Source of the DNA: Paractinoplanes ferrugineus
GTDB lineage: Bacteria > Actinomycetota > Actinomycetes > Mycobacteriales > Micromonosporaceae
DNA length: 64,000 nucleotides
Assembly: GCF_016862195.1 (NCBI RefSeq)
Contig: NZ_BOMM01000039.1
Location: 62,001-126,000, forward strand
Direction: 5' to 3'
Shown: piece by piece, positions 1 through 64,000 of the stretch
How positions within the stretch are numbered: position 1 is the first letter of the stretch
Layout of the letters: every line of letters begins with the position of its first letter
The notes under the pieces: model-generated
What the model saw: only the letters and a program-made list of their open reading frames with translations
The model's database searches: none
What the model was told of the DNA's origin: nothing
Position numbers and translations under genes: made by a program

Positions 1-434
1 GACCGGACCGTGAAGACCCGGTCGTCGAGTTCCAGCCGGTAGGTGCCCGCGGCCCGGGGGCGCCCGGAGCCGCGCAGGTAGAGCAGTACCGACGTGGCGC
101 TCAGGTGCGCTCCGGTCGCGGGCAGCGTGGATCCGAACGCGCCGAGGGCGTCCAGGACCGGCTCGAGCCGGCGGCCGGTGTCGGTCAGCTCGTACCCCGT
201 GGCGGCCGCCGGCGCGGCCGGCCGCCGCCGGACCAGCACGCCGTTGGTCTCCAGTTCCCGCAGCCGGTCGGTGAGCATGTTGGAGCTCGCGCCGGGCAGC
301 GCGCGCCGCAGATCGGCGAAGCGCAGCGGCCCGAGCAGCAGCTCGCGGACGACGAGCAGCGCCCACCGCTCACCCACGACGTCGAGCGCCCGCGCGATCG
401 GACAGGCATCTCCATAGCGGCGGCTGGTCGGCAT
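1..434 (-). CDS. HxlR-family winged-helix regulator (3' end outside window)
   Basis: The reverse strand from an ATG at 434 reads without a stop to the window edge, about 144 codons. It begins MPTSRRYGDACPIARALDVV, then GERWALLVVRELLLGPLRFADLRR, which is the classic HxlR start: Cys-Pro-(I/V) near residue 11 followed by the winged helix-turn-helix. HxlR proteins are dimeric DNA-binding regulators, often of adjacent detoxification genes. The gene is divergent from a VOC/glyoxalase-type gene at 474, and the 39-bp gap holds a perfect inverted repeat, so control of the neighbour and of itself is likely. The C-terminus is missing only because the window ends. Confidence 0.85.
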   Translation of the reverse strand, partial: MPTSRRYGDACPIARALDVVGERWALLVVRELLLGPLRFADLRRALPGASSNMLTDRLRELETNGVLVRRRPAAPAAATGYELTDTGRRLEPVLDALGAFGSTLPATGAHLSATSVLLYLRGSGRPRAAGTYRLELDDRVFTVR

Positions 435-446
435 GCCATGATGCTA

Positions 447-461
447 GTTGTTTTTAACAAC
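447..461. promoter_or_regulatory. Inverted repeat, probable HxlR operator
   Basis: GTTGTT-TTT-AACAAC is a perfect 6-bp dyad with a 3-bp centre. It lies between the divergent HxlR gene (start 434) and the VOC gene (start 474), and directly precedes the AAGGAGGAG ribosome binding site of the latter. It is AT-rich against a strongly GC-rich background. HxlR regulators commonly bind such dyads in shared promoters. Confidence 0.6.
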
Positions 462-473
462 CAAGGAGGAGAG

Positions 474-842
474 ATGTCCCGTCCGGTTGTGCATTTCGAG
501 GTCATCGGCGCGGACCCGGCCGCCCTGCGCGACTACTACGCCGCCCTGTTCGGCTGGAGCTTCGACGTCGGCAACGCCGCCGAGGCCGTGTCCGAGCCCG
601 GCAACTACGGCTTCGTGCAGCCCGGCGCCGGCATCCCCGGCGGGATCGGCGGCGGCCCCGGCTTCGCCGCCCGCACCCTGTTCTACGTCGGGGTGCCCGA
701 CGTGGACGAGGCCCTGCGGGAGGCCGAACGGCTTGGCGGCACCCGGCTCTCCGGGCCGCACCAGCACCCGGACACGCCCCTGACGGTCGGCTTCTTCACC
801 GACCCCGAAGGCCATCTCGTCGGGGTCGCGGCGTCACATTGA
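474..842 (+). CDS. VOC (glyoxalase/bleomycin-resistance) family protein
   Basis: This 122-residue protein begins MSRPVVHFEVIGADPAALRD and ends FFTDPEGHLVGVAA. That is a single vicinal-oxygen-chelate module: a His near residue 7 at the start of the first beta strand, and a C-terminal Asp-Pro-Glu-Gly turn carrying the Glu ligand. The family includes dioxygenases, glyoxalase I relatives and antibiotic-binding proteins, and the substrate cannot be told here. The ATG at 474 is chosen because AAGGAGGAG sits 5-6 bases upstream. An in-frame extension to 105 runs back through the HxlR gene and is not credible. The divergent HxlR gene is the likely regulator. Confidence 0.85.
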   Translation: MSRPVVHFEVIGADPAALRDYYAALFGWSFDVGNAAEAVSEPGNYGFVQPGAGIPGGIGGGPGFAARTLFYVGVPDVDEALREAERLGGTRLSGPHQHPDTPLTVGFFTDPEGHLVGVAASH

Positions 843-867
843 CCCGGGCCGACTCGTCCCGGGTGGC

Positions 868-1218
868 ATGCACACCGCTTATCTGACTGTCACCCTCGTC
901 GCCGCCGTCCTGACCGGCAGCGCCGCCGTCACCTACCTGATCGGCCACGAATATCCCCGGGCGCAGGCCGACCTGAAGCGCATCCCTCGTTCCTGGGTGC
1001 CGGTGCTGGGCTCGTTGCTGGCGGCCGGCACCGTCGGCCTGCTGGCCGGCTTGGTGGTGCCGGCGCTCGGCATCGCCGCGGCGGCCGGCCTGGTCCTCTA
1101 TTTCGCCGGTGCGCTGATCGCGCATCTGCGCGTCGGTTCGCGCCGGCTCGCCGGGTGGGCGGTCTTCTTCACCACGGAGGTGATCGCCCTGGCTGTGACG
1201 CTGGTATATCGGTCCTGA
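868..1218 (+). CDS. DoxX-like small membrane protein
   Basis: This 116-residue, strongly hydrophobic protein has four likely membrane segments, at roughly residues 5-25, 46-64, 67-88 and 96-113. Length, segment spacing and the N-terminal pattern match DoxX-like (DoxX_2) inner-membrane proteins. Some members of that family take part in redox or quinone-linked functions, but most are uncharacterised. The gene starts 25 bp after the VOC gene on the same strand and may be cotranscribed with it. The assignment rests on general pattern, not on a diagnostic motif. Confidence 0.6.
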   Translation: MHTAYLTVTLVAAVLTGSAAVTYLIGHEYPRAQADLKRIPRSWVPVLGSLLAAGTVGLLAGLVVPALGIAAAAGLVLYFAGALIAHLRVGSRRLAGWAVFFTTEVIALAVTLVYRS

Positions 1219-1236
1219 CAAACCGGCCCGAGGCTG

Positions 1237-1252
1237 TGTACGTTTGTACGTA
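1237..1252. promoter_or_regulatory. TGTACG repeat upstream of MFS gene
   Basis: The 16 bases read TGTACGTTTGTACGTA: two copies of TGTACG separated by TT, each containing the palindrome GTAC. The element lies 32 bp before the chosen GTG start of the MFS exporter. TetR-type regulators of exporters often use such GTAC-centred repeats, but no regulator gene is adjacent. Confidence 0.35.
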
Positions 1253-1283
1253 TCTTGCCGTGCCCTCCGGAAGGACCCCCCTC

Positions 1284-2474
1284 GTGGATCGCTTGACGGC
1301 GCGCCGCCGCCTCGCCCTGTTCGGTCTGTTTCTGATCCCGGGGCTGGCACTGTCGTCGTGGGTGACCCGCACCCCCGACATCCGGGACCTGCTCGGCGCG
1401 TCCACCGCCGAGATGGGCCTGGTCCTGTTCGGGCTCTCGGCCGGCTCGATGATCGGCATCCTGTTCTCCGGCAAACTGGTCACCCGCTTCGGCACCAAGC
1501 CGGTGATCACCGCGGCCAGCCTGACGATCGTCGCCTGCACCCCGGTGGTCGGGCTCGGCGCGGCCCTGTCGCAGAGCCTGCTCGTCGCGGCCGGGCTGTT
1601 CCTGCTGGGCCTCGGGTTCGGCTGCGGCGAGGTCGCGATGAACGTCGACGGCGCCGACGTGGAACGCGTCATCGGCCGGCCGGTGCTGCCCATGATGCAC
1701 GGCTGCTTCAGCCTCGGCACCGTCGTCGGGGCCGTCCTCGGCATGGTGTTCACCCAGGTGCGCTTCCCGGTCGTGGCACACCTGGCCGGCCTGGCCCTGC
1801 TCACCCTTCCGCTCGCGGTCGCCGCGATCCGGATGATCCCGGCCGGCACCGGCCGGGAGGAACGCCACGAACAGACCACCAAGGGCCCGGCCGTGTGGCG
1901 CGACCGGCGGCTGCTGCTGATCGGTGTGATCGTGCTCGGCATGGCCCTGGCCGAGGGCGCCGCCAACGACTGGCTGCCGCTGATCATGGTGGACGGTCAC
2001 GGACTCGACCCGGCGTTGGGCTCCGGCGTCTACGTGGTGTTCGTGGCGGCCATGACGATCGGCCGGTTCACCGGCACGTACTTCCTCAACCGGCTCGGCC
2101 GGGCCGTGGTCCTCGGGGCCAGCGCGGTCATCGGCGGCCTCGGCCTGGCCGTCGTGATCGCGGTCGACAACCAGATCGCGGCGGCCGCGGCCGTACTGCT
2201 GTGGGGCCTCGGATCCGCTCTCGGTTTCCCGGTCGCGTTGTCCGCCGCCGGGGACTCCGGTCCGAACCCGACCGCCCGGGTGTCCCTGGTGGCCACGGTC
2301 GGCTACCTCGCGTTCCTGGTCGGCCCGCCCGCGCTGGGCTTCCTCGGTGAACACGTCGGGCTGCGCGGCGCCATGCTGGTGGTCCTCGCGTTCCTGGCGA
2401 TCGCGGCGCTCGCGACCCCGGCCCTGGGCGGCAAGCAGATTCTCGGCGCCCGCACGGAGGAAGTTAGGATCTGA
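1284..2474 (+). CDS. Major facilitator superfamily transporter
   Basis: This 396-residue protein has about twelve hydrophobic segments. A polar central loop around residues 190-205 (GREERHEQTTKGPAVWRDRR) separates the two halves, as in MFS carriers. The short loop GKLVTRFGTK after the second helix is the usual MFS motif-A position. Overall look resembles YbjJ-type exporters. The GTG at 1284 is chosen because GGAAGG lies upstream and the protein then begins with a positively charged cytoplasmic tail (VDRLTARRRLALFGLFL). A longer in-frame start at 1155 would overlap the preceding gene. The substrate is unknown. Confidence 0.8.
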   Translation: MDRLTARRRLALFGLFLIPGLALSSWVTRTPDIRDLLGASTAEMGLVLFGLSAGSMIGILFSGKLVTRFGTKPVITAASLTIVACTPVVGLGAALSQSLLVAAGLFLLGLGFGCGEVAMNVDGADVERVIGRPVLPMMHGCFSLGTVVGAVLGMVFTQVRFPVVAHLAGLALLTLPLAVAAIRMIPAGTGREERHEQTTKGPAVWRDRRLLLIGVIVLGMALAEGAANDWLPLIMVDGHGLDPALGSGVYVVFVAAMTIGRFTGTYFLNRLGRAVVLGASAVIGGLGLAVVIAVDNQIAAAAAVLLWGLGSALGFPVALSAAGDSGPNPTARVSLVATVGYLAFLVGPPALGFLGEHVGLRGAMLVVLAFLAIAALATPALGGKQILGARTEEVRI

Positions 2475-2478
2475 GCCC

Positions 2479-3312
2479 ATGCGGCTCTCGGTGGGATGCG
2501 CGATGTGGTCGCACAAGGCCTGGACGGCCCGGATGGTCCCGGCCAAGGGCAAACCGCTTCCGGCGTACGCGCGGTGGTGCGACGCCGTGGAAGGCAACAC
2601 CACGTTCTACGCCACCCCGGCACCGGAAACGGTCGAGTCCTGGGCCGCGCAGACACCGCCGGAGTTCCGGTTCGTGCTGAAGTTCCCCAAGGCCGTCACC
2701 CACGAGCACCGGCTGACCGGGACGGCGCCGCTGATCAGCCAGTTCATGCGGGTCATGGCCCCGCTCGGGCCGCGTCTGCACGCCTACTGGATCCAACTGC
2801 CGGGCTCGTTCGGCCCCGGCGAACTGCCCGCCCTGGCCCGGCTGCTCGACGAACTGCCACCGCAGCACCGCTACGCGGTCGAGGTGCGTCACCCCGGCTT
2901 CTTCGCTGAACCGGGCCCCCTCGAAGAGGTCCTGGCCGGGCGGGCCGAGTGGGTGCCGTTCGACACCACGGCGTTCTTCGCGACCCCACCGACCAGCGAC
3001 GCCGAACGCGACGCGTGGGCCCGCAAACCCCGCATGCCGCACCGCACCACCGCACTGACGGCGCACCCGATCGTGCGATACCTGGGCCGCGACGCCACCG
3101 CCGAGACCATCGCCGGCTGGCAGCCGTGGGTGCACACGGCCGCCCGATGGCTGCGCGAGGGGCGGTCCCCGACCGTCTTCCTGCACACCCCCGACAACGC
3201 CGACGCGCCCGCCCTGGCCCGCATCTTCCACAGCGAGGTACGGGCGCTGGTGCCGCAACTCGAGCCGCTGCCCGACCCCGAACCGATCGAGCAGCCCCTG
3301 ACCCTGTTCTGA
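2479..3312 (+). CDS. DUF72 family protein (YecE-like)
   Basis: This 277-residue protein starts MRLSVGCAMWSHKAW and contains EGNTTFYATP, FRFVLKFPKAVTHEHRL and YAVEVRHPGFF. These are the hallmarks of DUF72, a TIM-barrel-like family of unknown biochemical role. Its usual length is about 240-300 residues, so the protein looks complete. The ATG follows the MFS stop codon by four bases, with GGAGG slightly further upstream, so the two genes are probably cotranscribed. Whether they are functionally linked cannot be judged. Confidence 0.9.
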   Translation: MRLSVGCAMWSHKAWTARMVPAKGKPLPAYARWCDAVEGNTTFYATPAPETVESWAAQTPPEFRFVLKFPKAVTHEHRLTGTAPLISQFMRVMAPLGPRLHAYWIQLPGSFGPGELPALARLLDELPPQHRYAVEVRHPGFFAEPGPLEEVLAGRAEWVPFDTTAFFATPPTSDAERDAWARKPRMPHRTTALTAHPIVRYLGRDATAETIAGWQPWVHTAARWLREGRSPTVFLHTPDNADAPALARIFHSEVRALVPQLEPLPDPEPIEQPLTLF

Positions 3313-3317
3313 TCGCC

Positions 3318-3335
3318 GACCCTGGAAAGGGGGTC
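3318..3335. terminator. Short hairpin between convergent genes
   Basis: GACCC and GGGTC form a 5-bp stem around an 8-base loop in the 38-bp gap between the DUF72 stop (3312) and the convergent peptidase stop (3351). There is no U-tract, as is usual in high-GC actinobacteria. It may end transcription from both sides. Confidence 0.35.
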
Positions 3336-3350
3336 AGGCGCGCGGGACGG

Positions 3351-5366
3351 TCAGCGGGTCACCCGGACGGTGGTCTGCGCGGTGGCGCCGGTTTCGTAGC
3401 GGGTGCGTACCGTCAAGGTGTGTTTGCCCTTGCCGGTCGCGACGGCGCGGCTGCGGGTCGCGGCGCTGACGGTGCTCCACTTGCCGGTGTCGAGGCGCAG
3501 GTCGTAGCCGGTGACGGCGGGGTCGCCGGGCCTGGCCGCGGGGGCCGCCCAGCGCAGCGTGACGGTGGCCGGGATCCTGGCGTTGGCGGCCGGGGCGGTG
3601 ATCTTCGCGGCGGTGGCCGACCAGGTGCGGGTGACCTCGACGGTGCCGGTGGTGGGGCTGGACGGGCCGCGGGAGTCGACCGAGCGGACGGCGACCTGGT
3701 GGGTGCCGCGGGCCAGGGTGAGCACGAGTCTGGTGGTGCCGGCCGCGACGGTACGGGTGGCGCCGTCGACGGTGACGGTGTAGCCGGTGGCGCCGCTGGT
3801 GGGCAGCCAGCGCAGGACGGTGGTCGTGCCGGCCCCGGACGGGAAGGTGACCTTCGGGCCGGCGACGGTGCTGCCGGTGGTGAACGTGGCCGAACTGGTG
3901 GCGCTGACCGTGCCCGGCAGGCCGACGGTGGCGATGGTGACGGTGTGGGTGCCGGCCGGCAGGCTGGTGCCCAGGCCGGTGGTGGCCGGGCCCCGCACCG
4001 TCTGGACGCCGTCGACCTGCAGCAGGTAGCCGGCGATCGCGTCGGTGCCGGCCGCCGGGGTGCTCCAGCTGATCGTCGAGTTCGCGGTGGACAGGGCCGG
4101 GGCCGGGAGGGTGGCGGTGCTGGACCGGCGCAGGTGCAGGACGGCGGCGCCGGTGGTGACCGAGTCGACGACGACGTCGTAACCGGTGCCGGGCAGGGCG
4201 GCGGCCCGGCCGGGGGTGACCGCGACGCTGTCCGGGTCGGGGTCGCCGGTGTAACGCAGGACGGTCAGCAGGGTGGACAGCAGCGAGCCGTGGTGGACCT
4301 GGCGCACCTGCACGCCCGGTGACGGGTCGCCGGCCTCGCCCGCGCCGGCCGTGTCCGGGCGGTATTCGACGTAGTAGGTGTCGGTGTCACCGGCGACTTT
4401 CAGGGCGCGGACCCCGGCCCGGTCGAGGCGGGGTGCGATGGTGACCCGCTCACCGGCGGCGGGGGTGACGGAGTCGAGCAGGCCGAGCTGGTCGGCTTTG
4501 GCGGTGTTCAGGCCGTTGCCGTCGGCGTAGCGGGCGTAGCCCATCACGTCGTAGTCGCCGTACTCGACGTTCTCGCAGTCACGGCCGGTGAACGACAGGG
4601 TGCAGGTCTGGTCGCCGGCGTGGTCGAGGCCGAGGTTGTGGCCGAACTCGTGCTCGAACGCGTCGGGGTAGGTGTAGCCGTTGAGCCAGATGACGTTGCC
4701 GGGCAGGTAGCCCAGCCCGGTCCAGCCGCAGCTGGTGGCGGCGTTCTTGGCCAGGTAGACGACCAGGTGGTCGTGGCCGGTGAAGTCGTTCTCGGTGCGC
4801 CCGAGCGCGGCCAGGGCGGCGTCCTTCCACCGGTCGGGGTCGCAGGCGCCGCCCGGGATGGCGGCGCCGGTGACCCAGCCGGCGACGGTGATGCCGCTGT
4901 CGTCGACGGTGAGCGCCCCGGAGGTCTGCGCCGACCAGAAGTCGCCGAGCCGGCGGGCCTCGGCGCTCAGCCCGGCGGCGGTGGTGCCGTCGGTGGTGGC
5001 GGCGTTGGTGACCGGCACGATCGTCAGGGTGTGGTTGCCGGCGATGTCGCCGCTCAGCGCCGCCGTCGCCCGGGTGGCGGTGACCGTGGCCCGGCCGGCC
5101 CGGACGGCGCGGGCGACCGCGGCGGGACTGCCGGTGGCGCCGCGTACGGTGGCGGTGACCGACTGGCCCGGGGTGAGCCGGTCGGTGACCCGCTCGGGCA
5201 CGGGCACGGTGCGGCCACCCATCAGCAGCACCGGCTGGTGGCCGGCGTCGGCCAGCACCGTGTACGTCGCGGGCACCTGCGTCACCGGGTCCGCATGGGC
5301 GGGCGTGGTGGTGCTCAGTCCGGCGAGCAGTGCCGTGGCCGCGGCGGCGGCAGTACGAGCGATCAT
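3351..5366 (-). CDS. Secreted gametolysin-like zinc metallopeptidase with fibronectin-type repeats
   Basis: This 671-residue protein has an N-terminal signal peptide (MIARTAAAAATALLAGLSTTTPAHA, cleavage expected after Ala25-ish). The catalytic part contains HEFGHNLGLDH at about residues 238-248, the extended HExxHxxGxxH zinc site, and downstream YDVMGYA as the Met-turn. That places it with metzincins of the M11/gametolysin type. The C-terminal half is made of repeated Thr/Ser/Val-rich beta modules resembling about three fibronectin type III domains, probably for substrate or wall binding. The ATG at 5366 is chosen because GGGAGGT lies 8 bases upstream and the signal peptide then starts correctly. 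It is a likely extracellular protease. Confidence 0.85.
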   Translation of the reverse strand: MIARTAAAAATALLAGLSTTTPAHADPVTQVPATYTVLADAGHQPVLLMGGRTVPVPERVTDRLTPGQSVTATVRGATGSPAAVARAVRAGRATVTATRATAALSGDIAGNHTLTIVPVTNAATTDGTTAAGLSAEARRLGDFWSAQTSGALTVDDSGITVAGWVTGAAIPGGACDPDRWKDAALAALGRTENDFTGHDHLVVYLAKNAATSCGWTGLGYLPGNVIWLNGYTYPDAFEHEFGHNLGLDHAGDQTCTLSFTGRDCENVEYGDYDVMGYARYADGNGLNTAKADQLGLLDSVTPAAGERVTIAPRLDRAGVRALKVAGDTDTYYVEYRPDTAGAGEAGDPSPGVQVRQVHHGSLLSTLLTVLRYTGDPDPDSVAVTPGRAAALPGTGYDVVVDSVTTGAAVLHLRRSSTATLPAPALSTANSTISWSTPAAGTDAIAGYLLQVDGVQTVRGPATTGLGTSLPAGTHTVTIATVGLPGTVSATSSATFTTGSTVAGPKVTFPSGAGTTTVLRWLPTSGATGYTVTVDGATRTVAAGTTRLVLTLARGTHQVAVRSVDSRGPSSPTTGTVEVTRTWSATAAKITAPAANARIPATVTLRWAAPAARPGDPAVTGYDLRLDTGKWSTVSAATRSRAVATGKGKHTLTVRTRYETGATAQTTVRVTR

Positions 5367-5453
5367 GGTCGGTACCTCCCGACCGCCAGAGATCGGCCCG
5401 TACCGGGGCGGCATGAGTGTTCGCCCGGTTGCCGGGCGGTATCGTCGAGGGCC

Positions 5454-5894
5454 GTGACGGACGATCAGCGGTGGATGCGGCGCGCGGTCGAGCTGGCCCG
5501 CCGGTCACCGCGTACCGAATCGGCTTTCGCGGTGGGGGCGGTGATCGCCGGCCCGGACGACCGGATGGTCGCCGAAGGGTGGTCGCGTGACACCGACCCG
5601 CTCGTGCACGCCGAGGAGTCGGCCCTGGCCCGGGCGGCCGGTGACCTGGGCGCGGCGACGCTCTACAGCACCCTGGAGCCGTGTTCGAAGCGGGCGCACC
5701 GCCCGGACGCCACCTGCACCGCGCTGATCCTGGCCGCCGGGATCCGCCGGGTGGTGATCGCGTGGCGGGAGCCGGACGTGTTCGTGACCTGCGAGGGTGT
5801 CGCTCTGCTGATCGCGGCCGGGGTGCGGGTCGTGGAGCTGCCGGAGTTCGCGGCGGCCGCCCGGGCGGTCAACGCGCACCTGAAGGGTGTCTGA
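5454..5894 (+). CDS. Zinc-dependent nucleoside/pyrimidine deaminase-like protein
   Basis: This 146-residue protein carries the cytidine/deoxycytidylate deaminase signature. HAEESAL supplies His and the catalytic Glu, and EPCSKRAHRPDATC supplies the two zinc Cys residues with an eight-residue or longer insertion between them. That spacing resembles the RibD deaminase domain and related MafB/Blasticidin-type deaminases rather than tadA. No reductase domain follows, so it is not a full RibD. The GTG start at 5454 is inferred from the conserved MRRAVELA helix beginning soon after. The substrate is not predictable. Confidence 0.75.
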   Translation: MTDDQRWMRRAVELARRSPRTESAFAVGAVIAGPDDRMVAEGWSRDTDPLVHAEESALARAAGDLGAATLYSTLEPCSKRAHRPDATCTALILAAGIRRVVIAWREPDVFVTCEGVALLIAAGVRVVELPEFAAAARAVNAHLKGV

Positions 5895-5932
5895 TTTCCG
5901 ACCGCAAGTCCGGTTGTGGGAGACTCCCCGCC

Positions 5933-6466
5933 GTGGGTGAAACCGAGGGTCTGTTGCGTGCCCGCGACCTCGTGCCCGCTGCGGGCGGCGACTGGCGCGG
6001 GCTGCTGTTCGACAACCAGGCGGTGGGTCTGCCGGCGGCGTTGACCTGGTCGTTCCGGGTGCCGTTCGAGCCGGTCGGCGGGCTTGCGGCGGGGCTGACC
6101 GTGGAGTGGCTGCCGATCGCGGCGAAGGGCTGGCGGGAGCTCGCCGGGTCGTCCGCGGCGAGCCTGTCGTTCGCCGAGCCGGCCGAGGCCAGCGTCCACC
6201 ACGCCGGGCACTACCGGTACGACCGGGTCGAGCTGCGGGTCGCCGAGCAGGACGGCGCCCGGGTCAGGGTCGTGGTGACGGTGGCCGGGGACATCGACCG
6301 GCTGGGCCCGCCGGAGTTCACGGTCGAGGCGTGGCTGACGTTCGCCGGCATCGACGTGCAGCTCGGCGGCGGCTCACCGGCGCGGCTGGCCGAGTTCACC
6401 GACACCGACGGCCTGGTCGAGGTGCCCGACCCGCGGGGGATCGCTGTCCGGTTCGCTCCGGCATAG
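5933..6466 (+). CDS. Hypothetical protein
   Basis: This 177-residue soluble protein is not recognised. It is Gly/Val/Glu-rich with many short beta-like stretches (LTWSFRVPFEPVGG, VRVVVTVAGDIDRLGPPEFTVEAWLTF) and has no signal peptide or membrane segment. The GTG at 5933 has GGGAGA about 9 bases upstream. It stands between the deaminase and a small alpha/beta hydrolase on the same strand with short gaps, so cotranscription is possible. It looks like a beta-sandwich protein, but no family is claimed. Confidence 0.65.
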   Translation: MGETEGLLRARDLVPAAGGDWRGLLFDNQAVGLPAALTWSFRVPFEPVGGLAAGLTVEWLPIAAKGWRELAGSSAASLSFAEPAEASVHHAGHYRYDRVELRVAEQDGARVRVVVTVAGDIDRLGPPEFTVEAWLTFAGIDVQLGGGSPARLAEFTDTDGLVEVPDPRGIAVRFAPA

Positions 6467-6500
6467 ACGATCATCAGAGCGTTTGTCCTAGAGTCACGGG

Positions 6501-7034
6501 ATGACTTCCGACGTCGTCGTCCTGCCGGGCCGCCGGGCCGGCACGTGGTCGCCTCTGCCGCTCTACACCAGCCGGGTCGCCGAGGAACGCGGCGCCACCG
6601 TGCACCGGCACGAGTGGGGCGGCCACGCCCCGGAGCCGGCCGGCGTGGAGTACGTACGCGGTGAAGTGACGCCGTTGCTCGACGAGCTCGGTGGCCGGCC
6701 CCTGCTGATCGGCAAGTCGCTCGGCACGAACGCGGCGGCGCTGGCGGCGGAACGCGACCTGCCGGCGATCTGGCTTACCCCGTTGCTGCATCTGCGCCCG
6801 GTGGTGGCCGCCCTGGACCGGGCGACGGCGCCGTTCCTGCTGATCGGGGGCACCGCCGACGGTTCCTGGGACGCGGCGGTGGCGCGCCGGTTGACGCCGC
6901 ACGTGTTCGAGGTGGTCGGCGCCGACCACGCCCTGTCCGTGCCCGGCCCGGTGGCCGCGTCGATCGCCGTGCTGGTGCGGGTGGTGCAGGCGGTCGGGGA
7001 GTTCTTCGACGAGATCGACTGGCCGCGGTTCTGA
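6501..7034 (+). CDS. Small alpha/beta-hydrolase fold protein
   Basis: This 177-residue protein has the layout of a compact alpha/beta hydrolase. GKSLGT at about residues 71-76 is the nucleophile elbow (G-x-S-x-G with Ser73), APFLLIGGTAD supplies the acid strand, and a C-terminal ADHAL supplies a plausible catalytic His. It resembles the short KANL3/Tex30-like and DUF1749-like hydrolases. No lipobox or signal is present, so it should be cytoplasmic. Its substrate is unknown. The gene converges on the next one with a 16-bp gap. Confidence 0.75.
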   Translation: MTSDVVVLPGRRAGTWSPLPLYTSRVAEERGATVHRHEWGGHAPEPAGVEYVRGEVTPLLDELGGRPLLIGKSLGTNAAALAAERDLPAIWLTPLLHLRPVVAALDRATAPFLLIGGTADGSWDAAVARRLTPHVFEVVGADHALSVPGPVAASIAVLVRVVQAVGEFFDEIDWPRF

Positions 7035-7050
7035 TCGACTCGCCGAGGTT

Positions 7051-7827
7051 CTAGAGCAGCCGGTCCCAGTCGAGGTCGTGCCAGCGTACGACCGGCGCGC
7101 CGGCGCGGTCCGGGCCTCCGTCCGGCGGCCACACCCCGGTCACGGCCAGTCCGGTGATCACGGCGAGCCGGTCGGGGCCGGGTTCGGTGCCGGTCAGGGC
7201 CGCGGTGACCCCGGCCGGGGTCAGCACCGTGGCCGGGTCCAGGCGGGTCACCGGCCGATCGGCGCGGGCGGCGGCCACGTCGGTGGCGTCGTCGAAGTCG
7301 CGGCGGGCGGCCAGGTCGACCGGCGAGGCCAGCATCCGGGCCAGGGCGCGGGTCAGGTGCCGGTCGCGGGGCAGCAGACCGGCCAGGCCCGGGGCGGCCG
7401 GGTGGCCGTCGGCGTCGTCGAAGGTGACCGCCCACTCCAGGCCGCTGGTGCGGGTGCGGGCCGGGGAGATGGTGGCGGCCCAGACGGCGGCGCGGAAGAT
7501 GCCACCGGCGAGCCGGCCCCGGGGGTCGTCGACGAGTCGTTCCAGGGCGTGCGCGGCGATCAGGGCCAGGTCGCGGTCGACCTCGACACTGCCGGCGCCC
7601 CGTTCGACGCGGTACTCGAGTTTCCCGTCGTCGGCGACGACCAGCAGGAACGCGTCGGTGATCCCGCCGGTGCGGATCTCGCCGTACAGGCAGGCGCGGG
7701 GTGCGGCCGGGTCGTCGCCGAGGATGTCGCAGACCTTGTCGTCGCGCAGCCACCGGTGGTGGTCGTCGAACACGACACTGGTGCGCGGCTGCGGCGGGCG
7801 GTAGGCGGCGTATTCACGGAAGCGCAT
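7051..7827 (-). CDS. Hypothetical protein
   Basis: This 258-residue protein is not recognised. It begins MRFREYAAYRPPQPRTSVVF and contains DDHHRWLRDDKVCDILGDDP and a C-terminal VVRWHDLDWDRLL. It is acidic and Arg/Asp-rich without signal or membrane segments. The central part (residues 80-180) looks mostly helical. The start at 7827 is taken from the ATG nearest the divergent DUF6204-like gene. Nothing in the sequence indicates catalysis. Confidence 0.6.
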   Translation of the reverse strand: MRFREYAAYRPPQPRTSVVFDDHHRWLRDDKVCDILGDDPAAPRACLYGEIRTGGITDAFLLVVADDGKLEYRVERGAGSVEVDRDLALIAAHALERLVDDPRGRLAGGIFRAAVWAATISPARTRTSGLEWAVTFDDADGHPAAPGLAGLLPRDRHLTRALARMLASPVDLAARRDFDDATDVAAARADRPVTRLDPATVLTPAGVTAALTGTEPGPDRLAVITGLAVTGVWPPDGGPDRAGAPVVRWHDLDWDRLL

Positions 7828-7959
7828 GGGCGCATGGTGACATCGGTGCACGCCCGCGGATCGGACCCGCAGTGCGCCGGGAATTGCGGTGCCGCGAACC
7901 GGTGGGCGCCGCAATACTGTCCGCCGGAACTGTCCGCCGCGACGAAAGAGGTGAAGCAC

Positions 7960-8331
7960 ATGAGCCGCAGTCTGCGGGTCACCGTGCGGGGTGTGTTCGA
8001 CAACCTGTCCGAGGCGCAGCTGGCCGAGCTGGTCGCCGAGCGGGATGAGCACGACTTCCTGCACACCGCGTACACCGCTGACGGTTATCTGGCCTACGAC
8101 CTGCCGGCCCGGCCGTTCTTCACGTTCCGCTTCGCCGACAGTGTCGGCGAACAGGCCGAGATCCCGGCGGCGCGGGCTCGCGCCGAGGCCAAGGCGGCGG
8201 CGTGGATGGCCGGGCGGGGTTTCCCGGTCCGCGAGCTGAGCTCGCAGGCCGTCGACATGTCGGTGGTGCCGCTGGGTAAACGGGGCCGCCGCGAGGCGGA
8301 TAAATCGGTTGCCCGCCCGCCCGTGTCCTGA
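7960..8331 (+). CDS. Small conserved actinobacterial protein (DUF6204-like)
   Basis: This 123-residue protein starts MSRSLRVTVRGVFDNLSEAQ, followed by LAERDEHDFLHTAYTADGYLAYD and FTFRFADSVGEQAEIPAARARAEAKA. This pattern is common in small conserved actinobacterial proteins that I associate with DUF6204. The function is unknown. A good ribosome binding site (AGAGGTGAAG) precedes the ATG. It is soluble, with an alpha/beta composition. Confidence 0.7.
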   Translation: MSRSLRVTVRGVFDNLSEAQLAELVAERDEHDFLHTAYTADGYLAYDLPARPFFTFRFADSVGEQAEIPAARARAEAKAAAWMAGRGFPVRELSSQAVDMSVVPLGKRGRREADKSVARPPVS

Positions 8332-8374
8332 TCAGCTGGCTGCACACGCCACTGCCGAGACGAAGGAATCCGAG

Positions 8375-8482
8375 ATGCGAGCGACGTCGGTGTCCACCCT
8401 GGAAGCAATCCTGCTCACCGCGAGGGACCTGACGCTTGGCTACGCTCAATCTCGGCATTCTGGCGCACGTCGACGCCGGTAA
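8375..8482 (+). CDS. Possible 35-codon leader ORF overlapping the ribosomal protection gene
   Basis: An ATG at 8375 has GAAGGA 8 bases upstream, a better-placed ribosome binding site than that of the main gene. It opens 35 codons in a frame different from the GTPase gene. The ORF runs past the TTG start at 8436 and stops at 8482, and its last four residues are Arg. Short leaders control classical tet(M)-type genes by attenuation, so a leader is plausible here. It could equally be chance. Confidence 0.35.
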   Translation: MRATSVSTLEAILLTARDLTLGYAQSRHSGARRRR

Positions 8483-10346
8483 GACCAGCCTCACCGAGCG
8501 GCTGCTCCACGCCGCCGGGGTCATCGACGAACTCGGCAGTGTCGACTCCGGTACCACCCGCACCGACACGCTCGACCTGGAACGCCGCCGCGGCATCACG
8601 ATCAAGTCCGCGGTGGTGTCCTTCGTGCTGCGCGGCACCACGGTCAACCTGATCGACACGCCCGGGCACCCCGACTTCATCGCCGAGGTGGAACGGGTGC
8701 TCGGCGTGCTCGACGGCGCCGTCCTGGTGGTCTCCGCCGTGGAGGGGGTGCAGGCCCAGACCCGGGTCCTCGCCCGTACCCTGCACCGGCTGCGCATCCC
8801 GACGTTGATTCTGGTCAACAAGGTGGATCGCGGTGGCGCCCGGTACGGCGGTGTCCTCGACGAGCTCGCCGCCCGGATCAGCCCCGCCCTGGTGCCGATG
8901 AGCCGGGTCACCGGCCTCGGCACGAAACGGGCGGCGGTCCGCGCGCGGGTCGACTGGCTGCGGCTGGCCGATCACGACGACGCCGTGCTGGCCGCGCTCG
9001 TCGAGGACCGCCCGCCGCCGCTGCGGGTGCGCGACAAGGTCCACCCGGTGTACTTCGGTTCGGCGATCACCGGTGCCGGCATCGACGAGCTGATCGACGG
9101 CATCACCACCCTGCTGCCCGCGAGCCGGTCCGGCGGGGGCGAGCGGCCGCCGAGCGGCACGGTGTTCAAGGTCGAGCGGGGGCCGGCCGGGGAGAAGCTC
9201 GCCTACCTGCGCATGTTCGAGGGGACGCTGCGGGTGCGCGACACGGTCGGCGCGGACCGGGTGACCGGCATCCGGGTGTTCGCCGACGGCACCACCCGGG
9301 CCGGCGAGCAGCTGCGGGCCGGTCAGATCGGCACGGTCCGGGGGCTGACCACCATCAAGATCGGCGACCCCGTCGGCGTACGTCTCCAGGCGGCGCACCG
9401 GGCGCAGTTCGCGCCGCCCAGCCTGGAGACGGCGGTGCTCGCGGCCAACCGCGCCGCTCTGCACACCGCCCTGGCCGAGCTGGCCGAACAGGACCCGCTG
9501 ATCGACCTGCGCCAGGACGACGAGCGGCGCGAGGTGTACGTGTCGCTCTACGGCGAGGTGCAGAAGGAGGTCATCCAGGCCACCCTGGCCGAGCAGAACG
9601 GCCTGCGGGTGACCTTCCGGGAGACCACCACGCTGCACATCGAGCGGATCGCGAGGGTGGGGGAGGCGGCCGAGTTCAACAAGGTCGACCCCAACCCGTT
9701 CCTCGCCACCGTCGGTCTGCGGGTGTCGCCCGCCCCGGCCGGCTCGGGGGTGTCGTTCGGGCTGGCGGTGGAGCCGGGGGCGATGCCGGCGGCGTTCTTC
9801 GCGGCGGTCGAGCAGACCGTCCGGGAGACCCTGCGGCAGGGCGTGTACGGCTGGCCGGTGCCGGACGCGGCGGTGGTCATGACCCGCTCGGGCTACTCGG
9901 CCCGGCAGAGTCACGCGCACGCGGTGTTCGACAAGAGCATGTCGTCGACGGGCGGCGATTTCCGCAACGTGACCCCGCTGGTGCTGATGGCGGCGTTGCG
10001 CCGGGCGGGCACGGTGGTGCACGAGCCGATCCACGCGTTCCGGGCGGAGGTGCCGGCCGACACCCAGGCGGCGGTGCTGCCGCTGCTGGCCCGGTTACGG
10101 GCGATCCCGCTGGCGACGGGACCGGCCGGGATCGACGGGCAGATCCCGGCGGCGGCGGTGCACGAGTTGCAGCGGCGACTGCCCGCCCTGACCCGTGGGG
10201 AGGGCGTGCTCGACAGTGCGTTCGACCATTGGGCACCGGTCCGCGGACCGGCGCCGGGCCGGGACCGCACCGGCCCGGATCCGGCGGACCGCAAGGAATA
10301 CCTGCTGCGCGTGGTGCGCCGCAGCGGAGCCCGGGAGGTCTTGTGA
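8436..10346 (+). CDS. Tet(M)/Otr(A)-type ribosomal protection GTPase
   Basis: This 636-residue translational GTPase has the full G-domain set. AHVDAGKTS (G1) is at about residues 10-18, then RGITI (G2), DTPGH (G3) and NKVD (G4). EF-G-like domains II-V follow. Size and motif spacing fit the ribosomal protection family (Tet(M), Otr(A)), shorter than EF-G by roughly 60 residues. Members remove tetracycline from the ribosome, and actinomycete relatives without proven resistance are common. The TTG start is inferred from the conserved MxxLNLGILAHVDAGKTS start. The stop overlaps the next gene by 4 bp. Resistance versus a housekeeping role cannot be settled from sequence alone. Confidence 0.85.
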   Translation: MATLNLGILAHVDAGKTSLTERLLHAAGVIDELGSVDSGTTRTDTLDLERRRGITIKSAVVSFVLRGTTVNLIDTPGHPDFIAEVERVLGVLDGAVLVVSAVEGVQAQTRVLARTLHRLRIPTLILVNKVDRGGARYGGVLDELAARISPALVPMSRVTGLGTKRAAVRARVDWLRLADHDDAVLAALVEDRPPPLRVRDKVHPVYFGSAITGAGIDELIDGITTLLPASRSGGGERPPSGTVFKVERGPAGEKLAYLRMFEGTLRVRDTVGADRVTGIRVFADGTTRAGEQLRAGQIGTVRGLTTIKIGDPVGVRLQAAHRAQFAPPSLETAVLAANRAALHTALAELAEQDPLIDLRQDDERREVYVSLYGEVQKEVIQATLAEQNGLRVTFRETTTLHIERIARVGEAAEFNKVDPNPFLATVGLRVSPAPAGSGVSFGLAVEPGAMPAAFFAAVEQTVRETLRQGVYGWPVPDAAVVMTRSGYSARQSHAHAVFDKSMSSTGGDFRNVTPLVLMAALRRAGTVVHEPIHAFRAEVPADTQAAVLPLLARLRAIPLATGPAGIDGQIPAAAVHELQRRLPALTRGEGVLDSAFDHWAPVRGPAPGRDRTGPDPADRKEYLLRVVRRSGAREVL

Positions 10347-11248
10347 AGCTGCGCGACGGGGAGCTGGACATCACCGGCGACATGGTGCGGCGACTGCTCG
10401 CCGCCCAGTTCCCGGCGTGGGCCGGGCGGGAACTGCGGCCGGTGGCCGAGGGCGGCACCGAGCACCTGATGTTCCGGCTCGGCGAGGATCTGGTGGTGCG
10501 GCTGCCCCGGCTGCCGTCGGGCGGCGCCACCGTCGAACGTGAGCGGCGCTGGCTGCCCTACCTGGCGCCGCATCTGCCGCTGGCGATCCCGGAGCCGGTC
10601 GGGTTCGGCCGCCCCGGCGAGGGTTGTCCGCTGCCGTGGTCGGTCTACCGGTGGCGGCCCGGCGACCATCACATGACCGACCCGCCGGCCACCGCCGCGG
10701 CGCTCGGCGACTTCGTGGCCGCCCTGCAACGCGTTCCGGTGCCGCCCGACGCCCCGCCGGCCTACCGCGGCGGCCTCACCCCGGAGCCGGCCGGCGGTGC
10801 CGGGAGCGGGCCTGGCCGGGAGGTCGGTTACGCGCGGGCGGACGCGGAGATGCGCGCGGCGGCGCGTGATCTGCGCGTGCCGGCGGTGCTGAGGCTCTGG
10901 GACGCGGCACTGGAACTGCCGGGCTGGGCCGGGCCGCCGGTCTGGGTGCACAGCGATCTGCTGCCGGGCAACGTGCTGTTCCGGGCCGGTCGGCTGGACG
11001 CGGTGATCGATTTCGGGTGTGCCGGGGTCGGGGATCCGGCCGCCGATCTGATGGCGGGCTGGGCGATGTTCGGGCCGGCGGAGCGGCGCGGGTTCCGGGC
11101 CCGGCTCGCCGTCGACGACGACACCTGGGCTCGCGGCCGGGCGTATGCGCTGGTCTTCGGCCTGGCCGCGTGGCACTACTACCGCTCCCGCAAGCCGGCT
11201 TTCGCCGCACTGGGCCGCCGCACCGTCAACCAGGCGTTGACGGATTGA
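10343..11248 (+). CDS. Aminoglycoside-phosphotransferase-like kinase
   Basis: This 301-residue APH/ChoK-type kinase has GGTEHLMFRLGEDLVVRLPR as nucleotide-binding N-lobe, VHSDLLPGNVLF with catalytic Asp205 and Asn210, and DAVIDFGCAGVGDPAADL as the metal-binding DFG-like segment. Such enzymes phosphorylate small hydroxylated compounds, and many genomic copies do not act on aminoglycosides. The GTG start overlaps the preceding stop (GTGA) and has GGGAGG upstream, so it is translationally coupled to the ribosomal protection gene. The pairing of two resistance-type genes is suggestive but not proof of a resistance role. Confidence 0.85.
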   Translation: MKLRDGELDITGDMVRRLLAAQFPAWAGRELRPVAEGGTEHLMFRLGEDLVVRLPRLPSGGATVERERRWLPYLAPHLPLAIPEPVGFGRPGEGCPLPWSVYRWRPGDHHMTDPPATAAALGDFVAALQRVPVPPDAPPAYRGGLTPEPAGGAGSGPGREVGYARADAEMRAAARDLRVPAVLRLWDAALELPGWAGPPVWVHSDLLPGNVLFRAGRLDAVIDFGCAGVGDPAADLMAGWAMFGPAERRGFRARLAVDDDTWARGRAYALVFGLAAWHYYRSRKPAFAALGRRTVNQALTD

Positions 11249-11252
11249 GGTC

Positions 11253-11269
11253 GTCAACCTAGGGTTGAC
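11253..11269. promoter_or_regulatory. 17-bp perfect palindrome, probable autoregulatory operator
   Basis: GTCAACCTAGGGTTGAC has 7-bp arms around TAG and ends 3 bp before the ATG of the Clp-N-domain gene. It occupies the position of the ribosome binding site and probably the transcription start. A protein bound here would block the gene. The downstream protein has its own helix-turn-helix, which makes autorepression the simplest reading. Confidence 0.65.
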
Positions 11270-11272
11270 GGC

Positions 11273-11977
11273 ATGACTCAGCAGATCGTCCCGCCCGTCC
11301 GACTCGACGAGCTCATCCACGCCATCACCAGCAACCGGCCCAACGACCCGCTCGAGCGGGTGTCCGACGCGGTCGTCCTCGCCGATCACCTGGGGGAGCT
11401 GGCCGACCACCTGATCGGGCACTTCGTCGACCAGGCCCGCCGCTCCGGCGCCTCGTGGACCGACATCGGCCGCAGCATGGGTGTCACCAAGCAGGCGGCC
11501 CAGAAACGGTTCGTGCCCAAGGGGCAGGAGCAGGGCTTCGAGCGGTTCACCGCGGCGGCCCGCAACGCCGTGCTGGCGTCGATGAACATCGCCAAGGCCG
11601 GCGGCCACGCGCAGATCCACGTCGAGCACCTTCTCCTCGGCGTACTGCAGACTCCTGAAGCGCTCGGCACCCGAGCCCTCGCCGCGCAGGGTCTCGACGT
11701 CGAAGCCGTGCGCGGCGCGGCGACCGCGGCCCTGCCGGCGGCCGAGGGCCCCGCGCCCGACCTGGTGCCCTACGACGCCCGCGCCCGCAAGGCCCTGGAG
11801 CTCACCTTCCGTGAGATGACCCGCCTCGGCCAGCAGAGCGTCGGCACCGGCCACCTCCTGCTCGCCCTGATCGAGCAGGACCAGCCGGAGGGCGGCGTGC
11901 TGCACCGGCTCGAGGTCGACAAGCCCGCGGTCGAGCAGTTCCTGGCCGGCGCCGAGCAGGAAGCCATGAACACCTGA
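11273..11977 (+). CDS. ClpC2-like protein: HTH plus Clp N-terminal domains
   Basis: This 234-residue protein lacks any ATPase module. Residues about 55-80 (GASWTDIGRSMGVTKQAAQKRF) are a clear helix-turn-helix. From about residue 88, two Clp-N repeats follow (ARNAVLASMNIAKAGGHAQIHVEHLLLGVLQ and LTFREMTRLGQQSVGTGHLLLALIEQ). This matches the actinobacterial ClpC2 type. These are short proteins resembling the ClpC1 N-domain, reported in mycobacteria to repress their own gene and to bind ClpC1-targeting cyclic peptides. The palindrome directly upstream fits autoregulation. Alternative names would be 'Clp protease N-terminal domain protein'. Confidence 0.8.
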   Translation: MTQQIVPPVRLDELIHAITSNRPNDPLERVSDAVVLADHLGELADHLIGHFVDQARRSGASWTDIGRSMGVTKQAAQKRFVPKGQEQGFERFTAAARNAVLASMNIAKAGGHAQIHVEHLLLGVLQTPEALGTRALAAQGLDVEAVRGAATAALPAAEGPAPDLVPYDARARKALELTFREMTRLGQQSVGTGHLLLALIEQDQPEGGVLHRLEVDKPAVEQFLAGAEQEAMNT

Positions 11978-11980
11978 CGG

Positions 11981-12001
11981 ATGTCATGGTCACGACATGA
12001 C
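11981..12001. promoter_or_regulatory. Overlapping dyad upstream of ABC/two-component operon
   Basis: The stretch holds GTCATG-N7-CATGAC (11983-12001) and, offset, ATGTC-N8-GACAT (11981-11998). It ends 45 bp before the ATPase start at 12047 and begins 3 bp after the ClpC2-like stop. It could be the binding site of the operon's own LuxR-type response regulator, or a transcription terminator for the upstream gene. Confidence 0.4.
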
Positions 12002-12046
12002 GCGCGACCCCGGGCGCGGCAACCCGCGGCCGCGACGATTGTCGGC

Positions 12047-12987
<941 letters not shown>

Positions 12988-12991
<4 letters not shown>

Positions 12992-13770
12992 GCACCGCCA
13001 CCGTCCCGCGTAACCTGCCCCGCTTCGGCGGCTTCAGCACCGGCATGATCAAACTGGAGTTGCGGCGGATGGTCCGCAACCGCCGCACGGTCATCTTCAC
13101 CGTCGTCATGCCGCCGGTGTTCTTCCTGCTCTTCGGCACCGACGCGGCCTCACGCAACGAGGCCGTCGGCGCGCACGGCAACGTCAGCGGCTACATCCTG
13201 GTCAGCATGGCCGTCTACGGCGCGATGCTGGCCACCACGTCGGGCGGCGCGATGGTCTCCATCGAACGCGCCGCCGGGTGGAGCCGGCAGCTGCGCCTGA
13301 CCCCGCTCAAACCGATCGCCTACGTCGCCGTCAAACTCGCCCTCGCGATGATCATCGGGGCCGTGGCGGTGGCGGTGGCGTTCGCGGTGGGCTCGGTCAC
13401 GGGGGCGAAGCTGCCGGTTCACGCCTGGATCGGCTGCGGGCTGCTGGCCTGGGTGTGCGCGCTGGTGTTCGCCGCGTTCGGGCTGTTCATGGGCTACCTG
13501 CTGCCCAGTGAGAACGTCATGCAGCTCCTCGGCCCGGTGCTCGCGGTGCTGTCGTTCGCCGGTGGGCTGTTCGTGCCGGTCGACAAGCTCGGCCACACGT
13601 TCGCGACGATAGCCGAATTCACTCCGGTGTACGGGGTGGGGGAGATCGCCCGCTACCCGCTGACCCAGGACGGCAACCTGTGGCTCGCCGCCCTCAACGT
13701 GATCGTCTGGACCGCCCTGTTCTCCGCCGGTGCGATGTGGCGGTTCCGCCGCGACACCGCCCGCGTGTGA
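12988..13770 (+). CDS. ABC-2 type transporter permease
   Basis: This 260-residue membrane protein has about six hydrophobic segments and the ABC-2 pattern: an N-terminal amphipathic stretch (MIKLELRRMVRNRRTVIFTVVMPP), the RLTPLKP cytoplasmic loop, and the AGGLFVPVDKLG loop near the penultimate helix. It overlaps the ATPase gene (ATGA) and is followed 12 bp later by the sensor kinase gene. It forms the channel of a drug, lipid or peptide exporter whose substrate is unknown. Confidence 0.88.
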
Positions 13771-13782
13771 GCCGGTAGCGTC

Positions 13783-14898
13783 GTGGACGTGACCGCCGTG
13801 AAGGCCCCGTACGGGGGCAAACGATACGGGTGGCTCTTCTCGGCGGTCTGGCTGTTCTACCTCGGCGACTCGGTCGGCGCCCTGTGGGACCAGCCGGACA
13901 TGCTGTGGCGAGTCGTCGGCCTGTTCGCCGTCGTCTCGTTCGCCGCCACCTACCTGTTCATGGTGCGGATGGCCAGCCGGCTGCCGGACACGGCACCCCC
14001 GCCCCTGGCCTTCACGGTGCGCGCCGCGCTCGGCATCGCGCTCATGCTCGCCCTGTTCGGCCTGCAGATCCCCGGGGCCGGCGCGCACGCCCTGACCTGC
14101 CTGGTCTACGTCGCCGCGTTCGCGATGGTCAGCCTGCCGCTGCCGGTGGCCGCGCCGCTGGCGGCGCTGCTGGTCGCCGCGGCCGAGATCCTGCCGGCGG
14201 TGGTGCCGGGCTGGGACGACAACGGCTACGGCCTGGCCGTTCTGCTCGGCTCCCTGGCCACCTGGGGCATCCGGCTCGCCGGAATCCGGCAGAACCGGCT
14301 CATCGCCGCCCAGCGGGAGATCGCCGACCTGGCCGTGCAGAACGAACGCGCCCGCATCGCCGGCGACCTGCACGACATCCTCGGCCACTCGCTGACCGTC
14401 GTGGCGGTCAAGGCCGAACTGGCCCAGCGGCTGCTCGACGTCGACCTCGACCGGGCCCGCCGCGAACTCGCCGACCTGGAGTCGCTGGCCCGCGACGCGC
14501 TCGCCGACGTGCGCTCGACCGCGCTGGGGGTGCGGGGCATCTCGCTGCCGGGGGAGATCGCCGCCGCCCGCGAGGCCCTCGCGGCGGCGAACGTCGAAGC
14601 GGTCCTGCCCGGCGCCGCCGACGAGATCCCCACCCGCAACCGTGAACTGTTCGCCTGGACGATCCGCGAGGCGGTCACCAACATCGTCCGGCACAGCGGC
14701 GCCGCGCATGCCACGGTCACCTTGCACCCCGGCGCCGTGGAGATCGTCGACGACGGCACCGGCTCCGCCGTGGTCAAGGGGGACGGCCAGGGCCTCGCCG
14801 GGCTGCGCCGGCGCGCGGAAGCGCTGGGCGCGAAACTCACTGTCGGTCGCCGCGAAGACCAGCCGGGCTTCCGGGTACGCGTGGAGGTCTCCTCATGA
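13783..14898 (+). CDS. NarL/DesK-type sensor histidine kinase
   Basis: This 371-residue protein has about five membrane helices in residues 15-165 and then a HisKA_3 domain, RIAGDLHDILGHSLTVV, with phospho-acceptor His197. The HATPase domain contains TNIVRHSGA (N box), IVDDGTG (D/F box) and GQGLAGLRRRAEALG (G box). There is no extracytoplasmic sensor domain, so signals from the membrane or from the neighbouring transporter are likely. It overlaps the response regulator gene by 4 bp. Start GTG 13783 or GTG 13789 are both possible. Confidence 0.9.
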   Translation: MDVTAVKAPYGGKRYGWLFSAVWLFYLGDSVGALWDQPDMLWRVVGLFAVVSFAATYLFMVRMASRLPDTAPPPLAFTVRAALGIALMLALFGLQIPGAGAHALTCLVYVAAFAMVSLPLPVAAPLAALLVAAAEILPAVVPGWDDNGYGLAVLLGSLATWGIRLAGIRQNRLIAAQREIADLAVQNERARIAGDLHDILGHSLTVVAVKAELAQRLLDVDLDRARRELADLESLARDALADVRSTALGVRGISLPGEIAAAREALAAANVEAVLPGAADEIPTRNRELFAWTIREAVTNIVRHSGAAHATVTLHPGAVEIVDDGTGSAVVKGDGQGLAGLRRRAEALGAKLTVGRREDQPGFRVRVEVSS

Positions 14899-15506
14899 TC
14901 AAAGTCCTGCTCGCCGACGATCAGGCCCTGGTGCGCGGCGCGATGGCGGCCCTGCTCGACATGGAGGCCGACCTCAAGGTCGTCACCGAGGTCGGCCGCG
15001 GCGACGAGGTGCTGGCCGCCGCCCGCGACCACGACATCGACGTGGCCCTGCTCGACGTCGAGATGCCCGGCATGGACGGCGTGGCCGCCGCCCGGGAGCT
15101 GCACAAACAGCTGCCCCGGGTGAAAGTGCTGATGGTGACCACGTTCGGCCGGGCCGGCTACCTGCGTCAGGCGATGGCGGCCGGGGCCAGCGGGTTCATC
15201 GTCAAGGACACCCCCGCCCGGCAACTCGCCGACGCCGTCCGCCGCGTACACGAAGGGCTGCGGGTGGTCGACCCGGAACTCGCCGCCCAGTCCCTCGCCC
15301 AGGGCGAGTCACCACTGACCGAGCGGGAGACCGACGTGCTGCGCGCCGCCCGAGACGGCGGAACGGTCGCTGACATAGCCCGTGAGCTGCGCCTTTCCGA
15401 CGGAACCGTGCGCAACCACCTGTCCTCGGCGATCGGCAAGACCGGCGCCCGCACCCGCGCCGAAGCCGTCCGGCTGGCCCTGGACAACGGCTGGCTGCTC
15501 ACTTGA
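14895..15506 (+). CDS. LuxR/NarL-family response regulator
   Basis: This 203-residue protein has a receiver domain (DDQALVRGAMAALL, phospho-acceptor Asp54 in LLDVEMPGMDG, conserved Thr in MVTTFGR, Lys in FIVKDTP). A C-terminal LuxR helix-turn-helix follows (LTERETDVLRAARDGGTVADIARELRLSDGTVRNHLSSAIGK). It is the cognate partner of the preceding DesK-like kinase. The four overlapping genes 12047-15506 form one transport and two-component operon, and the dyad at 11981-12001 is a candidate target. Confidence 0.92.
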   Translation: MIKVLLADDQALVRGAMAALLDMEADLKVVTEVGRGDEVLAAARDHDIDVALLDVEMPGMDGVAAARELHKQLPRVKVLMVTTFGRAGYLRQAMAAGASGFIVKDTPARQLADAVRRVHEGLRVVDPELAAQSLAQGESPLTERETDVLRAARDGGTVADIARELRLSDGTVRNHLSSAIGKTGARTRAEAVRLALDNGWLLT

Positions 15507-15574
15507 GAAGAAATCCGCTGCGCTACCGACCCGCAACCGTCAGCGACCACTGACCGCACCCGTCGCCGACAAAA

Positions 15575-15604
15575 GTTCCCCCTGCAGCCAACAACGGGGG
15601 GAAC
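15575..15604 (+). promoter_or_regulatory. Hairpin sequestering the ribosome binding site of the sigma factor gene
   Basis: GTTCCCCC (15575-15582) pairs perfectly with GGGGGAAC (15597-15604) around a 14-base loop. The right arm is the GGGGGGAA ribosome binding site, and the ATG follows five bases later at 15610. Folding would hide the site from the ribosome, so translation could depend on a protein, an sRNA or temperature opening the stem. Alternatively it is an operator-like dyad at DNA level. Confidence 0.5.
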
Positions 15605-15609
15605 CAATC

Positions 15610-16455
15610 ATGACCGCAGGTACGAGCACCGTCACCCGCGAGCAGGAGAAGCTCATCCGCGACAACATGGCCCTGGTCGGCCACATGGTCCGCGAGATGC
15701 TGTTCAAGGTTCCGCCGCACGTGCACCGTGACGACCTCGCCTCGGCCGGCTACACCGCCCTCGTCACCGCCGTGCGGGCGTTCGACGCGAACCGGGGCAT
15801 CCCGTTCGGCAAGTTCGCCGCCATGCGCGTGCGCGGCGCCCTGCTCGACGAGCTGCGCAGCATGGACTGGGCGACCCGCTCGGTGCGCGCCCGCGCCCGC
15901 CGCGCCGACGTCGCCCGCCAGGAACTCACCGTCCAGCTCGGCCGCACCCCCACCCCCGACGAGCTCGCCGAACTGCTCGGCGTCGCCGTCACCGAACTCA
16001 CCAGCGTCGACGACGACGTGCAGCGCGCCGCCGTGCTGTCGCTGCAGGGCTTCGCCACCGGCTCCGCCGACGACATGGTCACCGAGACCGCCATGAACCC
16101 CGAGGAGATGCTGCTGCACCGCGAGCGCATCGGCTACCTGCACGACGCCGTCGCCGTGCTGCCCGAGCGGCTGCGGTTCGTCGTCGAGGCGTCGTTCCTG
16201 CGCGAGCGACCCCTCGCCGAGGTCGCCACCGAGCTCGGCGTCACCGAGTCACGGGTCTCGCAGCTGCGCACCGAAGCCCTCGCCCTGCTCAAGGACGGCC
16301 TGACCACGCACATGGACCAGAAGGAGACCGGCACCGCCAAGGACGGCTGCGTCGCCCGCCGCCGGGCCCTCTACGCCGCGCAGATCGCCGCCCGCTCCAC
16401 CATGGCGACCCGCCTGTCCGCCACCAGCGCCCAGGGCGAGCGCCTCGCCGCCTGA
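15610..16455 (+). CDS. FliA/WhiG-type RNA polymerase sigma factor
   Basis: This 281-residue sigma-70-family protein lacks region 1. Region 2 is seen in DDLASAGYTALVTAVRAFDANRGIPFGKFAAMRVRGALLDELRSMDW, where the FxxFAxxRIRGAxxDELRxxDW pattern is diagnostic of the FliA/WhiG/SigB-like group. Region 3 follows (RRADVARQELTVQLGRTPTPDELAELL) and region 4 is FLRERPLAEVATELGVTESRVSQLRTEAL. A roughly 45-residue Ala/Arg-rich C-terminal tail is unusual. In actinomycetes such factors direct motility or sporulation genes. The start is fixed by the strong GGGGGG ribosome binding site. Confidence 0.88.
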   Translation: MTAGTSTVTREQEKLIRDNMALVGHMVREMLFKVPPHVHRDDLASAGYTALVTAVRAFDANRGIPFGKFAAMRVRGALLDELRSMDWATRSVRARARRADVARQELTVQLGRTPTPDELAELLGVAVTELTSVDDDVQRAAVLSLQGFATGSADDMVTETAMNPEEMLLHRERIGYLHDAVAVLPERLRFVVEASFLRERPLAEVATELGVTESRVSQLRTEALALLKDGLTTHMDQKETGTAKDGCVARRRALYAAQIAARSTMATRLSATSAQGERLAA

Positions 16456-16501
16456 TCGCGGCCCGGGGGCGCCCCGGCGCGGGCGCCTAAGATCTCTGCT
16501 C

Positions 16502-17458
16502 GTGACCCCTGTGAGCCTGCAAGACATCCGCGACGCCGCCCACCGCATCGCCGGGAGTGCCCACCGCACCCCGGTGCTGCGCTCACGCACCCTCGACGGC
16601 CTCGTCGGCGCCGAGGTCTTCCTCAAGGCGGAGAACCTCCAGCGGATCGGGGCGTTCAAGTTCCGCGGCGCCTACAACGCCATCTGCCAGCTCACCGGCG
16701 AGCAACTGGCCCGCGGGATCGCCGCCTACTCCTCCGGCAACCACGCCCAGGCGGTCGCGCTGGCCGCCCGCGAACTGGGCAGCACCGCTGTGATCGTCAT
16801 GCCCGCCGACACCCCGGCCGCCAAGCTCGACGCCGTCCGCGGCTACGGCGCCGAGATCGTCACCTACGACCGCTACACCGGCGACCGCGAGGAGATCGGC
16901 CGGCGCCTCGCCGCCGACCGGGGCCTCGCCCTGATCCCGCCGTACGACCACCCGCACGTCATCGCCGGGCAGGGCACCGCCGCGCTCGAACTGCTCGACC
17001 AGGCCGGCGACCTCGACGCGCTCGTCGTACCGGTCGGCGGGGGCGGGCTCATCGCCGGCAGCGCCACCGCCGCCAAAGGCCTGCAACCCGACATCAAGAT
17101 CATCGGCGTGGAACCGGCCGCCGGGGACGACACCCGCCGCTCCCTGGCCGCGGGGGAGCGGGTCAGCATCCCGGTGCCCCGCACCATCGCCGACGGGCAG
17201 GCCGCCGCCATCCCCGGCGAACTCACCTTCTCGATAAACAAAACCCTCGTCGACGAGATCGTGCTGGTCACCGACGACGAGATCCGCGACGGCCTGCGGT
17301 TCGCCCTCGACCGGCTCAAAACCGTCCTCGAACCCTCCGGCGCCTCCGGCCTCGCCGCCCTGCTCGCCGGCCGGATCACCCCCGGACCGGCCCGCATCGG
17401 CGTGATCCTCTCCGGCGGCAACGTCGGCGCCGCCCGCCTCGCCGAGCTACTCGCCTAA
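16502..17458 (+). CDS. PLP-dependent threonine/serine dehydratase-like enzyme
   Basis: This 318-residue fold-type II PLP enzyme has Lys53 in AFKFRGAYNA as the Schiff-base lysine, SSGNHAQA as the substrate loop, and PVGGGGLIAGS as the phosphate-binding glycine loop. Its length lacks the ACT regulatory domain of biosynthetic IlvA. It therefore resembles catabolic threonine dehydratase, serine racemase or threo-3-hydroxyaspartate ammonia-lyase. These cannot be separated by eye. The GTG start lies just ahead of the conserved SLQDIRDAAHRIAG helix. Its 3' end overlaps the convergent epimerase gene by 12 bp. Confidence 0.85.
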   Translation: MTPVSLQDIRDAAHRIAGSAHRTPVLRSRTLDGLVGAEVFLKAENLQRIGAFKFRGAYNAICQLTGEQLARGIAAYSSGNHAQAVALAARELGSTAVIVMPADTPAAKLDAVRGYGAEIVTYDRYTGDREEIGRRLAADRGLALIPPYDHPHVIAGQGTAALELLDQAGDLDALVVPVGGGGLIAGSATAAKGLQPDIKIIGVEPAAGDDTRRSLAAGERVSIPVPRTIADGQAAAIPGELTFSINKTLVDEIVLVTDDEIRDGLRFALDRLKTVLEPSGASGLAALLAGRITPGPARIGVILSGGNVGAARLAELLA

Positions 17459-18418
17459 CACCTGCCGCTCCAGCGCCGGATCCAGGCCCACCGGCGGCCG
17501 ATCCGGGCGCTGCGGCGCCTCCCCGGGCAACGACCGCAGCCACCGCCACGTGTCCACGACCGTCTCGCCCACCGGCCGGCACCGCAGACCCGCCCCGACC
17601 GCCTTCGACACGTCCGCGCCGCGCAGGAAATCATGGTCGGGGCCGGGCGGGAACCAGATCGGCAACTGCGTCCACGGCTCGATACCCGCCGCCTTGATCA
17701 CCGCCGGGTCGATCCAGCGCAACTCGGCCCGGCCACCGGCCACCTCGTTACCGACCTCGAGCAACTCACCCATCGTGGTGTGCCCCGGCTCGCTCACCAC
17801 GTTGTAGGCACCCGCCCGCGCCGAAGCCGCCGCATCCAGCAGGAAGACCGCCAGGTCCCGGGCATCGACATACTGCAACGGCAACGCCCGCGGATCCGGC
17901 GCCAGCGTCGGCCCACCCCGCGCCAGCCGCTCCAGCCACCACGGCAACCGCCCGACATCCTCGTACGGACCCAGGATCAGCCCCGCCCGGGCCAGCAACA
18001 CCGGCCCGTCGAACTCGGCCGCCTCGATCTCCCCCCGCAACTTGTCCCCGGCATAACCCGGATCAGCCGGATCCGCCAGCGGCGTCCGCTCGGTCAGCGG
18101 CATCGACGCACCCCACCGGTAGACCGAACGACTCGACACATAGCCGAAGTGCCCGGCCCGGCCGGACAACAGCCGCGCGGCCCGCCCCACCGGCCCGGCA
18201 CCCGCCGACCACGTGTCGACCACCGCGTCCCAGCTCCGGCCATCGTCCAACGCGGCCAGACCGTCGGGAGCGAGGCGATCACCCCGCACCACCCGCACGC
18301 CCGCCGGCGCGTCCCGCAGCCCGCGGTTGAAGACCGTGACCTCGTCGCCACGGGCGACCGCCTCCTCGGCGACCGCCCGGCCCACGAACCCCGACCCACC
18401 CAGAACCAGCAGCCTCAT
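17447..18418 (-). CDS. NAD-dependent epimerase/dehydratase family protein
   Basis: This 323-residue Rossmann-fold protein has LVLGGSGFVG (GxxGxxG, residues 4-13), DTWSAGAGPV, YVSSRSVYRWG and YAGDKLRGE (YxxxK variant). It is close to the atypical extended SDRs that actinobacteria carry in many copies and that are often labelled nucleotide-sugar epimerase or reductase. The true substrate is unknown. The ATG at 18418 starts directly at the first beta strand (MRLLVLGGSG), and the slightly longer ATG at 18424 is also possible. A 15-bp palindrome lies about 44 bp upstream. Confidence 0.82.
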   Translation of the reverse strand: MRLLVLGGSGFVGRAVAEEAVARGDEVTVFNRGLRDAPAGVRVVRGDRLAPDGLAALDDGRSWDAVVDTWSAGAGPVGRAARLLSGRAGHFGYVSSRSVYRWGASMPLTERTPLADPADPGYAGDKLRGEIEAAEFDGPVLLARAGLILGPYEDVGRLPWWLERLARGGPTLAPDPRALPLQYVDARDLAVFLLDAAASARAGAYNVVSEPGHTTMGELLEVGNEVAGGRAELRWIDPAVIKAAGIEPWTQLPIWFPPGPDHDFLRGADVSKAVGAGLRCRPVGETVVDTWRWLRSLPGEAPQRPDRPPVGLDPALERQVLGE

Positions 18419-18461
18419 GGTCATCGACCCTGCCCGAGGCCGGCCCACCGCGGAAGCGTTC

Positions 18462-18476
18462 TCTGCTCAGAGCAGA
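18462..18476. promoter_or_regulatory. 15-bp palindrome in the epimerase promoter region
   Basis: TCTGCT-CAG-AGCAGA is a perfect 6-bp dyad between the UPF0303 gene stop (18503) and the epimerase start (18418), both read leftwards. It is a candidate operator for the epimerase gene or a weak hairpin. No adjacent regulator gene identifies a binding protein. Confidence 0.3.
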
Positions 18477-18502
18477 TCGGGACCAGCTGATCGCGCCCGG
18501 CT

Positions 18503-18958
18503 TTAACGGAGGAACCGCTCGATCGCGGCCACCACCAGGGCGTGATCCTCGGCCTGCGGCAGACCCGACACCGTCACGACGCCCACCACCCCGACCTCAC
18601 GGACCCGCACCGGGAAAGCCCCGCCATGCGCGGCGTACCGCGCCGGATCCACACCCAGGTCCGCGTCCAGAACCTGGTCGCGGGCCGCCAACCGCCGGCC
18701 GACCAGGAACGACGACGCACCGTAACGCTCGACGACCCGGACCTTGCGGACGATCCACGCGTCGTTGTCCGCCGTGGAACCCGCCAGACCCGCATGGAAC
18801 AACTGCTGCGTACCCCGCCGGATGTCGATCGCCACCGGCTTGTCACCGGCCAGCTCCACCAGCAGACAACCCAGCCGCCACGCATCCGCGTTGGTGAACC
18901 GGTCGAACACCAGATCGCGTTCCTGACGCTCCAGCTCAGAGATCAGATCATCACTCAT
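18503..18958 (-). CDS. UPF0303 / heme-degrading-domain (DUF336-type) protein
   Basis: This 151-residue protein begins MSDDLISELERQERDLVFDRFTNADAWRLG, followed by VAIDIRRGTQQLFHAGLAGSTADNDAWIVRK and a C-terminal GVVTVSGLPQAEDHALVVAAI. That is the UPF0303 pattern within the GlcG/HbpS-like fold. Members bind heme or small cofactors, but their cellular role is not established. The ATG at 18958 is preceded 8 bp upstream by the stop of a possible 29-codon membrane ORF on the same strand. Confidence 0.85.
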   Translation of the reverse strand: MSDDLISELERQERDLVFDRFTNADAWRLGCLLVELAGDKPVAIDIRRGTQQLFHAGLAGSTADNDAWIVRKVRVVERYGASSFLVGRRLAARDQVLDADLGVDPARYAAHGGAFPVRVREVGVVGVVTVSGLPQAEDHALVVAAIERFLR

Positions 18959-18966
18959 GGCGAACA

Positions 18967-19056
18967 TTATCGGCGGCGCGCCCGCTGCAACCAGATCCCC
19001 AGCGAAGCGAGCGCCACAAAAACCAGCATCGAACAGCAGAGCAACTTGATGAACAA
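18967..19056 (-). CDS. Possible 29-residue single-pass membrane peptide
   Basis: A TTG start at 19056 has GGGAGGCGGAG immediately upstream, one of the best ribosome binding sites in the area. It encodes 29 residues: a hydrophobic core (LLCCSMLVFVALASLGIWLQ) flanked by Lys at the front and RARRR at the end, then TAA. The shape is that of a small inner-membrane protein with its C-terminus in the cytoplasm. It stops 8 bp before the UPF0303 start, so coupling is plausible. No homologue is known to me. Confidence 0.45.
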   Translation of the reverse strand: MFIKLLCCSMLVFVALASLGIWLQRARRR

Positions 19057-19087
19057 CTCCGCCTCCCAGTTCGTTAGGGTCGGACTC

Positions 19088-19855
19088 GTGCGACTGGCCA
19101 CCTTCAACCTGCTGCACGGACGGTCACTCTCCGACGGCACGGTACACGCCGACCGCGTCCACGCCGCCATCGCGGAACTCGACGCCGACATTCTCGGCCT
19201 CCAGGAGGTCGACCGCGCCCAGCCCCGCAGCGGGCTGCTCGACCTCACCGCGATAGCCGCCGACGCCCTCGGCGCCCCCACCCACCGCTTCGCCGCCGCC
19301 ATCGTCGGCACCCCCGGGGAGACCTGGCAACCCTGGCGCAACGACGACGACAACCAGCACCCGCTCTACGGCATCGCCCTGGTCAGCCGCTACCCCGTAC
19401 GCCAGTGGCAGATCACCACCCTGCCCGCGGCACCGATCCGCTCACCCGTCTACACCGGCGACGGCATCCGCCTACTCAAGGACGAACCCCGGGTCCTGCT
19501 CGCCGCCGTCCTCGACACCCCCGCCGGCCCCGTCACGGTCGCGACCACCCACCTGAGCTTCGTACCCGGCTGGAACCTGCGACAACTACGGCACGCCGTA
19601 CGCGCCCTGCGGAACCTGCCCGGACCGCGACTGCTCCTCGGCGACCTCAACATGCCGACCGGCCCGGTCCGCGCCGCCACCGGCTGGCGCCCCCTCGGCA
19701 AAGCCCCCACCTACCCGAGCTTCGGCCCCCGCGCCCAGCTCGACCACATCCTCGCCGATCCGCGCGGCTACGACCTCGGCCGCGTCGTGCAGGTGTCCAC
19801 CCCACGCCCCACCGTCTCCGACCACCTGCCGCTCATCGTGCAGCTGGACGCATGA
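19088..19855 (+). CDS. Endonuclease/exonuclease/phosphatase (EEP) family hydrolase
   Basis: This 255-residue protein contains the EEP active-site pieces: ATFNLLHG (Asn), LGLQEVDR (metal-binding Glu), VATTHLSFVPG (His), LLLGDLNMPTG (Asp/Asn) and TVSDHLPLIVQL (Asp-His) at the C-terminus. The family cleaves phosphodiester or phosphoester bonds in nucleic acids, lipids or inositol phosphates. No signal peptide is seen, so it should be cytoplasmic. GTG 19088 starts exactly at the first strand. Its end overlaps the convergent GNAT gene by 23 bp. Confidence 0.88.
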   Translation: MRLATFNLLHGRSLSDGTVHADRVHAAIAELDADILGLQEVDRAQPRSGLLDLTAIAADALGAPTHRFAAAIVGTPGETWQPWRNDDDNQHPLYGIALVSRYPVRQWQITTLPAAPIRSPVYTGDGIRLLKDEPRVLLAAVLDTPAGPVTVATTHLSFVPGWNLRQLRHAVRALRNLPGPRLLLGDLNMPTGPVRAATGWRPLGKAPTYPSFGPRAQLDHILADPRGYDLGRVVQVSTPRPTVSDHLPLIVQLDA

Positions 19856-20342
19856 ACACGTCCTCCAGGCCGTCCTCCGGATCCCACTGCTCACCGATCT
19901 TCCGGAAACCCAGCCCGGCGATGGTCGCCCGCGATCCGATGTTGTCCGGCCGGATGCTCGCCCGCACCGCGGTCACGTCCGCGTCCGCGTCGGCCCGCGC
20001 CAGCAGCGAGCGCAGCATCGCCTTCGCGTAACCCCGGCGCCGGTGCGCCGGATCCACCGAATAGGCGACCTCGACCACACCTTCGGAGTCGGGCGGCCCG
20101 TGGAACCCGCCGTGCCCCACCACCACCCCGTCGGCCAGCGCCGCCCGGGCGATCCAGTCGGCACTGACCGGATCCCGCCCGATCTGCTCCAGCCGGATCC
20201 GCCACAACCAGTGCTCATCCACCAGGTACTGCGTCAGGGGCACCCCGGCGCTCGCACTCGCGGCGTCCAGGTCGCCGTCGATGAGCGACTGCAGCGTGTT
20301 GGGGGAGAGCTTGACCCACGTGATGTCCGGCACGGCACGCAT
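19833..20342 (-). CDS. GNAT family N-acetyltransferase
   Basis: This 169-residue protein has VVEVAYSVDPAHRRRGYAKAMLRSLLARA, the acetyl-CoA pyrophosphate loop (RRRGYAKA, the Q/R-x-x-G-x-G/A motif A), and RPDNIGSRATIAGLGFRKIGEQ as motif B. It transfers an acetyl group to an unknown amine. The ATG at 20342 is the likely start, and a GTG two codons earlier is possible. An inverted repeat covers the start region, and the gene is divergent from the ohrR-like gene. Confidence 0.85.
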   Translation of the reverse strand: MRAVPDITWVKLSPNTLQSLIDGDLDAASASAGVPLTQYLVDEHWLWRIRLEQIGRDPVSADWIARAALADGVVVGHGGFHGPPDSEGVVEVAYSVDPAHRRRGYAKAMLRSLLARADADADVTAVRASIRPDNIGSRATIAGLGFRKIGEQWDPEDGLEDVFMRPAAR

Positions 20343-20363
20343 GATCACACACAGTGGTGATCA
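20342..20363. promoter_or_regulatory. Inverted repeat over the GNAT start codon
   Basis: TGATCAC (20342-20348) and GTGATCA (20357-20363) form a perfect 7-bp inverted repeat with an 8-bp spacer. It begins on the first base of the GNAT start codon on the minus strand and lies 12 bp from the OhrR-type palindrome. It may be an operator or a 5' hairpin in the GNAT mRNA. Confidence 0.35.
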
Positions 20364-20374
20364 AAGCCACATCG

Positions 20375-20386
20375 GTTGTGCACAAC
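20375..20386. promoter_or_regulatory. Probable OhrR operator
   Basis: GTTGTGCACAAC is a perfect 12-bp palindrome starting 37 bp upstream of the ohrR-like start. A related TTGCGCAC half-site follows at 20391-20398. OhrR proteins bind AT-flanked dyads of the TTG-centre-CAA kind in ohr promoters, so autoregulation of the ohrR-ohr operon is the straightforward reading. Confidence 0.6.
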
Positions 20387-20411
20387 TGAATTGCGCACTA
20401 CCGTTCATCGC

Positions 20412-20870
20412 ATGGCGGAGGAACGAGCCCAGACCACCGGCCTCGAGCAGATGATCTGCTTCGAGCTCTACGCCGCAAGCCGCGCCATGACCGCCCTCTA
20501 CCGCCCCGTCCTCGACGACGCCGGCCTGACCTACCCCCAATACCTCGTCATGCGCGTCCTCTGGCACCGCGGCCCCGTCACCGTTCGTGACCTCAGCCAA
20601 ATCCTCCACCTCGACAGCGGCACCCTCTCCCCACTGCTCAAACGCCTCGAAACGCAACACCACATCCGCCGCGAACGAGGCACCCCCGACGAACGCACCG
20701 TCGTCATCCACCTCACCGACACCGGCGCCCAACTCGAACACCGAGTCGCCGACGTCCCCCAGCAGATCGTCTGCGCCCTCGACCTCAACCTCGACGAATA
20801 CCGGCAACTGCACCACCTCCTCGGGCGCATCAGCGCCGCCACCCCGCACAGTTCCGGAAAGGAACACTGA
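20412..20870 (+). CDS. ohrR: OhrR-type MarR-family peroxide sensor
   Basis: This 152-residue MarR protein has the OhrR start LEQMICFELYAASRAM, with the peroxide-reactive Cys at position 16, and the conserved LTYPQYLVMRVLWHRGPVTVRDL winged helix. A second Cys at 121 suggests the two-Cys class, where oxidation forms an intersubunit disulfide. Oxidation by organic hydroperoxides releases the repressor from DNA. The gene overlaps the ohr gene by one base (TGATG), and a palindrome lies upstream, so this is a self-contained peroxide-inducible operon. Confidence 0.9.
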   Translation: MAEERAQTTGLEQMICFELYAASRAMTALYRPVLDDAGLTYPQYLVMRVLWHRGPVTVRDLSQILHLDSGTLSPLLKRLETQHHIRRERGTPDERTVVIHLTDTGAQLEHRVADVPQQIVCALDLNLDEYRQLHHLLGRISAATPHSSGKEH

Positions 20871-21289
20871 TGGCCTCCGTCTACACCGCCAGCTCCACCG
20901 CCACCGGCGACGCCCGCAACGGCCACGTCCGCTCCAGCGACGGCGTCCTCGACCTCGACCTCGCGGTCCCCAAGGAGATGGGCGGCCCCGGCGGCGCCCT
21001 CACCAACCCCGAGCAGCTCTTCTCCGCCGGCTACGCCGCCTGCTTCCACAGCGCCCTCAAAGCCGTCGCCCGCGCCCAGAAGATCACCCTCGAAGACACC
21101 GCCGTCACCGTCGACGTCGGCATCGGCCCCAAGGACGGCGGCGGCTTCCAGCTCGACGTCGCCATCGAGGTCGAGATCCCCGGCGTCGACGAAGCCACCG
21201 CCCAGCAGCTCATCGAAGCCGCCCACCAGGTCTGCCCCTACAGCAACGCCACCCGCGGCAACGTCGACGTCGCCCTCAGCGTCGCCTGA
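20870..21289 (+). CDS. ohr: Organic hydroperoxide resistance protein Ohr
   Basis: This 139-residue OsmC/Ohr-family thiol peroxidase has the two catalytic cysteines: Cys58 in SAGYAACFHSALK and Cys122 in HQVCPYSNATRGNVDV. Arg16 (DARNGH) and Glu49 (NPEQLF) complete the usual active site. It reduces organic hydroperoxides using lipoylated protein partners. GGAAAGGAA precedes the ATG, which overlaps the ohrR stop. Family length is about 140 residues, so it is intact. Confidence 0.95.
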   Translation: MASVYTASSTATGDARNGHVRSSDGVLDLDLAVPKEMGGPGGALTNPEQLFSAGYAACFHSALKAVARAQKITLEDTAVTVDVGIGPKDGGGFQLDVAIEVEIPGVDEATAQQLIEAAHQVCPYSNATRGNVDVALSVA

Positions 21290-21323
21290 GCCCCCTCTGC
21301 CGGCCTTTGCAAGCCACCCAGGT

Positions 21324-22289
21324 TTACAAGCCACGCAGCGCGCGGTTGGTGCGGTTCGCCCGCACCGCCGCGCGCTGCTGTTCCGCCGTCACCTCGATGT
21401 AGCCCTGCGACGTCGTCAGCGAGGCATGCCCCAGCAACCGCATGATCTCCGACGCGTTCGCCCCGTCCTCCGCCAGCCGCGTCGCGAACGTATGCCGCAA
21501 AGCATGCAACTGCGCCCCCCGCGGAACCCGATCAGCGAGCCCCGCCCGCCGATAACACGACTCCACCAGATATTGCAGACCACCCCGCTTCAGCGCCGCC
21601 CCCCGCCGATCCACCAGCAGGGGAGCCCGCACGTCGGCCCGCCCGAACCGCACCCGCCGGCTGTCCAGATAACGCTCCACCAGACCATCGAGCTCCGGCT
21701 CGATCGGCACCGTACGCGGCCGCCCACCCTTACCAGCCACCTCGACCCGACGCTCCCCGTCCCGCCCGAGCACATCCCCGATCCGCAACGCCAGCAACTC
21801 CGACAGCCGCAACCCCGCACACAGCGCCAGCGCCAGCACCGCCAGATCCCGCTCCGGCCACGGATCCCGCTGCCGCTCGTCACTCTGGCTGACCGCGGAG
21901 AGTAACTGCTCCGGCGTGTCCTCGCCGCGCAACGGCTTAGGGGAGTGGGGCGGCAGTTTCGGCTTGTCCACCGCCGACATCGGATTGCCGGGCACCACCT
22001 GCTCCGTCACCAGGAACGTGAAGAACGCATTCCACGACGACCAGGCGCGAGCCACCGAGGCGGGAGCGCGGTTCGCGGCAAAACGGGCAAAGGCCTGCCG
22101 CAACAGGCGGGGGGAGAGGTCACCCAGAGTGACATTCTCTCTGTCCATCAACCCCAGAACCGACCCGAGATCCCTCCGGTACGCCTGCAGCGTGTGCTCC
22201 GACGGCTTCCGGGTAGCCCTGGCCGCCAGAAAATCCTCCACGAGTTCCGCAACTGATTCCCCGCCCGCCACGCCTGCCCCAAACTGCAT
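21324..22289 (-). CDS. Tyrosine recombinase (XerC/XerD-like) next to dif-type sites
   Basis: This 321-residue protein has a SAM-like core-binding domain (VAELVEDFLAARATRKPSEHTLQAYRRDL) and a catalytic domain with all residues present: Arg in CAGLRLSELLAL, Lys in GKGGRPRTVPI, HALRH, GHASL and the nucleophile Tyr in SQGYIEV. Size and layout match XerC/XerD rather than phage integrases. The ATG at 22289 lies inside a dif-shaped palindrome, and a near-consensus chromosomal dif site sits 390 bp upstream. It may be one partner of the chromosome-dimer resolution pair or a dif-associated recombinase. Which Xer it is cannot be decided here. Confidence 0.85.
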   Translation of the reverse strand: MQFGAGVAGGESVAELVEDFLAARATRKPSEHTLQAYRRDLGSVLGLMDRENVTLGDLSPRLLRQAFARFAANRAPASVARAWSSWNAFFTFLVTEQVVPGNPMSAVDKPKLPPHSPKPLRGEDTPEQLLSAVSQSDERQRDPWPERDLAVLALALCAGLRLSELLALRIGDVLGRDGERRVEVAGKGGRPRTVPIEPELDGLVERYLDSRRVRFGRADVRAPLLVDRRGAALKRGGLQYLVESCYRRAGLADRVPRGAQLHALRHTFATRLAEDGANASEIMRLLGHASLTTSQGYIEVTAEQQRAAVRANRTNRALRGL

Positions 22290-22308
22290 AAGTCATATTA
22301 TGCAGCAC
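22281..22308. other. dif-shaped palindrome overlapping the recombinase start
   Basis: CTGCATAA (22284-22291), a 6-bp centre and TTATGCAG (22298-22305) form a perfect dyad. The arrangement ATAA-N6-TTAT is exactly that of XerCD/dif sites (11-bp arms AAACTGCATAA and TTATGCAGCAC). It covers the first codon of the recombinase. It also contains CATAAT/TAATAT, usable as a -10 box on the minus strand. It could be a recombination site, an autoregulatory operator, or both. Confidence 0.55.
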
Positions 22309-22309
22309 T

Positions 22310-22678
22310 TTGCGGTATCTGTCTTGTTCGGCGTCCAGCCGGATTTGCCCGCTTATCGCGCCGCCGCCTCGGTCCGGGCCTCGCGCACCCGCCGCCTCGG
22401 CGGAGTCGCCTCTGTGGTTGCCGGGGAGAGGTGGCCTCACCGCGACGTCCCGACCGCGTGGATCTTGCGCGCCCGGATCGGTCAACTTGGCGGCAAACCG
22501 CCTGGTTCGGGCACTGCACCGGCCGTGGTGCGGGGGTGACCGAAGCCGGCGCTTCCGGACCGCACCCACCGGCTCGAGTTCGGTCCCGGCGGCGGCCCGG
22601 GGGCGAAACCGTGGGAGAACAGCGCACACATGAATTCGCGCTCGCGTGCCCCTTCCGACGCGGCCCCGATTCGCTTCT
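22310..22678. other. Non-coding stretch between the two dif-type sites
   Basis: This roughly 370-bp stretch has short open frames in several directions but none with a ribosome binding site, family resemblance or consistent codon pattern. I see no RNA gene, repeat array or integrase target other than the two flanking dif-type elements. Confidence 0.5.
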
Positions 22679-22706
22679 ACTTTACATAATGTAAATTATC
22701 GACCTG
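22679..22706 (-). other. dif: Probable chromosomal dif site (XerCD resolution site)
   Basis: Read on the plus strand the site is ACTTTACATAA, spacer TGTAAA, TTATCGACCTG. Its reverse complement matches the published actinobacterial dif consensus (recalled) at 23 of 28 positions: XerC arm CAGGTCGATAA, spacer TTTACA, XerD arm TTATGTAAAGT (10 of 11 in the XerD arm). It is an AT-rich island in a non-coding gap. A tyrosine recombinase gene is 390 bp away. This marks the likely replication terminus of a circular chromosome. Confidence 0.8.
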
Positions 22707-22748
22707 GGATGTCGTCGATGGCTGTGGGCGGAACGATACGGTCGTCGG

Positions 22749-23477
22749 ATGCTGGTTCGCTGGGTTACCGGGTTTCTCGACTCCCCCTCGCCGACGGCGG
22801 AGTCGTTCTGGCTTGCGGTGACGGGATCGACGTTGTCGTCCCGGCGCGGTGGCGGGGTGTTCGCGACGTTGGTGCCGGACGGTGGGGACGCTTTCCTGCG
22901 CGTACAGCTGATCGGGGCCCGGGAATCGCCGAAGGCGCATGTGGATCTTCATGTGGATGAGGTGCCGGCGGCCGCCGCGCAGGCTGAGGCGCTGGGGGCG
23001 GTGCGGGTGTCGGCGGAGCCGGGTCTGGTGGTGTTGCGCTCCCCCGCCGGGATTCTGTTCTGCCTGGTGGAGTGGTCCGGTGAGGCGGTGGTGCCGGCGG
23101 CGGTGCGGTGGCCGGGCGGGCAGCGCAGTGTGGTGGATCAGTTGAGCTTGGACGTTCCGGCGGCGGGCTATGACGCGGAGATGGAGTTCTGGGCGGCGTT
23201 GACCGGGTGGGCGCGGGTGGCGTCGGATCTGCCGGGGTTCGCGTTTCTCGACGGTGGTGACGCGTTGCCGTTGCGGTTTCTGTTGCAGCGGATCGGCGGG
23301 GACGCGGCGGGCGTACATCTGGATCTGGCTTGTGACGGGGTGGATGCCGAGGTGGTGCGGCATCAGGGGTTGGGGGCGTCGGTGGTGCGGCGGGTGGCGG
23401 GTGACTGGACGACGTTGCGGGATCCGGTGGGGCGGGAGTATTGCGTCACCGCGCGGGCGCCCCGTGGGCGTAGATGA
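22749..23477 (+). CDS. Two-domain VOC (glyoxalase-like) family protein
   Basis: This 242-residue protein is built from two glyoxalase-like halves of about 120 residues each. The first has HVDLHVDEVPAAAAQAEALGAVRV and LRSPAGILFCLVEW. The second has LDVPAAGYDAEMEFWAALTGWA and LRDPVGREYCVTAR. Such tandem VOC proteins are common in actinobacteria, usually of unknown substrate. The ATG at 22749 is 42 bp after the dif site, so the promoter may overlap it. The 3' end overlaps the convergent methyltransferase region by 32 bp. Confidence 0.8.
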   Translation: MLVRWVTGFLDSPSPTAESFWLAVTGSTLSSRRGGGVFATLVPDGGDAFLRVQLIGARESPKAHVDLHVDEVPAAAAQAEALGAVRVSAEPGLVVLRSPAGILFCLVEWSGEAVVPAAVRWPGGQRSVVDQLSLDVPAAGYDAEMEFWAALTGWARVASDLPGFAFLDGGDALPLRFLLQRIGGDAAGVHLDLACDGVDAEVVRHQGLGASVVRRVAGDWTTLRDPVGREYCVTARAPRGRR

Positions 23478-24098
23478 CCTGGCGGTGGGTGGTGATCGTC
23501 GGGGTGAGGTGCCAGCCGGGCAGGGCGCTGAGTTCGTCGGGTTGCCAGTAGCGTTTGACGATGTGGAAGGCGCGGCCGTCGCTGAGGATGCGTTGTTGCC
23601 GGTCCTGGTCGAGGCGGGCCTCGCGGTAGGAGTCGAGGAGGAAGACCCGGCCGGTGGGGCGTAGGGCGGTGGCGACGTGGTGCCAGAAGGCGTCGAGGTG
23701 TTCGGCCGGCACGTGGGAGAGCCAGTAGCTGAAGAAGACGACGTCGTAGGCGGCCGGTGGTGGGGTCCAGGTGAAGATGTCGGCCTGGACGAAGGTGATG
23801 TCGCCGTGGTGGTCGCGGGCGCGGTTGAGGTCGAGGGTTTCGGTGTTGGCGTCGACGGCGGTGACGTGGCGGGCGCGGTTTGTCAGTCGCTCGGTCCACC
23901 AGCCGGTGCCGGCGGCCAGTTCGAGGACGTCGCCGGTGGGTGCGAAGTCGTCGAGGGCCTGCTGGGCTGGTGGATGTCGGCGAACCAGCGGTCGTGGGTC
24001 TCGGTGTCGACGGCGTAGCGTCCGCGGCGCTGCCACCACTGGTCGTACTCGGGGGCGCGGTGGCGGTAGTACTCGCGTTGTTCGTCGAGTTGATCCAT
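23446..24098 (-). pseudogene. Class I SAM-dependent methyltransferase, interrupted by a frameshift
   Basis: The N-terminal part starts at ATG 24098 (MDQLDEQREYYRHRAPEYDQW) and reads to HDRWFADIHQ. The rest continues in another minus-strand frame from AQQALDDF. The second part holds the SAM site DVLELAAGTGWWTERL, then VTAVDANTETL, DIFTWTPP and FFSYWLSHVP, ending at 23446. The two frames meet near 23965-23970, where CAG-GCC appears to have lost one G. With that base restored the protein would be about 217 residues, a complete methyltransferase. It is either a genuine recent pseudogene or an assembly error. The rest is well preserved. Confidence 0.8.
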
Positions 24099-24186
24099 GA
24101 CCGTGACGCTAGCGGCGGCGTGGTGTGCGCGAAACTGTCGGAGGCTGCTGCTAGAACTGTTGGCACATGCGTTCGAATGATCGGAG

Positions 24187-24885
24187 ATGGGCGTGGCCCG
24201 GGGTTTGAGCATCGAAGAGCTGGCGACGATCCGGGCTGGGGTGGACGCCGGGCGTAAGCCGCGGGTGCAGTTCACCGAGTCGGCGGGGCAGATCGCCGGG
24301 CAGATCGGTCAGGTGGTGTCGCTTGGTGATCCGGCGGAGTCCGACGAGTTCGTGGTGGTGAAGTTCGGGCGCGACGAGTTGCCCTTCTCCCCCAATGATC
24401 TGCAGGTGGCGCCGCGGGGTGCGGTGGCGAAGAAGGCTCCCCCGCCGGCGCCGCAGCAGGCTGCTCCGGTGGAGCCGGAGTTCGTGCTGGACAAGCCGGT
24501 GGTGCCGGTGCCGGCGGTTGTGCCGGCCGAGCCCGCTGCGGTGACCGCGGCGGCTTCCTCGGCTCCGGCGCCGCGCAAGGCGACCCCGGCGAAGGCGGCC
24601 AAGGCGAAACCGGCGCCGGCTCTGACGATCACCTTGGCGTACGGGGAGGGTGAGTGGACCGTCGCCGCGGCGCAGGGCAGCAAGGTGTTGGCGAAGCCTT
24701 ACGTGGTTCGGCCGGCGGAGGCGATGCGGATGGTGTCGTTGGTGGATGTGCAGGGGGTGCAGGAGGCCGTCGAGCAGATCCTGGCCGCGGAGCGAGCTGA
24801 GGCGGAGAAGGAGGCGCAGCGGTTGCGGGCGGAGTTGGCCGAGGTGGAGGCGCGGCTGGCGGAGTTAGGTGAGGCGGGTCGGTGA
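24187..24885 (+). CDS. Hypothetical protein with Pro/Ala-rich linker and C-terminal coiled coil
   Basis: The protein is about 230 residues. An N-terminal domain of about 75 residues (LSIEELATIRAGVDAGRKPRV, VVVKFGRDELPFSPNDLQVAPRG) is followed by a Pro/Ala/Lys-rich disordered linker (residues 78-140). A small beta domain follows (TITLAYGEGEWTVAAAQGSKVLAKPYVV) and then a charged coiled coil (VEQILAAERAEAEKEAQRLRAELAEVEARLAEL). I tentatively associate it with DUF6319-type actinobacterial proteins. GTG 24193 may be the true start because GGAG is then 7 bases upstream. Confidence 0.65.
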   Translation: MGVARGLSIEELATIRAGVDAGRKPRVQFTESAGQIAGQIGQVVSLGDPAESDEFVVVKFGRDELPFSPNDLQVAPRGAVAKKAPPPAPQQAAPVEPEFVLDKPVVPVPAVVPAEPAAVTAAASSAPAPRKATPAKAAKAKPAPALTITLAYGEGEWTVAAAQGSKVLAKPYVVRPAEAMRMVSLVDVQGVQEAVEQILAAERAEAEKEAQRLRAELAEVEARLAELGEAGR

Positions 24886-25698
24886 GGTGGTGCTCTCCCC
24901 CGGCTTGACGGTGGGCCGGGCCGGCAGTTCACGGCCGGGCCGGGGGCGCACCCGGGTGTAGTCGGCGGGTCGGGTGGGGTCGGCGATGCGGGGCTGTTCC
25001 ATTTCGCCGTCGCGGAGTTGGGCGAGGGTGGCGTCGATGCCTTCCATGATGAGGCGGGTGGCTTTCATGGCTTGGGCGCCGGGGGTGCCGGTCACCGTGG
25101 TCAGGTCGATCGGGGTGTCGCCGAATCGGACGTGCACGACGGGGCGGTGGCGCAGGGCGCGCAGGATCCAGCGGAGCATGTGGGTGGGGGCTTCGTAGGG
25201 CAGCACGGCGTGGGCGCCCCATTGGGCGACGGGCAGGACGGGGGCGCCGGACATGGCGGCCATGCGGGCGACGCCGGTTTTGCCGCGTTCGGGCCACATC
25301 CACGGGTCGAGGCCGATGCGGCCTTCGGGGTAGACGAGGACCATGGCGCCGTCGGTGAGGGCTTGGACGGCGGCGGGGAGGGCGTCGGCGGCGGTGTCCT
25401 TGCCACGGTCGACGCGGATGTGTCCGGCGGCGCGCATGGCGGGGCCGGCGATGGGGGCGTCGAAGAGTCCGCCGGTGGCCATGATCCGTGGTCCGATGCC
25501 GGCGATGTGGCAGGCGGCGGTCATGACGATGGGGTCGAACGGGCTGATGTGGTTGGCGGCGAGGATGAGGGCTCGGCCCTGGAGCGGTTCGGGGATGTTG
25601 CCGGTGACTCGCAGGCGGCACAGCGGGAGGACCAGGAGGCGGCCGATGAGCATCATCAGTCGCCAGGTCAGGGGCACCCGCCAGGTGGTTCTGTTCAT
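24865..25698 (-). CDS. PlsC-family lysophospholipid acyltransferase
   Basis: This 277-residue protein has the acyltransferase motif I NHISPFD (NHxxxxD) after an N-terminal hydrophobic helix (RLMMLIGRLLVLPLCRLRV). Motif II-like GPRIMATGGLF, motif III YPEGRIGLDP and motif IV VLPVAQWGA follow. It transfers acyl chains to lysophosphatidate or a related acceptor at the inner membrane. A Pro/Arg-rich tail of about 40 residues follows the catalytic part. The 3' end overlaps the convergent hypothetical gene by 21 bp. Confidence 0.88.
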   Translation of the reverse strand: MNRTTWRVPLTWRLMMLIGRLLVLPLCRLRVTGNIPEPLQGRALILAANHISPFDPIVMTAACHIAGIGPRIMATGGLFDAPIAGPAMRAAGHIRVDRGKDTAADALPAAVQALTDGAMVLVYPEGRIGLDPWMWPERGKTGVARMAAMSGAPVLPVAQWGAHAVLPYEAPTHMLRWILRALRHRPVVHVRFGDTPIDLTTVTGTPGAQAMKATRLIMEGIDATLAQLRDGEMEQPRIADPTRPADYTRVRPRPGRELPARPTVKPGESTTSPTRLT

Positions 25699-25750
25699 AG
25701 AGCGGACAATGTACGCCCGGGTGGAGTGGGTGTTCCAGTGGTAAACGCGG

Positions 25751-26734
25751 TCAGCGGCAGCCGCTGAGTTCGGGTGCGGCGGTGCCGGAGGTGATCTCCG
25801 CGGCGGCGAGGCGGCCGACGCTGGGGGCGAGGCAGACACCGGAGTGCATGACGGCGGCGTAGACGTGTGGGGTGAGCCGGCCGATCAGGGGGCCGCGGGC
25901 CGGCATGGGTCGGGTGCCGACTCGCCATCCGCGTAGCATCCGCCGGCCGTCGCCGAAGGTGGTGGCGAGTTCGTGCCGGGCGTGCCGGGCGGCGGTTCGC
26001 AGGTCGGTCCAGGTCCAGGTGTCGCCGAGGGGGGCGGTGATGAGCAGTTCGCGGTCGCGGACTTCGCGGACTTCGAGTTGTGGGGTGGCGATGATGCCGC
26101 GGACGAGGCCGGTTTCGGCTCGGACGCGGATCAGGAGTGCGGATGAGGTGTCCGCGATGCGGGCGGGGTCGGTCAGGTGGCGGGTGAGGGCGGCGGTTCC
26201 GGCGCCGGCGGCGAGGACGACGGTGGACGCGGGGAGGAGTCCGGCTGACGTGGAGACGCCGTCGGTGTGGATGTGGGTGACGGTGGTCCCGTAGTACACG
26301 TGGGCGCCGGCGTCGCGGGCGGCGAGGAGCAGTGTGCGGGCGGCGCGGGGGGCGTCGACTCCGGCGTCGCGGGGGTCGTGGCTCGCTCGGTCGGGGACGG
26401 CGCGCAGTGCGGGTTCGAGGTGGGCGATCGTGTTGCTGTCGACCAGGTCCGTTCCGGTGTCGTCGGTGACGGGCCATCGCAGTGAGCCGGTCCGGCGCAG
26501 GCCGAGGCCGGGGACTTCCTGTTCGAGCCGGCGCCAGTCGTCGACGACGAGCCCGCTGAGGTCGGCGGCCCCGCCGGGCCAGTGGCCGCGGTCGCCGCCG
26601 CCGATCCAGCCGAACGACGACGCGGTCGCTCCCCCGTCGCGGCCGACCACGGTGACCGGCACCCCGGTGCGCGTCAGGTGGTGGGCGATGGACGCGCCGA
26701 CGATCCCGGTGCCGACGACGACTACCGGTTTCAC
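25751..26734 (-). CDS. FAD-dependent amine oxidoreductase (DAO family)
   Basis: This 327-residue protein has an N-terminal dinucleotide fold VVVVGTGIVGASIAHHLTRTG (GxGxxG) and a mid-protein TVVLAAGAGTAALT. Near the C-terminus it has GWRVGTRPMPARGPLIGR, typical of glycine oxidase/D-amino-acid oxidase relatives. It likely oxidises an amine or amino acid. The GTG start at 26734 overlaps the stop of the upstream kinase gene (GTGA), indicating translational coupling. The substrate cannot be assigned. Confidence 0.82.
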   Translation of the reverse strand: MKPVVVVGTGIVGASIAHHLTRTGVPVTVVGRDGGATASSFGWIGGGDRGHWPGGAADLSGLVVDDWRRLEQEVPGLGLRRTGSLRWPVTDDTGTDLVDSNTIAHLEPALRAVPDRASHDPRDAGVDAPRAARTLLLAARDAGAHVYYGTTVTHIHTDGVSTSAGLLPASTVVLAAGAGTAALTRHLTDPARIADTSSALLIRVRAETGLVRGIIATPQLEVREVRDRELLITAPLGDTWTWTDLRTAARHARHELATTFGDGRRMLRGWRVGTRPMPARGPLIGRLTPHVYAAVMHSGVCLAPSVGRLAAAEITSGTAAPELSGCR

Positions 26735-27624
26735 AGGGTGGCCATGCCTTGTTCGGCGACGGTCAGCCATCGTTCGACGGTGGTGGTGTCGTGGTGCCGG
26801 ATGGACCAGTCGACCTGGCGCAGGCTCATGTGTGCCCAGTAGGCGCGGTGCCGCCGGGGTGCGAGTTGGGCGAGCCGTCGGTCGATCGGTGCGGTGAGTG
26901 CGGGTGCCGTGCCGGTGAGGTGGAATCGCAGGGTGACGAGGTCGAGGTGGCGGTCGCCGCGGACCGCGCCGTCCCAGTCGATGACGCCGGACAGCCGTCC
27001 GTCGGCGATCAGGACGTTGCCGGGGTGGAAGTCCATGTGCACCAGGTCGTCACCGGGCATGTGCGGGCCGCAGGATTCGCCGACCGAGCGCACCCAGTCG
27101 AGCAGCCGCGCGGTGCGGGGGCTGTGTGTTCGCAGGGGTTCGTGCAGGCAGAACCCGGGTCCGTCGGAGGTCAGGTGGAGCTCGGCCGGTTGCGGTGCGG
27201 CGGTTCCGGTGAGCAGGTCGGCGAGCTGGTCGTTGACGTGCAGCATCTGCCGCACGAGGGTGGCGTCCGGTCGGGTGGGTGGCGCGCCGGGCAGCCGCTG
27301 CTGGACGACGACGCGGATGCCGTCGACGCGGGCGGTCAGTTCGTGCCGGGCGGTGGGTACGCCGGCGGCGCGGGCCCGGTCGACGAGGGCCGCGCTGCGG
27401 GTGCGGGCGGCGGTGAGCACCGATTGCCGGCCGTCGGGCCAGCGCACGTAGGCGGCGCCGATCTCGCCGCCGGGGCAGGGTCCTTCGAGGACGAGCCGGA
27501 CTCCGGTGATGTCGTGGATCCGTTCGAGGATCCGGGGCGCGTCTAGCCGCGCCGACCGCGGCCATGCCGCATCCGGCTGGGCCGGCACCGGCTGGGCGGT
27601 ATCCGGCCGTGCTTGAGTGGTCAC
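26731..27624 (-). CDS. APH-family small-molecule kinase
   Basis: This 297-residue kinase has LVHMDFHPGNVLIADG with catalytic Asp and Asn, and SGVIDWDGAVRGDRHLDL as metal-binding segment. The N-lobe is VLEGPCPGGEIGAAYVRWPDGRQSVL. It resembles aminoglycoside/choline/homoserine kinases. It forms a two-gene unit with the FAD oxidoreductase, which suggests a shared small-molecule substrate rather than resistance. The GTG start at 27624 lacks a strong ribosome binding site. Confidence 0.83.
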   Translation of the reverse strand: MTTQARPDTAQPVPAQPDAAWPRSARLDAPRILERIHDITGVRLVLEGPCPGGEIGAAYVRWPDGRQSVLTAARTRSAALVDRARAAGVPTARHELTARVDGIRVVVQQRLPGAPPTRPDATLVRQMLHVNDQLADLLTGTAAPQPAELHLTSDGPGFCLHEPLRTHSPRTARLLDWVRSVGESCGPHMPGDDLVHMDFHPGNVLIADGRLSGVIDWDGAVRGDRHLDLVTLRFHLTGTAPALTAPIDRRLAQLAPRRHRAYWAHMSLRQVDWSIRHHDTTTVERWLTVAEQGMATL

Positions 27625-27726
27625 GACGACCCCCGACTCGTGACGGCGAACAGTTTCCCTCCGGCAAGACCCTAGTGGGCCGACGGGCGGCGCGGTGTCA
27701 GCCGAACGACTCTGATCGATGCGGGG

Positions 27727-28263
27727 TCATTGGGGTCCGCGCTGCCGCAGGTAGGCCAGGACGGCCTCGCGGGTGGTCCGGACCCCGAACATCGCCCGTG
27801 CCTCGGCGATCCGCCGGTTGGCGGTGCGCAGGGACAGGAACTCGGCGGCGGCGGCGGCCGCGATGGTGTCGCCGGCGGCGAGCCGGTCGAGCAGGGCTCG
27901 CTGTTCCGGCACGAGGTCGGCGACGTTGTCGGCGCTGTCGGGGGTCTCCGGGGTGACGCCCTGCCGCAGGGGTCCGAGCCGGGACAGGTCGTCGACCAGG
28001 GCGCGGCCGAGGGTCGTCTCGGCGTCGCAGATCGCGACCACGCCGGCGCCGCGGGCCGCGGCGAGCACGGCGAGCTGCAGGGTTTCCGGGTCGGTGATGC
28101 GGCCGTGCAGCACCAGGTGGTTGCCGGTCACGTCCCAGGCCGGGTCGGGCAGGGCGAAGCCTTCGCGGGCGAGCCAGCCGTCGCGGATCAGGCGGCGCAA
28201 CACGGTGTCGGCGTCGCCCGGGGTGGCGACGACGTGGCGAGGGGCGTCGGGCTGTCTGGTCAC
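27727..28263 (-). CDS. LuxR-type HTH protein coupled to the large LuxR regulator
   Basis: The protein is 178 residues. The N-terminal 110 residues form a small alpha/beta domain (LVLHGRITDPETLQLAVLAAARGAGVVAICDAE), and the C-terminus (VPEQRALLDRLAAGDTIAAAAAAEFLSLRTANRRIAEARAMFGV) fits a degenerate LuxR-type helix-turn-helix. The GTG start at 28263 overlaps the stop of the upstream 861-residue regulator, so both are made together. It may be a partner regulator with an altered DNA-reading helix. No receiver Asp pocket is evident. Confidence 0.65.
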   Translation of the reverse strand: MTRQPDAPRHVVATPGDADTVLRRLIRDGWLAREGFALPDPAWDVTGNHLVLHGRITDPETLQLAVLAAARGAGVVAICDAETTLGRALVDDLSRLGPLRQGVTPETPDSADNVADLVPEQRALLDRLAAGDTIAAAAAAEFLSLRTANRRIAEARAMFGVRTTREAVLAYLRQRGPQ

Positions 28264-30845
28264 CGGCCATCCTTGGGTGTCTCTGGGGAGTTCGGGAAGG
28301 TGGCGAAGGCGAGGGCGGCGGCTTCCGTTCGGGTTCTGGCGCCGAGCTTGCGCATGCCGGCGCGGATGTGGGTGTCGACAGTCTCGGCGCTGATGCCGAG
28401 CTGCCCGGCGATGCGCCGGGTCGGTTCTCCCGCGGCGACCAGGCGCAACACGTCGGTTTCCCGGCGGGTCAGCTGGTCCCCCGAGCGGGGGCTGCGGGTG
28501 TCGCGGTGGACGTGGTGCCGGCGCAGACCTCGCCGGGCACGCCCGGCGAGAACGGTCAGTCCGGCGTTGTCGGCGAGTCGTTCGGCGTCGAGCAGCGCGG
28601 CAACGGCGCGCTGCGGGTCGGCGTCGGTCAGACCGGCCGCGAGCAGGCACCGCACCTGCTCCCGTAAGGCGACGGGCCGCCACCCGTCGGCGGCTGCCGT
28701 GAATCCGGTTCCGGTCGCCCACGCGGTCAAGGTGCGCCGGGCGGGTGCCGGTAGACCTGACGGGATGGGTGGAGCACCCCTGACGCCGAGGTCGTGAGCG
28801 GCCCAGCGGGCCGTGATGGCGTGCAACCCGGCCAGCAGACCGGGGGTCCGGGCCGGGCTTTGCTTGGTGGCTCGATCGGGTTGCCCGTCGAGCCACGCGG
28901 TCTCCTGGGTCACCCAGCCGACGGCCGGGTGGTCGGGGCCGGCGTCGAGGCGTGCCCGGGCCGCGCCGAGCAGCCCGGTGTCCGCCTCGATCAGCGCGGT
29001 CGCGGCGGTCGCGTAACCCCGCGCTTCGTCGGGAACGGCCCGGTCGGCGAGGTTCCCGCTGCGCTTGAGGACAAGGTCAGGATCAAACCCGACCTCTTCC
29101 GGTACGCGGTCGGGCCGCTCGACGGCACCGGGGGCCGCCCCCGCCGCCGCGCCCGGCTGAGCGGGACCAGAGCTGTCCACGCGGCCGCCGGGATCATGCG
29201 GGGCGCCGGGATCATGCCGGGCGGCGGGATCATGCGGGGCGGCGGAACTGCCGTGCAGGGCGGCCGCCCAGTCGGCGACCGCGGCGAAGCGGGTCTGCCA
29301 GCCGTAGGCCAGGTCGGTGGCGCAGTCCTCGGCGGCCCGCCGGGCGGCGGTGGCGGCCTCGACCAGGCGGCCCGCGGCGACGAGGTGTTCGACCAGCAGC
29401 CAGGCGCTCCAGCGGGTGATCAGCGGGTCGCCGCCGGGGGTGGCCGCGGCGGCCAGTGCCGTGTCCCAGCCGGGGGTGTGGTTGGCGGCCTGGACGGCGG
29501 CGAGCGCGGCGGCCACGCCGGGTGGTGGGTGCGGGTAGCGGTAGGCGATCTTCCCGGCGAGTTCCCGCGCGGCGGCGGGGTCGGCGGCCAGTTCGGCGAG
29601 CAGCAGCACCCGGTCGCGGCCGGCCAGCACCGGGGTGGGTGACGCGTCGGGGACGCCGGCGACCGCGGTGCGGGCCGCGGCGGGTGCGCCGGCCTGCAGC
29701 AGCGCCTCGCCGCGCAGCACGTCGGCCTCGATGCCCAGCGGCCCGGGGGTGGTCAGCACCTTCGCGGCGGCGGCGGGCCGGCCGGCGGCCAGGGCGGCGT
29801 CGGCGGCGGCGAGGCGCACCCGCGGGTCGATCGGGGTGTCGAGGTCGCAGGCGAACAGCAGCAGCGCCGCCCGGTCACCGCCGGTGGCCCGGTCGGCGGC
29901 GGACAGCGCGAGCCGGTGGGCGCCGGCGAGGTCACCGGCGGCGGCCAGGTGCCGGGCGGCTTCGGCGGGCGGGGTCAACTCGGCGAGGCGGGTGTGCAGT
30001 TCGACCCGGCCGGCCGCGTCGAGCAGGCCGGCGGCGGTCTCGGCGACATAGGTGGACACCGGCAGCAGGGTGCCCGCGGGACCGGCGGTGACCAGCCCGG
30101 CCGCGTGCAGGTCGGCGGCGCCGGGGCCGAGCAGGGCGGCGGGGGCGGGCCGGCCGAGCAGGCCGAGGGCGGCCAGGGCGGTGCGGGCGGGCCGGGGCAG
30201 GTCGGCGAGGGCGGTCGCGATCGCGTAGGCCACCTGGTCGATGTCGGCGCCCGCGGCGGCGCGGCCGGCGGCCGCCTGCCGGGCCAGTGCGGTGATCGCG
30301 AGGGGGTTTCCGCCGGCTCGGGCCAGCACCGCGGCCAGGGCCGGCTCGGTCAGGCCGGTGGCGGTGCGCCGGGCCAGGTCGAGGGCGGCGTCGGGGTCCA
30401 GGGGCGGCACGCTGAGCCAGGCGGCGCCGGCGGCGCGCAGGGCGTCGGTGACCGCGGCGGGCAGGCGGTGCGGGGTGCGCAGCGCGACCAGGACCCGGCA
30501 GTGGGTGGCCAGCAGCGGCAGGGCGGCCAGGGTGGCGGGGTCGGCGTACTGGAGGTCGTCGAGCACGAGCAGGCCACCACGCACGCGGGAATGGACGGCT
30601 TCGGCGAGCAGGTGCACGTCGTGGGCCGGCAGCCGGGCCCGGACCGCCCGGGACAGGGCCAGGGCGGGAGTGGTGCTGAGCATGGCGAGGCCGCCGCCGG
30701 TGTGCGCGGGCCCGGGGACGGCGGCGGTGATCCGGCGCAGCAGGGTGGTGCGGCCGCTGCCGGGCGCGCCGGCCAGCACGACCAGGGCGGCGGGGCGGTG
30801 CAGCAGGGCAGCGGCGCAGGCGAGCGGGTCAAGATCTTCCGCCAC
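28260..30845 (-). CDS. LAL-type LuxR regulator with AAA/NACHT-like ATPase domain
   Basis: This 861-residue protein has an N-terminal P-loop (AGAPGSGRTT, residues 25-34, where the usual Lys is Arg) and a Walker B GGLLVLDDLQYAD. A long Ala/Leu-rich TPR-like middle follows, with a C-terminal LuxR HTH LTRRETDVLRLVAAGEPTRRIAGQLGISAETVDTHIRAGMRKLG. LAL proteins are large activators, often of specialised metabolism. GTG 30845 is chosen for the GGGGAGGG site 6 bases upstream. Longer in-frame starts up to 30959 lack one. A 3 x 18-bp repeat lies in a linker. The dynamin operon is divergent and is a candidate target. Confidence 0.82.
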   Translation of the reverse strand: MAEDLDPLACAAALLHRPAALVVLAGAPGSGRTTLLRRITAAVPGPAHTGGGLAMLSTTPALALSRAVRARLPAHDVHLLAEAVHSRVRGGLLVLDDLQYADPATLAALPLLATHCRVLVALRTPHRLPAAVTDALRAAGAAWLSVPPLDPDAALDLARRTATGLTEPALAAVLARAGGNPLAITALARQAAAGRAAAGADIDQVAYAIATALADLPRPARTALAALGLLGRPAPAALLGPGAADLHAAGLVTAGPAGTLLPVSTYVAETAAGLLDAAGRVELHTRLAELTPPAEAARHLAAAGDLAGAHRLALSAADRATGGDRAALLLFACDLDTPIDPRVRLAAADAALAAGRPAAAAKVLTTPGPLGIEADVLRGEALLQAGAPAAARTAVAGVPDASPTPVLAGRDRVLLLAELAADPAAARELAGKIAYRYPHPPPGVAAALAAVQAANHTPGWDTALAAAATPGGDPLITRWSAWLLVEHLVAAGRLVEAATAARRAAEDCATDLAYGWQTRFAAVADWAAALHGSSAAPHDPAARHDPGAPHDPGGRVDSSGPAQPGAAAGAAPGAVERPDRVPEEVGFDPDLVLKRSGNLADRAVPDEARGYATAATALIEADTGLLGAARARLDAGPDHPAVGWVTQETAWLDGQPDRATKQSPARTPGLLAGLHAITARWAAHDLGVRGAPPIPSGLPAPARRTLTAWATGTGFTAAADGWRPVALREQVRCLLAAGLTDADPQRAVAALLDAERLADNAGLTVLAGRARRGLRRHHVHRDTRSPRSGDQLTRRETDVLRLVAAGEPTRRIAGQLGISAETVDTHIRAGMRKLGARTRTEAAALAFATFPNSPETPKDGR
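29190..29243. repeat. Three tandem 18-bp repeats inside the LAL gene
   Basis: Three copies of an 18-bp unit beginning GGGATCATG run head to tail at 29190-29207, 29208-29225 and 29226-29243, differing at one or two G/C positions. In the protein they encode a repeated His-Asp-Pro hexapeptide in a Pro/Gly-rich linker. The unit is a multiple of three, so copy-number change keeps the frame. Confidence 0.85.
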
Positions 30846-30974
30846 CTGGGCCCTCCCCTTCTCGACGCCGTCGGCCGGCTGTGGCACGAACACGGGATCC
30901 CGTGTCCCGAGCCGGTCCGTAGGCTGTGCCGTGGCGGGCACCCGACCCGCCCCATTCAACCGGGGAGGGTTCAG

Positions 30975-31034
30975 GTGACGGCCGTGGTCATGCCATTGTC
31001 GCCGACAGTGTGCACGGCTGACGAGTCGACATGA
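30975..31034 (+). CDS. 19-codon leader ORF coupled to the dynamin operon
   Basis: A GTG at 30975 is preceded 5 bases upstream by GGGGAGGG, the strongest ribosome binding site in this gap. It encodes MTAVVMPLSPTVCTADEST, and its TGA overlaps the ATG of the first dynamin gene (ATGA). The dynamin ATG has no ribosome binding site of its own, so translation of this leader probably feeds ribosomes into the operon. The peptide has no recognisable function. Confidence 0.5.
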   Translation: MTAVVMPLSPTVCTADEST

Positions 31035-32527
31035 GCGGCCCCCTCAGTGCAAGCGTAGCTACCCTGTGTGACGAAATTGCCACGCGGATCGGTCCGGAGG
31101 CCGGTGGCCAGCTCATTCAGATCCGTGACCGCCTCGGCGAGCCGTTACGCGTTGCGATCGCGGGCCGTCTGAAAGCCGGAAAGTCGACACTCGTCAACGC
31201 CCTGATCGGGCGCCGGGTGGCACCCACGGCGGTGGGTGAGTGCACCCGGGTGGTCACCCGGTTCCGCTACGGCCCGGCCGACCGGGTCGACGTGGTGCTG
31301 CGCGACGGCACCCGGCGCAGCCTCCCGCTGGCCGACGACGGCATGATCCCGCAGCGGCTGGGCGTGCCGGGCTCGTCGGTCGCCTACGTCGACGTGACCC
31401 TGACCAGTGAGAAGCTGCGTGACCTGACCGTGGTCGACACCCCCGGCCTCGCCTCCACCGACACGGTGGTCTCGGCGCGCGCCGCGGAGGCGGTCGGGGT
31501 GTCGACGGCCCCGTTCGACGCCGACATCGACGCCGACTCGGCCGGCGAGGTGGCCGCCGCCGAGGCCGTGGTCTACGTGTTCACCCAGGCGGTGCGGGCC
31601 GACGACGTCCGTGCCCTGGAAGCGTTCCGGGACGCCTCGGCACGGCTGTCGTCGAGCCCGATAAACGCACTCGGCGTCTTCGGCAAGGTCGACACCCTGG
31701 CGGGTGGGCCGGGTGACCCGTGGCCGATCGCCGGTCCGCTCGCCGAGCAACAGGCGGGCCTGCTCGCCCGTACCGTCTCCGATGTCGTCCCGGTCGTCGC
31801 CTTGCTCGCCGAGACCGCCGAGGCCGGCCGGCTCAACGCCGCGGACGCGGCGGCCCTGCGCGAGCTGGCGCAGCTGCCGGTGGAGCAGTTGCGGGTGCTG
31901 CTGGCGTCGGTCGACCTGTTCCGGACGCGGCCGGCGCCGCTCGACGCGGCCCAGCGGGAACGGTTGCTGACCCTGCTCGACCTCTACGGCATCGGCTTCG
32001 CCCTGGCGCAGTACGCGGCGGACCCCCGGCTGAGCACCGGTGAACTGGTGCGCCGCCTGGTCGCCGCGTCCGGGTTCCCACGGCTGCGCCAGACCCTGGA
32101 GGAGGCGTTCCGGTGGCGCGCCGACGCGATCAAGGCCGGCTGGGCCCTCGGCCGGCTCGAACGCCTCGCCGGGCACACCCGGGACCCGAAGGACCGGGAG
32201 ACCCTGCGCGACGCCGTCGAGCGGCTGCTGCGCGATCCCGCCTACCACCGGCTGCGGCTGCTCGACGCGGCCCAGCGGGTGGCGACCGGCTCCGTGCACC
32301 TGCCCGCCGACTGGGAGGCCGAACTGACCCGCCTGGCCACCTCCGAGGACCCCCGCTGGATCCTGCGGCTGCCCGGCGCCGGCGCCGACGAACTCGCCCG
32401 CGCCGCCCGCGAGGCCGCGAACCGGTGGCGGGTCTACGCGGTCGCCGGCGCCGGACCGGCCCAGTCCCGGGTCGCCCAGGTCGCCCACCGCGGCTTCCAC
32501 CTGCTCGCCCAGCAGGTCGTCCGATGA
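31031..32527 (+). CDS. Bacterial dynamin-family GTPase, first of pair
   Basis: This 498-residue large GTPase has G1 GRLKAGKST (residues 45-53), a G2-region Thr (VGECTRVVTRF), G3 DTPGL at about 136-140 and a G4-like GKVD. The GTPase domain is followed by a mainly helical part (residues 260-498), with no membrane segment. Bacterial dynamin-like proteins remodel membranes, and in Streptomyces a DynA/DynB pair stabilises sporulation septa. Its stop overlaps the second GTPase gene by 4 bp. Pairing of a soluble and a membrane-anchored partner is the expected arrangement. Confidence 0.85.
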   Translation: MSGPLSASVATLCDEIATRIGPEAGGQLIQIRDRLGEPLRVAIAGRLKAGKSTLVNALIGRRVAPTAVGECTRVVTRFRYGPADRVDVVLRDGTRRSLPLADDGMIPQRLGVPGSSVAYVDVTLTSEKLRDLTVVDTPGLASTDTVVSARAAEAVGVSTAPFDADIDADSAGEVAAAEAVVYVFTQAVRADDVRALEAFRDASARLSSSPINALGVFGKVDTLAGGPGDPWPIAGPLAEQQAGLLARTVSDVVPVVALLAETAEAGRLNAADAAALRELAQLPVEQLRVLLASVDLFRTRPAPLDAAQRERLLTLLDLYGIGFALAQYAADPRLSTGELVRRLVAASGFPRLRQTLEEAFRWRADAIKAGWALGRLERLAGHTRDPKDRETLRDAVERLLRDPAYHRLRLLDAAQRVATGSVHLPADWEAELTRLATSEDPRWILRLPGAGADELARAAREAANRWRVYAVAGAGPAQSRVAQVAHRGFHLLAQQVVR

Positions 32528-34323
32528 CCCCGGACCTGACGAAAACCCTCGACACCGCGGTCCGCGACACCCTCGCGTACGTGCGTGGCCGCGACCCCGA
32601 CGCCGGCGCCGACCTGGCCGAACTGCATCGCCGCGAGGTCAACCGGCCGTCGCTGGTGGTGGTCGGCGAGACCAAACGCGGCAAGAGCTCACTGATCAAC
32701 GCGTTGCTCGGCGTGCCCGGCCTGTCCCCCGTCGACGCCGCCGTCGCCACCGCCACCTACCTGCAGTTCGTGCCCGGCCCGTACCAGGCGCGGGCGTGGC
32801 TGCCCGGCTCGGCCGAACCGGTCGGCGTCGACGACCTCGCCGCCTGGGCCACCGGCGCGCAGAAGGCCCGCCGCATCGAGGTCCAGCACCCGGCGCCGCT
32901 GCTGCAGTACGTCAGCCTGCTCGACACACCCGGCGTCGGCGGACTCGACCCTGCCCACGCCACCGTGGCCCTGGCCGCCGTCGACAAGGCCACCGCGCTG
33001 CTGTTCGTCGCCGACGCGTCCGCCCCGCTGTCCGAACCGGAACTGAAGTTCCTGGTCGCCGCCAGCGTTCGGGTCGACGCCGTGGTCTTCGCGCTCACCA
33101 AGATCGACGCGTACCCGGGCTGGCGCCGCATCGCCGACGACAACCGCAACCTGCTGCGCGCGCACGCCCCCCGCTTCGCCGAGGCGCCCTGGTTCCCGGT
33201 TTCCTCCGCCCTCGCCGAACTGGCCCGTCAGTCACCGCCGGGCGAGCAGGCCGCCCTGGTCGACGCGTCGAGGATCGCCGAACTGCAACACGCCCTGGTC
33301 GACCTGGCCGGCCGCGGCCACCAGCTGCAACTGGCCAACGTGCTCCGCGCCGGCCGCGGTGACCTGGCCCGGCTCGCCGACGCGGCCGCCGCGAAGGTGC
33401 GGGCCGCCGAGGCCGCCCCGGCCCGCGCCGCGCAGGTCCGGGCCGAACGGGCCGCCCTGGCCGCCCGTAAACGCACCGAGTCGCGGCAGTGGACCCTGCT
33501 GCTGAGCACCGAGACCCAGCGGGCCCGGGTCGAGACCGTCGGCCGGCTGCGCAGCACCGTCGCCACCCTGCAGCAGGAGTTCTCGGCACGCATCGACACC
33601 GGTCGCGGGGCGGTGCTGACGAAACTGCCGGACGCCGTCGACGCGTCGCTGCAGGCCCTGTCGGCGGAACTGTCGCTGGGTCTGGAGGAGACGTTCCGGA
33701 CGGTCGCCGAGAAGGTCCTCGCCGAGGTGTTCGACGCCGACGAACGCGCCGGGATGCTCGGCCGGCTCAACGCTACCCTGCGGCACGCGCTGGCCGCCGC
33801 CCCGATCCGCGACGGCTCCGGCGAGAACATGCTCATCGCCCTGTCCGCCGGTGGGATCGCGTTCATGGCCGGCCGCGGCGCCATCCTCGGCGCGACCGCC
33901 CTCGCCGCCGGCGGGGTGCTGGTGCCGGTCGCCGGGATCGGTCTGGGCCTCGCCGCCGGCGGTTACGTCCTGTGGCGGCGCCGCGTGCAGACCGACCGGC
34001 AGCAGGCCCGCATCTGGCTGCGGGACGTGCTCGGGGAGGCCCGCGCGGCGCTCGCCGACGAGATCGCCAACCGGTTCACCGACCTGCAGTACGCGCTGTC
34101 GGTGGCCCTCGACGACGCGGTGGAACGGCGGCTGCGCGACCTGGACGCGCACATCGCCGAGATCGACGCGGCCGCCGCCGAGGACGCCGCCGGCCGGCAG
34201 AAACGCCGGCTGGCGGCCCAGCAGGAACTTGACGGGGTACGCGCGAAGCTGCGCCACACCGACGACGTGCTGATCCGGGCGCGGGCCCTGACGCCCGTCC
34301 CGCTTGACGAGGAGGACCAGTGA
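32524..34323 (+). CDS. Bacterial dynamin-family GTPase, second of pair, with membrane hairpin
   Basis: This 599-residue protein has G1 GETKRGKSS (residues 48-56), G3 DTPGV at 134-138 and G4 TKID. After a long helical region with coiled-coil character (residues 285-420), two adjacent hydrophobic segments at about 436-485 (IALSAGGIAFMAG and LVPVAGIGLGLAAGGYVLW) form a membrane hairpin. A charged helical tail follows. This is the architecture of DynB-like proteins with paired transmembrane helices. It overlaps genes on both sides by 4 bp, forming a three-gene operon. Confidence 0.85.
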   Translation: MTPDLTKTLDTAVRDTLAYVRGRDPDAGADLAELHRREVNRPSLVVVGETKRGKSSLINALLGVPGLSPVDAAVATATYLQFVPGPYQARAWLPGSAEPVGVDDLAAWATGAQKARRIEVQHPAPLLQYVSLLDTPGVGGLDPAHATVALAAVDKATALLFVADASAPLSEPELKFLVAASVRVDAVVFALTKIDAYPGWRRIADDNRNLLRAHAPRFAEAPWFPVSSALAELARQSPPGEQAALVDASRIAELQHALVDLAGRGHQLQLANVLRAGRGDLARLADAAAAKVRAAEAAPARAAQVRAERAALAARKRTESRQWTLLLSTETQRARVETVGRLRSTVATLQQEFSARIDTGRGAVLTKLPDAVDASLQALSAELSLGLEETFRTVAEKVLAEVFDADERAGMLGRLNATLRHALAAAPIRDGSGENMLIALSAGGIAFMAGRGAILGATALAAGGVLVPVAGIGLGLAAGGYVLWRRRVQTDRQQARIWLRDVLGEARAALADEIANRFTDLQYALSVALDDAVERRLRDLDAHIAEIDAAAAEDAAGRQKRRLAAQQELDGVRAKLRHTDDVLIRARALTPVPLDEEDQ

Positions 34324-34841
34324 CGGATCACCACGACTACGGCGACCACCACTTCGGCGACGACCACCTGCCGTTCGACGACCACGACCAGTTCGACCAC
34401 GACCAGTTCGGGCCGCACCACGACGATCCCGGCCCGCCCGACGACCACCTCGCGTGGGAGCCACCCGTCCCCGAGGACCACCACGTCGAGCTGCCCGCCC
34501 ACGACCAGGCCACGCTGGACGAGCACCTCCCCCGGGCCGACGAACACCCCGCGACGGACCTGCCCGACCTGCCGGACCTCAGCGACAACGTCTTCCCGCC
34601 CGCGGTCGACGTCGGTGAACTGCCCGAACCCGTCGACGGGTTCCCCTGGATCGACACCGGCAGCCTCGGCCTCGCCGACCTGCGCGACGCCCTGCACGAG
34701 ACCGACCCGGTGCAGCCGGCGGAACTGGCCGAGTACGCCCGGACCGACCTCCCCGCGGGCGCCGACCCGTGGCAGGCCCTGGCCGACTCCGACGACCCCG
34801 CCACCGCCGCCCTCGCCAAATGGTGGTCGCAGCAGAACTGA
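34320..34841 (+). CDS. His/Asp-rich acidic protein of the dynamin operon
   Basis: This 173-residue, very acidic protein is not recognised. Residues 1-90 are a low-complexity His/Asp/Pro stretch with repeated DHH, DDH and HDQF units, probably disordered and potentially metal-binding. Residues 90-173 (FPWIDTGSLGLADLRDALHETDP, DPWQALADSDDPATAALAKWW) look helical and end in a Trp-rich segment. The GTG start overlaps the second dynamin stop (GTGA). Strict coupling suggests it acts with the GTPases. Confidence 0.7.
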   Translation: MTDHHDYGDHHFGDDHLPFDDHDQFDHDQFGPHHDDPGPPDDHLAWEPPVPEDHHVELPAHDQATLDEHLPRADEHPATDLPDLPDLSDNVFPPAVDVGELPEPVDGFPWIDTGSLGLADLRDALHETDPVQPAELAEYARTDLPAGADPWQALADSDDPATAALAKWWSQQN

Positions 34842-34920
34842 GTGCGCGGCCTCTCCCCCCGCCGGTGGCGAGATGGCAGGATGACCCGGCCACCGAACGA
34901 CGACCGGGAGAACAAGCCCC

Positions 34921-36306
34921 ATGGCCGCACCCACCGGCACCCCCACCGATCGACCCGCGGCCGGCCGCCGGGAACGCACCGGCTGGTACTTCTACGACTG
35001 GGCCAACTCGGCGTTCTCCACCACGGTGCTCACCGTCTTCCTCGGCCCGTTCCTGACCAGCGTCACCAAGATCGCCGCCGGCTGCGAGCTGGGCGCGGAC
35101 GACTGCACCGGCCGGGTGCATCCGCTGGGCCTCTCGGTGGCGGCGGGCTCCTTCTACCCGTACGTCGTCTCGCTGTCGGTCTTCCTGACGGTTTTCGTCC
35201 TGCCGGTGATGGGGGCGGTGGCCGACCGGAGCCCGCGCAAGAAGGTCCTGCTCGCCGTGACCGCTTTCACGGCGGCGGCGGCCACCATGGGTTTCGCGTT
35301 CGTCACCGGCGACCGTTACCTGCTCGGCGGCATCCTGTTCCTGATCGCGAACATCTTCGGCGGCGCGTCGATCGTCGTCTACAACTCGTTCCTGCCGCAG
35401 CTGGCCGGCCCCGACGAACGCGACAAGGTGTCCAGCCGCGGCTGGGCGCTCGGCTACCTGGGCGGCGGGCTGCTGCTCGCGTTCAACCTGGTCGCCGTCA
35501 CCATCCTGTCGGTCGACGGCAACGACCAGCGCACCCTCGACCTCGCCCGCTGGTGCATCGTCTCGGCCGGCGTGTGGTGGGCGCTGTTCACCCTCATCCC
35601 CCTCGCCTGGCTGCGCGAACATCCGGGCCGCTCCGCCGCCGCCGGGCCCCGCGGCAACGTGCTCGTCGACGGCTTCCGGCAGCTCGGGGCGACGATCCGC
35701 AACGTCCGGGCCTACCCGCTGACCCTGTTCTTCCTGCTCGCCTACCTGATCTACAACGACGGCATCCAGACCGTCATCGCGCTGGCCAGCCAGTACGGCA
35801 CCGAGGAACTCGACCTCGAACAGTCCACGTTGATCATCACGATCCTGCTGGTGCAGTTCCTCGCCTTCGGCGGTGCCCTGCTGCTCGGCGCCATGGCCGC
35901 CCGCGTCGGTGCCCGCCGAACCGTCCTGTTCAGCCTCGCTCTGTGGCTCGGCGTGGTGATCGCCGCCTACTGGCTGCCGGCCGGCGAACCCCTGCCGTTC
36001 ATGCTGCTCGGCGTCGCGATCGGTCTCGTCCTCGGCGGCTCGCAGGCCCTGTCCCGCTCGCTGTACTCGCAGCTGATCCCGGCCGGCAAGGAAGGCGAGT
36101 ACTACGGCTTCTACGAGATCAGCGACAAGGGCACCAGCTGGCTCGGCCCGCTGCTGTTCGGCCTGGTCTTCCAGCTGACCGACAGCTACCGGTTCGGCAT
36201 CGTCTCGCTCGTCGTGTTCTTCCTCGTCGGTGGGGTGCTGCTCGCCCTGGTGCCGATCCGCCGCGCCATCGTCGCCGCCGGGAACACACCCCCCAGACTG
36301 CTCTGA
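34921..36306 (+). CDS. MFS transporter, UMF1/Atg22-like family
   Basis: This 461-residue protein has about twelve membrane helices and begins RERTGWYFYDWANSAFSTTVLTVFLGPF, the FYDWANSAF signature of the UMF1/Atg22-like MFS branch. VADRSPRKK is motif A and GGSQALSRSLYSQLIPAGKEGEYYGFYEISDKGTSWLGPL is also typical of it. The family has been linked to amino-acid or other small-molecule efflux. The ATG follows GGGAGAA. Its stop overlaps the next gene (TGATG), so a GntR regulator is cotranslated. Confidence 0.9.
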   Translation: MAAPTGTPTDRPAAGRRERTGWYFYDWANSAFSTTVLTVFLGPFLTSVTKIAAGCELGADDCTGRVHPLGLSVAAGSFYPYVVSLSVFLTVFVLPVMGAVADRSPRKKVLLAVTAFTAAAATMGFAFVTGDRYLLGGILFLIANIFGGASIVVYNSFLPQLAGPDERDKVSSRGWALGYLGGGLLLAFNLVAVTILSVDGNDQRTLDLARWCIVSAGVWWALFTLIPLAWLREHPGRSAAAGPRGNVLVDGFRQLGATIRNVRAYPLTLFFLLAYLIYNDGIQTVIALASQYGTEELDLEQSTLIITILLVQFLAFGGALLLGAMAARVGARRTVLFSLALWLGVVIAAYWLPAGEPLPFMLLGVAIGLVLGGSQALSRSLYSQLIPAGKEGEYYGFYEISDKGTSWLGPLLFGLVFQLTDSYRFGIVSLVVFFLVGGVLLALVPIRRAIVAAGNTPPRLL

Positions 36307-36665
36307 TGGACATCACCGTCGACCCCGACTCGGCCACCCCGCCCTACGACCAGGTGCGCCGCCGCATCGCCGAACTCGCCGCGTCCGGCACCCTGCCCGC
36401 CGGCACGAAACTGCCCCCGGTGCGCACCCTGGCCACCGACCTCGGGCTGGCCGCCAACACGGTCGCCCGCGCCTACCGCGAACTGGAGGCGGCCGGCCTG
36501 GTCGAGACCCGCGGCCGGGCCGGCACCGTGGTCACGTCCCGGGCCACCGGCACCTCGGTGCAGGCCCAACTGGCCGCCGCCGACTACGCCGCCCGCATCC
36601 GCGCCCTGGGCGTCACCCCGGAGACGGCCCTGGCCCTGGTACGGGCGGCCCTCGATGCCGGTTGA
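36306..36665 (+). CDS. GntR-family (YtrA-like) transcriptional regulator
   Basis: This 119-residue protein has a GntR winged helix in residues 8-75 (ATPPYDQVRRRIAELAASGTLPAGTKLPPVRTLATDLGLAANTVARAYRELEAAGLV). Only about 40 residues follow the DNA-binding domain, as in the short YtrA subfamily. Such proteins often control transporter genes in the same operon, here the MFS gene that overlaps it. It overlaps the following phosphatase gene by 11 bp. Confidence 0.88.
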   Translation: MDITVDPDSATPPYDQVRRRIAELAASGTLPAGTKLPPVRTLATDLGLAANTVARAYRELEAAGLVETRGRAGTVVTSRATGTSVQAQLAAADYAARIRALGVTPETALALVRAALDAG

Positions 36666-37197
36666 CGTCGTCTTCGAGACGCACGCACTCACCGAGGACA
36701 ACGAGCGCGGCATCGCCACCGGCTGGCTGCCCGGCCGCCTCAGCGCGCAGGGGCGCGCCAACGCCGCGGCGATGGGCCGCCGGCGGCGCCCCGACGGTCT
36801 TGCCGCCGTGTTCACCTCGGACCTGCACCGGTCGGCGGAAACCACGAGGATCGCCTTCGGCGACACCGATGTGCCGATCCTGTACGACTGGCGGCTGCGC
36901 GAATGCGACTTCGGCTCCCGCAACGGCACCGCGGCCGCCGACGTCAAAGCCGACCGGCTGTCCTTCTGCGACCGGCCCTATCCCGGCGGGGAGAGCCACA
37001 CCCAGGCGATCACCCGCGTGCTGGGTTGCCTCGGTGACCTGCCGACGCGCTGGTCCGGCCGCCGGGTGATGCTGATCGGGCACTTGGCGACCTACCGTGC
37101 GCTCGTGCACGCGAGCACCGGCCGCCCGGTGCGCGACATCGTCGCCGACGACTTCGAGTGGCAGCCGGCCGGCTGGTCGTTCGTCCTGAACGGCTGA
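36655..37197 (+). CDS. Histidine phosphatase superfamily protein with altered first motif
   Basis: This 180-residue protein follows the phosphoglycerate-mutase-like layout. The N-terminal strand (VDVVFETHALTEDNERGIATGWLPGRLSAQGRANA) occupies the RHG position, SDLHRSAETTRIAF is motif 2, the acid is in RLRECDFG, and MLIGHLATYRAL carries the second catalytic His. The first motif reads THA instead of RHG: the catalytic His is kept but the flanking Arg and Gly are not. Activity may therefore be reduced or altered. It is cotranslated with the GntR gene. Confidence 0.75.
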   Translation: MPVDVVFETHALTEDNERGIATGWLPGRLSAQGRANAAAMGRRRRPDGLAAVFTSDLHRSAETTRIAFGDTDVPILYDWRLRECDFGSRNGTAAADVKADRLSFCDRPYPGGESHTQAITRVLGCLGDLPTRWSGRRVMLIGHLATYRALVHASTGRPVRDIVADDFEWQPAGWSFVLNG

Positions 37198-37221
37198 CGG
37201 CCGGCCCCGCCGGGGCACAGC

Positions 37222-37917
37222 TCACGGGCGGGAGTGGAGGTAGGTGTCCAGGGCGGCCGCTCCCGCCAGCATCGCCCGGCCCCGCGACGTCAGCCGTTCC
37301 CGCCAGGCGTGCAGCATCGCCTGCAGGGGCTCGACGCCGCCGGCGGTGCGGACCTGGGTCATCAGCGGGGCGATCTGCTCGAGCCGGTACCCGCCGCGGC
37401 GCAGCTGGTGCACCATCTCGGCGTCGCGGATGTCGGCCGGGCCGAACACGCGGTAGCCGGTCCGGGCGTCACGGCGCGGCCGGAGCAGACCGGCCGCCTC
37501 CCATTTGCGCAGGGTGGCGGCACGGACACCGAGTTTGCGGGACAGCGACCCGACGAACATCTCCCCGTGTGCGGGCGGCGCCGGGACCAGGTCGGTCAGG
37601 GCGGCCTCGACGGCGTGCAGGGTGTGCCGGTCGGCCAGCAGCTCGGCGTGACTCTCGTCGATCAGGCGCAGCGCCTCGCCGGTGGCGCCCCGGTTGACCG
37701 CCCGCATGATGGCCGCGGCACCCTGATGGTGGTGGGCCGGCACCAGGGCGAGGAACGCGGCCAGGGCCGCCGCGTGCACCGGTGTGTAGGCGCGGTAGCC
37801 GGTCCCCGAACGCGACGCCTCGGGCAGGATGCCGGCCGCCTCGTAGTTGCGGACCGCCTGCGTGGACAGGCCGTGGACTCGGGCCAGGTCCACCGGTCTT
37901 TGAAGGTTCTGTCGCAT
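37222..37917 (-). CDS. TioE-like MerR-family regulator with two HTH modules
   Basis: This 231-residue protein contains two MerR-type winged helices. The first is residues 6-50 (VDLARVHGLSTQAVRNYEAAGILPEASRSGTGYRAY). The second is residues 117-165 (MFVGSLSRKLGVRAATLRKWEAAGLLRPRRDARTGYRVF). This tandem layout is that of the TioE family, named from a Micromonospora thiocoraline cluster. It is divergent from an erythromycin-esterase-like gene, its likely target. ATG 37917 is chosen because the HTH starts soon after. A GGAG lies close upstream. Confidence 0.85.
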   Translation of the reverse strand: MRQNLQRPVDLARVHGLSTQAVRNYEAAGILPEASRSGTGYRAYTPVHAAALAAFLALVPAHHHQGAAAIMRAVNRGATGEALRLIDESHAELLADRHTLHAVEAALTDLVPAPPAHGEMFVGSLSRKLGVRAATLRKWEAAGLLRPRRDARTGYRVFGPADIRDAEMVHQLRRGGYRLEQIAPLMTQVRTAGGVEPLQAMLHAWRERLTSRGRAMLAGAAALDTYLHSRP

Positions 37918-37976
37918 ATCTCCGGGTTTACACCGCCAAAGTCTCCACCGTCGGTTCAACGATACTGTTCAGGGGC

Positions 37977-39131
37977 ATGACCGCTTTCGACGCCACCACC
38001 CTGCTCGGCCTGCTGGCCGGGAAACCACGCGTGCTCGCGCTCGGCGAACCCACCCACTTCGAGGACGCGTTGCTCGACATGCGCAACGACCTGTTCCGGG
38101 AACTGGTCGAGGACCACGGCTACCGGACGATCGCCATCGAGAGCGACTGCCTGCTGGGCCTGCTCGTCGACGACTACGTCACGACCGGCGCCGGGGACCT
38201 CGACGACGTCCTGGCCCGGGGCATCAGCCACGAGTTCGGGGCCGGCCGCGGCAACCGGGACCTGCTGCGGTGGATGCGCGCCCACAACGAGGGCCGGCCC
38301 GCCGCCGACCGGGTCCGGTTCGCCGGCTTCGACGGCCCGCTGGAGATCACCGGCGCCGCCGGCCCACGACAGGCCCTCACCGAACTGCACGCCTATCTGG
38401 CCGCCCGGGTCGACGTCCCGGTCCCGGCCGCCGCCCTCGACGAGCTGATCGGCGACGACGAGCGCTGGCCCGACCCGGCCGCGATGATGGACCCGTCCCG
38501 CTCGATCGGCGCGACCCCCGCCGCGGTCCGGTTACGGCTGATCGCCGACGACCTCGCCGCCGTGCTCGAAGCCCAGGCCCCGCACCTGATCGCCACCAGC
38601 ACCCCGGACGAATGGGACCGGGCCCGCCTGTACGGCCGCACCGCCACCGGCCTGATGCGCTACCACCGCTGGATGGCCGACGACTCCCCGGCCCGCATCC
38701 CCGCCCTGCTCGGGGTGCGCGCCTCGATGATGGCCGCGAACCTGCTCGCCCTCGCCGAACGCGCCCCGGTCCTTGCCTTCGCGCACAACTCGCACCTGCA
38801 ACGCCCGCAGAGCAGCATCCGGCTGGGCGAGCACTCGTCGCAGTGGTGGAGCGCCGGCGCGCTGACCGCCACCCGGCAGAGCTACGCGGTCGTCGGCACC
38901 GCCCTCGGCACCATCGACCGCCGCGGCGTCGGGACCCCACCCCCGAAAACCGTCGAAGGCCTGCTGTACGCGATGCCCGGGTCCCGCCTGCTGCTGGACC
39001 CGCACCGGCTGGCCGCCGACCGGTCGGGCCCGAGCCCGCAGCGCCGGGTGTCCCCCTGGTTCGGGTATGCCCCGCTCGATCCGGCCGAGGTGACCGGTTA
39101 CGACGCGATCGCCTTCGTCAAGGACTGCTGA
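37977..39131 (+). CDS. Erythromycin-esterase-like protein
   Basis: This 384-residue protein has the erythromycin esterase layout. LALGEPTHFEDALLDMRNDLFRELVE carries the conserved Glu/His near the start, then IAIESDCLLG, FAGFDGPLE, and HNSHLQRPQ as the His-rich C-terminal motif. EreA/EreB hydrolyse macrolide lactones, but many relatives act on other substrates. It is divergent from a TioE-type regulator with 59 bp between the starts, suggesting inducible expression. Its 3' end overlaps the convergent sensor kinase gene by 14 bp. Confidence 0.85.
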   Translation: MTAFDATTLLGLLAGKPRVLALGEPTHFEDALLDMRNDLFRELVEDHGYRTIAIESDCLLGLLVDDYVTTGAGDLDDVLARGISHEFGAGRGNRDLLRWMRAHNEGRPAADRVRFAGFDGPLEITGAAGPRQALTELHAYLAARVDVPVPAAALDELIGDDERWPDPAAMMDPSRSIGATPAAVRLRLIADDLAAVLEAQAPHLIATSTPDEWDRARLYGRTATGLMRYHRWMADDSPARIPALLGVRASMMAANLLALAERAPVLAFAHNSHLQRPQSSIRLGEHSSQWWSAGALTATRQSYAVVGTALGTIDRRGVGTPPPKTVEGLLYAMPGSRLLLDPHRLAADRSGPSPQRRVSPWFGYAPLDPAEVTGYDAIAFVKDC

Positions 39132-40383
39132 CCTTCTCCCCGGCCGGCCACATGCGGCGGCGCACCGGTTGCCGGACCGGGGTGGGGATGCGCGGCAGGC
39201 GGACGGTGAAGGTGGCACCGCGCCCCGGGCGGCCCTCGGCGGTGATGGTGCCACCGTGCCCGGTCACCACTTCCTTGAGCAGGGCCAGGCCCAGCCCGAA
39301 ACGGCGGTCGCCGGCGGCGGCGCCCCGGTGGAAACGGTCGAACAGGCGGGCCGAGTCGGCCGGGTCGAACCCGGCGCCGGTGTCGGCCACCACCAGTTCG
39401 GCGGTGTCGCGGACCGCCCGGACGGTCACGGTGATCTCGCCGCCGGCGGGGGTGTGGGTCAGGGCGTTGGACAGCAGTTCGGCCAGGACGCGGTGCAGGG
39501 CGGAGCGGATGCCGGCCACCGGCAGCGGGCCGCCCGGGGTGGCGAGCTTGACCGTCACCCGGCGTTCGGTGGCGCGGGCCGTCTCGCCGGCGACGACGTC
39601 GGTGGCCAGCAGGGTCAGGTCGACCGGTTCGCGGACCGGGCCGTCGTCGGGGGCGGCGGCGAGCCGGGCGGACAGGAGCAGTTCGTCGACGATCTCGCCG
39701 AGCCGGCGGGTGGTGCCGACGAGGCGTTCCAGGTCGCGGCGTTCGGCCGGGCCCGAGTCGGAGCGACGGGCCAGCATCTGGGCGCGGGTGTGCACCTGGG
39801 CGATCGGGGTGCGCAGCTCATGGCTGGCGTCGGCGACGAACCGGCGTTGCCGGGCCAGCGCCTCGGCGAGCGGGGCGACCGAGCGGTGGCCGACGATCCA
39901 GCCGGTCACCGACGCGGCGAGCAGGCCGAAACCGGCGGCGAGGGTGAACGCCCAGAGCAGGTGCCGCCGGTCGGCGATCTGGTAGCGGGCGTCGAACACG
40001 ACCTGCACGGCCCCGGTCGGGGTGGCTTGGGTGCGCACGTGCAGGACCGTGCCGGGGGCGTCCACGGTGGTGATCTCGGTCGGCCCGCCCGCCGCGACCC
40101 GGTCGAGGGCCGGCCGGTCGGGGAAGCCGGGCGGCGGCGGGACCGGCCCGGAGCGGACCACCCCGTCCTGCAGCTTGATGATCCAGTTGCAGCCGACCGG
40201 GCCGGAGATGCTGCCGTAGCGGGCCCCCCAGGACAGTTCCCGCTGGATCTGCCGTTCCTGGCTGGCCACCAACGTCGCGTACGAGATGGCGCCGACCAGG
40301 GTGAGCAGCGCGCCCACCGCGAGCCCGACGAACAGGCCCATCCGCCACCGGGCGCGGCGCACGATCAGGCCCTCGGTGCTCAC
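39118..40383 (-). CDS. OmpR-class sensor histidine kinase
   Basis: This 421-residue protein has two membrane helices (about residues 13-37 and 142-165) enclosing an extracytoplasmic domain of about 105 residues. The dimerisation domain is FVADASHELRTPIAQVH with His188. The ATPase domain shows ELLSNALTHTPAGG (N), VVADTGAGFDP (G1), LFDRFHRG (F) and RFGLGLALLKEVV (G2). It overlaps the response regulator gene by 4 bp and is its cognate sensor. The signal is unknown. Confidence 0.92.
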   Translation of the reverse strand: MSTEGLIVRRARWRMGLFVGLAVGALLTLVGAISYATLVASQERQIQRELSWGARYGSISGPVGCNWIIKLQDGVVRSGPVPPPPGFPDRPALDRVAAGGPTEITTVDAPGTVLHVRTQATPTGAVQVVFDARYQIADRRHLLWAFTLAAGFGLLAASVTGWIVGHRSVAPLAEALARQRRFVADASHELRTPIAQVHTRAQMLARRSDSGPAERRDLERLVGTTRRLGEIVDELLLSARLAAAPDDGPVREPVDLTLLATDVVAGETARATERRVTVKLATPGGPLPVAGIRSALHRVLAELLSNALTHTPAGGEITVTVRAVRDTAELVVADTGAGFDPADSARLFDRFHRGAAAGDRRFGLGLALLKEVVTGHGGTITAEGRPGRGATFTVRLPRIPTPVRQPVRRRMWPAGEKVSSP

Positions 40384-41033
40384 AGCGCCCCCAGCCGGTA
40401 GCCGAGGCCGTGCACGGTGCGCACCACGTCACGGCCGAGTTTGCGGCGCAGGTAGTAGACGTAGGTGTCGACCAGGGACGCGGCCGCCGCCTCGTCGAAG
40501 ACCCGGGTGCGCAGCTGGGCGCGGGAATGCACCTGGTGCGGGCGGGCGGCGAGCACGCGCAGCAGTTCGAACTCGCGGGCCGACAGCGACACCCGGCCGC
40601 CGCCGGGCAGCACCACGTCGCGTACGGCCAGGTCGATCAGCCCGCGTCCGACCCGCAGCGCGCCCGCGGAGTCCGGCACCCGCCGGCACAGGGCGCGCAG
40701 CCGGGCGCTGAGCTCGTCGAGGTCGAAGGGCTTGGCGAGGTAGTCGTCGGCGCCCGCGTCGAGTCCGGCGATCCGGTCGGCGACCGTGCCCAGTGCGGTG
40801 AGCATCAGCGCCCGGGCCGGGACCGCCCGCGACCGCAGCCGGGCGAGCAGGTCGAGGCCGTCGAGGGCGGGCAGCAGGCGGTCGATGACCATCACGTCGT
40901 ACGTGCGGGTGAGGCCCAGGTGCAGGCCGCGCTGGCCGTCGGCGGCCTGGTCGACGTCGTAGCCCTCGTCGCTCAGGGTGTCGGTGAGCATCTCGGACAG
41001 TTCCGGGTCGTCCTCCACCAGCAGCAGCCGCAT
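40380..41033 (-). CDS. OmpR/PhoB-family response regulator
   Basis: This 217-residue protein has a receiver (LLVEDDPELSEML, phospho-acceptor Asp51 in VMVIDRLLPALDG, Thr in MLTALGTV, Lys in DYLAKPFDLDEL) and a C-terminal winged helix (LSAREFELLRVLAARPHQVHSRAQLRTRVFDEA, then VDTYVYYLRRKLGRDVVRTVHGLGYRL). The ATG at 41033 lies downstream of an AT-rich stretch with a TTGACT hexamer on the minus strand, probably its promoter. Confidence 0.93.
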   Translation of the reverse strand: MRLLLVEDDPELSEMLTDTLSDEGYDVDQAADGQRGLHLGLTRTYDVMVIDRLLPALDGLDLLARLRSRAVPARALMLTALGTVADRIAGLDAGADDYLAKPFDLDELSARLRALCRRVPDSAGALRVGRGLIDLAVRDVVLPGGGRVSLSAREFELLRVLAARPHQVHSRAQLRTRVFDEAAAASLVDTYVYYLRRKLGRDVVRTVHGLGYRLGAL

Positions 41034-41092
41034 GCATTGATACTGATGGATAGAGGGACGCTTGGATAGTCAAAAGTTGAACTCACAACAAA
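41034..41092 (-). promoter_or_regulatory. Probable promoter of the OmpR-type two-component operon
   Basis: This 59-bp gap is AT-rich compared with its surroundings. On the minus strand it contains TTGACT followed after 15-17 bp by weak -10 candidates (TATCCA or nearby). It is the only gap before the regulator gene. The motif match is modest. Confidence 0.4.
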
Positions 41093-42334
41093 TCAACCTA
41101 CGAGTACCGGATCGGGCACGGCGACCGGCCGGCGGCGGTCCAGCCAGGACAGCATCGGGGTGGTCATCAGCGTCGTGACGAGGGCGACCAGCACCAGCAC
41201 GGTGAACAGTGACGCGTTGACGATGCCCGCTTCCAGGCCGACGTTCAGGGCGATCAGCTGCATCAGGCCCCGCGCGTTCATCAGGGCGCCGACGCGCAGG
41301 GCGACGTCCTGCGGTTCGCCCCGCAGCCGGGCGGCCCCCCAGCACGCGCCGAACTTGCCGGCGATCGCGACGGTGACGCAGGCGAGGGCGAACAGCAGCA
41401 CGGCCGGGTCGCCGAGCAGCCCGAACTCGGTGCGCAACCCGGAGAACGTGAAGAACAGCGGCAGGAACAGGGCGGACGCGACCGGGGTGAGGGTCTCCAC
41501 GATCCGGTCGGCGGCGACGCCGTGCGGCATCACCGCGCCGACGACGAACGCGCCGAAGACGGCGTAGAGGCCGATCTCGTCGGTGTAGAACGCGACGAGG
41601 AACAGCAGGCCGACCATGCCGATCATGCGGGCCGGCTCGGCCAGGCGCAGCACCGCGGCGGCGACCCGGCGGCCGAACAGCCACGCGGCCAGCCCGAACA
41701 GGATCGCGCCGCCGACGGTGACGACGGCCGGCAGCACCGCCCCGGAGGCGAAGGCGAGCACCACGGCCAGCAGGATCCACGCGACCATGTCGTCGATGGC
41801 CCCGCTGGCCAGCGACAGCGAACCGAAGCGGGTGCCGGCGAGGCCGCGTTCGGTGATGATCCGGGCGAGCATCGGGAAAGCGGTGATGGCCAGGGCGACC
41901 CCGACGAACACGGCGGACACCCCGATCGACACCCCGGCCGGGCGGATGTCGACGGCGTCGCCCGCCGCCACCACCAGCAGGACCCCGAGGAGCAGCGGCA
42001 CCGTCACGCCGGCCAGCGACACCGCGCCGGCGGTCCCGGCGAGCCGGGTGACGCGGTGCGCGGTGAACGCGTAGCCGGCCTGGAACATGAACAGCACCAG
42101 CCCGACCTGCCCGACGACGTACAGCACCGGGTACAGGGCGGGCGGGAACAGGGCGGCCTGCACCCCGGGCAGCAGCAGGCCCAGCAGGGACGGTCCGAGC
42201 AGCACCCCGGCGAGCATCTCGGAGACGACCGGCGGCTGGCCGACCTTGCCGAGCAGCCACGCGACGATCTTGCAGAAGATCAGGATGACGGCGACCGCGA
42301 CGAAGAAGCGCGGGGCCAGCTCGGTGGGGGTCAC
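41093..42334 (-). CDS. Cation/proton antiporter (CPA2 / Kef-NapA type)
   Basis: This 413-residue protein has about twelve to thirteen membrane segments. VSEMLAGVLLGPSLLG is the conserved second-helix motif of Na+/H+ exchangers, and LSLASGAIDDMVAWILLAVV carries the paired Asp residues of CPA2 carriers. AFPMLARIITERGL and GALMNARGLMQLIALNVGL complete the family picture. GTG 42334 is chosen for AGGAGGT 6 bases upstream, and it overlaps the P450 stop (GTGA). It thus sits at the end of the aromatic biosynthesis operon, where it may export a product or manage pH. Confidence 0.88.
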   Translation of the reverse strand: MTPTELAPRFFVAVAVILIFCKIVAWLLGKVGQPPVVSEMLAGVLLGPSLLGLLLPGVQAALFPPALYPVLYVVGQVGLVLFMFQAGYAFTAHRVTRLAGTAGAVSLAGVTVPLLLGVLLVVAAGDAVDIRPAGVSIGVSAVFVGVALAITAFPMLARIITERGLAGTRFGSLSLASGAIDDMVAWILLAVVLAFASGAVLPAVVTVGGAILFGLAAWLFGRRVAAAVLRLAEPARMIGMVGLLFLVAFYTDEIGLYAVFGAFVVGAVMPHGVAADRIVETLTPVASALFLPLFFTFSGLRTEFGLLGDPAVLLFALACVTVAIAGKFGACWGAARLRGEPQDVALRVGALMNARGLMQLIALNVGLEAGIVNASLFTVLVLVALVTTLMTTPMLSWLDRRRPVAVPDPVLVG

Positions 42335-43593
42335 CGGGGTACCTCCTCGAAGTAGGTGGTGCACAGTCGCTGCCGGCGGGCGTCGACGACCATCCAGGTG
42401 CCGAGCACGAGCTGCTGGATCGACCGGCCGGCGTCGGCCCACCGGTCGCGGACCCGCATCAGGGCGAGGCGGGCCGGGCCGGGACCGGGGCGCCCGGCCG
42501 GGGTCAGGTAGGCGGGCCCGCGGCTGGGCAGCGAACGGGTGTGCTCGGCGGAGGACGCGACGTCGTAGCGGCGCAGGATCTCCCGGGTGGCGGCGCGCAG
42601 CATCACCGGTGCGACCCCACGGGCCGGGCACGCCCGGTTGGCGGTCACGCCGTACGGGATGAAATGGGCGTCCTTGCGGTTGATCCGTTCCCACCGGGAC
42701 GGGTCGAAGGCGGCGTCCCCGGCCGGGCCGGTGCGCTGGAAGGCCAGGTAGTTGAACAGCAGCACGGAACCGGCGGGCAGGGTGACGTCGCCGGTGCCGG
42801 CGATCGGCGCGGAGGTGATGCGGTGGGCGATGCCGAACAGCGGGTGCACCCGGAGGGTCTCGTCGATGAGCCGGTCGAGGGCGTCGTCGTCGTCGACCTC
42901 GACGGCCGGGCCGGTGGCGGCGCAGAGCAGGATGTGCGCCATCGCCTCGGACATCTGCACGACGGCGGTGTTGAAGAACGCGCCCTGCAGGTACCAGGCG
43001 GTCTCCTGATCGGTGAACTCGGCGGGCAGTGTCACCGGGCAGGTGCCCGCGCGCAGGCGTGCCAGCAGATATCGGGTGAGGCGGTCCCGGCGGGCCATGT
43101 GCCGCAGCCCGGTGCCTTTCAGGGCGGTGACGACGTCGTCGGCGTTGGCGACGATCAGGTCCCGCACCGGCGGCGGGCAGGCCTCGCCGAAGACCAGCTC
43201 GTAGTAGACCTCGGCCCAGATCGGCATCACCAGGTCACGCAGCCGCACGTGGACGGTCCCGGCCGGCAACGCCTGCAGGCGGCGGCGGGTGGCGGCACCG
43301 GCGAGTTCGTCGCTGCGGCGCGCACCGACCGCGAGGACCTTGCGGGTGGTCCGGGCCACCGTCCGGTAGCGCTCCCCCGGCTCGAGATGCTCCTGGTGCA
43401 TCTGCGGGCCCGGGGCCAGCCAGTACCAGAACAGGTCGGACAGTCCGGCGCCGCGGCTGCGCCCGTCGGCGGCCGGGTCGGCGTAGACGCGGGCGAAGTC
43501 CTCGGCGGACACCAGCGGCCCCGGCACCGGGATCCCCTCGTCGCCGTTGACCCGCCGGAAGATCCATTCGCGGAACCGGACGACGGCGTTCAT
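42331..43593 (-). CDS. Atypical cytochrome P450
   Basis: This 420-residue protein has the K-helix ExxR in LIDETLRVHP and a heme region FIPYGVTANRACPARG with the axial Cys at 322. The heme loop departs from the usual FGxGxHxCxG: the Phe is Tyr and the residue two before Cys is Arg. The I-helix is weak (QMSEAMAHILLCAATG). About 55 residues follow the usual end. It looks like a full-length but divergent P450. Overlaps of 4 bp on both sides tie it to the FMN oxidase and antiporter genes. The substrate is probably the aromatic product of the locus. Confidence 0.8.
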   Translation of the reverse strand: MNAVVRFREWIFRRVNGDEGIPVPGPLVSAEDFARVYADPAADGRSRGAGLSDLFWYWLAPGPQMHQEHLEPGERYRTVARTTRKVLAVGARRSDELAGAATRRRLQALPAGTVHVRLRDLVMPIWAEVYYELVFGEACPPPVRDLIVANADDVVTALKGTGLRHMARRDRLTRYLLARLRAGTCPVTLPAEFTDQETAWYLQGAFFNTAVVQMSEAMAHILLCAATGPAVEVDDDDALDRLIDETLRVHPLFGIAHRITSAPIAGTGDVTLPAGSVLLFNYLAFQRTGPAGDAAFDPSRWERINRKDAHFIPYGVTANRACPARGVAPVMLRAATREILRRYDVASSAEHTRSLPSRGPAYLTPAGRPGPGPARLALMRVRDRWADAGRSIQQLVLGTWMVVDARRQRLCTTYFEEVPR

Positions 43594-44558
43594 GCGATCA
43601 GGTCCGGGCTCAGCTCGGCCGGTCGCTGCGCTCCGGCCAGGGCCAGGGCGTGGTCGAGCTGGGCGCGCAGGGTTTCCAGAGTTTCCCGTACGCCCGGCGC
43701 GCCGGCCCGGGCCAGTCCGTCGACGACCGGCCGGCCCACCAGGGTCGCGGTCGCGCCGAGGGCCAGCGCCACCAGGATGTCCGTGCCGGTGCGGATCCCG
43801 CCGTCGATCAGCACCGGCACGCGCCCGCCGACGGCGTCGAGCACGGCGGGCAGGGCGTCGAGGGTGGCGATCGCGCCGTCGAGCTGCCGGCCGCCGTGAT
43901 TCGACACGATCACCGCGTCGGCGCCGTGCGTGACGGCCAGCGCGGCGTCGGCCGGATGCAGGATCCCCTTGAGCACCAGCGGCAGGTCGGTGGCGCGGCG
44001 CAGCCGGTCGATGTGCGGCCAGCCGAGCCGGTCGTCCATGGCGATGTCCCGGCCGTCCATGTTGCGGCAGGCCAGCCCGGGCGGCAGGTCGGTGAAACCG
44101 TTCCGCAGGTCCCGGGTGCGGGTGCCGAGGACCGGTGAGTCGACGGTGACGACGATGCCTTCGACGCCGGCCTTGGTGACGCGCTCCAGCAGCCGCGCCT
44201 GGAAGTCCAGGTCGGGTTGCGGGTAGAGCTGGAACCACAGGGCGGCGCCGGTGTCGGCGATCTGCTCGATCGGCTGGGTGGCGGCCATGCTGACGACCAT
44301 CGCGACCCCGGCGCTCCGGGCCGCCTGCGCCGTGCCCGCCTCCCCGGCGGGGTGGGCGAGCAGGTGGAAGGCGGTGGGGGCGATCAGCAGCGGCATCGAC
44401 AGGTCGGTGCCGAGCACGGTGGTGCGCAGGTCGCGGGGGCCGGTGCCACGCAGCACCCGCGGGATGATCCGGCGCCGCCGGAAGGCGGCCTCGTTGTCGC
44501 GCAGGGTGCGTTCCTCGCCGGCACCGCCGTCGAAGAAATCCCGGTGCACGGGGTTCAT
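43590..44558 (-). CDS. FMN-dependent alpha-hydroxy-acid oxidase
   Basis: This 322-residue TIM-barrel flavoenzyme has PLLIAPTAFHLLAHPAGE, LWFQLYPQ, VVTVDSPVLGTRTRD and LVLKGILHPADA (FMN-binding Lys). VIVSNHGGRQLDG carries the catalytic base His221, and VPVLIDGGIRTGTDILVALALGA binds phosphate. Relatives include lactate oxidase, glycolate oxidase and 4-hydroxymandelate oxidase, all oxidising 2-hydroxy acids. Within an ammonia-lyase locus an aromatic hydroxy acid is a reasonable guess. ATG 44558 overlaps the upstream flavoprotein stop. Confidence 0.88.
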   Translation of the reverse strand: MNPVHRDFFDGGAGEERTLRDNEAAFRRRRIIPRVLRGTGPRDLRTTVLGTDLSMPLLIAPTAFHLLAHPAGEAGTAQAARSAGVAMVVSMAATQPIEQIADTGAALWFQLYPQPDLDFQARLLERVTKAGVEGIVVTVDSPVLGTRTRDLRNGFTDLPPGLACRNMDGRDIAMDDRLGWPHIDRLRRATDLPLVLKGILHPADAALAVTHGADAVIVSNHGGRQLDGAIATLDALPAVLDAVGGRVPVLIDGGIRTGTDILVALALGATATLVGRPVVDGLARAGAPGVRETLETLRAQLDHALALAGAQRPAELSPDLIA

Positions 44559-46054
44559 GGCAGGCGGCGCAGGAAGTCGGCGAGCGGCGCGACGTGCACG
44601 TCGGGGCGGTCCCACCGGTTCTCCAGGTTCTCCGCCAGGTGGTGGGTGCCGGTCAGGACCCCGTCGCGGTAGGCCCGCACCACCGGGTGCAGGTAGGCGG
44701 CGTCGTGGGCCTGACCGGGGTGGTTCTGGCTGATCCGGTTGACCGAGATGTCGAACGGGTCGACCTGGTCGTGGTCCGGCCCGTACTCCAGGGTCACGAG
44801 CAGGCCGGTGCGGTACTGCTCGTGGAACAGCTCGACCGGCATCTCTTCGAGGTAACGGCCGTCGGGCAGGACCACGTCGGCGAGGAACCCGAACTGCTGC
44901 CACAGCGCCGACGACCGGTTGACCCGCGCGATGATCGCCGCGGTGACGTCGGCGGTCCGCGTCGCCGGCCACGGCCGATCCGCGTACCGCTGATCGAGGA
45001 TCTTGTGCAGCGCGCGCACCGCGTAGCGGAAGCCGTGGATGAAACCGCTCGTGGATTTCTTGAAGTCGCGTTGCTGGGTGATGGTGCCGGCGAAGTACAG
45101 GCCGGGCACGTTCACCGATTCCCAGGCCGGGGTCTGCGCCGGGAAACGGTCGTTGATGGCCAGTTCCGGCCGGCAGGAATCGTCGAAGATCGAGGCGTCG
45201 AACGCGAACCCGGTGCAGGCCAGCACCCGGTCGTAGCGCAGCTGTTTGGTGATCTCGTCGGCCCGGGCGAACGCGAACGTCACCACCAGGTCGTCGCCGT
45301 CACGGCGGATCTCCCGGACGTCGCCGTCGAGGATCGCGTTCGCCGACTTCAGCTGATAGGTGTCGAGGAAATTGTTGTTGACCGCCCGCAGATGCCCGAC
45401 GAAATGGGTGCGCCACGCCAGTTTCACGTCGTGCGGGCCGGCCACGTGGATCAGCGTGGTGGTCTCGATCAGGTTGTCGGCGGTCTCGAACCCGGAATTG
45501 CCCTTGCCGAGGATCAGCACCCGCTGGTCGGTGAAGTCGGCGGGGTCGGTCGGCATGGTGTCGTAGCGTTCGGCGAGCTCGATCCCGGCGATGTCGGGCA
45601 CGTACATCCGGGACACCCCGGTGGCCATCACCACCCGCCGGGCCCGGTACTGCCGGTCGGCGGTCACCACGAAGTCGTCGCCGTCGCGGGTGATGTGGGT
45701 GACCCGGGCGTTGTGCCGGATCCGCACGCCGGTCTTGGTGGCGAAGTCGGCCAGGTAACGCACCATCACGTCGGCGTCCGGGAAGTAGCGGCCGGTGTAG
45801 CCGGTGAACAGCGGCCCGTCGGCACTGAGCAGCGAGTTCCAGTCCAGGCGCAGGTTGAGTTCCGGATCGTCGGTGCCGGTGTGCGTCTTGTTGATGGAGA
45901 TCAGCTGCCGGTGCCGCGGGTACGTCCGGAAGAACGCCCCGGGCACGTCGGCCGCTTCGAGGATGAGGTAGTCGCTGTCGCCGCCGGCTTCGAGCAGCGC
46001 GCCGAGCTGAAGGCCGGCCGGACCGGCCCCGATGATCAGGTAATCGAGCGTCAC
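44555..46054 (-). CDS. FAD/NAD(P)-binding monooxygenase-like protein A (FOXRED2-like)
   Basis: This 499-residue protein has YLIIGAGPAGLQL (FAD site, GAGPAG at 9-14) and a second dinucleotide site RVLILGKGNSGFETADNLIE near residue 175. The block FFRTYPRHRQLISINK-x(7)-DDPELNLRLDWNSLL resembles the FOXRED2 group of flavoproteins. The C-terminal part (FAGTITQQRDFKKST, HGFRYAVRALHKIL) is shared almost word for word with the gene at 47675. It probably hydroxylates or N-oxygenates an aromatic amino-acid-derived compound, but this is inference. It is coupled to the FMN oxidase. Confidence 0.82.
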   Translation of the reverse strand: MTLDYLIIGAGPAGLQLGALLEAGGDSDYLILEAADVPGAFFRTYPRHRQLISINKTHTGTDDPELNLRLDWNSLLSADGPLFTGYTGRYFPDADVMVRYLADFATKTGVRIRHNARVTHITRDGDDFVVTADRQYRARRVVMATGVSRMYVPDIAGIELAERYDTMPTDPADFTDQRVLILGKGNSGFETADNLIETTTLIHVAGPHDVKLAWRTHFVGHLRAVNNNFLDTYQLKSANAILDGDVREIRRDGDDLVVTFAFARADEITKQLRYDRVLACTGFAFDASIFDDSCRPELAINDRFPAQTPAWESVNVPGLYFAGTITQQRDFKKSTSGFIHGFRYAVRALHKILDQRYADRPWPATRTADVTAAIIARVNRSSALWQQFGFLADVVLPDGRYLEEMPVELFHEQYRTGLLVTLEYGPDHDQVDPFDISVNRISQNHPGQAHDAAYLHPVVRAYRDGVLTGTHHLAENLENRWDRPDVHVAPLADFLRRLP

Positions 46055-46090
46055 GCTTGCTGACGGTAGGAACCGGAAATCAGAGAAATA

Positions 46091-47611
46091 TCAGTATCGG
46101 TCGCAGCAGATCGCCGCGGCCCGGCGTACGTCCTGCTCCAGCGGCCGGTCCGGGTCGACCGGGTCGATCTGCTCCAGCTCCGCCAGCAGCTCACCGGTCC
46201 GCCCGCCGGTGGGCCGGCGCGCGCCGACGTAGGCGGCCTGACGCAGCCCGAGGGCCAGCGAACCGCAGATCAGCCGAAGAAGTTCGGCCTGGTCCAGGGC
46301 ACGCAGCGCGGCCTGGGTGCCGAACGGTACGACGTCCTGGTTGTGCAGGTTGGTGGGCAGGCTCTGCATCCCGGCCGGCATGGCGTCGCGGCGGATCTCC
46401 GCGATCAGCGCGGTCGAGGCGAGCTGAACACCCTGCAGGCCGTGCTGCTGCCCGGGACCGGCGGCGAGCATCGGCGGCAGGCCACCGTTGCGGTGCGGGT
46501 CGACCAGCAGGTCGAGCTGCCGTTCGGCGAGGTTGCCCAGCTGCGCCTGCACCGTGGTGAGCAGGTCGGCGGCGAACGCGGCGGGCTGGCCGAAGAAGTT
46601 GCCGCCGTGCACCACGCTGTCGTCGTCGGGGAAGAACAGCGGGTTGTCACTGACCCCGGCCAGATCGGCCGCCACGACCTGATCGATGTAGCGCAGGGCG
46701 TCCTCGGCCGCACCGAACAGCTGCGGCGAGCACCGGATGCTGTACGGCTCCTGCAGCGGCCGCTTCCCGCCCGGCTGTTCGCGGGTCGCGCCGGACTGCT
46801 CGCCGGCCCCGGGTCGCGTGGCGCCGGACTGCTCGCCGGGCCCGGCCAGGGCGGCGCGCATCCTGGCCGCGACGGTGATCGCGCCGGGGTGGGCGTAGCG
46901 GCGCATCAGCCGCTCGTCGAGGAACTGCGGGTCGACGCCGAGCAGGTCGGTGAGCAGGCACGTCAGGTCCTGCTGGGCCGCCGCGATCTTCCGGACCTGG
47001 CGGGCCGCCAGCGTCAGCGCCGCGGTGGTCAGGGACGTGCCGTTGACCAGCGCGAGCGCGTCGCGCCCGTCGAGCGGCAACCGGTCCAGGCCGGCTTCGG
47101 CGAGGGCTTCGGCGGCCGGCATGCGCTTGCCGCCGACGTACGCGAATCCTCGTCCCCGCAGAGCCTGCGCCGCGGCGCCGAGCGGGATGAGGTCGCCGCT
47201 CGCGCCGACCGACCCGAACCGGGGCACCGCCGGGGCGAACGTCGTGGCCAGCATGGCGATCAGCGCGTCGACGACATGCGGGGACACGCCCGAGGCGGCC
47301 TGGGCCAGCGACCGCGCCCGTACCAGGACGGTGGCCCGGACCAGCGCGGGGTCGAGGTCGGGGCCCTGCCCGGCGCCGAGGTGCGCGAGGGTGTTGTCGG
47401 CCTGGTCGCGCGGGTCGTCGCGGCCCTTGAACCCGACGAGCGCACCGAACCCGGTGGTGCTGCCGTAGACGGCTCGGTCCTCGCCGAGGATCTTGCCGAG
47501 GAACGCGCGGCTCTCGGTGATCCGTGCTCGGTGGGCGGCCGGCAGTGTCACCTCGATCGGCTGGGCGGCTCGGGCGAGATCGTCCGGGTGGAGCGGGGCG
47601 GCGAGGTCCAT
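46091..47611 (-). CDS. MIO-type aromatic amino acid ammonia lyase, tyrosine-type selectivity pair
   Basis: This 506-residue HAL/PAL/TAL family protein has the cofactor triad Ala137-Ser138-Gly139 in FGSVGASGDLIPLG, catalytic Tyr49 in VYGSTTGFG, and LVNGTSLTTA, EPYSIRCSPQ and PTNLHNQDVVPFG downstream. The selectivity position reads TLAHLGAG: His77-Leu78, as in tyrosine ammonia lyases and tyrosine aminomutases. Phe-Leu would suggest PAL, and Ser-His would suggest HAL. It should give p-coumarate (or beta-tyrosine). A Gly/Gln/Ser/Thr/Arg linker of about 30 residues near residues 255-285 is an unusual insertion. ATG 47611 faces the second flavoprotein gene across a 63-bp promoter. Confidence 0.85.
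   Translation of the reverse strand: MDLAAPLHPDDLARAAQPIEVTLPAAHRARITESRAFLGKILGEDRAVYGSTTGFGALVGFKGRDDPRDQADNTLAHLGAGQGPDLDPALVRATVLVRARSLAQAASGVSPHVVDALIAMLATTFAPAVPRFGSVGASGDLIPLGAAAQALRGRGFAYVGGKRMPAAEALAEAGLDRLPLDGRDALALVNGTSLTTAALTLAARQVRKIAAAQQDLTCLLTDLLGVDPQFLDERLMRRYAHPGAITVAARMRAALAGPGEQSGATRPGAGEQSGATREQPGGKRPLQEPYSIRCSPQLFGAAEDALRYIDQVVAADLAGVSDNPLFFPDDDSVVHGGNFFGQPAAFAADLLTTVQAQLGNLAERQLDLLVDPHRNGGLPPMLAAGPGQQHGLQGVQLASTALIAEIRRDAMPAGMQSLPTNLHNQDVVPFGTQAALRALDQAELLRLICGSLALGLRQAAYVGARRPTGGRTGELLAELEQIDPVDPDRPLEQDVRRAAAICCDRY
46782..46839. repeat. Imperfect 33-bp tandem repeat in the ammonia lyase gene
   Basis: Two adjacent units encode GEQSGATRPGA and GEQSGATREQ on the minus strand, just before the conserved EPYSIRC segment. 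Other family members have a short linker here. The unit length keeps the reading frame, so this looks like a recent in-frame expansion. Confidence 0.7.
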
Positions 47612-47628
47612 GCCCGCGGACGTTAGGG

Positions 47629-47666
47629 ACGTAATCTCAGAAGCCTCTGAAATCGCCCGGTTACGT
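47629..47666. promoter_or_regulatory. Nested dyads in the divergent promoter of the aromatic locus
   Basis: Between the ammonia lyase start (47611) and the flavoprotein start (47675) lie TCAGA-AGCC-TCTGA (47637-47650) and, around it, ACGTAA (47629-47634) paired with TTACGT (47661-47666). A related ATCAGAGA sequence is found at 46080-46087, upstream of the flavoprotein gene that starts at 46054. One regulator could therefore control both arms. No regulator gene is next to it. Confidence 0.45.
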
Positions 47667-47674
47667 TGCGGCAC

Positions 47675-49204
47675 ATGACGCACGACTACCTGATCATCGG
47701 GGCCGGTCCGGCCGGGTTGCAGCTCGCGTCCCTGCTCGACCGGGACGGTCACGACTACCTGGTGCTCGAGGCGGGCCCGTCGGCCGGGACGTTCTTCCGG
47801 ACCTACCCGCGGCACCGCCAGCTCATCTCGATCAACAAGGTGTGGACCGGGTCCGACGATCCGGAGTTCAACCTGCGCTCGGACTGGAACTCGCTGCTGG
47901 ACACCCGCTCGTTCCGCGACTACAGCTCCGCGTACTTCCCGGCCGCCGACGATCTGGTCCGCTATCTCGGCGACGTGGCCGCGGACCTGCGGATCCGCTT
48001 CGACACCCGGGTCACCCGGATCTCCCGGCGGGACGGCGTCTTCGTCGTGACCGCAGGCGCGGAGCCGTTCACCGCCCGCCGCCTGATCATGGCAACCGGG
48101 GTCTCCCGCATCCACGTGCCCGACATCCCGGGCATCGCCCACGCCGAGTTCTACGACACGGTCAGCACCGACCCCGCCGACTTCGTCAACCAGCGGGTCC
48201 TGATCATCGGCAAGGGCAACTCGGCGTTCGAGACCGCCGACGCGCTCACCCCGACCGCCGCGGTCATCCACGTCGCCGGCCCGCACGCGGTGCGGCTCGC
48301 CTGGCAGACCCACTACGTCGGTCACCTGCGGGCGGTGAACAACAACTTCCTCGACACGTACCAGCTGAAATCTCAGAACTCCGTCCTGGACGGCACCATC
48401 GAGGACATCACCGCGCGCGACGGCGGCGGCTTGCGGGTCACCTTCCGCTATGCGCGTACGGTCGAGAAGCTCCGCATCCTCGACTACGACCGCGTCATCG
48501 CCTGCACCGGTTTCGCCTTCGACGCGTCGGCCTTCGACGAATCCTGCCGCCCGGAGTTGGCCATCAACGACCGTTTCCCGGCGCAGACCCCCGCGTTCGA
48601 ATCGGTGAACGTGCCCGGCCTCTACTTCGCCGGCACCATCACCCAGCAACGCGACTTCAAGAAGTCGACGAACGGTTTCATCCACGGCTTCCGCTACGGC
48701 ACCCGGGCCCTGCACCGCATCCTGAACGCCCGCCACCAGTCCCGTCCCTGGCCGGCGACCGCCCTGGAACCCACCCCCGAGGCCATCACCGACGCCGTCA
48801 TCGCCCGGATCAACCGCACGTCGGGCCTGTGGCAGCAGTTCGCCGTCCTGGCCGACGTGATCGAGGTGCACGCCGCCCGCGCCACCTACCGCGAGGAGAT
48901 GCCGGTGGCGTACTTCCGCGAAACCCACCGTGCCGGGCTGGCGTTCGCGGTGACCCTGGAGTACGGCCCGCATCACGACGAGGTGGACCCGTTCGACATC
49001 ACCGTCCCCCGGGTCGCCGAGAACGACGCCGCCGCCGCGGCCGACGCCTCCTACCTGCACCCGGTCGTGCGGGCCTACCGCGACGGCGGCCTGGTGGCCA
49101 CCCACCACCTGGCCGAGAACCTGGAGAACGAGTGGAACCTGCCACCCGTGCACCAGCAGCCGCTGTCCACCTTCCTCAAGTCGGTCCTGGCCGATGCCCT
49201 CTGA
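47675..49204 (+). CDS. FAD/NAD(P)-binding monooxygenase-like protein B (FOXRED2-like)
   Basis: The 509-residue product starts MTHDYLIIGAGPAGLQLASLL and closely follows protein A throughout. FFRTYPRHRQLISINKVWTG, NLRSDWNSLL, VLIIGKGNSAFETAD, TGFAFDASAFDESCRPELAIND and FAGTITQQRDFKKSTNGFIHGFRY are all shared. The two genes are inverted relative to each other around the ammonia lyase. They may act on successive or alternative positions of the same scaffold, or form a heterodimer. No ribosome binding site precedes ATG 47675, so the transcript may be leaderless. It overlaps the ligase gene by 11 bp. Confidence 0.82.
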   Translation: MTHDYLIIGAGPAGLQLASLLDRDGHDYLVLEAGPSAGTFFRTYPRHRQLISINKVWTGSDDPEFNLRSDWNSLLDTRSFRDYSSAYFPAADDLVRYLGDVAADLRIRFDTRVTRISRRDGVFVVTAGAEPFTARRLIMATGVSRIHVPDIPGIAHAEFYDTVSTDPADFVNQRVLIIGKGNSAFETADALTPTAAVIHVAGPHAVRLAWQTHYVGHLRAVNNNFLDTYQLKSQNSVLDGTIEDITARDGGGLRVTFRYARTVEKLRILDYDRVIACTGFAFDASAFDESCRPELAINDRFPAQTPAFESVNVPGLYFAGTITQQRDFKKSTNGFIHGFRYGTRALHRILNARHQSRPWPATALEPTPEAITDAVIARINRTSGLWQQFAVLADVIEVHAARATYREEMPVAYFRETHRAGLAFAVTLEYGPHHDEVDPFDITVPRVAENDAAAAADASYLHPVVRAYRDGGLVATHHLAENLENEWNLPPVHQQPLSTFLKSVLADAL

Positions 49205-50642
49205 CCCCTCCGCCGAGGCCCCGGATCCGGGGGCGGTGTGGCCGCAGGCGGTGCTCGACCTGCTGACGGCGGCCGGGAACCGGACCGTGTTCGAACACGG
49301 CGAGCGGCACGTGTCCGGCACCCAGATGTCGTCGCTGATCCGCCGGATCGCCGCCGGGCTAGGCCACGCGGGCGTACGCCCCGGCGACGGCCTGGTGCCG
49401 GCGCTCGGGGTGGACCCGGAGGCGTTCGCCGCCGTCCTCGCCGCGTTCGCCGTCGGAGCCCGGGTGGTGGCGTGCCGCCCCGACCAACTCGACGACGTGC
49501 TCGCCCAAGCCGACGCCACCGTCCTCGACCGGTCCCGCCTGACCGCCCTGCTGACCACGCCCGACGACGGCGAGCCGCTGCGCGCGGCCGGCCGCCCGCG
49601 CGACGCCGCCCGGGTCATCTACACCAGCGGCAGCACCGGGCGACCGAAGGGCTGCGTCCAGACGTACGCCGCCCTGACCGCCGCCTGGGCCGCCCACCCC
49701 GACCGGTGGCCGCCGGCCATCCGGGACCTCGCCACCCGCCTGGACCGCTACCTCGTGTTCGGCTCCCTGACCAGCCAGGTGATGCTCGAGTACGGTGTGC
49801 TGTCGCTGGCCGCCGGCGGCACCCTGGTCGCCGCCGACCCGCCCGGCTACCCCGCCGCGATCACCCGCCACCGCGGCACCGCCGGCGTGATCACCGTCGG
49901 CCGGCTCCACCAACTGGTCCGCGACCAGCGGTCGAACCCGGCCGACCTGAGCACCCTGCGGGCCCTGATGGTGTCCGGCTCCCCGCTGGACCCCGGCCGC
50001 CTGCGCACCGCCCTCGACGTCCTCGGCCCGGTGATCTTCCACGGTTACGGCCAGACCGAGACCGGCATGATCGCCATGCTGACCCCGGCCGAGATGCTGG
50101 CCGACCCCGACACCCTGACCACCGTGGGCCGCCCGCCCGCCGCGGTACGGCTGTCCCTGCGCGACGGCGAACTGTACGTCCGTACACCGGCCCAGGCCTG
50201 CGGATACTGGAACGACCCGGCCGAGACCGCCGACGTGTTCACCGACGGCTGGGTCCGCACCCGCGACCTCGCCACCCTGGACCCGCACGGCCGCCTGCAC
50301 CTCGTCGGCCGCGCCCGGGACGTGATCTTCGTGCACGCCGAACTCGTGCACGCCGGCGCCGTCGAACGCGCCCTGGCCGCGCACCCCGGCGTAGCCGAGG
50401 CCTACGTGATCGGCGCCCCCGACGACGACACCGGCGAGGCCGTGCACGCGTTCGTGGTGCCGTCCCCCGGCGCCCGGCCCGACCCGGCCGAACTACGAGC
50501 CCTGGTCCCGGGTTCCGGCTCCCCCGCCACCGTCACCCTGATCGACCGGGTCCCCCTGACCGCGGCCGGTAAACCCGACAAATCCCGGCTGCGCCCGCCG
50601 CCGACGCCCACCGGCACCCCGGCCCGTGCGCCCGGCCGATAA
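49194..50642 (+). CDS. AMP-forming acyl/aryl ligase
   Basis: This 482-residue ANL-superfamily protein has the P-loop VIYTSGSTGRPKGC (about residues 141-153), the FHGYGQTETG motif A5, TRDLATLDPHGRLHLVGRARDVI (A7-A8), and a C-terminal PLTAAGKPDKSRL with the A10 lysine. It therefore has both adenylating and thiolation-stage elements, as in 4-coumarate:CoA ligases. Together with a tyrosine-type ammonia lyase it would fit activation of p-coumarate or a hydroxylated derivative. No carrier-protein or polyketide synthase gene is visible nearby. Confidence 0.85.
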   Translation: MPSDPSAEAPDPGAVWPQAVLDLLTAAGNRTVFEHGERHVSGTQMSSLIRRIAAGLGHAGVRPGDGLVPALGVDPEAFAAVLAAFAVGARVVACRPDQLDDVLAQADATVLDRSRLTALLTTPDDGEPLRAAGRPRDAARVIYTSGSTGRPKGCVQTYAALTAAWAAHPDRWPPAIRDLATRLDRYLVFGSLTSQVMLEYGVLSLAAGGTLVAADPPGYPAAITRHRGTAGVITVGRLHQLVRDQRSNPADLSTLRALMVSGSPLDPGRLRTALDVLGPVIFHGYGQTETGMIAMLTPAEMLADPDTLTTVGRPPAAVRLSLRDGELYVRTPAQACGYWNDPAETADVFTDGWVRTRDLATLDPHGRLHLVGRARDVIFVHAELVHAGAVERALAAHPGVAEAYVIGAPDDDTGEAVHAFVVPSPGARPDPAELRALVPGSGSPATVTLIDRVPLTAAGKPDKSRLRPPPTPTGTPARAPGR

Positions 50643-50652
50643 GTTGGCGGAC

Positions 50653-51135
50653 ATGCCCGCTTCCCCCTACGTGACGGCGCTACGCGCGCACATCGGCACG
50701 GACCTGCTGCTGCTACCGGGCGTCAGCGCGGTGGTGCGCGACGAACCGGGCCGCATCCTGCTGATGCGCCGCACCGACGACGGCACCTGGGGGCTGCCCG
50801 CCGGGATGGTCGAACCCGGGGAACAGCCCGCCGACGCGGCCGTGCGGGAGGTGCTCGAGGAGACCGGTGTGCGCGTCGAGATCGAGCGGCTCGGCGGGGT
50901 GGACATGCACGAGTCGGTCTACCCCAACGGCGACCGCTGCCACTATCTGGTGGCGTGGTTCCGCTGCCGGCCCACCGGCGGACAGGCCCGCCCCGACGGC
51001 GAGGAATCACTGGAGGTCGGCTGGTTCCCGCCGGACGCGCTGCCGGCCGGACTGGGCCGGTCGGCGCTGCTGCGGATCGAGACGACCGCGGCCAGGGACG
51101 CGGCGCCCTGGTGCGACACGCCCCGCGGGTTCTGA
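50653..51135 (+). CDS. NUDIX hydrolase A
   Basis: This 160-residue protein has a perfect NUDIX box GMVEPGEQPADAAVREVLEETGV (Gx5Ex7REUxEExGU) at about residues 50-72, following LLMRRTDDGTWGLPA. The family hydrolyses nucleoside diphosphate linked to another moiety. The ATG at 50653 gives an N-terminus matching its paralogue (MPASPYVTALRAHIGTDLLLLP). It converges on NUDIX B with a 28-bp gap. Confidence 0.9.
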   Translation: MPASPYVTALRAHIGTDLLLLPGVSAVVRDEPGRILLMRRTDDGTWGLPAGMVEPGEQPADAAVREVLEETGVRVEIERLGGVDMHESVYPNGDRCHYLVAWFRCRPTGGQARPDGEESLEVGWFPPDALPAGLGRSALLRIETTAARDAAPWCDTPRGF

Positions 51136-51147
51136 GTCGAGGCGCAA

Positions 51148-51163
51148 GCCCGACCGAGCGGGC
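51148..51163. terminator. Hairpin between the convergent NUDIX genes
   Basis: GCCCG and CGGGC form a perfect 5-bp stem around a 6-base loop. It occupies most of the 28-bp gap between the two converging stop codons, as expected for a shared terminator. There is no U-tract. Confidence 0.4.
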
Positions 51164-51673
51164 CTAGAGGGCGTCCGGCCGGGTCAGCGCCGGATGCGGG
51201 GCCGCCCCAGCCGGCTGGAACCACCCGGACCGCCCACCGGCCGCGGTGCGCAGCCGCAGCTCACCCCACTCGTCGAGGCCGGCCAGCGCGTCCCGCGCGA
51301 ACCAGCCGACCTCCAGCGACTCGTCCCCGTCCGCGGTCGGGGTGCCACCCACCGCCCGGCACCGGAACCACACGTTCATGTATTCGCAGACGTCCCCGTT
51401 GGGATATTCCACCGGGTGGGTGGCCACCCCGGCGAGGACGTCGACCTCGGCCACGATCCCGGTCTCCTCGAGCACCTCCCGCACGGCCGCGTCGGCCGGC
51501 TGCTCCCCCGGATCGATCATCCCGGACGGCAACGACCAGCGCCCGTTGTCACCCCGGCGGATCAACAGCACCCGCCCACCGTCGTCGAACACCACCGCGG
51601 TGGCACTGGGCAGCAGAAGCAGATCATGTCCGATGTGCTCACGCAGGGCGACGATGTACGGCGAGACGGGCAT
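51164..51673 (-). CDS. NUDIX hydrolase B
   Basis: The protein is 169 residues with NUDIX box GMIDPGEQPADAAVREVLEETGI after LLIRRGDNGRWSLPS. It is a close paralogue of NUDIX A over the whole length (MPVSPYIVALREHIGHDLLLLP against MPASPYVTALRAHIGTDLLLLP), placed tail to tail. The pair probably arose by an inverted duplication. The substrate is not predictable. Confidence 0.9.
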   Translation of the reverse strand: MPVSPYIVALREHIGHDLLLLPSATAVVFDDGGRVLLIRRGDNGRWSLPSGMIDPGEQPADAAVREVLEETGIVAEVDVLAGVATHPVEYPNGDVCEYMNVWFRCRAVGGTPTADGDESLEVGWFARDALAGLDEWGELRLRTAAGGRSGWFQPAGAAPHPALTRPDAL

Positions 51674-51690
51674 GACGCCACCCTAGGTGA

Positions 51691-52185
51691 TCAGGGCGAG
51701 GCCCAGATCCAGTCGACGCCGTCCTCGCCCTCGGTGTCCAGATGCTCGGCCCGGCGCAGACCGGCCCGAGCGGCGACCCGCGCCGAGGCGACGTTCGCGG
51801 GCCGCACCCGCGCGATCACCGGCAACGGCTCCCCGGCCACCGACCCGATGACGGCGGCGACGGCCTCACCGGCCAGCCCCGCACCCCAGGCCGCCGGTTC
51901 AAGGCGATAGAACAGATTGAGTACGGGCAGGTCGTGCAGCCGCACCACCTTCACCCCGCAGAACCCGATCACCCGATCCGAGTCGAGCCGGCGCAGCACG
52001 TGATAGCCGAAGCCGTACCGCTCCCAGTGCCCGATCCACGCCGCACAACGCGTGACCGCCTCGGCCCACGTGAAGATCATGTCGCCCGGGTTGTGCGCAC
52101 AGGCCAGCGGATCACTGTGGATGCGCAGCACCGCCGCGGCATCCGCCGGCACCGGCCGGCGCAGCGACAACCGGGCGGTCCTCAC
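51691..52185 (-). CDS. GNAT family N-acetyltransferase
   Basis: This 164-residue protein of the RimJ/RimL-like subgroup has VRTARLSLRRPVPADAAAVLRIHSDP at the start, GFCGVKVV and LNLFYRLEPAAWGAGLAGEAVAAVI (acetyl-CoA loop AWGAGLA). ARVRPANVASARVAARAGLRRAEHL is near the end. GTG 52185 overlaps the stop of the DUF3626 gene (GTGA). It may modify a protein N-terminus or a small molecule. Confidence 0.83.
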   Translation of the reverse strand: MRTARLSLRRPVPADAAAVLRIHSDPLACAHNPGDMIFTWAEAVTRCAAWIGHWERYGFGYHVLRRLDSDRVIGFCGVKVVRLHDLPVLNLFYRLEPAAWGAGLAGEAVAAVIGSVAGEPLPVIARVRPANVASARVAARAGLRRAEHLDTEGEDGVDWIWASP

Positions 52186-53090
52186 GCCGGCCGGCCCCGC
52201 AGCACCAGGATGTGCCACAGATACTTGACCAGCTGAAGCCGGGCGGCGTCGCCCCGCGCGGCCCGGCCGATCACCTCCGCGTCGAGCACGTCCACCCCGA
52301 ACCGCTCGGCGATCCGACGAGCCAGCGGCGGCACCTCGGGCCCGCGCAGGTCGGCCGGGAAATCGTCGGCCGGCAGGCGGAACCCCGGCGCCCACCGCAA
52401 CCGCGGGGCGAGCGAGCGCAGGAGCGGCTCGTACGCCGTACCTCGGAAAGACGGGTCGGCAACGACGGCCGTGACATCCTCGCCCACGGTGATCCCGCCG
52501 TGGACCTGCGCCTCGACGTAGTCGTCGAGGGCCCGGCCGGCCACGGTGCGCGGCTCGGCCAGCGCCACCACCCACTCCTCAGCGGTCCCGGCGGCCACGT
52601 TGAGGGCCTGACCACGAGCCGTCACCTCGGCGAGCAACGCCGCCCACACCGCACCGAACGTCTCGGCAGTGCCCACCACCGACGGCAACATCACACTGTC
52701 GCCATGACTGAACGTCGCCCGCCGCGACACCCCCGGATCAAGCACCAGATGGCAGCTACCGAACCGCGGCGACGCCCCGTCCGGATGACCCGCCAGGTTC
52801 AGACCCCCGTAGATCGGCCGCCCGGCCGGGCCCGCGTAGACACCCGGGAACATCCGCTCCTCCCACGCCGGACGCTCCCCGCCCAGACCACCGTTCGAGA
52901 TCCCCGTCTCGAACTGCGTCCGGTACACACCCTCACCGGCCAGACGCTCCGCCACCGACGACCCATCCGCCAGCAACCGGTCCGGATGGAAATTCACCGT
53001 TATCGGCACCCGGTCGAACAACCCCGCCGGACCCGGCGACGTGAACAGACCCCGCACATGCGCCAGGGCCCGCCGCGCCGCAGCGGTCAT
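52182..53090 (-). CDS. DUF3626 family protein
   Basis: The protein is 302 residues. ITVNFHPDRLLADGSSVAERLAGEGVYRTQFETGISNGGL, YGGLNLAGHPDGASPRFGSCHLVLDPGVSRRATFSHGDSV and VEAQVHGGITVGEDVTAVVADPSF are the distinctive DUF3626 blocks. The family has no established activity; the conserved His/Asp/Glu-rich pattern suggests a hydrolase or a toxin-like enzyme, but this is a guess. ATG 53090 overlaps the UppP stop, and its own stop overlaps the GNAT gene, giving a three-gene coupled set. Confidence 0.85.
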   Translation of the reverse strand: MTAAARRALAHVRGLFTSPGPAGLFDRVPITVNFHPDRLLADGSSVAERLAGEGVYRTQFETGISNGGLGGERPAWEERMFPGVYAGPAGRPIYGGLNLAGHPDGASPRFGSCHLVLDPGVSRRATFSHGDSVMLPSVVGTAETFGAVWAALLAEVTARGQALNVAAGTAEEWVVALAEPRTVAGRALDDYVEAQVHGGITVGEDVTAVVADPSFRGTAYEPLLRSLAPRLRWAPGFRLPADDFPADLRGPEVPPLARRIAERFGVDVLDAEVIGRAARGDAARLQLVKYLWHILVLRGRPA

Positions 53091-53923
53091 CGCGGCTCGA
53101 TCGTGTTCGTCGCCAGCAGCACGATCAGCAGCAGACCCAGAACCACCCGATAGAAGATGAAAATGCTGTACGAATGCTTCGCGATGAACTTCAGCAGCCA
53201 CGACACCGCCGCCAGCCCGACGACGAACGACACGAGCGTGGCGGTCGCCGTGTTCACCCACCCCACCCCGTCGGCGATCTGCGGCGCATAGTCGTGCACC
53301 TGCAGGATCGTCGCCCCGAACAACGCCGGGATCGACAGGAAGAACGACAACTTCGTCACCGTCACCCGGTCGAAGTCACGCAGCAGACCCGCCGACATCG
53401 TCGCCCCCGACCGCGACACACCCGGAATCAGCGCCAGACACTGCGCCGTACCGATGATCAGCGTGTCCTTCCACGTCGCGTCGCCCTCATGCCGCACCTG
53501 CGTCGCCGCATGATCGGCGAAAGCCATCACCCCCGACCACAAGATCAACGCCACCGCGACGAACCACAGGCTCCGCAACGTGCTCTCGATCGTGTCCTGA
53601 AACGTCAACCCGATGATCCCGATCGGAATCGTCCCGATGATCACCGCCCAGCCGAACTTGTAATCCGGGCTCTGCCGCCCCGCCTTGCTGAACAGGCCCC
53701 GCAGAAACGCCGGAACGATCCGGACGATGTCCTTCCACAGGAAGATCAGCGTCGCGAACACCGCACCCGACTGGATGATCGCCGTGAAAGCCGTGATGTC
53801 CGGCGAATCGATCTCATAACCGAGCAACTTCTCGACGATCGTCAGGTGACCGGTGCTGGAAATCGGAAGGAACTCGGTGAAACCCTCCACCGCCCCGAGC
53901 AGCACTGCTTCGACAATGTTCAC
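53087..53923 (-). CDS. uppP: Undecaprenyl-diphosphatase UppP (BacA)
   Basis: This 278-residue membrane protein has the two UppP motifs: EGFTEFLPISSTGHL near residue 14 with the conserved Glu, Ser and His, and PGVSRSGATMSAGLL with the catalytic Arg. It recycles undecaprenyl pyrophosphate for cell-wall synthesis and gives resistance to bacitracin when abundant. Its length is typical. It lies 54 bp downstream of a tyrosine recombinase gene on the same strand and overlaps DUF3626. Confidence 0.95.
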   Translation of the reverse strand: MNIVEAVLLGAVEGFTEFLPISSTGHLTIVEKLLGYEIDSPDITAFTAIIQSGAVFATLIFLWKDIVRIVPAFLRGLFSKAGRQSPDYKFGWAVIIGTIPIGIIGLTFQDTIESTLRSLWFVAVALILWSGVMAFADHAATQVRHEGDATWKDTLIIGTAQCLALIPGVSRSGATMSAGLLRDFDRVTVTKLSFFLSIPALFGATILQVHDYAPQIADGVGWVNTATATLVSFVVGLAAVSWLLKFIAKHSYSIFIFYRVVLGLLLIVLLATNTIEPR

Positions 53924-53977
53924 ACCCGACCACCTTTGTCCCGAACCCCTGACCGCCGGAAAGCATAGGGGGACCCG

Positions 53978-54919
53978 TCACCCCTGACTGCGGCGGGCAC
54001 GCGCGGCGGCAAGGGTGTACGCCGGATCACGATCAAGATTGTGCCGATCCCGGTCGTAACGACGCGTGGTCCGCGGATCGGCATGCCCCATCGCATCCTG
54101 AACATCCTCCAGCGGCACACCCTCAGCCCGCGCCGCCGTCGCGAAAGCATGCCGCAACGAGTGCGGCGACAACCGATCCGCCGCCGGGATCCCCGCCTCC
54201 CGCGCCAACCGCCGGATCAACCGGAACACCGCATGCCGATCGATCCGCCCACCCGTCGACGTCATGAACAACGGACCATCCCCGCCACCCCGCGACACCA
54301 GGTAATCATCAAGCGCCGCCGCCGCCTCCACAGTCAGCACCCGCCGCCGCGAACGACCACCCTTACCGACGAACCGCACCGTCCGATGCCCGCGCTCCAC
54401 ACCCACATCCGACAGATCGAGGCCCACCAACTCCCCCACCCGCAAACCCAGATCCGCGAGCAACGTCACCACCGCCCGATGCCGCGGCCCCGCCGCCCGA
54501 GCCACCCCCAACAGGGCGTCGACCTCCTCCGGCGACAAACCCACAGTCTCCGAATGATCCCTCGACACGTACGGGCGATCCGCCCCACCCACCGGATTAC
54601 CGTCCACAGCCCGCAACTTGACCAGGAAGTCATACCAACTCGACAACCCCGACAACTTGCGCGCCACCGTCGCCGGCGCCAACCGCCGCGCCTCCAACCC
54701 CCGCGCATACGCGTTCACATCCAGGAACGACGCCCGCAACGGCTCCAACCCACGCTCCGCGCACCACCCCAACCAGCCATGCACATCACGCCTGTACGCC
54801 GCCCGCGTGTGCTCCGACAACCTCCGATTCGACAGCCACGCCTCAGTGACCTGCTCCGCCGCACCCAACTCGGCGACCGCGCCGCCACCCTGCCTCGGCA
54901 CCACCTGCATGGCGCCCAT
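53978..54919 (-). CDS. Tyrosine recombinase XerC/XerD-like, second copy
   Basis: This 313-residue recombinase has an N-terminal SAM-like domain (VTEAWLSNRRLSEHTRAAYRRDVHGWLGW) and a complete catalytic set: LADLGLRVGELVGL (Arg), VGKGGRSRRR (Lys), HSLRHAFAT, GHADP and TTRRYDR (Tyr). It differs considerably from the recombinase at 21324. ATG 54919 lies 4 bp after the ABC-F stop, so it is probably cotranscribed with it; the internal ATG at 54910 is an alternative. It could be the second Xer partner or an unrelated integrase. Confidence 0.83.
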   Translation of the reverse strand: MGAMQVVPRQGGGAVAELGAAEQVTEAWLSNRRLSEHTRAAYRRDVHGWLGWCAERGLEPLRASFLDVNAYARGLEARRLAPATVARKLSGLSSWYDFLVKLRAVDGNPVGGADRPYVSRDHSETVGLSPEEVDALLGVARAAGPRHRAVVTLLADLGLRVGELVGLDLSDVGVERGHRTVRFVGKGGRSRRRVLTVEAAAALDDYLVSRGGGDGPLFMTSTGGRIDRHAVFRLIRRLAREAGIPAADRLSPHSLRHAFATAARAEGVPLEDVQDAMGHADPRTTRRYDRDRHNLDRDPAYTLAAARARRSQG

Positions 54920-54923
54920 CGTC

Positions 54924-56516
54924 TCAGCTTTCGCTCACCCGGCCACCCGCGACATGCCAGTGACGCTCAGACCCGACCGCCTCCGCGAAATACCGATCAT
55001 GCGTCACCGTGATCACCGTCCCCCGGAACCGCCGCAACGCCTCCTCCACCACATCCAACGCCTCAAAATCCAGAAAGTTCGTCGGCTCATCCAGCACCAG
55101 CACCCGCGCCGGCCCGTTCACCAGCACCGCCAACACCAACCGGCGCAACTCACCGGACGACAAACTCCGCATCCGCGCATCCCACTGATCCGGGCCGAAC
55201 TGATGCCCCAGCAACAACCGCTCCGCATCGTCCACATAAACCGGAACCCGCTGCCGGAAGAACTCCATCACCGTCACATCCGACCGCAAACCATCACCGG
55301 TCTGCGGCAACACCCCCACCTCAGCCCCACCGGCCTCGGCCAACGCCCGCATCAACGTCGTCTTACCCGCACCATTACGACCAGTCACCAGCACCCGGTC
55401 ACCACGCCGCACCCGCAGATCCACCCCGTCCAGCAACACCCGCTCGCCGAACGCCACCCGCAACCCGCGAAGCTCCACCACAACCTCACCGGCCGGCGCC
55501 TCATCCGCCGCGAACCGCAACGTCAACGGCGGCCGCGACGCCGGCCGCGCGATCCACCGCGTCGACTCCATCTGCCGCCGCAACCGCCGCTCCCGCACCT
55601 TCGCCTTACGCGCCACCAACCGCGCCACCCGCCTCAGATGCGGACCCGCCACCCCCAACCCGGCCGCCGACTCGACCCCCCGCGCCTGCTCCTTCGTCCG
55701 CTCGATGTCCGCCTCCCACCGCCGGCGATCCTTCTCCTGCGCCTCGAAATCAAGCAGCAACCGCTCCCACCGACGCTGCTTCTCCACCCGGTAAGCCGAA
55801 TAACCACCACCCGGATAGTCCTGCGGCTCATCGTGAATGCCGTCCAACTCCACGATCCGCGTGACCGAAGCATCCAGAAACGCCCGATCATGACTCACCA
55901 CGAGAACCCCGCCCGCGAACTCCCGCAACCAGCCCTGCAACCAGGACGCACCCTCCGCGTCCAAATGATTCGTCGGCTCGTCCAGCAACAACAGATCCGG
56001 CTCATCCAGCAACGCCCGCGCCAACAGAAGCCGCGCCTGCTCACCACCGCTGACCGCACTCAACGGCAGATCATCCGGCAGCTCCGCGATGTCGAGCCGC
56101 TGCCGGATCTCCACCAGCCGCGACTCCGCCGACCAACCCTCCAACGCCGTCCAACGCTCCTGAACGACCCCGAACTCGGCCAGCACGTCCTCGCCGTCCG
56201 CCAGCCGCGCCTCCAGCCCGCGCAACGCCGCCGTCACCCCGGCAAGCTCACCCAGACCACCGACCAGGAACGCCCCCACCGTGCCGTCCGGATCGGGCAT
56301 CTGCTGCGGCACATAACCAACCCGTCTCCCCGGGCCGTACGTGACACTCCCGCTGACCGGCGTGAGCTCACCCGCCAGAAGACGCAACAACGTCGTCTTC
56401 CCAGCACCGTTGGGGCCGACCACCCCGACCCGGTCACCGTCTCCCAGGACCAGATCAAAACCCGCGAACAGCAGATCACCGTCGTAGGCGTACGAGACCG
56501 AAACAGCCTTCAACAA
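54924..56516 (-). CDS. ABC-F family ribosome-associated ATPase (antibiotic-resistance type)
   Basis: This 530-residue protein has two ATPase domains and no membrane segment. The first has GPNGAGKTTLLRL, LSAVSGGEQARLLLARAL and LLLLDEPTNHLD. The second has GRNGAGKTTLMRAL, LSSGELRRLVLAVL and VLVLDEPTNFLD. The linker between them (about residues 250-320) is rich in Arg/Lys/Glu, where ABC-F proteins contact the tRNA and peptidyl transferase centre. It resembles actinomycete self-resistance ABC-F proteins. TTG 56516 (or the next TTG) follows GGGGAG. Upstream are a six-codon leader and two hairpins. Confidence 0.87.
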   Translation of the reverse strand: MLKAVSVSYAYDGDLLFAGFDLVLGDGDRVGVVGPNGAGKTTLLRLLAGELTPVSGSVTYGPGRRVGYVPQQMPDPDGTVGAFLVGGLGELAGVTAALRGLEARLADGEDVLAEFGVVQERWTALEGWSAESRLVEIRQRLDIAELPDDLPLSAVSGGEQARLLLARALLDEPDLLLLDEPTNHLDAEGASWLQGWLREFAGGVLVVSHDRAFLDASVTRIVELDGIHDEPQDYPGGGYSAYRVEKQRRWERLLLDFEAQEKDRRRWEADIERTKEQARGVESAAGLGVAGPHLRRVARLVARKAKVRERRLRRQMESTRWIARPASRPPLTLRFAADEAPAGEVVVELRGLRVAFGERVLLDGVDLRVRRGDRVLVTGRNGAGKTTLMRALAEAGGAEVGVLPQTGDGLRSDVTVMEFFRQRVPVYVDDAERLLLGHQFGPDQWDARMRSLSSGELRRLVLAVLVNGPARVLVLDEPTNFLDFEALDVVEEALRRFRGTVITVTHDRYFAEAVGSERHWHVAGGRVSES

Positions 56517-56555
56517 GGAACACTCCCCAAAGCCGACACCAGCAGGAACAACGCC

Positions 56556-56595
56556 CCGGGCCAGCGCTGCCAGGCCCGGACACGCACTCAGTGCG
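56556..56595 (-). promoter_or_regulatory. Two hairpins in the leader of the ABC-F gene
   Basis: Reading towards the gene, CGCAC-TCA-GTGCG (56583-56595) and CCGGGCC-N10-GGCCCGG (56556-56579) lie between the short leader ORF and the ABC-F start. Perfect 5-bp and 7-bp stems in tandem are what a ribosome-mediated attenuator needs. I could not compute alternative foldings. Confidence 0.45.
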
Positions 56596-56674
56596 GGGTC
56601 GCTATCACATGGAGAATGCCGCTCCCGGATTCAGATCGCCTCGTGTTGCCGTGGGCTCAAACCTGCCCGGCCCG

Positions 56675-56695
56675 CTACTTGCGGCGCAACCCCAT
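56675..56695 (-). CDS. Six-codon leader ORF (MGLRRK) upstream of ABC-F
   Basis: ATG 56695 opens Met-Gly-Leu-Arg-Arg-Lys and then TAG, beginning 9 bp after the SRPBCC stop, with GGGG close ahead. Arg-Arg-Lys fits the (R/K)-x-(R/K) motif at which macrolide-bound ribosomes are known to stall. Position before two hairpins and a resistance-type ABC-F gene suggests an antibiotic-sensing leader. It is short enough to occur by chance. Confidence 0.4.
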   Translation of the reverse strand: MGLRRK

Positions 56696-56703
56696 TTCCC
56701 CGA

Positions 56704-57183
56704 TCACCGCAGCGCCTCGAAATACTCCTTCTGCGCCGGGTAGTAGTCACCGAACTCCGGCAACGCCACCCCGTCCCGCGACGCCACCAGCCCATCCAGG
56801 TAATACTCCCAGCCCGGACCGACCTCACCCACGCCCTCCGTCGAACTCAAGTGCTGAGTGAAACGCAACTCCGTCACCCCCGCGCGCTCGGTCAGCACCA
56901 TCTCCAGCCGCCACACGTCCGGCTCCGCCCCGGACGACACCGCCAGCCGGCGCGGCGCCTCACACGCCTCGATCAACATGTCCATCCACGGCGCACCCTC
57001 CTCGTACGCCATCTGCACCTTGATCGTGCGGCCCTGCGCCGCCACGCCCTCCCAAGGGCCGAACCACCGCGCCGTGCGCTCCGAGACGGTGATGCTCGCC
57101 CACACGTCGTCGATCGGGGCGCGGAACGTGCGGGTCAGCACCAGGTCGTCGCCGAACAGGCGGCCGGTCGGTGTCGGGCTCAT
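56704..57183 (-). CDS. SRPBCC (AHSA1-type) domain protein
   Basis: The protein is 159 residues with the START/AHSA1 pattern: LVLTRTFRAPIDDVWASITVSERTARWFGPW at the start, then WMDMLIEACEAPRRLAV, LEMVLTERAGVTELRFTQHL and a C-terminal GWEYYLDGLVASRDG. It has a hydrophobic ligand-binding cavity fold. The ATG overlaps the ArsR stop by 4 bp. ArsR-SRPBCC pairs are common in actinobacteria, and the ArsR protein normally represses the pair. Confidence 0.88.
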   Translation of the reverse strand: MSPTPTGRLFGDDLVLTRTFRAPIDDVWASITVSERTARWFGPWEGVAAQGRTIKVQMAYEEGAPWMDMLIEACEAPRRLAVSSGAEPDVWRLEMVLTERAGVTELRFTQHLSSTEGVGEVGPGWEYYLDGLVASRDGVALPEFGDYYPAQKEYFEALR

Positions 57184-57542
57184 GCGGTCTCCCTCGAAGA
57201 TTGATCCCGCCCGGCGGCCGACTGCCGCTCCCGGCGGGTGCGATAAACCTCGGTCCCCAGCGCGTCGAGGCGATGCTGCCAACCCGACGGCCGGGTCAAA
57301 CTCGCCAACCAGCCGGCCAGCTCCCCGAGCGGCTCGGTGCGCAGCGTGTAGACCCGCCGGCGCCCGTCCGCGGTGTCGCTGACCAGGCCGGCCGCACGCA
57401 ACACCCGCAGATGACGACTGACCGCCGGCCGGCTGATCTCGAACCGGTCGGCGATCTGCCCGGCCGACAACGGCTCGTCGCGCAGCATCAGCAGAATCTC
57501 GCGCCGCACCTGATCAGCGATCGCGCCGGCCACTTCGTCCAC
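57180..57542 (-). CDS. ArsR-family winged-helix repressor
   Basis: The protein is about 120 residues with VAGAIADQVRREILLMLRDEPLSAGQIADRFEISRPAVSRHLRVLRAAGLVSDTADGRRRVYTL, the full ArsR HTH and wing. No metal-binding Cys pair (CxC) is present in the recognition helix, so it is not an arsenic or cadmium sensor. GTG 57542 starts at the usual position (VDEVAGAIAD). A 20-bp inverted repeat ends 9 bp upstream and is the probable autoregulatory operator. Confidence 0.87.
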   Translation of the reverse strand: MDEVAGAIADQVRREILLMLRDEPLSAGQIADRFEISRPAVSRHLRVLRAAGLVSDTADGRRRVYTLRTEPLGELAGWLASLTRPSGWQHRLDALGTEVYRTRRERQSAAGRDQSSRETA

Positions 57543-57550
57543 GGCGGGAA

Positions 57551-57570
57551 GCGTAACCGGTGTGTTACGC
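57551..57570. promoter_or_regulatory. Probable ArsR operator
   Basis: GCGTAAC-N6-GTTACGC is a perfect 7-bp inverted repeat immediately upstream of the ArsR-type gene. The spacing places both arms on one face of the helix, two turns apart centre to centre, as expected for a dimeric winged-helix repressor. Confidence 0.6.
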
Positions 57571-57863
57571 GTCAGGCAACGACCATGGTCCAGAACTTCC
57601 TGGACCGAAGTCGACTGTGCCCCCGGCGCGCGCACCGGAAGACTGAACGGCACTCCTCTCAAGCCGGTGTGGTCGCCGGCCTTCCGGGCCGGCTCCTCGC
57701 TTGTCCGGCGGGATGTCGTTGATTCCTTATTTTGGTTTGGGTCTTTGGTGCGCTGTCGTCGAGCGCACCACCTGTAGAGCGTCCTAGGATGGAGATTTGG
57801 TTACTGCGTCTTCGCTCACGTGGCGGGACTGGCCGGCGATAGTCCGGGACGGGCAGTTGCACA
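57571..57863. other. Intergenic region between ArsR unit and siderophore operon
   Basis: This stretch of about 290 bp holds two strong dyads: GCCGGCC-N5-GGCCGGC (57675-57693) and GGTGCGCT-N7-AGCGCACC (57747-57769). The AT-rich run ATTCCTTATTTTGG lies between them. No IdeR/DmdR iron box resembling TTAGG-TWAGG was found by eye. Promoters for both flanking transcription units must lie here. Confidence 0.5.
57747..57769. promoter_or_regulatory. 8-bp dyad upstream of the siderophore operon
   Basis: GGTGCGCT-GTCGTCG-AGCGCACC is a perfect inverted repeat about 95 bp before the first synthetase gene, beside an AT-rich run. It could be an operator for the operon or an RNA hairpin. Its sequence is not an iron box. 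Confidence 0.4.
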
Positions 57864-59501
57864 ATGGGCGGCGTGCCGCGACCTTCGTCCAGTTCCCCGC
57901 CGATCCGGCACACCGCCGATCCTGGTCAGACCCGTGCCGACCTCGCCGAAGTTCGCGCTGAACTGCTGGAACGCTATGACGCCGAGCTGCCCGGAGCGCG
58001 CGCCTCGGTGATGGGGCGGCTGCTCGGAGCGCTCGACCGCGAGCCCCTGCCCGGTCTGATCTCGCGGCGTGATGGCGAAGTGTCCTTCCCCGGGGTGACG
58101 GTTCGGTATCCGCGGGAAGCGGCGGCGGCCTTCGCTGTGGCGCACGCCGGGCTGATCGTGCGGGTGCGGGCCGGCAACAGGCCTGCTGACCAGGCCGGCT
58201 CGAACCAGGTCGGCTCGGACCGGGACGGCTCGGACCGGGACGGGGAGCCGGGAGCGGTCCTGTCCGACCCGGCGACGCTGGTGCGGGTGCTGTGGCCAGG
58301 CAGCGACCTCGCCGCCGAGATCGACAACAGTGTCGCCAACATGGCGCTCGCCCGGGCCGCCCGCACCGTGCGGCAACTGCCGCGAGCCGGCGATCCGGAC
58401 GGGCTCGCGCGGGCCGAACAGTCCATCGTCGACGGGCATCCGCTGCACCCGTGTGCGCGGACCCGGGGCGGGATGAGCGTGGCCGACGTCCTTGCCTATG
58501 CCCCCGAGCACTCCCCCGTCTTCCGGCTGCGACGGCTGCGGGTTCCGGCGGACCGCTGGTACGGCGGCGCCGAGCCGATCCTGCTCGCCCACCCGTGGCA
58601 GGCCGACCACCTCCGCGACCGCTATCCGTGGCTCGGCGACGACGGGGAGACATCGCCGGTGCGGCCGCTCATGTCGTTGCGCACGGTCGTGCCGGTGGGC
58701 GGGGGGCCGCACTTGAAGACGGCGGTCGACGTGCAGATGACCTCGGCCGTCCGCACCGTGTCACCGGCGGCCGTGCACAACGGGCCGGTGCTGTCCCGGC
58801 TGCTCCGGCGCGTCCTGGCCGACCTGCCCATCGACGTGCTGGCCGAGACCGGCGCCGGGGCCGTACTCGTCGACGGGCAGCCGCAGCGGCACCTGGCCTA
58901 CCTGACCCGGGAGGCGCCGCGCTTCGCCCACGGGGAGACAGTCGTGCCGCTCGCCCTGTACGGGGCGTCGGAGCTGCTGTTGTCGACGGTGCCCGACCCG
59001 TACGACTTCATGGGCCGGCTCGCCAGTTTGCTCTTCGCGCCGCTGGTGAGCGTGCTCGACCGCGGGATCGCCCTGGAGGCGCACGGGCAGAACACCCTCG
59101 TCGTGCTGCGCGACCACCGGCCCACCCGGATCCTCTACCGCGACCTCGGTGGCGTGCGCGTGAGCGGGCGCCGGCTCGGCGCGGCCGGGATCGAGGTGCC
59201 GCGGCTGATCGGTGACCTGCCCACCGACGACCCCCAGGTGCTGCGCACCAAACTGTCGGCGGCCGCGTTCGGCACGGTCGCCGCCGAGCTGGTCGCCGCC
59301 CTGACCCGGCACCACGGCGCCGACCCGCAACGGCTGTGGGCCATCGTCGCCGCCGCCGTCCGGGACACCGGCACCAGCGACGCCGAGCATCTTCTGCGCG
59401 ACCCGCTGCCGGTCAAGGCGACCACGGCGATGCGCCTCGCCGCCGATCAGCTCGACGACATCTGGGCCTACCTCGACAACCCCATGGCGGAGCACGCATG
59501 A
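57864..59501 (+). CDS. IucA/IucC-family NRPS-independent siderophore synthetase, first
   Basis: This 545-residue protein has GHPLHPCARTRGGMSVADVLAYAPEHSP, the HPxHPxxKxRxG nucleotide motif with Arg-Thr-Arg in the lysine region. AHPWQADHLRDRYPW, MSLRTVVPVGGGPHLKTAVDVQMTSAVRT and ALEAHGQNTLVVL also match NIS synthetases. They form amide or ester bonds between citrate-type acids and amines using ATP. The start is uncertain: ATG 57864 or GTG 57873, neither with a clear ribosome binding site. A 15-bp repeat inserts GSDRD units near residues 112-126. The ATG of the second synthetase overlaps its stop. Confidence 0.87.
   Translation: MGGVPRPSSSSPPIRHTADPGQTRADLAEVRAELLERYDAELPGARASVMGRLLGALDREPLPGLISRRDGEVSFPGVTVRYPREAAAAFAVAHAGLIVRVRAGNRPADQAGSNQVGSDRDGSDRDGEPGAVLSDPATLVRVLWPGSDLAAEIDNSVANMALARAARTVRQLPRAGDPDGLARAEQSIVDGHPLHPCARTRGGMSVADVLAYAPEHSPVFRLRRLRVPADRWYGGAEPILLAHPWQADHLRDRYPWLGDDGETSPVRPLMSLRTVVPVGGGPHLKTAVDVQMTSAVRTVSPAAVHNGPVLSRLLRRVLADLPIDVLAETGAGAVLVDGQPQRHLAYLTREAPRFAHGETVVPLALYGASELLLSTVPDPYDFMGRLASLLFAPLVSVLDRGIALEAHGQNTLVVLRDHRPTRILYRDLGGVRVSGRRLGAAGIEVPRLIGDLPTDDPQVLRTKLSAAAFGTVAAELVAALTRHHGADPQRLWAIVAAAVRDTGTSDAEHLLRDPLPVKATTAMRLAADQLDDIWAYLDNPMAEHA
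58197..58241. repeat. Three 15-bp tandem repeats inside the first synthetase gene
   Basis: Unit GGCTCGGACCGGGAC occurs twice exactly (58212-58226, 58227-58241), preceded by a degenerate copy (58197-58211). It encodes GSDRD repeats in a loop. The frame is preserved by the 15-bp unit. Confidence 0.8.
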
Positions 59502-60988
59502 CGCGCAGCATCTCCCCGGAACGCCTCGCCCACACCGAAGCCGCCCTGGCCGTCCACGCACCGTCACTGCTCGACGGATTTCTCGCCGCTCTCCCGGTGG
59601 CCGCCGACGTGGTCGGCAGGCGGCTGCGCGGTGCGCTTGTCCGGGAGGGTATCCGCGACATGGGGCCCGGGGACAGCCACGCGTTCGGCCGGGTCGAATA
59701 TCCGACCTCGGGCGTCGGCGACCCGGTGGACCTGCTCGACGGGATCGAGGCCCCCGGGTTCGCGGCCGAGTTGCGCAACGCCGTGCTCAACCTGGCGATC
59801 GCGATGGCCCGGCCACCGGCCGAGATCGGCGACGGCCCGGATTGGCAGGCGATCGGGTTGGAACGCCTTGCCGTCGCGGGACATAACTTGCATCCCTGCG
59901 GACGCACCAGGCTCGGGTGGGACACGGGCGATGTCCTCGCCTACGACCTGGAGACACCACTGACCTCGGTCGGGTTCGTGGCCGTCCGCGACGAGCTGCA
60001 CCTCGGTGAGGCGCTCTGGCCGCAGGTGCAGGCACCGGCCGGCTACACGGTCCAGCCGGTCCACCGCTGGCAGCGGGACATGGTCATTCCCGTCCGCTAC
60101 GCGGCCATGCTGAACGACGGGTCGTTGAAGATCCTGGGAGACGAAGTACGCGCCGTGCCGACAGCCGCTCTGCGGACGCTGCTGCTGCCGGACACCGGTG
60201 AATACCTGAAGGTGTCGCTCGACATCCAGGTCACCTCGACACGACGCAGCATCAGCGTGGCCAGCACCCGCAACGGACCGGCCGTCTCGCAGCTGCTGCA
60301 CCGGCTCGCCGCCGACGACCCCGACGGCCACCGGCTGCTGCTGATGTCCGAGACGGCGGGCGCGGCGGTGCCGGTCGGGTCCGGACGGGACATGTCGGCG
60401 ATCCGCCGCGACGGCCTGGCCGGCCGATTGGAGCCGGGCGAACGGGCCATCCCGGGCGGGGCCCTGCCGTTCCTGCTCGACAAGCTCGTCGTGGGTGACC
60501 CGGCGGTGTGGTTGCGGGAGTACGCGGAATTGCTGCTTCCGCCGCTCATGCGGCTGACCGCCCGCGGTGTCGGTCTGGAGGCGCACCTGCAGAACTGCCT
60601 GCCCACGTTCATCGACGGCCGGCCGCACCGGCTTGCCCTGCGCGACTTCGCCGGCCTACGCCTGCACCTGCCCCGCCTGGCCGCCGCGGGACATGACATC
60701 AGTCTGTGGCCGGGTTCGGTGGTGGGTACCGACGACGTCGAGGTGATGCGGGCGAAGATCGGCTACACGCTGTTCCAGGCCCACCTGGGTGAGATCGTGC
60801 TGCGGCTCGACATCGACGAGGCGCAGGCGTGGCGGATCATCCGCGAGGTCCTCGACTCGTGCTGCACGGGCGACGACCATGCCGCCTTCACGGCGCCGAC
60901 GGTGCCGCACAAGGCCCTGGTCCGCATGCGCCTGGCCGGTGCGGGCGACATCTACATCCCGGTCCGGAACCCCCTGCATGGGAACTGA
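59498..60988 (+). CDS. IucA/IucC-family NRPS-independent siderophore synthetase, second
   Basis: This 496-residue protein has AGHNLHPCGRTRLGWDTGDVLAYDLE, VHRWQRDMVIPVRY (in place of HPWQ), TLLLPDTGEYLKVSLDIQVTSTRRSIS and GVGLEAHLQNCLPTFIDGRPHRLALRDFAG. These are the adenylation and acceptor-site motifs of the family. It is clearly homologous to the preceding gene but only moderately similar, as expected for two steps in one pathway. ATG 59498 overlaps the previous stop, and its end overlaps the decarboxylase gene by 11 bp. Confidence 0.87.
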   Translation: MTRSISPERLAHTEAALAVHAPSLLDGFLAALPVAADVVGRRLRGALVREGIRDMGPGDSHAFGRVEYPTSGVGDPVDLLDGIEAPGFAAELRNAVLNLAIAMARPPAEIGDGPDWQAIGLERLAVAGHNLHPCGRTRLGWDTGDVLAYDLETPLTSVGFVAVRDELHLGEALWPQVQAPAGYTVQPVHRWQRDMVIPVRYAAMLNDGSLKILGDEVRAVPTAALRTLLLPDTGEYLKVSLDIQVTSTRRSISVASTRNGPAVSQLLHRLAADDPDGHRLLLMSETAGAAVPVGSGRDMSAIRRDGLAGRLEPGERAIPGGALPFLLDKLVVGDPAVWLREYAELLLPPLMRLTARGVGLEAHLQNCLPTFIDGRPHRLALRDFAGLRLHLPRLAAAGHDISLWPGSVVGTDDVEVMRAKIGYTLFQAHLGEIVLRLDIDEAQAWRIIREVLDSCCTGDDHAAFTAPTVPHKALVRMRLAGAGDIYIPVRNPLHGN

Positions 60989-62150
60989 CACCGCCCACGC
61001 CGACCTGCTGCGCGGGCTGAACAAGCCGGTCTGCGCCTACGTATACGACACCGGGGCGTTGCGGGACCGGGTCGCCGAGGTACGGGCGGCCCTGCCGAGC
61101 CGGGCCACGCTGCTGTATGCCGTCAAAGCGAACGGACACCCGGAGGTCGTCCGGACCATGGCGGCCGCCTGCGACGGGCTCGAAGTCGCCTCCGGCGGCG
61201 AGCTGGACCTGGCGCGAGCGGCGGGCGCGCGGCGGATCGTCTTCGGCGGGCCCGGCAAGACCGACGCCGAACTCGCCGCGGCGATCGAGTCCGGGGCGCT
61301 GATCAACGCGGAGAGCGAGCACGAGCTGCGGCGGATCGCCGCCCTCGGCGACGAACCCACGGTGTGCCTGCGAGTCAACCGGGCGCACGGCGGGCTGCGC
61401 GGCAGTCACGCCATGACCGGCACGCCGACCCCGTTCGGGATAGACGAAACCCAACTCAAGAAGATCCCCGGTGTCCGCGTCATCGGCTTCCACCTGCACG
61501 CCGTCTCCAACAACATGGACGGCGACGCCCACGCCGCCTTCGTCACCGACGCCCTCACCTGGTCGGCGGACACGGCCCGCGCCCTCGGCATCGACCTCCA
61601 GGTGGTCAACGTCGGCGGGGGCTTCGGCGTCGACTACCTGTCCGCCGCGCGAATGGACCTCACTGCCCTGCACACCGTCGACGTGCCCGACGGCATCGAC
61701 CTCATCTTCGAGCCCGGCCGCTACCTCGCCGCCGACGCCGGTTGGTACGCCACCGAGGTGCTCGACCTGAAAACCACGCACGGGCGGACCTTCGCGGTCC
61801 TGCGTGGCGGCACCCACCACTTCCGGCTCCCCGCCGCCTGGGGTTACAGCCACCCGTTCACCGTCGTCCCGGTCGACGAATGGCCGCACCCCTACCCCCG
61901 CCCGGAAGTCCGCGACACCGAGGTCGACGCGGTCGGCGAGCTGTGCACCCCCCGCGACGTCCTCGCCCGCGCCCGGCACGTCGAGCGACTGCGGGCCGGC
62001 GACATCCTGGTCTTCGCCCGAACCGGCGCCTACGGCTGGGACATCTCGCACCACGAGTTCCTTCGTCACGACCCGCCCGAGTTCGTGCTCACCCGGCCCG
62101 GCAGTCAACCGATCGGTGGAGTCGCTCCACCGATCCACCGGTCCCGCTGA
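60978..62150 (+). CDS. PLP-dependent decarboxylase (fold type III, SbnH/LysA-like)
   Basis: This 390-residue alanine-racemase-fold decarboxylase has Lys50 in LLYAVKANGHPEVV (PLP lysine), GLEVASGGEL, IGFHLHAVSNN, VNVGGGFGVDY, FEPGRYLAADAGWY and the C-terminal active-site Cys in VGELCTPRDVLA. In staphyloferrin B and vibrioferrin pathways a related enzyme (SbnH, PvsE) removes CO2 from an amino-acid-citrate intermediate. Co-occurrence with two NIS synthetases supports that role here. A strong hairpin overlaps its last codons. Confidence 0.87.
   Translation: MGTDTAHADLLRGLNKPVCAYVYDTGALRDRVAEVRAALPSRATLLYAVKANGHPEVVRTMAAACDGLEVASGGELDLARAAGARRIVFGGPGKTDAELAAAIESGALINAESEHELRRIAALGDEPTVCLRVNRAHGGLRGSHAMTGTPTPFGIDETQLKKIPGVRVIGFHLHAVSNNMDGDAHAAFVTDALTWSADTARALGIDLQVVNVGGGFGVDYLSAARMDLTALHTVDVPDGIDLIFEPGRYLAADAGWYATEVLDLKTTHGRTFAVLRGGTHHFRLPAAWGYSHPFTVVPVDEWPHPYPRPEVRDTEVDAVGELCTPRDVLARARHVERLRAGDILVFARTGAYGWDISHHEFLRHDPPEFVLTRPGSQPIGGVAPPIHRSR
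62111..62135 (+). terminator. 11-bp hairpin at the end of the siderophore operon
   Basis: GATCGGTGGAG-TCG-CTCCACCGATC is a perfect 11-bp stem with a 3-base loop, ending 15 bp before the decarboxylase stop codon. Further GATCCACCGG copies follow. It is the strongest hairpin noticed in the window and probably ends or attenuates transcription, or protects the mRNA end. Confidence 0.55.
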
Positions 62151-62204
62151 TCCACCGGCCGCCCGGGAGATCGGGTGATCCGCGGGGCCTGCCCGCACGG
62201 CGAA

Positions 62205-62220
62205 GCTGACTCCTGTCAGC
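62205..62220. promoter_or_regulatory. Dyad upstream of the second ABC exporter
   Basis: GCTGAC-TCCT-GTCAGC is a perfect 6-bp inverted repeat 24 bp before the ATPase start. Its location is analogous to the dyad before the first ABC/two-component operon (11981-12001). It is a candidate response-regulator site. Confidence 0.4.
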
Positions 62221-62244
62221 GAAGACCGGCGGAAGCAGGACGGC

Positions 62245-62964
62245 ATGAGTGCATCAGTCATCGAGGTGGAGCACCTCCACAAGGCGTACGGCACAACGGT
62301 CGCGGTCGACGACGTCTCGTTCACCGTCGGGCCGGGTGAGATCTTCGGCATCCTCGGCCGTAACGGCGCCGGCAAGACCACCACCGTCGAGTGCCTGATC
62401 GGGCTCCGCACCCCGGATCGCGGCCGGATTCGGGTGCTGGGCCGCGACCCGCACCGCGACCATGAGGAACTGACCCGCCGGGTCGGCGTGCAACTGCAGG
62501 ACGGCCAACTGCCCGACCGGCTCCGGGTCGGCGAGGCGATGCGCCTCTACCAGTCGTTCTATCCGGACCCCGCCGACGCGAAAGAACTGCTCGCGCAGCT
62601 CGGACTCAAGGGACGGGAGAAAACCCCGTACGCGAAGCTGTCCGGAGGTCAGAAACAACGGCTCTCCATCGCGCTGGCCCTGATCGGGCGCCCCCGCATC
62701 GCCGTGCTCGACGAGCTCACCACCGGACTCGACCCGCACGCCCGCCGCGACACCTGGGACCTCATCTCCGAAGTACGGGACCAGGGAGTCACGATCCTGC
62801 TCGTCACCCACTTCATGCCCGAGGCCGAACGGCTCTGCGACCGCGTCGCGGTGATCCACGACGGCCGGGTGCTGGTCGCCGGCACCCCCGCCGAACTGAC
62901 CGCGAACGAAGGCCAGCCCACCCTCGAAGACGCTTTCGTCACCCTCACCGGGAGGACCGCATGA
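62245..62964 (+). CDS. ABC transporter ATP-binding protein (ABC-2 exporter)
   Basis: This 239-residue ATPase has GRNGAGKTTTVECLIGL (Walker A), KLSGGQKQRLSIALALIG (signature) and RIAVLDELTTGLDP as Walker B, where Leu replaces the usual Pro after Asp-Glu. The switch His lies in LLVTHFMPEAERL. The N-terminus is VIEVEHLHKAYGTTVAVDDVSF. It overlaps the permease gene by 4 bp. It could export the siderophore of the preceding operon, or be an independent unit like the one at 12 kb. Confidence 0.9.
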   Translation: MSASVIEVEHLHKAYGTTVAVDDVSFTVGPGEIFGILGRNGAGKTTTVECLIGLRTPDRGRIRVLGRDPHRDHEELTRRVGVQLQDGQLPDRLRVGEAMRLYQSFYPDPADAKELLAQLGLKGREKTPYAKLSGGQKQRLSIALALIGRPRIAVLDELTTGLDPHARRDTWDLISEVRDQGVTILLVTHFMPEAERLCDRVAVIHDGRVLVAGTPAELTANEGQPTLEDAFVTLTGRTA

Positions 62965-63692
62965 CCACCCTGACCCTCATCGAGCTGCGCCTGTTCCTGC
63001 GCGAGAAAGCTGGTCCGGCCTTCGGCGTCGGACTGCCTCTGATCCTGCTGATCATCTTCGGCAACCTCCCGTTCTACCGCGAACGCCGCGACGACCTCGG
63101 CGGCCTGACACTGCTCGACGTCTACGTACCGATCCTGATCGCCTTCGTCCTCGCCATGCTCGCCCTCAACGTCCTACCGGCCGTGCTCGCCGGCTACCGC
63201 GAGAAAGGCGTTCTGCGGCGGCTGCGCACCACCCCCGTCGGCCCCGCCCGGGTCCTCGCCGCCCAACTGATCATCACGCTGCTCACCGCCGCCGTCTCGG
63301 TCACCACCGTCCTTCTCACCGCCCGGCTCGCGTACGGCGTAGCGTTCCCCCGCCAACCAGCCGGTTTCGTCCTCACCACCGTCCTCGCCGCAGTCGCCCT
63401 GACCGCGGTCGGCCTGCTCGTCGCCGCGGCCGCACCCGGCGGACGCGCCGCCAACGCCATCGGATCCGCCGTCTTCTACCCCATGGTCTTCCTCGGTGGC
63501 CTGTTCCTGCCGATCCAGACCATGCCCGCCGTCCTGCGCCACGTCAGCCAGGCCACCCCCATGGGCGCCGCCGTGACCGCCATGCAGGACACCACCAGCG
63601 GCCACTGGCCCCACTGGCTCGCCCTGATCACGATGGTCTTGTGGGCGGGCGGCGCAGCCCTGGCAGCGGCTAAATTGTTCCGCTGGGAATAG
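62961..63692 (+). CDS. ABC-2 type transporter permease
   Basis: The protein is 243 residues with six hydrophobic segments: an N-terminal charged helix (LTLIELRLFLREKAGPAFG), the loop YREKGVLRRLRTTPVGPARVLAAQL and the conserved FLGGLFLPIQTMPAVLRHVSQATPMGAAV near the end. It partners the ATPase whose stop it overlaps (ATGA). The next gene begins 8 bp downstream, suggesting a continuing operon. Confidence 0.9.
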   Translation: MTTLTLIELRLFLREKAGPAFGVGLPLILLIIFGNLPFYRERRDDLGGLTLLDVYVPILIAFVLAMLALNVLPAVLAGYREKGVLRRLRTTPVGPARVLAAQLIITLLTAAVSVTTVLLTARLAYGVAFPRQPAGFVLTTVLAAVALTAVGLLVAAAAPGGRAANAIGSAVFYPMVFLGGLFLPIQTMPAVLRHVSQATPMGAAVTAMQDTTSGHWPHWLALITMVLWAGGAALAAAKLFRWE

Positions 63693-63700
63693 GAGCGGAA

Positions 63701-64000
63701 ATGCAGAGTTGGCAGATGACCGGGCCGGCCGCCTGGGAGCAGCGCCTCAAACCACTGGTGACCGTGGTCCCCTACGTCCTGCTCGCCGCCCTGGCCGTCC
63801 TGACCGTGTTCCTCAAACGCGACTACGCCCTTGATCTCGCCCTCTGCGCGATTGCCGCACTGTGGATCCTCGTCATGTTCACCCTGAATCTCGGCAAACC
63901 CGAGGTGTTCCTGACCGGTCTCATCCTCTTCGGCCTCGTCATGGCGATCCGGATGCCCTGGTTCGGCTTCTTCAGCCCCGCCCTCTACTTCTACGCCTAC
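63701..64000 (+). CDS. N-terminus of a membrane protein, probably a sensor kinase (cut by window end)
   Basis: ATG 63701, preceded by AGGAGCGG, opens at least 100 codons that reach the window edge. It starts MQSWQMTGPAAWEQRLKPLV and then gives three hydrophobic segments. Position directly after an ABC-2 exporter pair is where the first such operon in this window has its DesK-like histidine kinase, and the short loops agree. The catalytic part lies outside the window, so this is inference. Confidence 0.6.
   Translation, partial: MQSWQMTGPAAWEQRLKPLVTVVPYVLLAALAVLTVFLKRDYALDLALCAIAALWILVMFTLNLGKPEVFLTGLILFGLVMAIRMPWFGFFSPALYFYAY

Follow-up and report, generated by a model that had tools for sequence, protein, structure and literature searches.

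Xer systems with a single recombinase are known to replace XerCD, and how a chromosome changes from XerCD to such a system is, to our knowledge, an open question. The closest described counterpart of the locus analysed here is XerCD/dif of Actinoplanes SE50/110 and Frankia alni, whose dif sequences are printed in the portions of PMC3364876 and PMC3025954, respectively, that we drew on. We observed the same site sequence, the same terminus position and likewise one XerC-type and one XerD-type recombinase, and additionally, beside dif, a third recombinase that comes with a separate dyad. We refer to this third Xer-type recombinase as XerX, a label of our own, and propose that the dyad (ATAA-N6-TTAT), which we name difX, is its putative site as judged from sequence. 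In titles and abstracts, mostly outside subscription journals, we found no report that these bacteria have, beside dif, an additional Xer with a separate site of its own.

XerS/difSL of streptococci and XerH/difH of epsilon-proteobacteria likewise consist of one recombinase with a site near its gene and a location at the terminus. In contrast to these, the XerX genome has XerCD/dif as well, the spacer of its dyad is 6 bp rather than the 11 of difSL, XerX has 321 amino acids where XerS and XerH have 354–362, and its sequence scores nearer to XerC and XerD than to XerS (77.7 bits against NF003462, below the cut-off of 267). With single-recombinase systems of the XerS, XerH and XerA type, XerX shares the R-K-H-R-H-Y residues and a dyad linked to both gene and terminus, but it is not the only chromosomal Xer: there are two canonical ones in this genome, and even those genomes in which no dif was found have one. 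Lactobacillus helveticus DPC 4571 also has two Xer systems, XerC, XerD and XerS together, the additional gene lying close to the shift-point of the skew; as described in the excerpt of PMC3025954 used here, no dif was found there and the case concerns one genome, whereas here both sites lie side by side over many genera.

The window, the whole stretch of 64,000 nucleotides that was analysed, is part of contig C39 (175,463 bases) of a draft genome of 9,407,631 bases in 129 contigs, and a homologue search with the C39 recombinase placed its named relatives in Paractinoplanes, Actinoplanes, Micromonospora and kin. Upon re-reading the sequence, we found the 28 bp that the initial annotation had described as dif to be ACTTTACATAA-TGTAAA-TTATCGACCTG as claimed. 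The agreement that it gave for the reverse complement, CAGGTCGATAATTTACATTATGTAAAGT, with a dif consensus (23 of 28 positions overall and 10 of the 11 XerD-arm positions) was borne out against the F. alni sequence in the consulted part of PMC3025954, to which the runner-up 28-mer of the whole window matches at 17 of 28; against the Actinoplanes SE50/110 dif in the excerpt of PMC3364876, the match is 24/28. The site is indeed an AT-rich island (71% A+T, compared to 28% for the window overall) in a non-coding gap between the ORFs 21324-22289 (−) and 22749-23477 (+), and the recombinase gene, put at 390 bp away, lies 389 bp from it (Table 1).

Table 1 Coordinates of features around dif, counted from the first position of the window.
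Feature	Position	Strand	Remarks
XerX gene	21324..22289	−	tyrosine recombinase, 321 aa from ATG; alternative GTG start 22271
Last GGGGGAG left of dif	22110..22116	+	points to dif; C39 84110
Dyad (proposed difX)	22281..22308	.	AAACTGCATAA-GTCATA-TTATGCAGCAC; 11-6-11 layout as in a Xer core site; overlaps annotated ATG
GGGGAG between dyad and dif	22423..22428	+	still points to dif; C39 84423
dif	22679..22706	−	minus-strand reading: XerC-type arm 22696-22706, spacer 22690-22695, XerD-type arm 22679-22689
First GGGGGAG right of dif	22781..22787	−	points to dif; C39 84781

The short dif pattern TTATGTNAAGT occurs once in the draft genome, which is weak proof by itself because the backward-read control also matches once. 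The longer core TCGATAANNNNNNTTATGTNAA, at up to one mismatch, has a single match and no backward match; this leaves one dif in the draft genome, and no better site was found elsewhere, in line with the initial annotation. At the same stringency the core is present in 110 of 150 family genomes. All 80 named relatives keep dif at the corresponding place, with identical orientation in every locus. Scored at 17 usually fixed positions, some Paractinoplanes cores (L020, L022 and L026) carry 3–4 changes, and XerX and the dyad are kept there. Two canonical Xer proteins are encoded elsewhere in the genome, on C52 and C5, with NF001399 scores of 358.7 and 289 bits (over the cut-off); their best models are XerD and XerC, yet they fall below those equivalog cut-offs. 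The site is very probably the chromosomal dif and, in itself, an ordinary one of an already known kind.

With the draft split into 129 contigs, we turned to relatives to assess whether dif lies opposite oriC. The dnaA gene was located in 34 genomes, selected largely for their dyad, of which 23 are single contigs (sizes rounded to 0.1 Mb). The distance between dif and dnaA was 0.470–0.498 of the chromosome in 22 of these 23, and 0.384 in G032. Together with a polarity switch in our own contig, described below, this supports the earlier claim that the window spans the terminus, and a circular chromosome is the likely arrangement. GC skew was a poor guide to the terminus here: the cumulative maximum of C39 lies at 93 kb and dif at 84.7 kb, ~9 kb apart (two-segment fit not significant, p 0.21); in G137 the fit puts the change 25 kb away from dif (p 0.032), and in G299 the skew turns 82 kb from the dyad.

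GGGGGAG ranked first among the heptamers when strand-biased words were learned around dif in G137 and G531. Contig C39 was held out from this step, and there the motif occurs +18/−1 times to the left of dif and +1/−22 times to the right. Across the 80 named loci, which share a genus with a training genome and hence are not fully independent, we counted +237/−0 left of dif, +0/−8 from dif to the dyad and +3/−264 on the other side; the shorter GGGGAG occurs +1/−48 times between dif and dyad. Eighteen loci of family f19, which appears to correspond to the Streptosporangiaceae in the GTDB sense (Nocardiopsis-like genomes of another order), gave +0/−1 for GGGGGAG and +4/−9 for GGGGAG in that interval. 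The signs between dif and dyad are those of the far arm, and polarity in dif-bearing genomes thus turns at dif; convergence of the motif on the dyad in these genomes was ruled out for the same reason. The GGGGAG between dyad and dif in the window also points to dif, so that the turn of polarity in this genome coincides with dif rather than with the dyad. Near dif the direction of GGGGGAG is nearly absolute and the motif is denser than farther out (C39, G137, G531 and the 80 named loci). GGGGGAG is a candidate for the FtsK-orienting motif of these actinomycetes: like the FtsK-orienting polar sequences KOPS and AIMS it points to dif on both arms, but in contrast to them it was derived here from sequence.

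The initial annotation did not include that the recombinase beside dif is neither XerC nor XerD and has a site that is apparently its own, nor the Xer-like dyad at the start of its gene. The XerX protein has the Pfam domains PF00589 and PF02899 and scores 177.3 bits against the XerC model (cut-off 335.15) and 163.6 bits against the XerD model (cut-off 329.6). A tree of 60 rows separates all XerX rows, whether chromosomal or from plasmids, from 30 canonical rows as a single clade (support 100/100); the canonical rows are the best 30 of the search and include only four of XerC type. These sub-cut-off scores, the separate clade and the canonical pair elsewhere rule out that the neighbour of dif is XerC or XerD. 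Among solved structures, E. coli XerD is the nearest in sequence (9.6e-27). The catalytic residues R161, K187, H262, R265, H288 and Y297 can be assigned, and all six are unchanged in 132/132 XerX sequences. XerX was found in 76 of the 150 family genomes (E up to 1e-32) and in 33 of 394 class genomes (E up to 1e-40).

The inner part of the dyad reads TGCATAA-N6-TTATGCA (22285-22304). At up to two mismatches it is the sole match in the genome; the backward control also matches once at that laxity, which we counted against the dyad. The exact dyad is present in 63 of the 150 family genomes, one in each, and in 30 of the 394 class genomes, with no backward match in either set (0/150 and 0/394). 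Its occurrence coincides with that of XerX: in the family, 62 genomes have both, 14 XerX alone, one the dyad alone and 73 neither (Fisher p 4e-27), and in the class the numbers are 29, 4, 1 and 360 (Fisher p 2e-38), p values that ignore the relatedness of the genomes. The exact dyads without XerX are those of G116 and G186. Both dif and the dyad were seen in all 80 named loci, with the dyad within 200 bp of the XerX gene start in each and at 276–2,673 bp from dif (median 497; 73/80 within 1 kb). Among the 63 family genomes with an exact dyad, dif lies within 1.1 kb of it in 60; the remaining three distances are 2.3 kb, 5.4 kb and 1.7 Mb, the last in G004, where we take the dyad to be a chance match. 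The DNA from dif to dyad is unalignable among 11 close relatives, in which both sites themselves are conserved.

To the extent that the arms change, they tend to change together. Over 100 sites (99 distinct), the arm covariation score was 0.194, compared to 0.094 for shuffled arms and at most 0.051 for slid ones; 85.2% of cells pair, and 102 cells were changed on both sides against 60.2 in shuffles. The number of pairs with a double-sided change was not above shuffles (6 vs 4.9; reached by 143/500). Rows were picked by their inner arms or by symmetry, so that pairing is inflated; columns 3-4/25-26 were unused in picking the 53 named-locus rows. For L169, L170, L172 and L173, the aligned row is the ATAA/TTAT dyad in place of a terminator-like hairpin. 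A third ATAA-N6-TTAT lies to the left of the window at C39 52,215, with the arms CACCATAA/TTATGGTC, symmetric at 7/11 positions. In G299, such sequences also occur at ~300,357 (L288) and ~326,830 (L289) of contig C4, ~0.2 kb beyond the matched part of two other tyrosine recombinases; 10 or 11 of their 11 arm positions match, and a gene-side dyad may thus be common in such proteins.

Deeper relatives separate the dyad from the gene. A dif is present in 15 of the 20 f19 loci examined, and 13 of these 15 have a dyad matching at no less than 9/10 positions at a distance of 301–950 bp from dif. The gene in these 13 lies 1.7–6.7 kb away from the dyad and, in the Nocardiopsis-like genomes, often on the far side. 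The other two dif-bearing loci have weaker dyads, 419 and 706 bp from dif. In deeper members of family f1, dyads with other arms lie 243–575 bp from dif in L187, L189 and L191-L196, where the dif of L194 has 2 mismatches, and 0.8–1.8 kb from it in L183-L186. By the criterion used, no dyad was detected at G062 (L190), L253 and L257. The dyad follows dif rather than the XerX gene. G516 and G454 carry a weaker dyad at the XerX gene (L149 position 1417 and L152 position 2522) and an exact one elsewhere, an arrangement in which the roles of operator and recombination site may be separate.

Seven f19 genomes (G470, G299, G516, G204, G406, G454 and G362) gave no dif in a whole-genome search at up to one mismatch, apart from one match in G470 that is without the ATAA core and that we take to be chance; a search at this stringency can miss a diverged dif, as in G007, which came out empty and had one with 2 mismatches. 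Each of the seven has one canonical Xer (score over 290 bits), which groups with the XerD-type rows of the tree, and the 19 other genomes of the same Xer search have two, each at least 249 bits. All seven keep XerX, with an exact dyad in six and a 1-mismatch dyad in G362. In G299, GGGGGAG occurs +101/−22 times to the left of the dyad and +13/−55 times to the right, a statistic never reached in 5,000 permutations, and the switch falls between 696,479 and 698,139, with the dyad at 696,842. Counts to the left and right of the dyad had the same sign in 19-kb loci from five of the seven genomes: they were +5/−0 and +0/−8 (L169), +8/−1 and +0/−2 (L170), 0 and +1/−12 (L171), +12/−1 and +0/−3 (L172), and +5/−0 and +0/−7 (L173). 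The left side is free of the motif for ~570 bp, placing the switch between about −571 and +23 of the dyad, which is the sole ATAA-N6-TTAT in these five loci. Polarity in the genomes where the search gave no dif would converge either on the dyad itself or on the former place of dif.

Relatives of XerX occur on 58 plasmid records, with 38–44% identity among the 30 listed, and those with dyads are on large Mycolicibacterium and Rhodococcus plasmids. Seven of the ten plasmid loci surveyed (seven named regions and three further) have a dyad matching at no less than 9/10 positions, compared to none in 40 shuffles of each; their arms are changed yet still match, as in GGATAA/TTATCC, ACATAA/TTATGT and AGATAA/TTATCT. 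In G492, an exact dyad is on the contig of the plasmid XerX gene, ~10 kb from the gene. A search of 50,697 phage records returned a single weak match (31%). The plasmid pairs resemble plasmid multimer resolution by a tyrosine recombinase and an adjacent site, which is the simplest role they might serve; XerX here differs in being chromosomal and beside dif.

Based on these sequence comparisons, the locus probably joins a chromosomal dif to an adjacent single-recombinase system in which XerX acts at its own dyad. XerC and XerD would resolve chromosome dimers at dif, at the replication terminus, in the known way. XerX, as a simple tyrosine recombinase, would bind both inverted arms of the dyad as a pair of identical monomers, bring together two dyads on sister chromosomes and exchange strands across the 6-bp spacer, so that the result would equal that of XerCD at dif; direction would follow from the asymmetry of the spacer. 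This would provide a second route by which dimers are resolved or sisters unlinked a few hundred bases from dif. In the Micromonosporaceae, where the dyad is at the gene start, its occupancy may also shut off the XerX gene as a form of self-regulation. The sequences show the two sites and the gene, how they co-occur and neighbour one another, and the turn of motif polarity at dif; from these we infer that XerX binds the dyad and exchanges strands there and that it resolves dimers or unlinks sisters, and the same applies to a possible connection with FtsK.

That the site is a chance AT-rich match and not dif is extremely improbable: the single backward match of the short pattern is what speaks for chance, against conservation at this place in all 80 named relatives, a position antipodal to dnaA in 22/23, a motif polarity that switches at the site and the published dif of a relative (PMC3364876, in the excerpt used). 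A more serious, if unlikely, alternative is that the dyad is an operator only, through which XerX or another regulator controls the recombinase gene while XerX acts at dif or elsewhere. Its gene-start position, within 200 bp in all 80 loci and overlapping the annotated ATG in the window, is operator-like, at least in the Micromonosporaceae, and the two other G299 tyrosine recombinase genes with nearby dyads fit the same picture, as does the weaker dyad at the gene in G516 and G454. We counted this position against a recombination site, as we did the second, weaker dyad at the gene in G516 and G454 with the exact one elsewhere, and the convergence of the polar motif on dif, not the dyad, in dif-bearing genomes. 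An operator is harder to reconcile with the Nocardiopsis-like f19 genomes, where the dyad stays near dif and the gene is kilobases off and often on the far side, with the G492 dyad ~10 kb from the plasmid gene, or with a dyad that has both the spacing of 6 bp and the ATAA/TTAT core known from Xer core sites.

That polarity points to dif across the dyad, and that the two sites stay within about 1 kb, would also be expected if the dyad were an accessory of dif, at which bound XerX shapes the synapse or blocks FtsK for XerCD and the dyad itself does not recombine. We consider this improbable, given that the distance and side of the dyad relative to dif vary (240 bp to a few kb) and that XerX and the dyad persist where no dif was found. 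The same persistence argues against XerX and the dyad being a fixed remnant of a mobile element, inserted beside dif in the past and now functionless at the terminus. Mobile elements that use dif and carry simple tyrosine recombinases are known (PMC5357621 and PMC8138268, in the parts consulted), and XerX relatives are found on the 58 plasmid records; yet the catalytic residues are unchanged throughout, both sites are conserved amid otherwise unalignable DNA, the family scan gave one copy per genome and the phage records gave just the one weak match. Neither were two dif or attachment sites found as the bounds of an element, the genome having one dif and one dyad, and such an origin is very unlikely.

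If XerX does act at its own dyad next to dif, a further step can be proposed tentatively, as possible though short of probable: that the two form a complete alternative terminus-resolution system, which many actinomycetes have in addition to XerCD/dif and which has taken the place of XerCD/dif in one clade or more, including that of the seven f19 genomes, so that genomes with both sites would be standing intermediates of a natural switch from two recombinases to one. Were this true, the families that keep both sites and the clade that seems to keep only the second would make the switch directly testable. It would also explain a protein family variously labelled XerC, XerD or integrase (going by the 120 listed of 1,497 proteins), and rare actinomycetes used in drug discovery would gain a terminus marker and a candidate FtsK-orienting motif.

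Downstream of XerX, the genes of an OhrR-like regulator and an Ohr-type peroxiredoxin lie in succession (20376-21289, +), an ordinary arrangement. At 53978-54919 (−), 31 kb from dif, we observed a further Xer-like tyrosine recombinase of 313 aa that scores below all XerC and XerD cut-offs. NF001399 matches with similar scores lie 5–34 kb from dif in G137, G003, G045, G106, G050 and G062, and far from it in G023 and G299.
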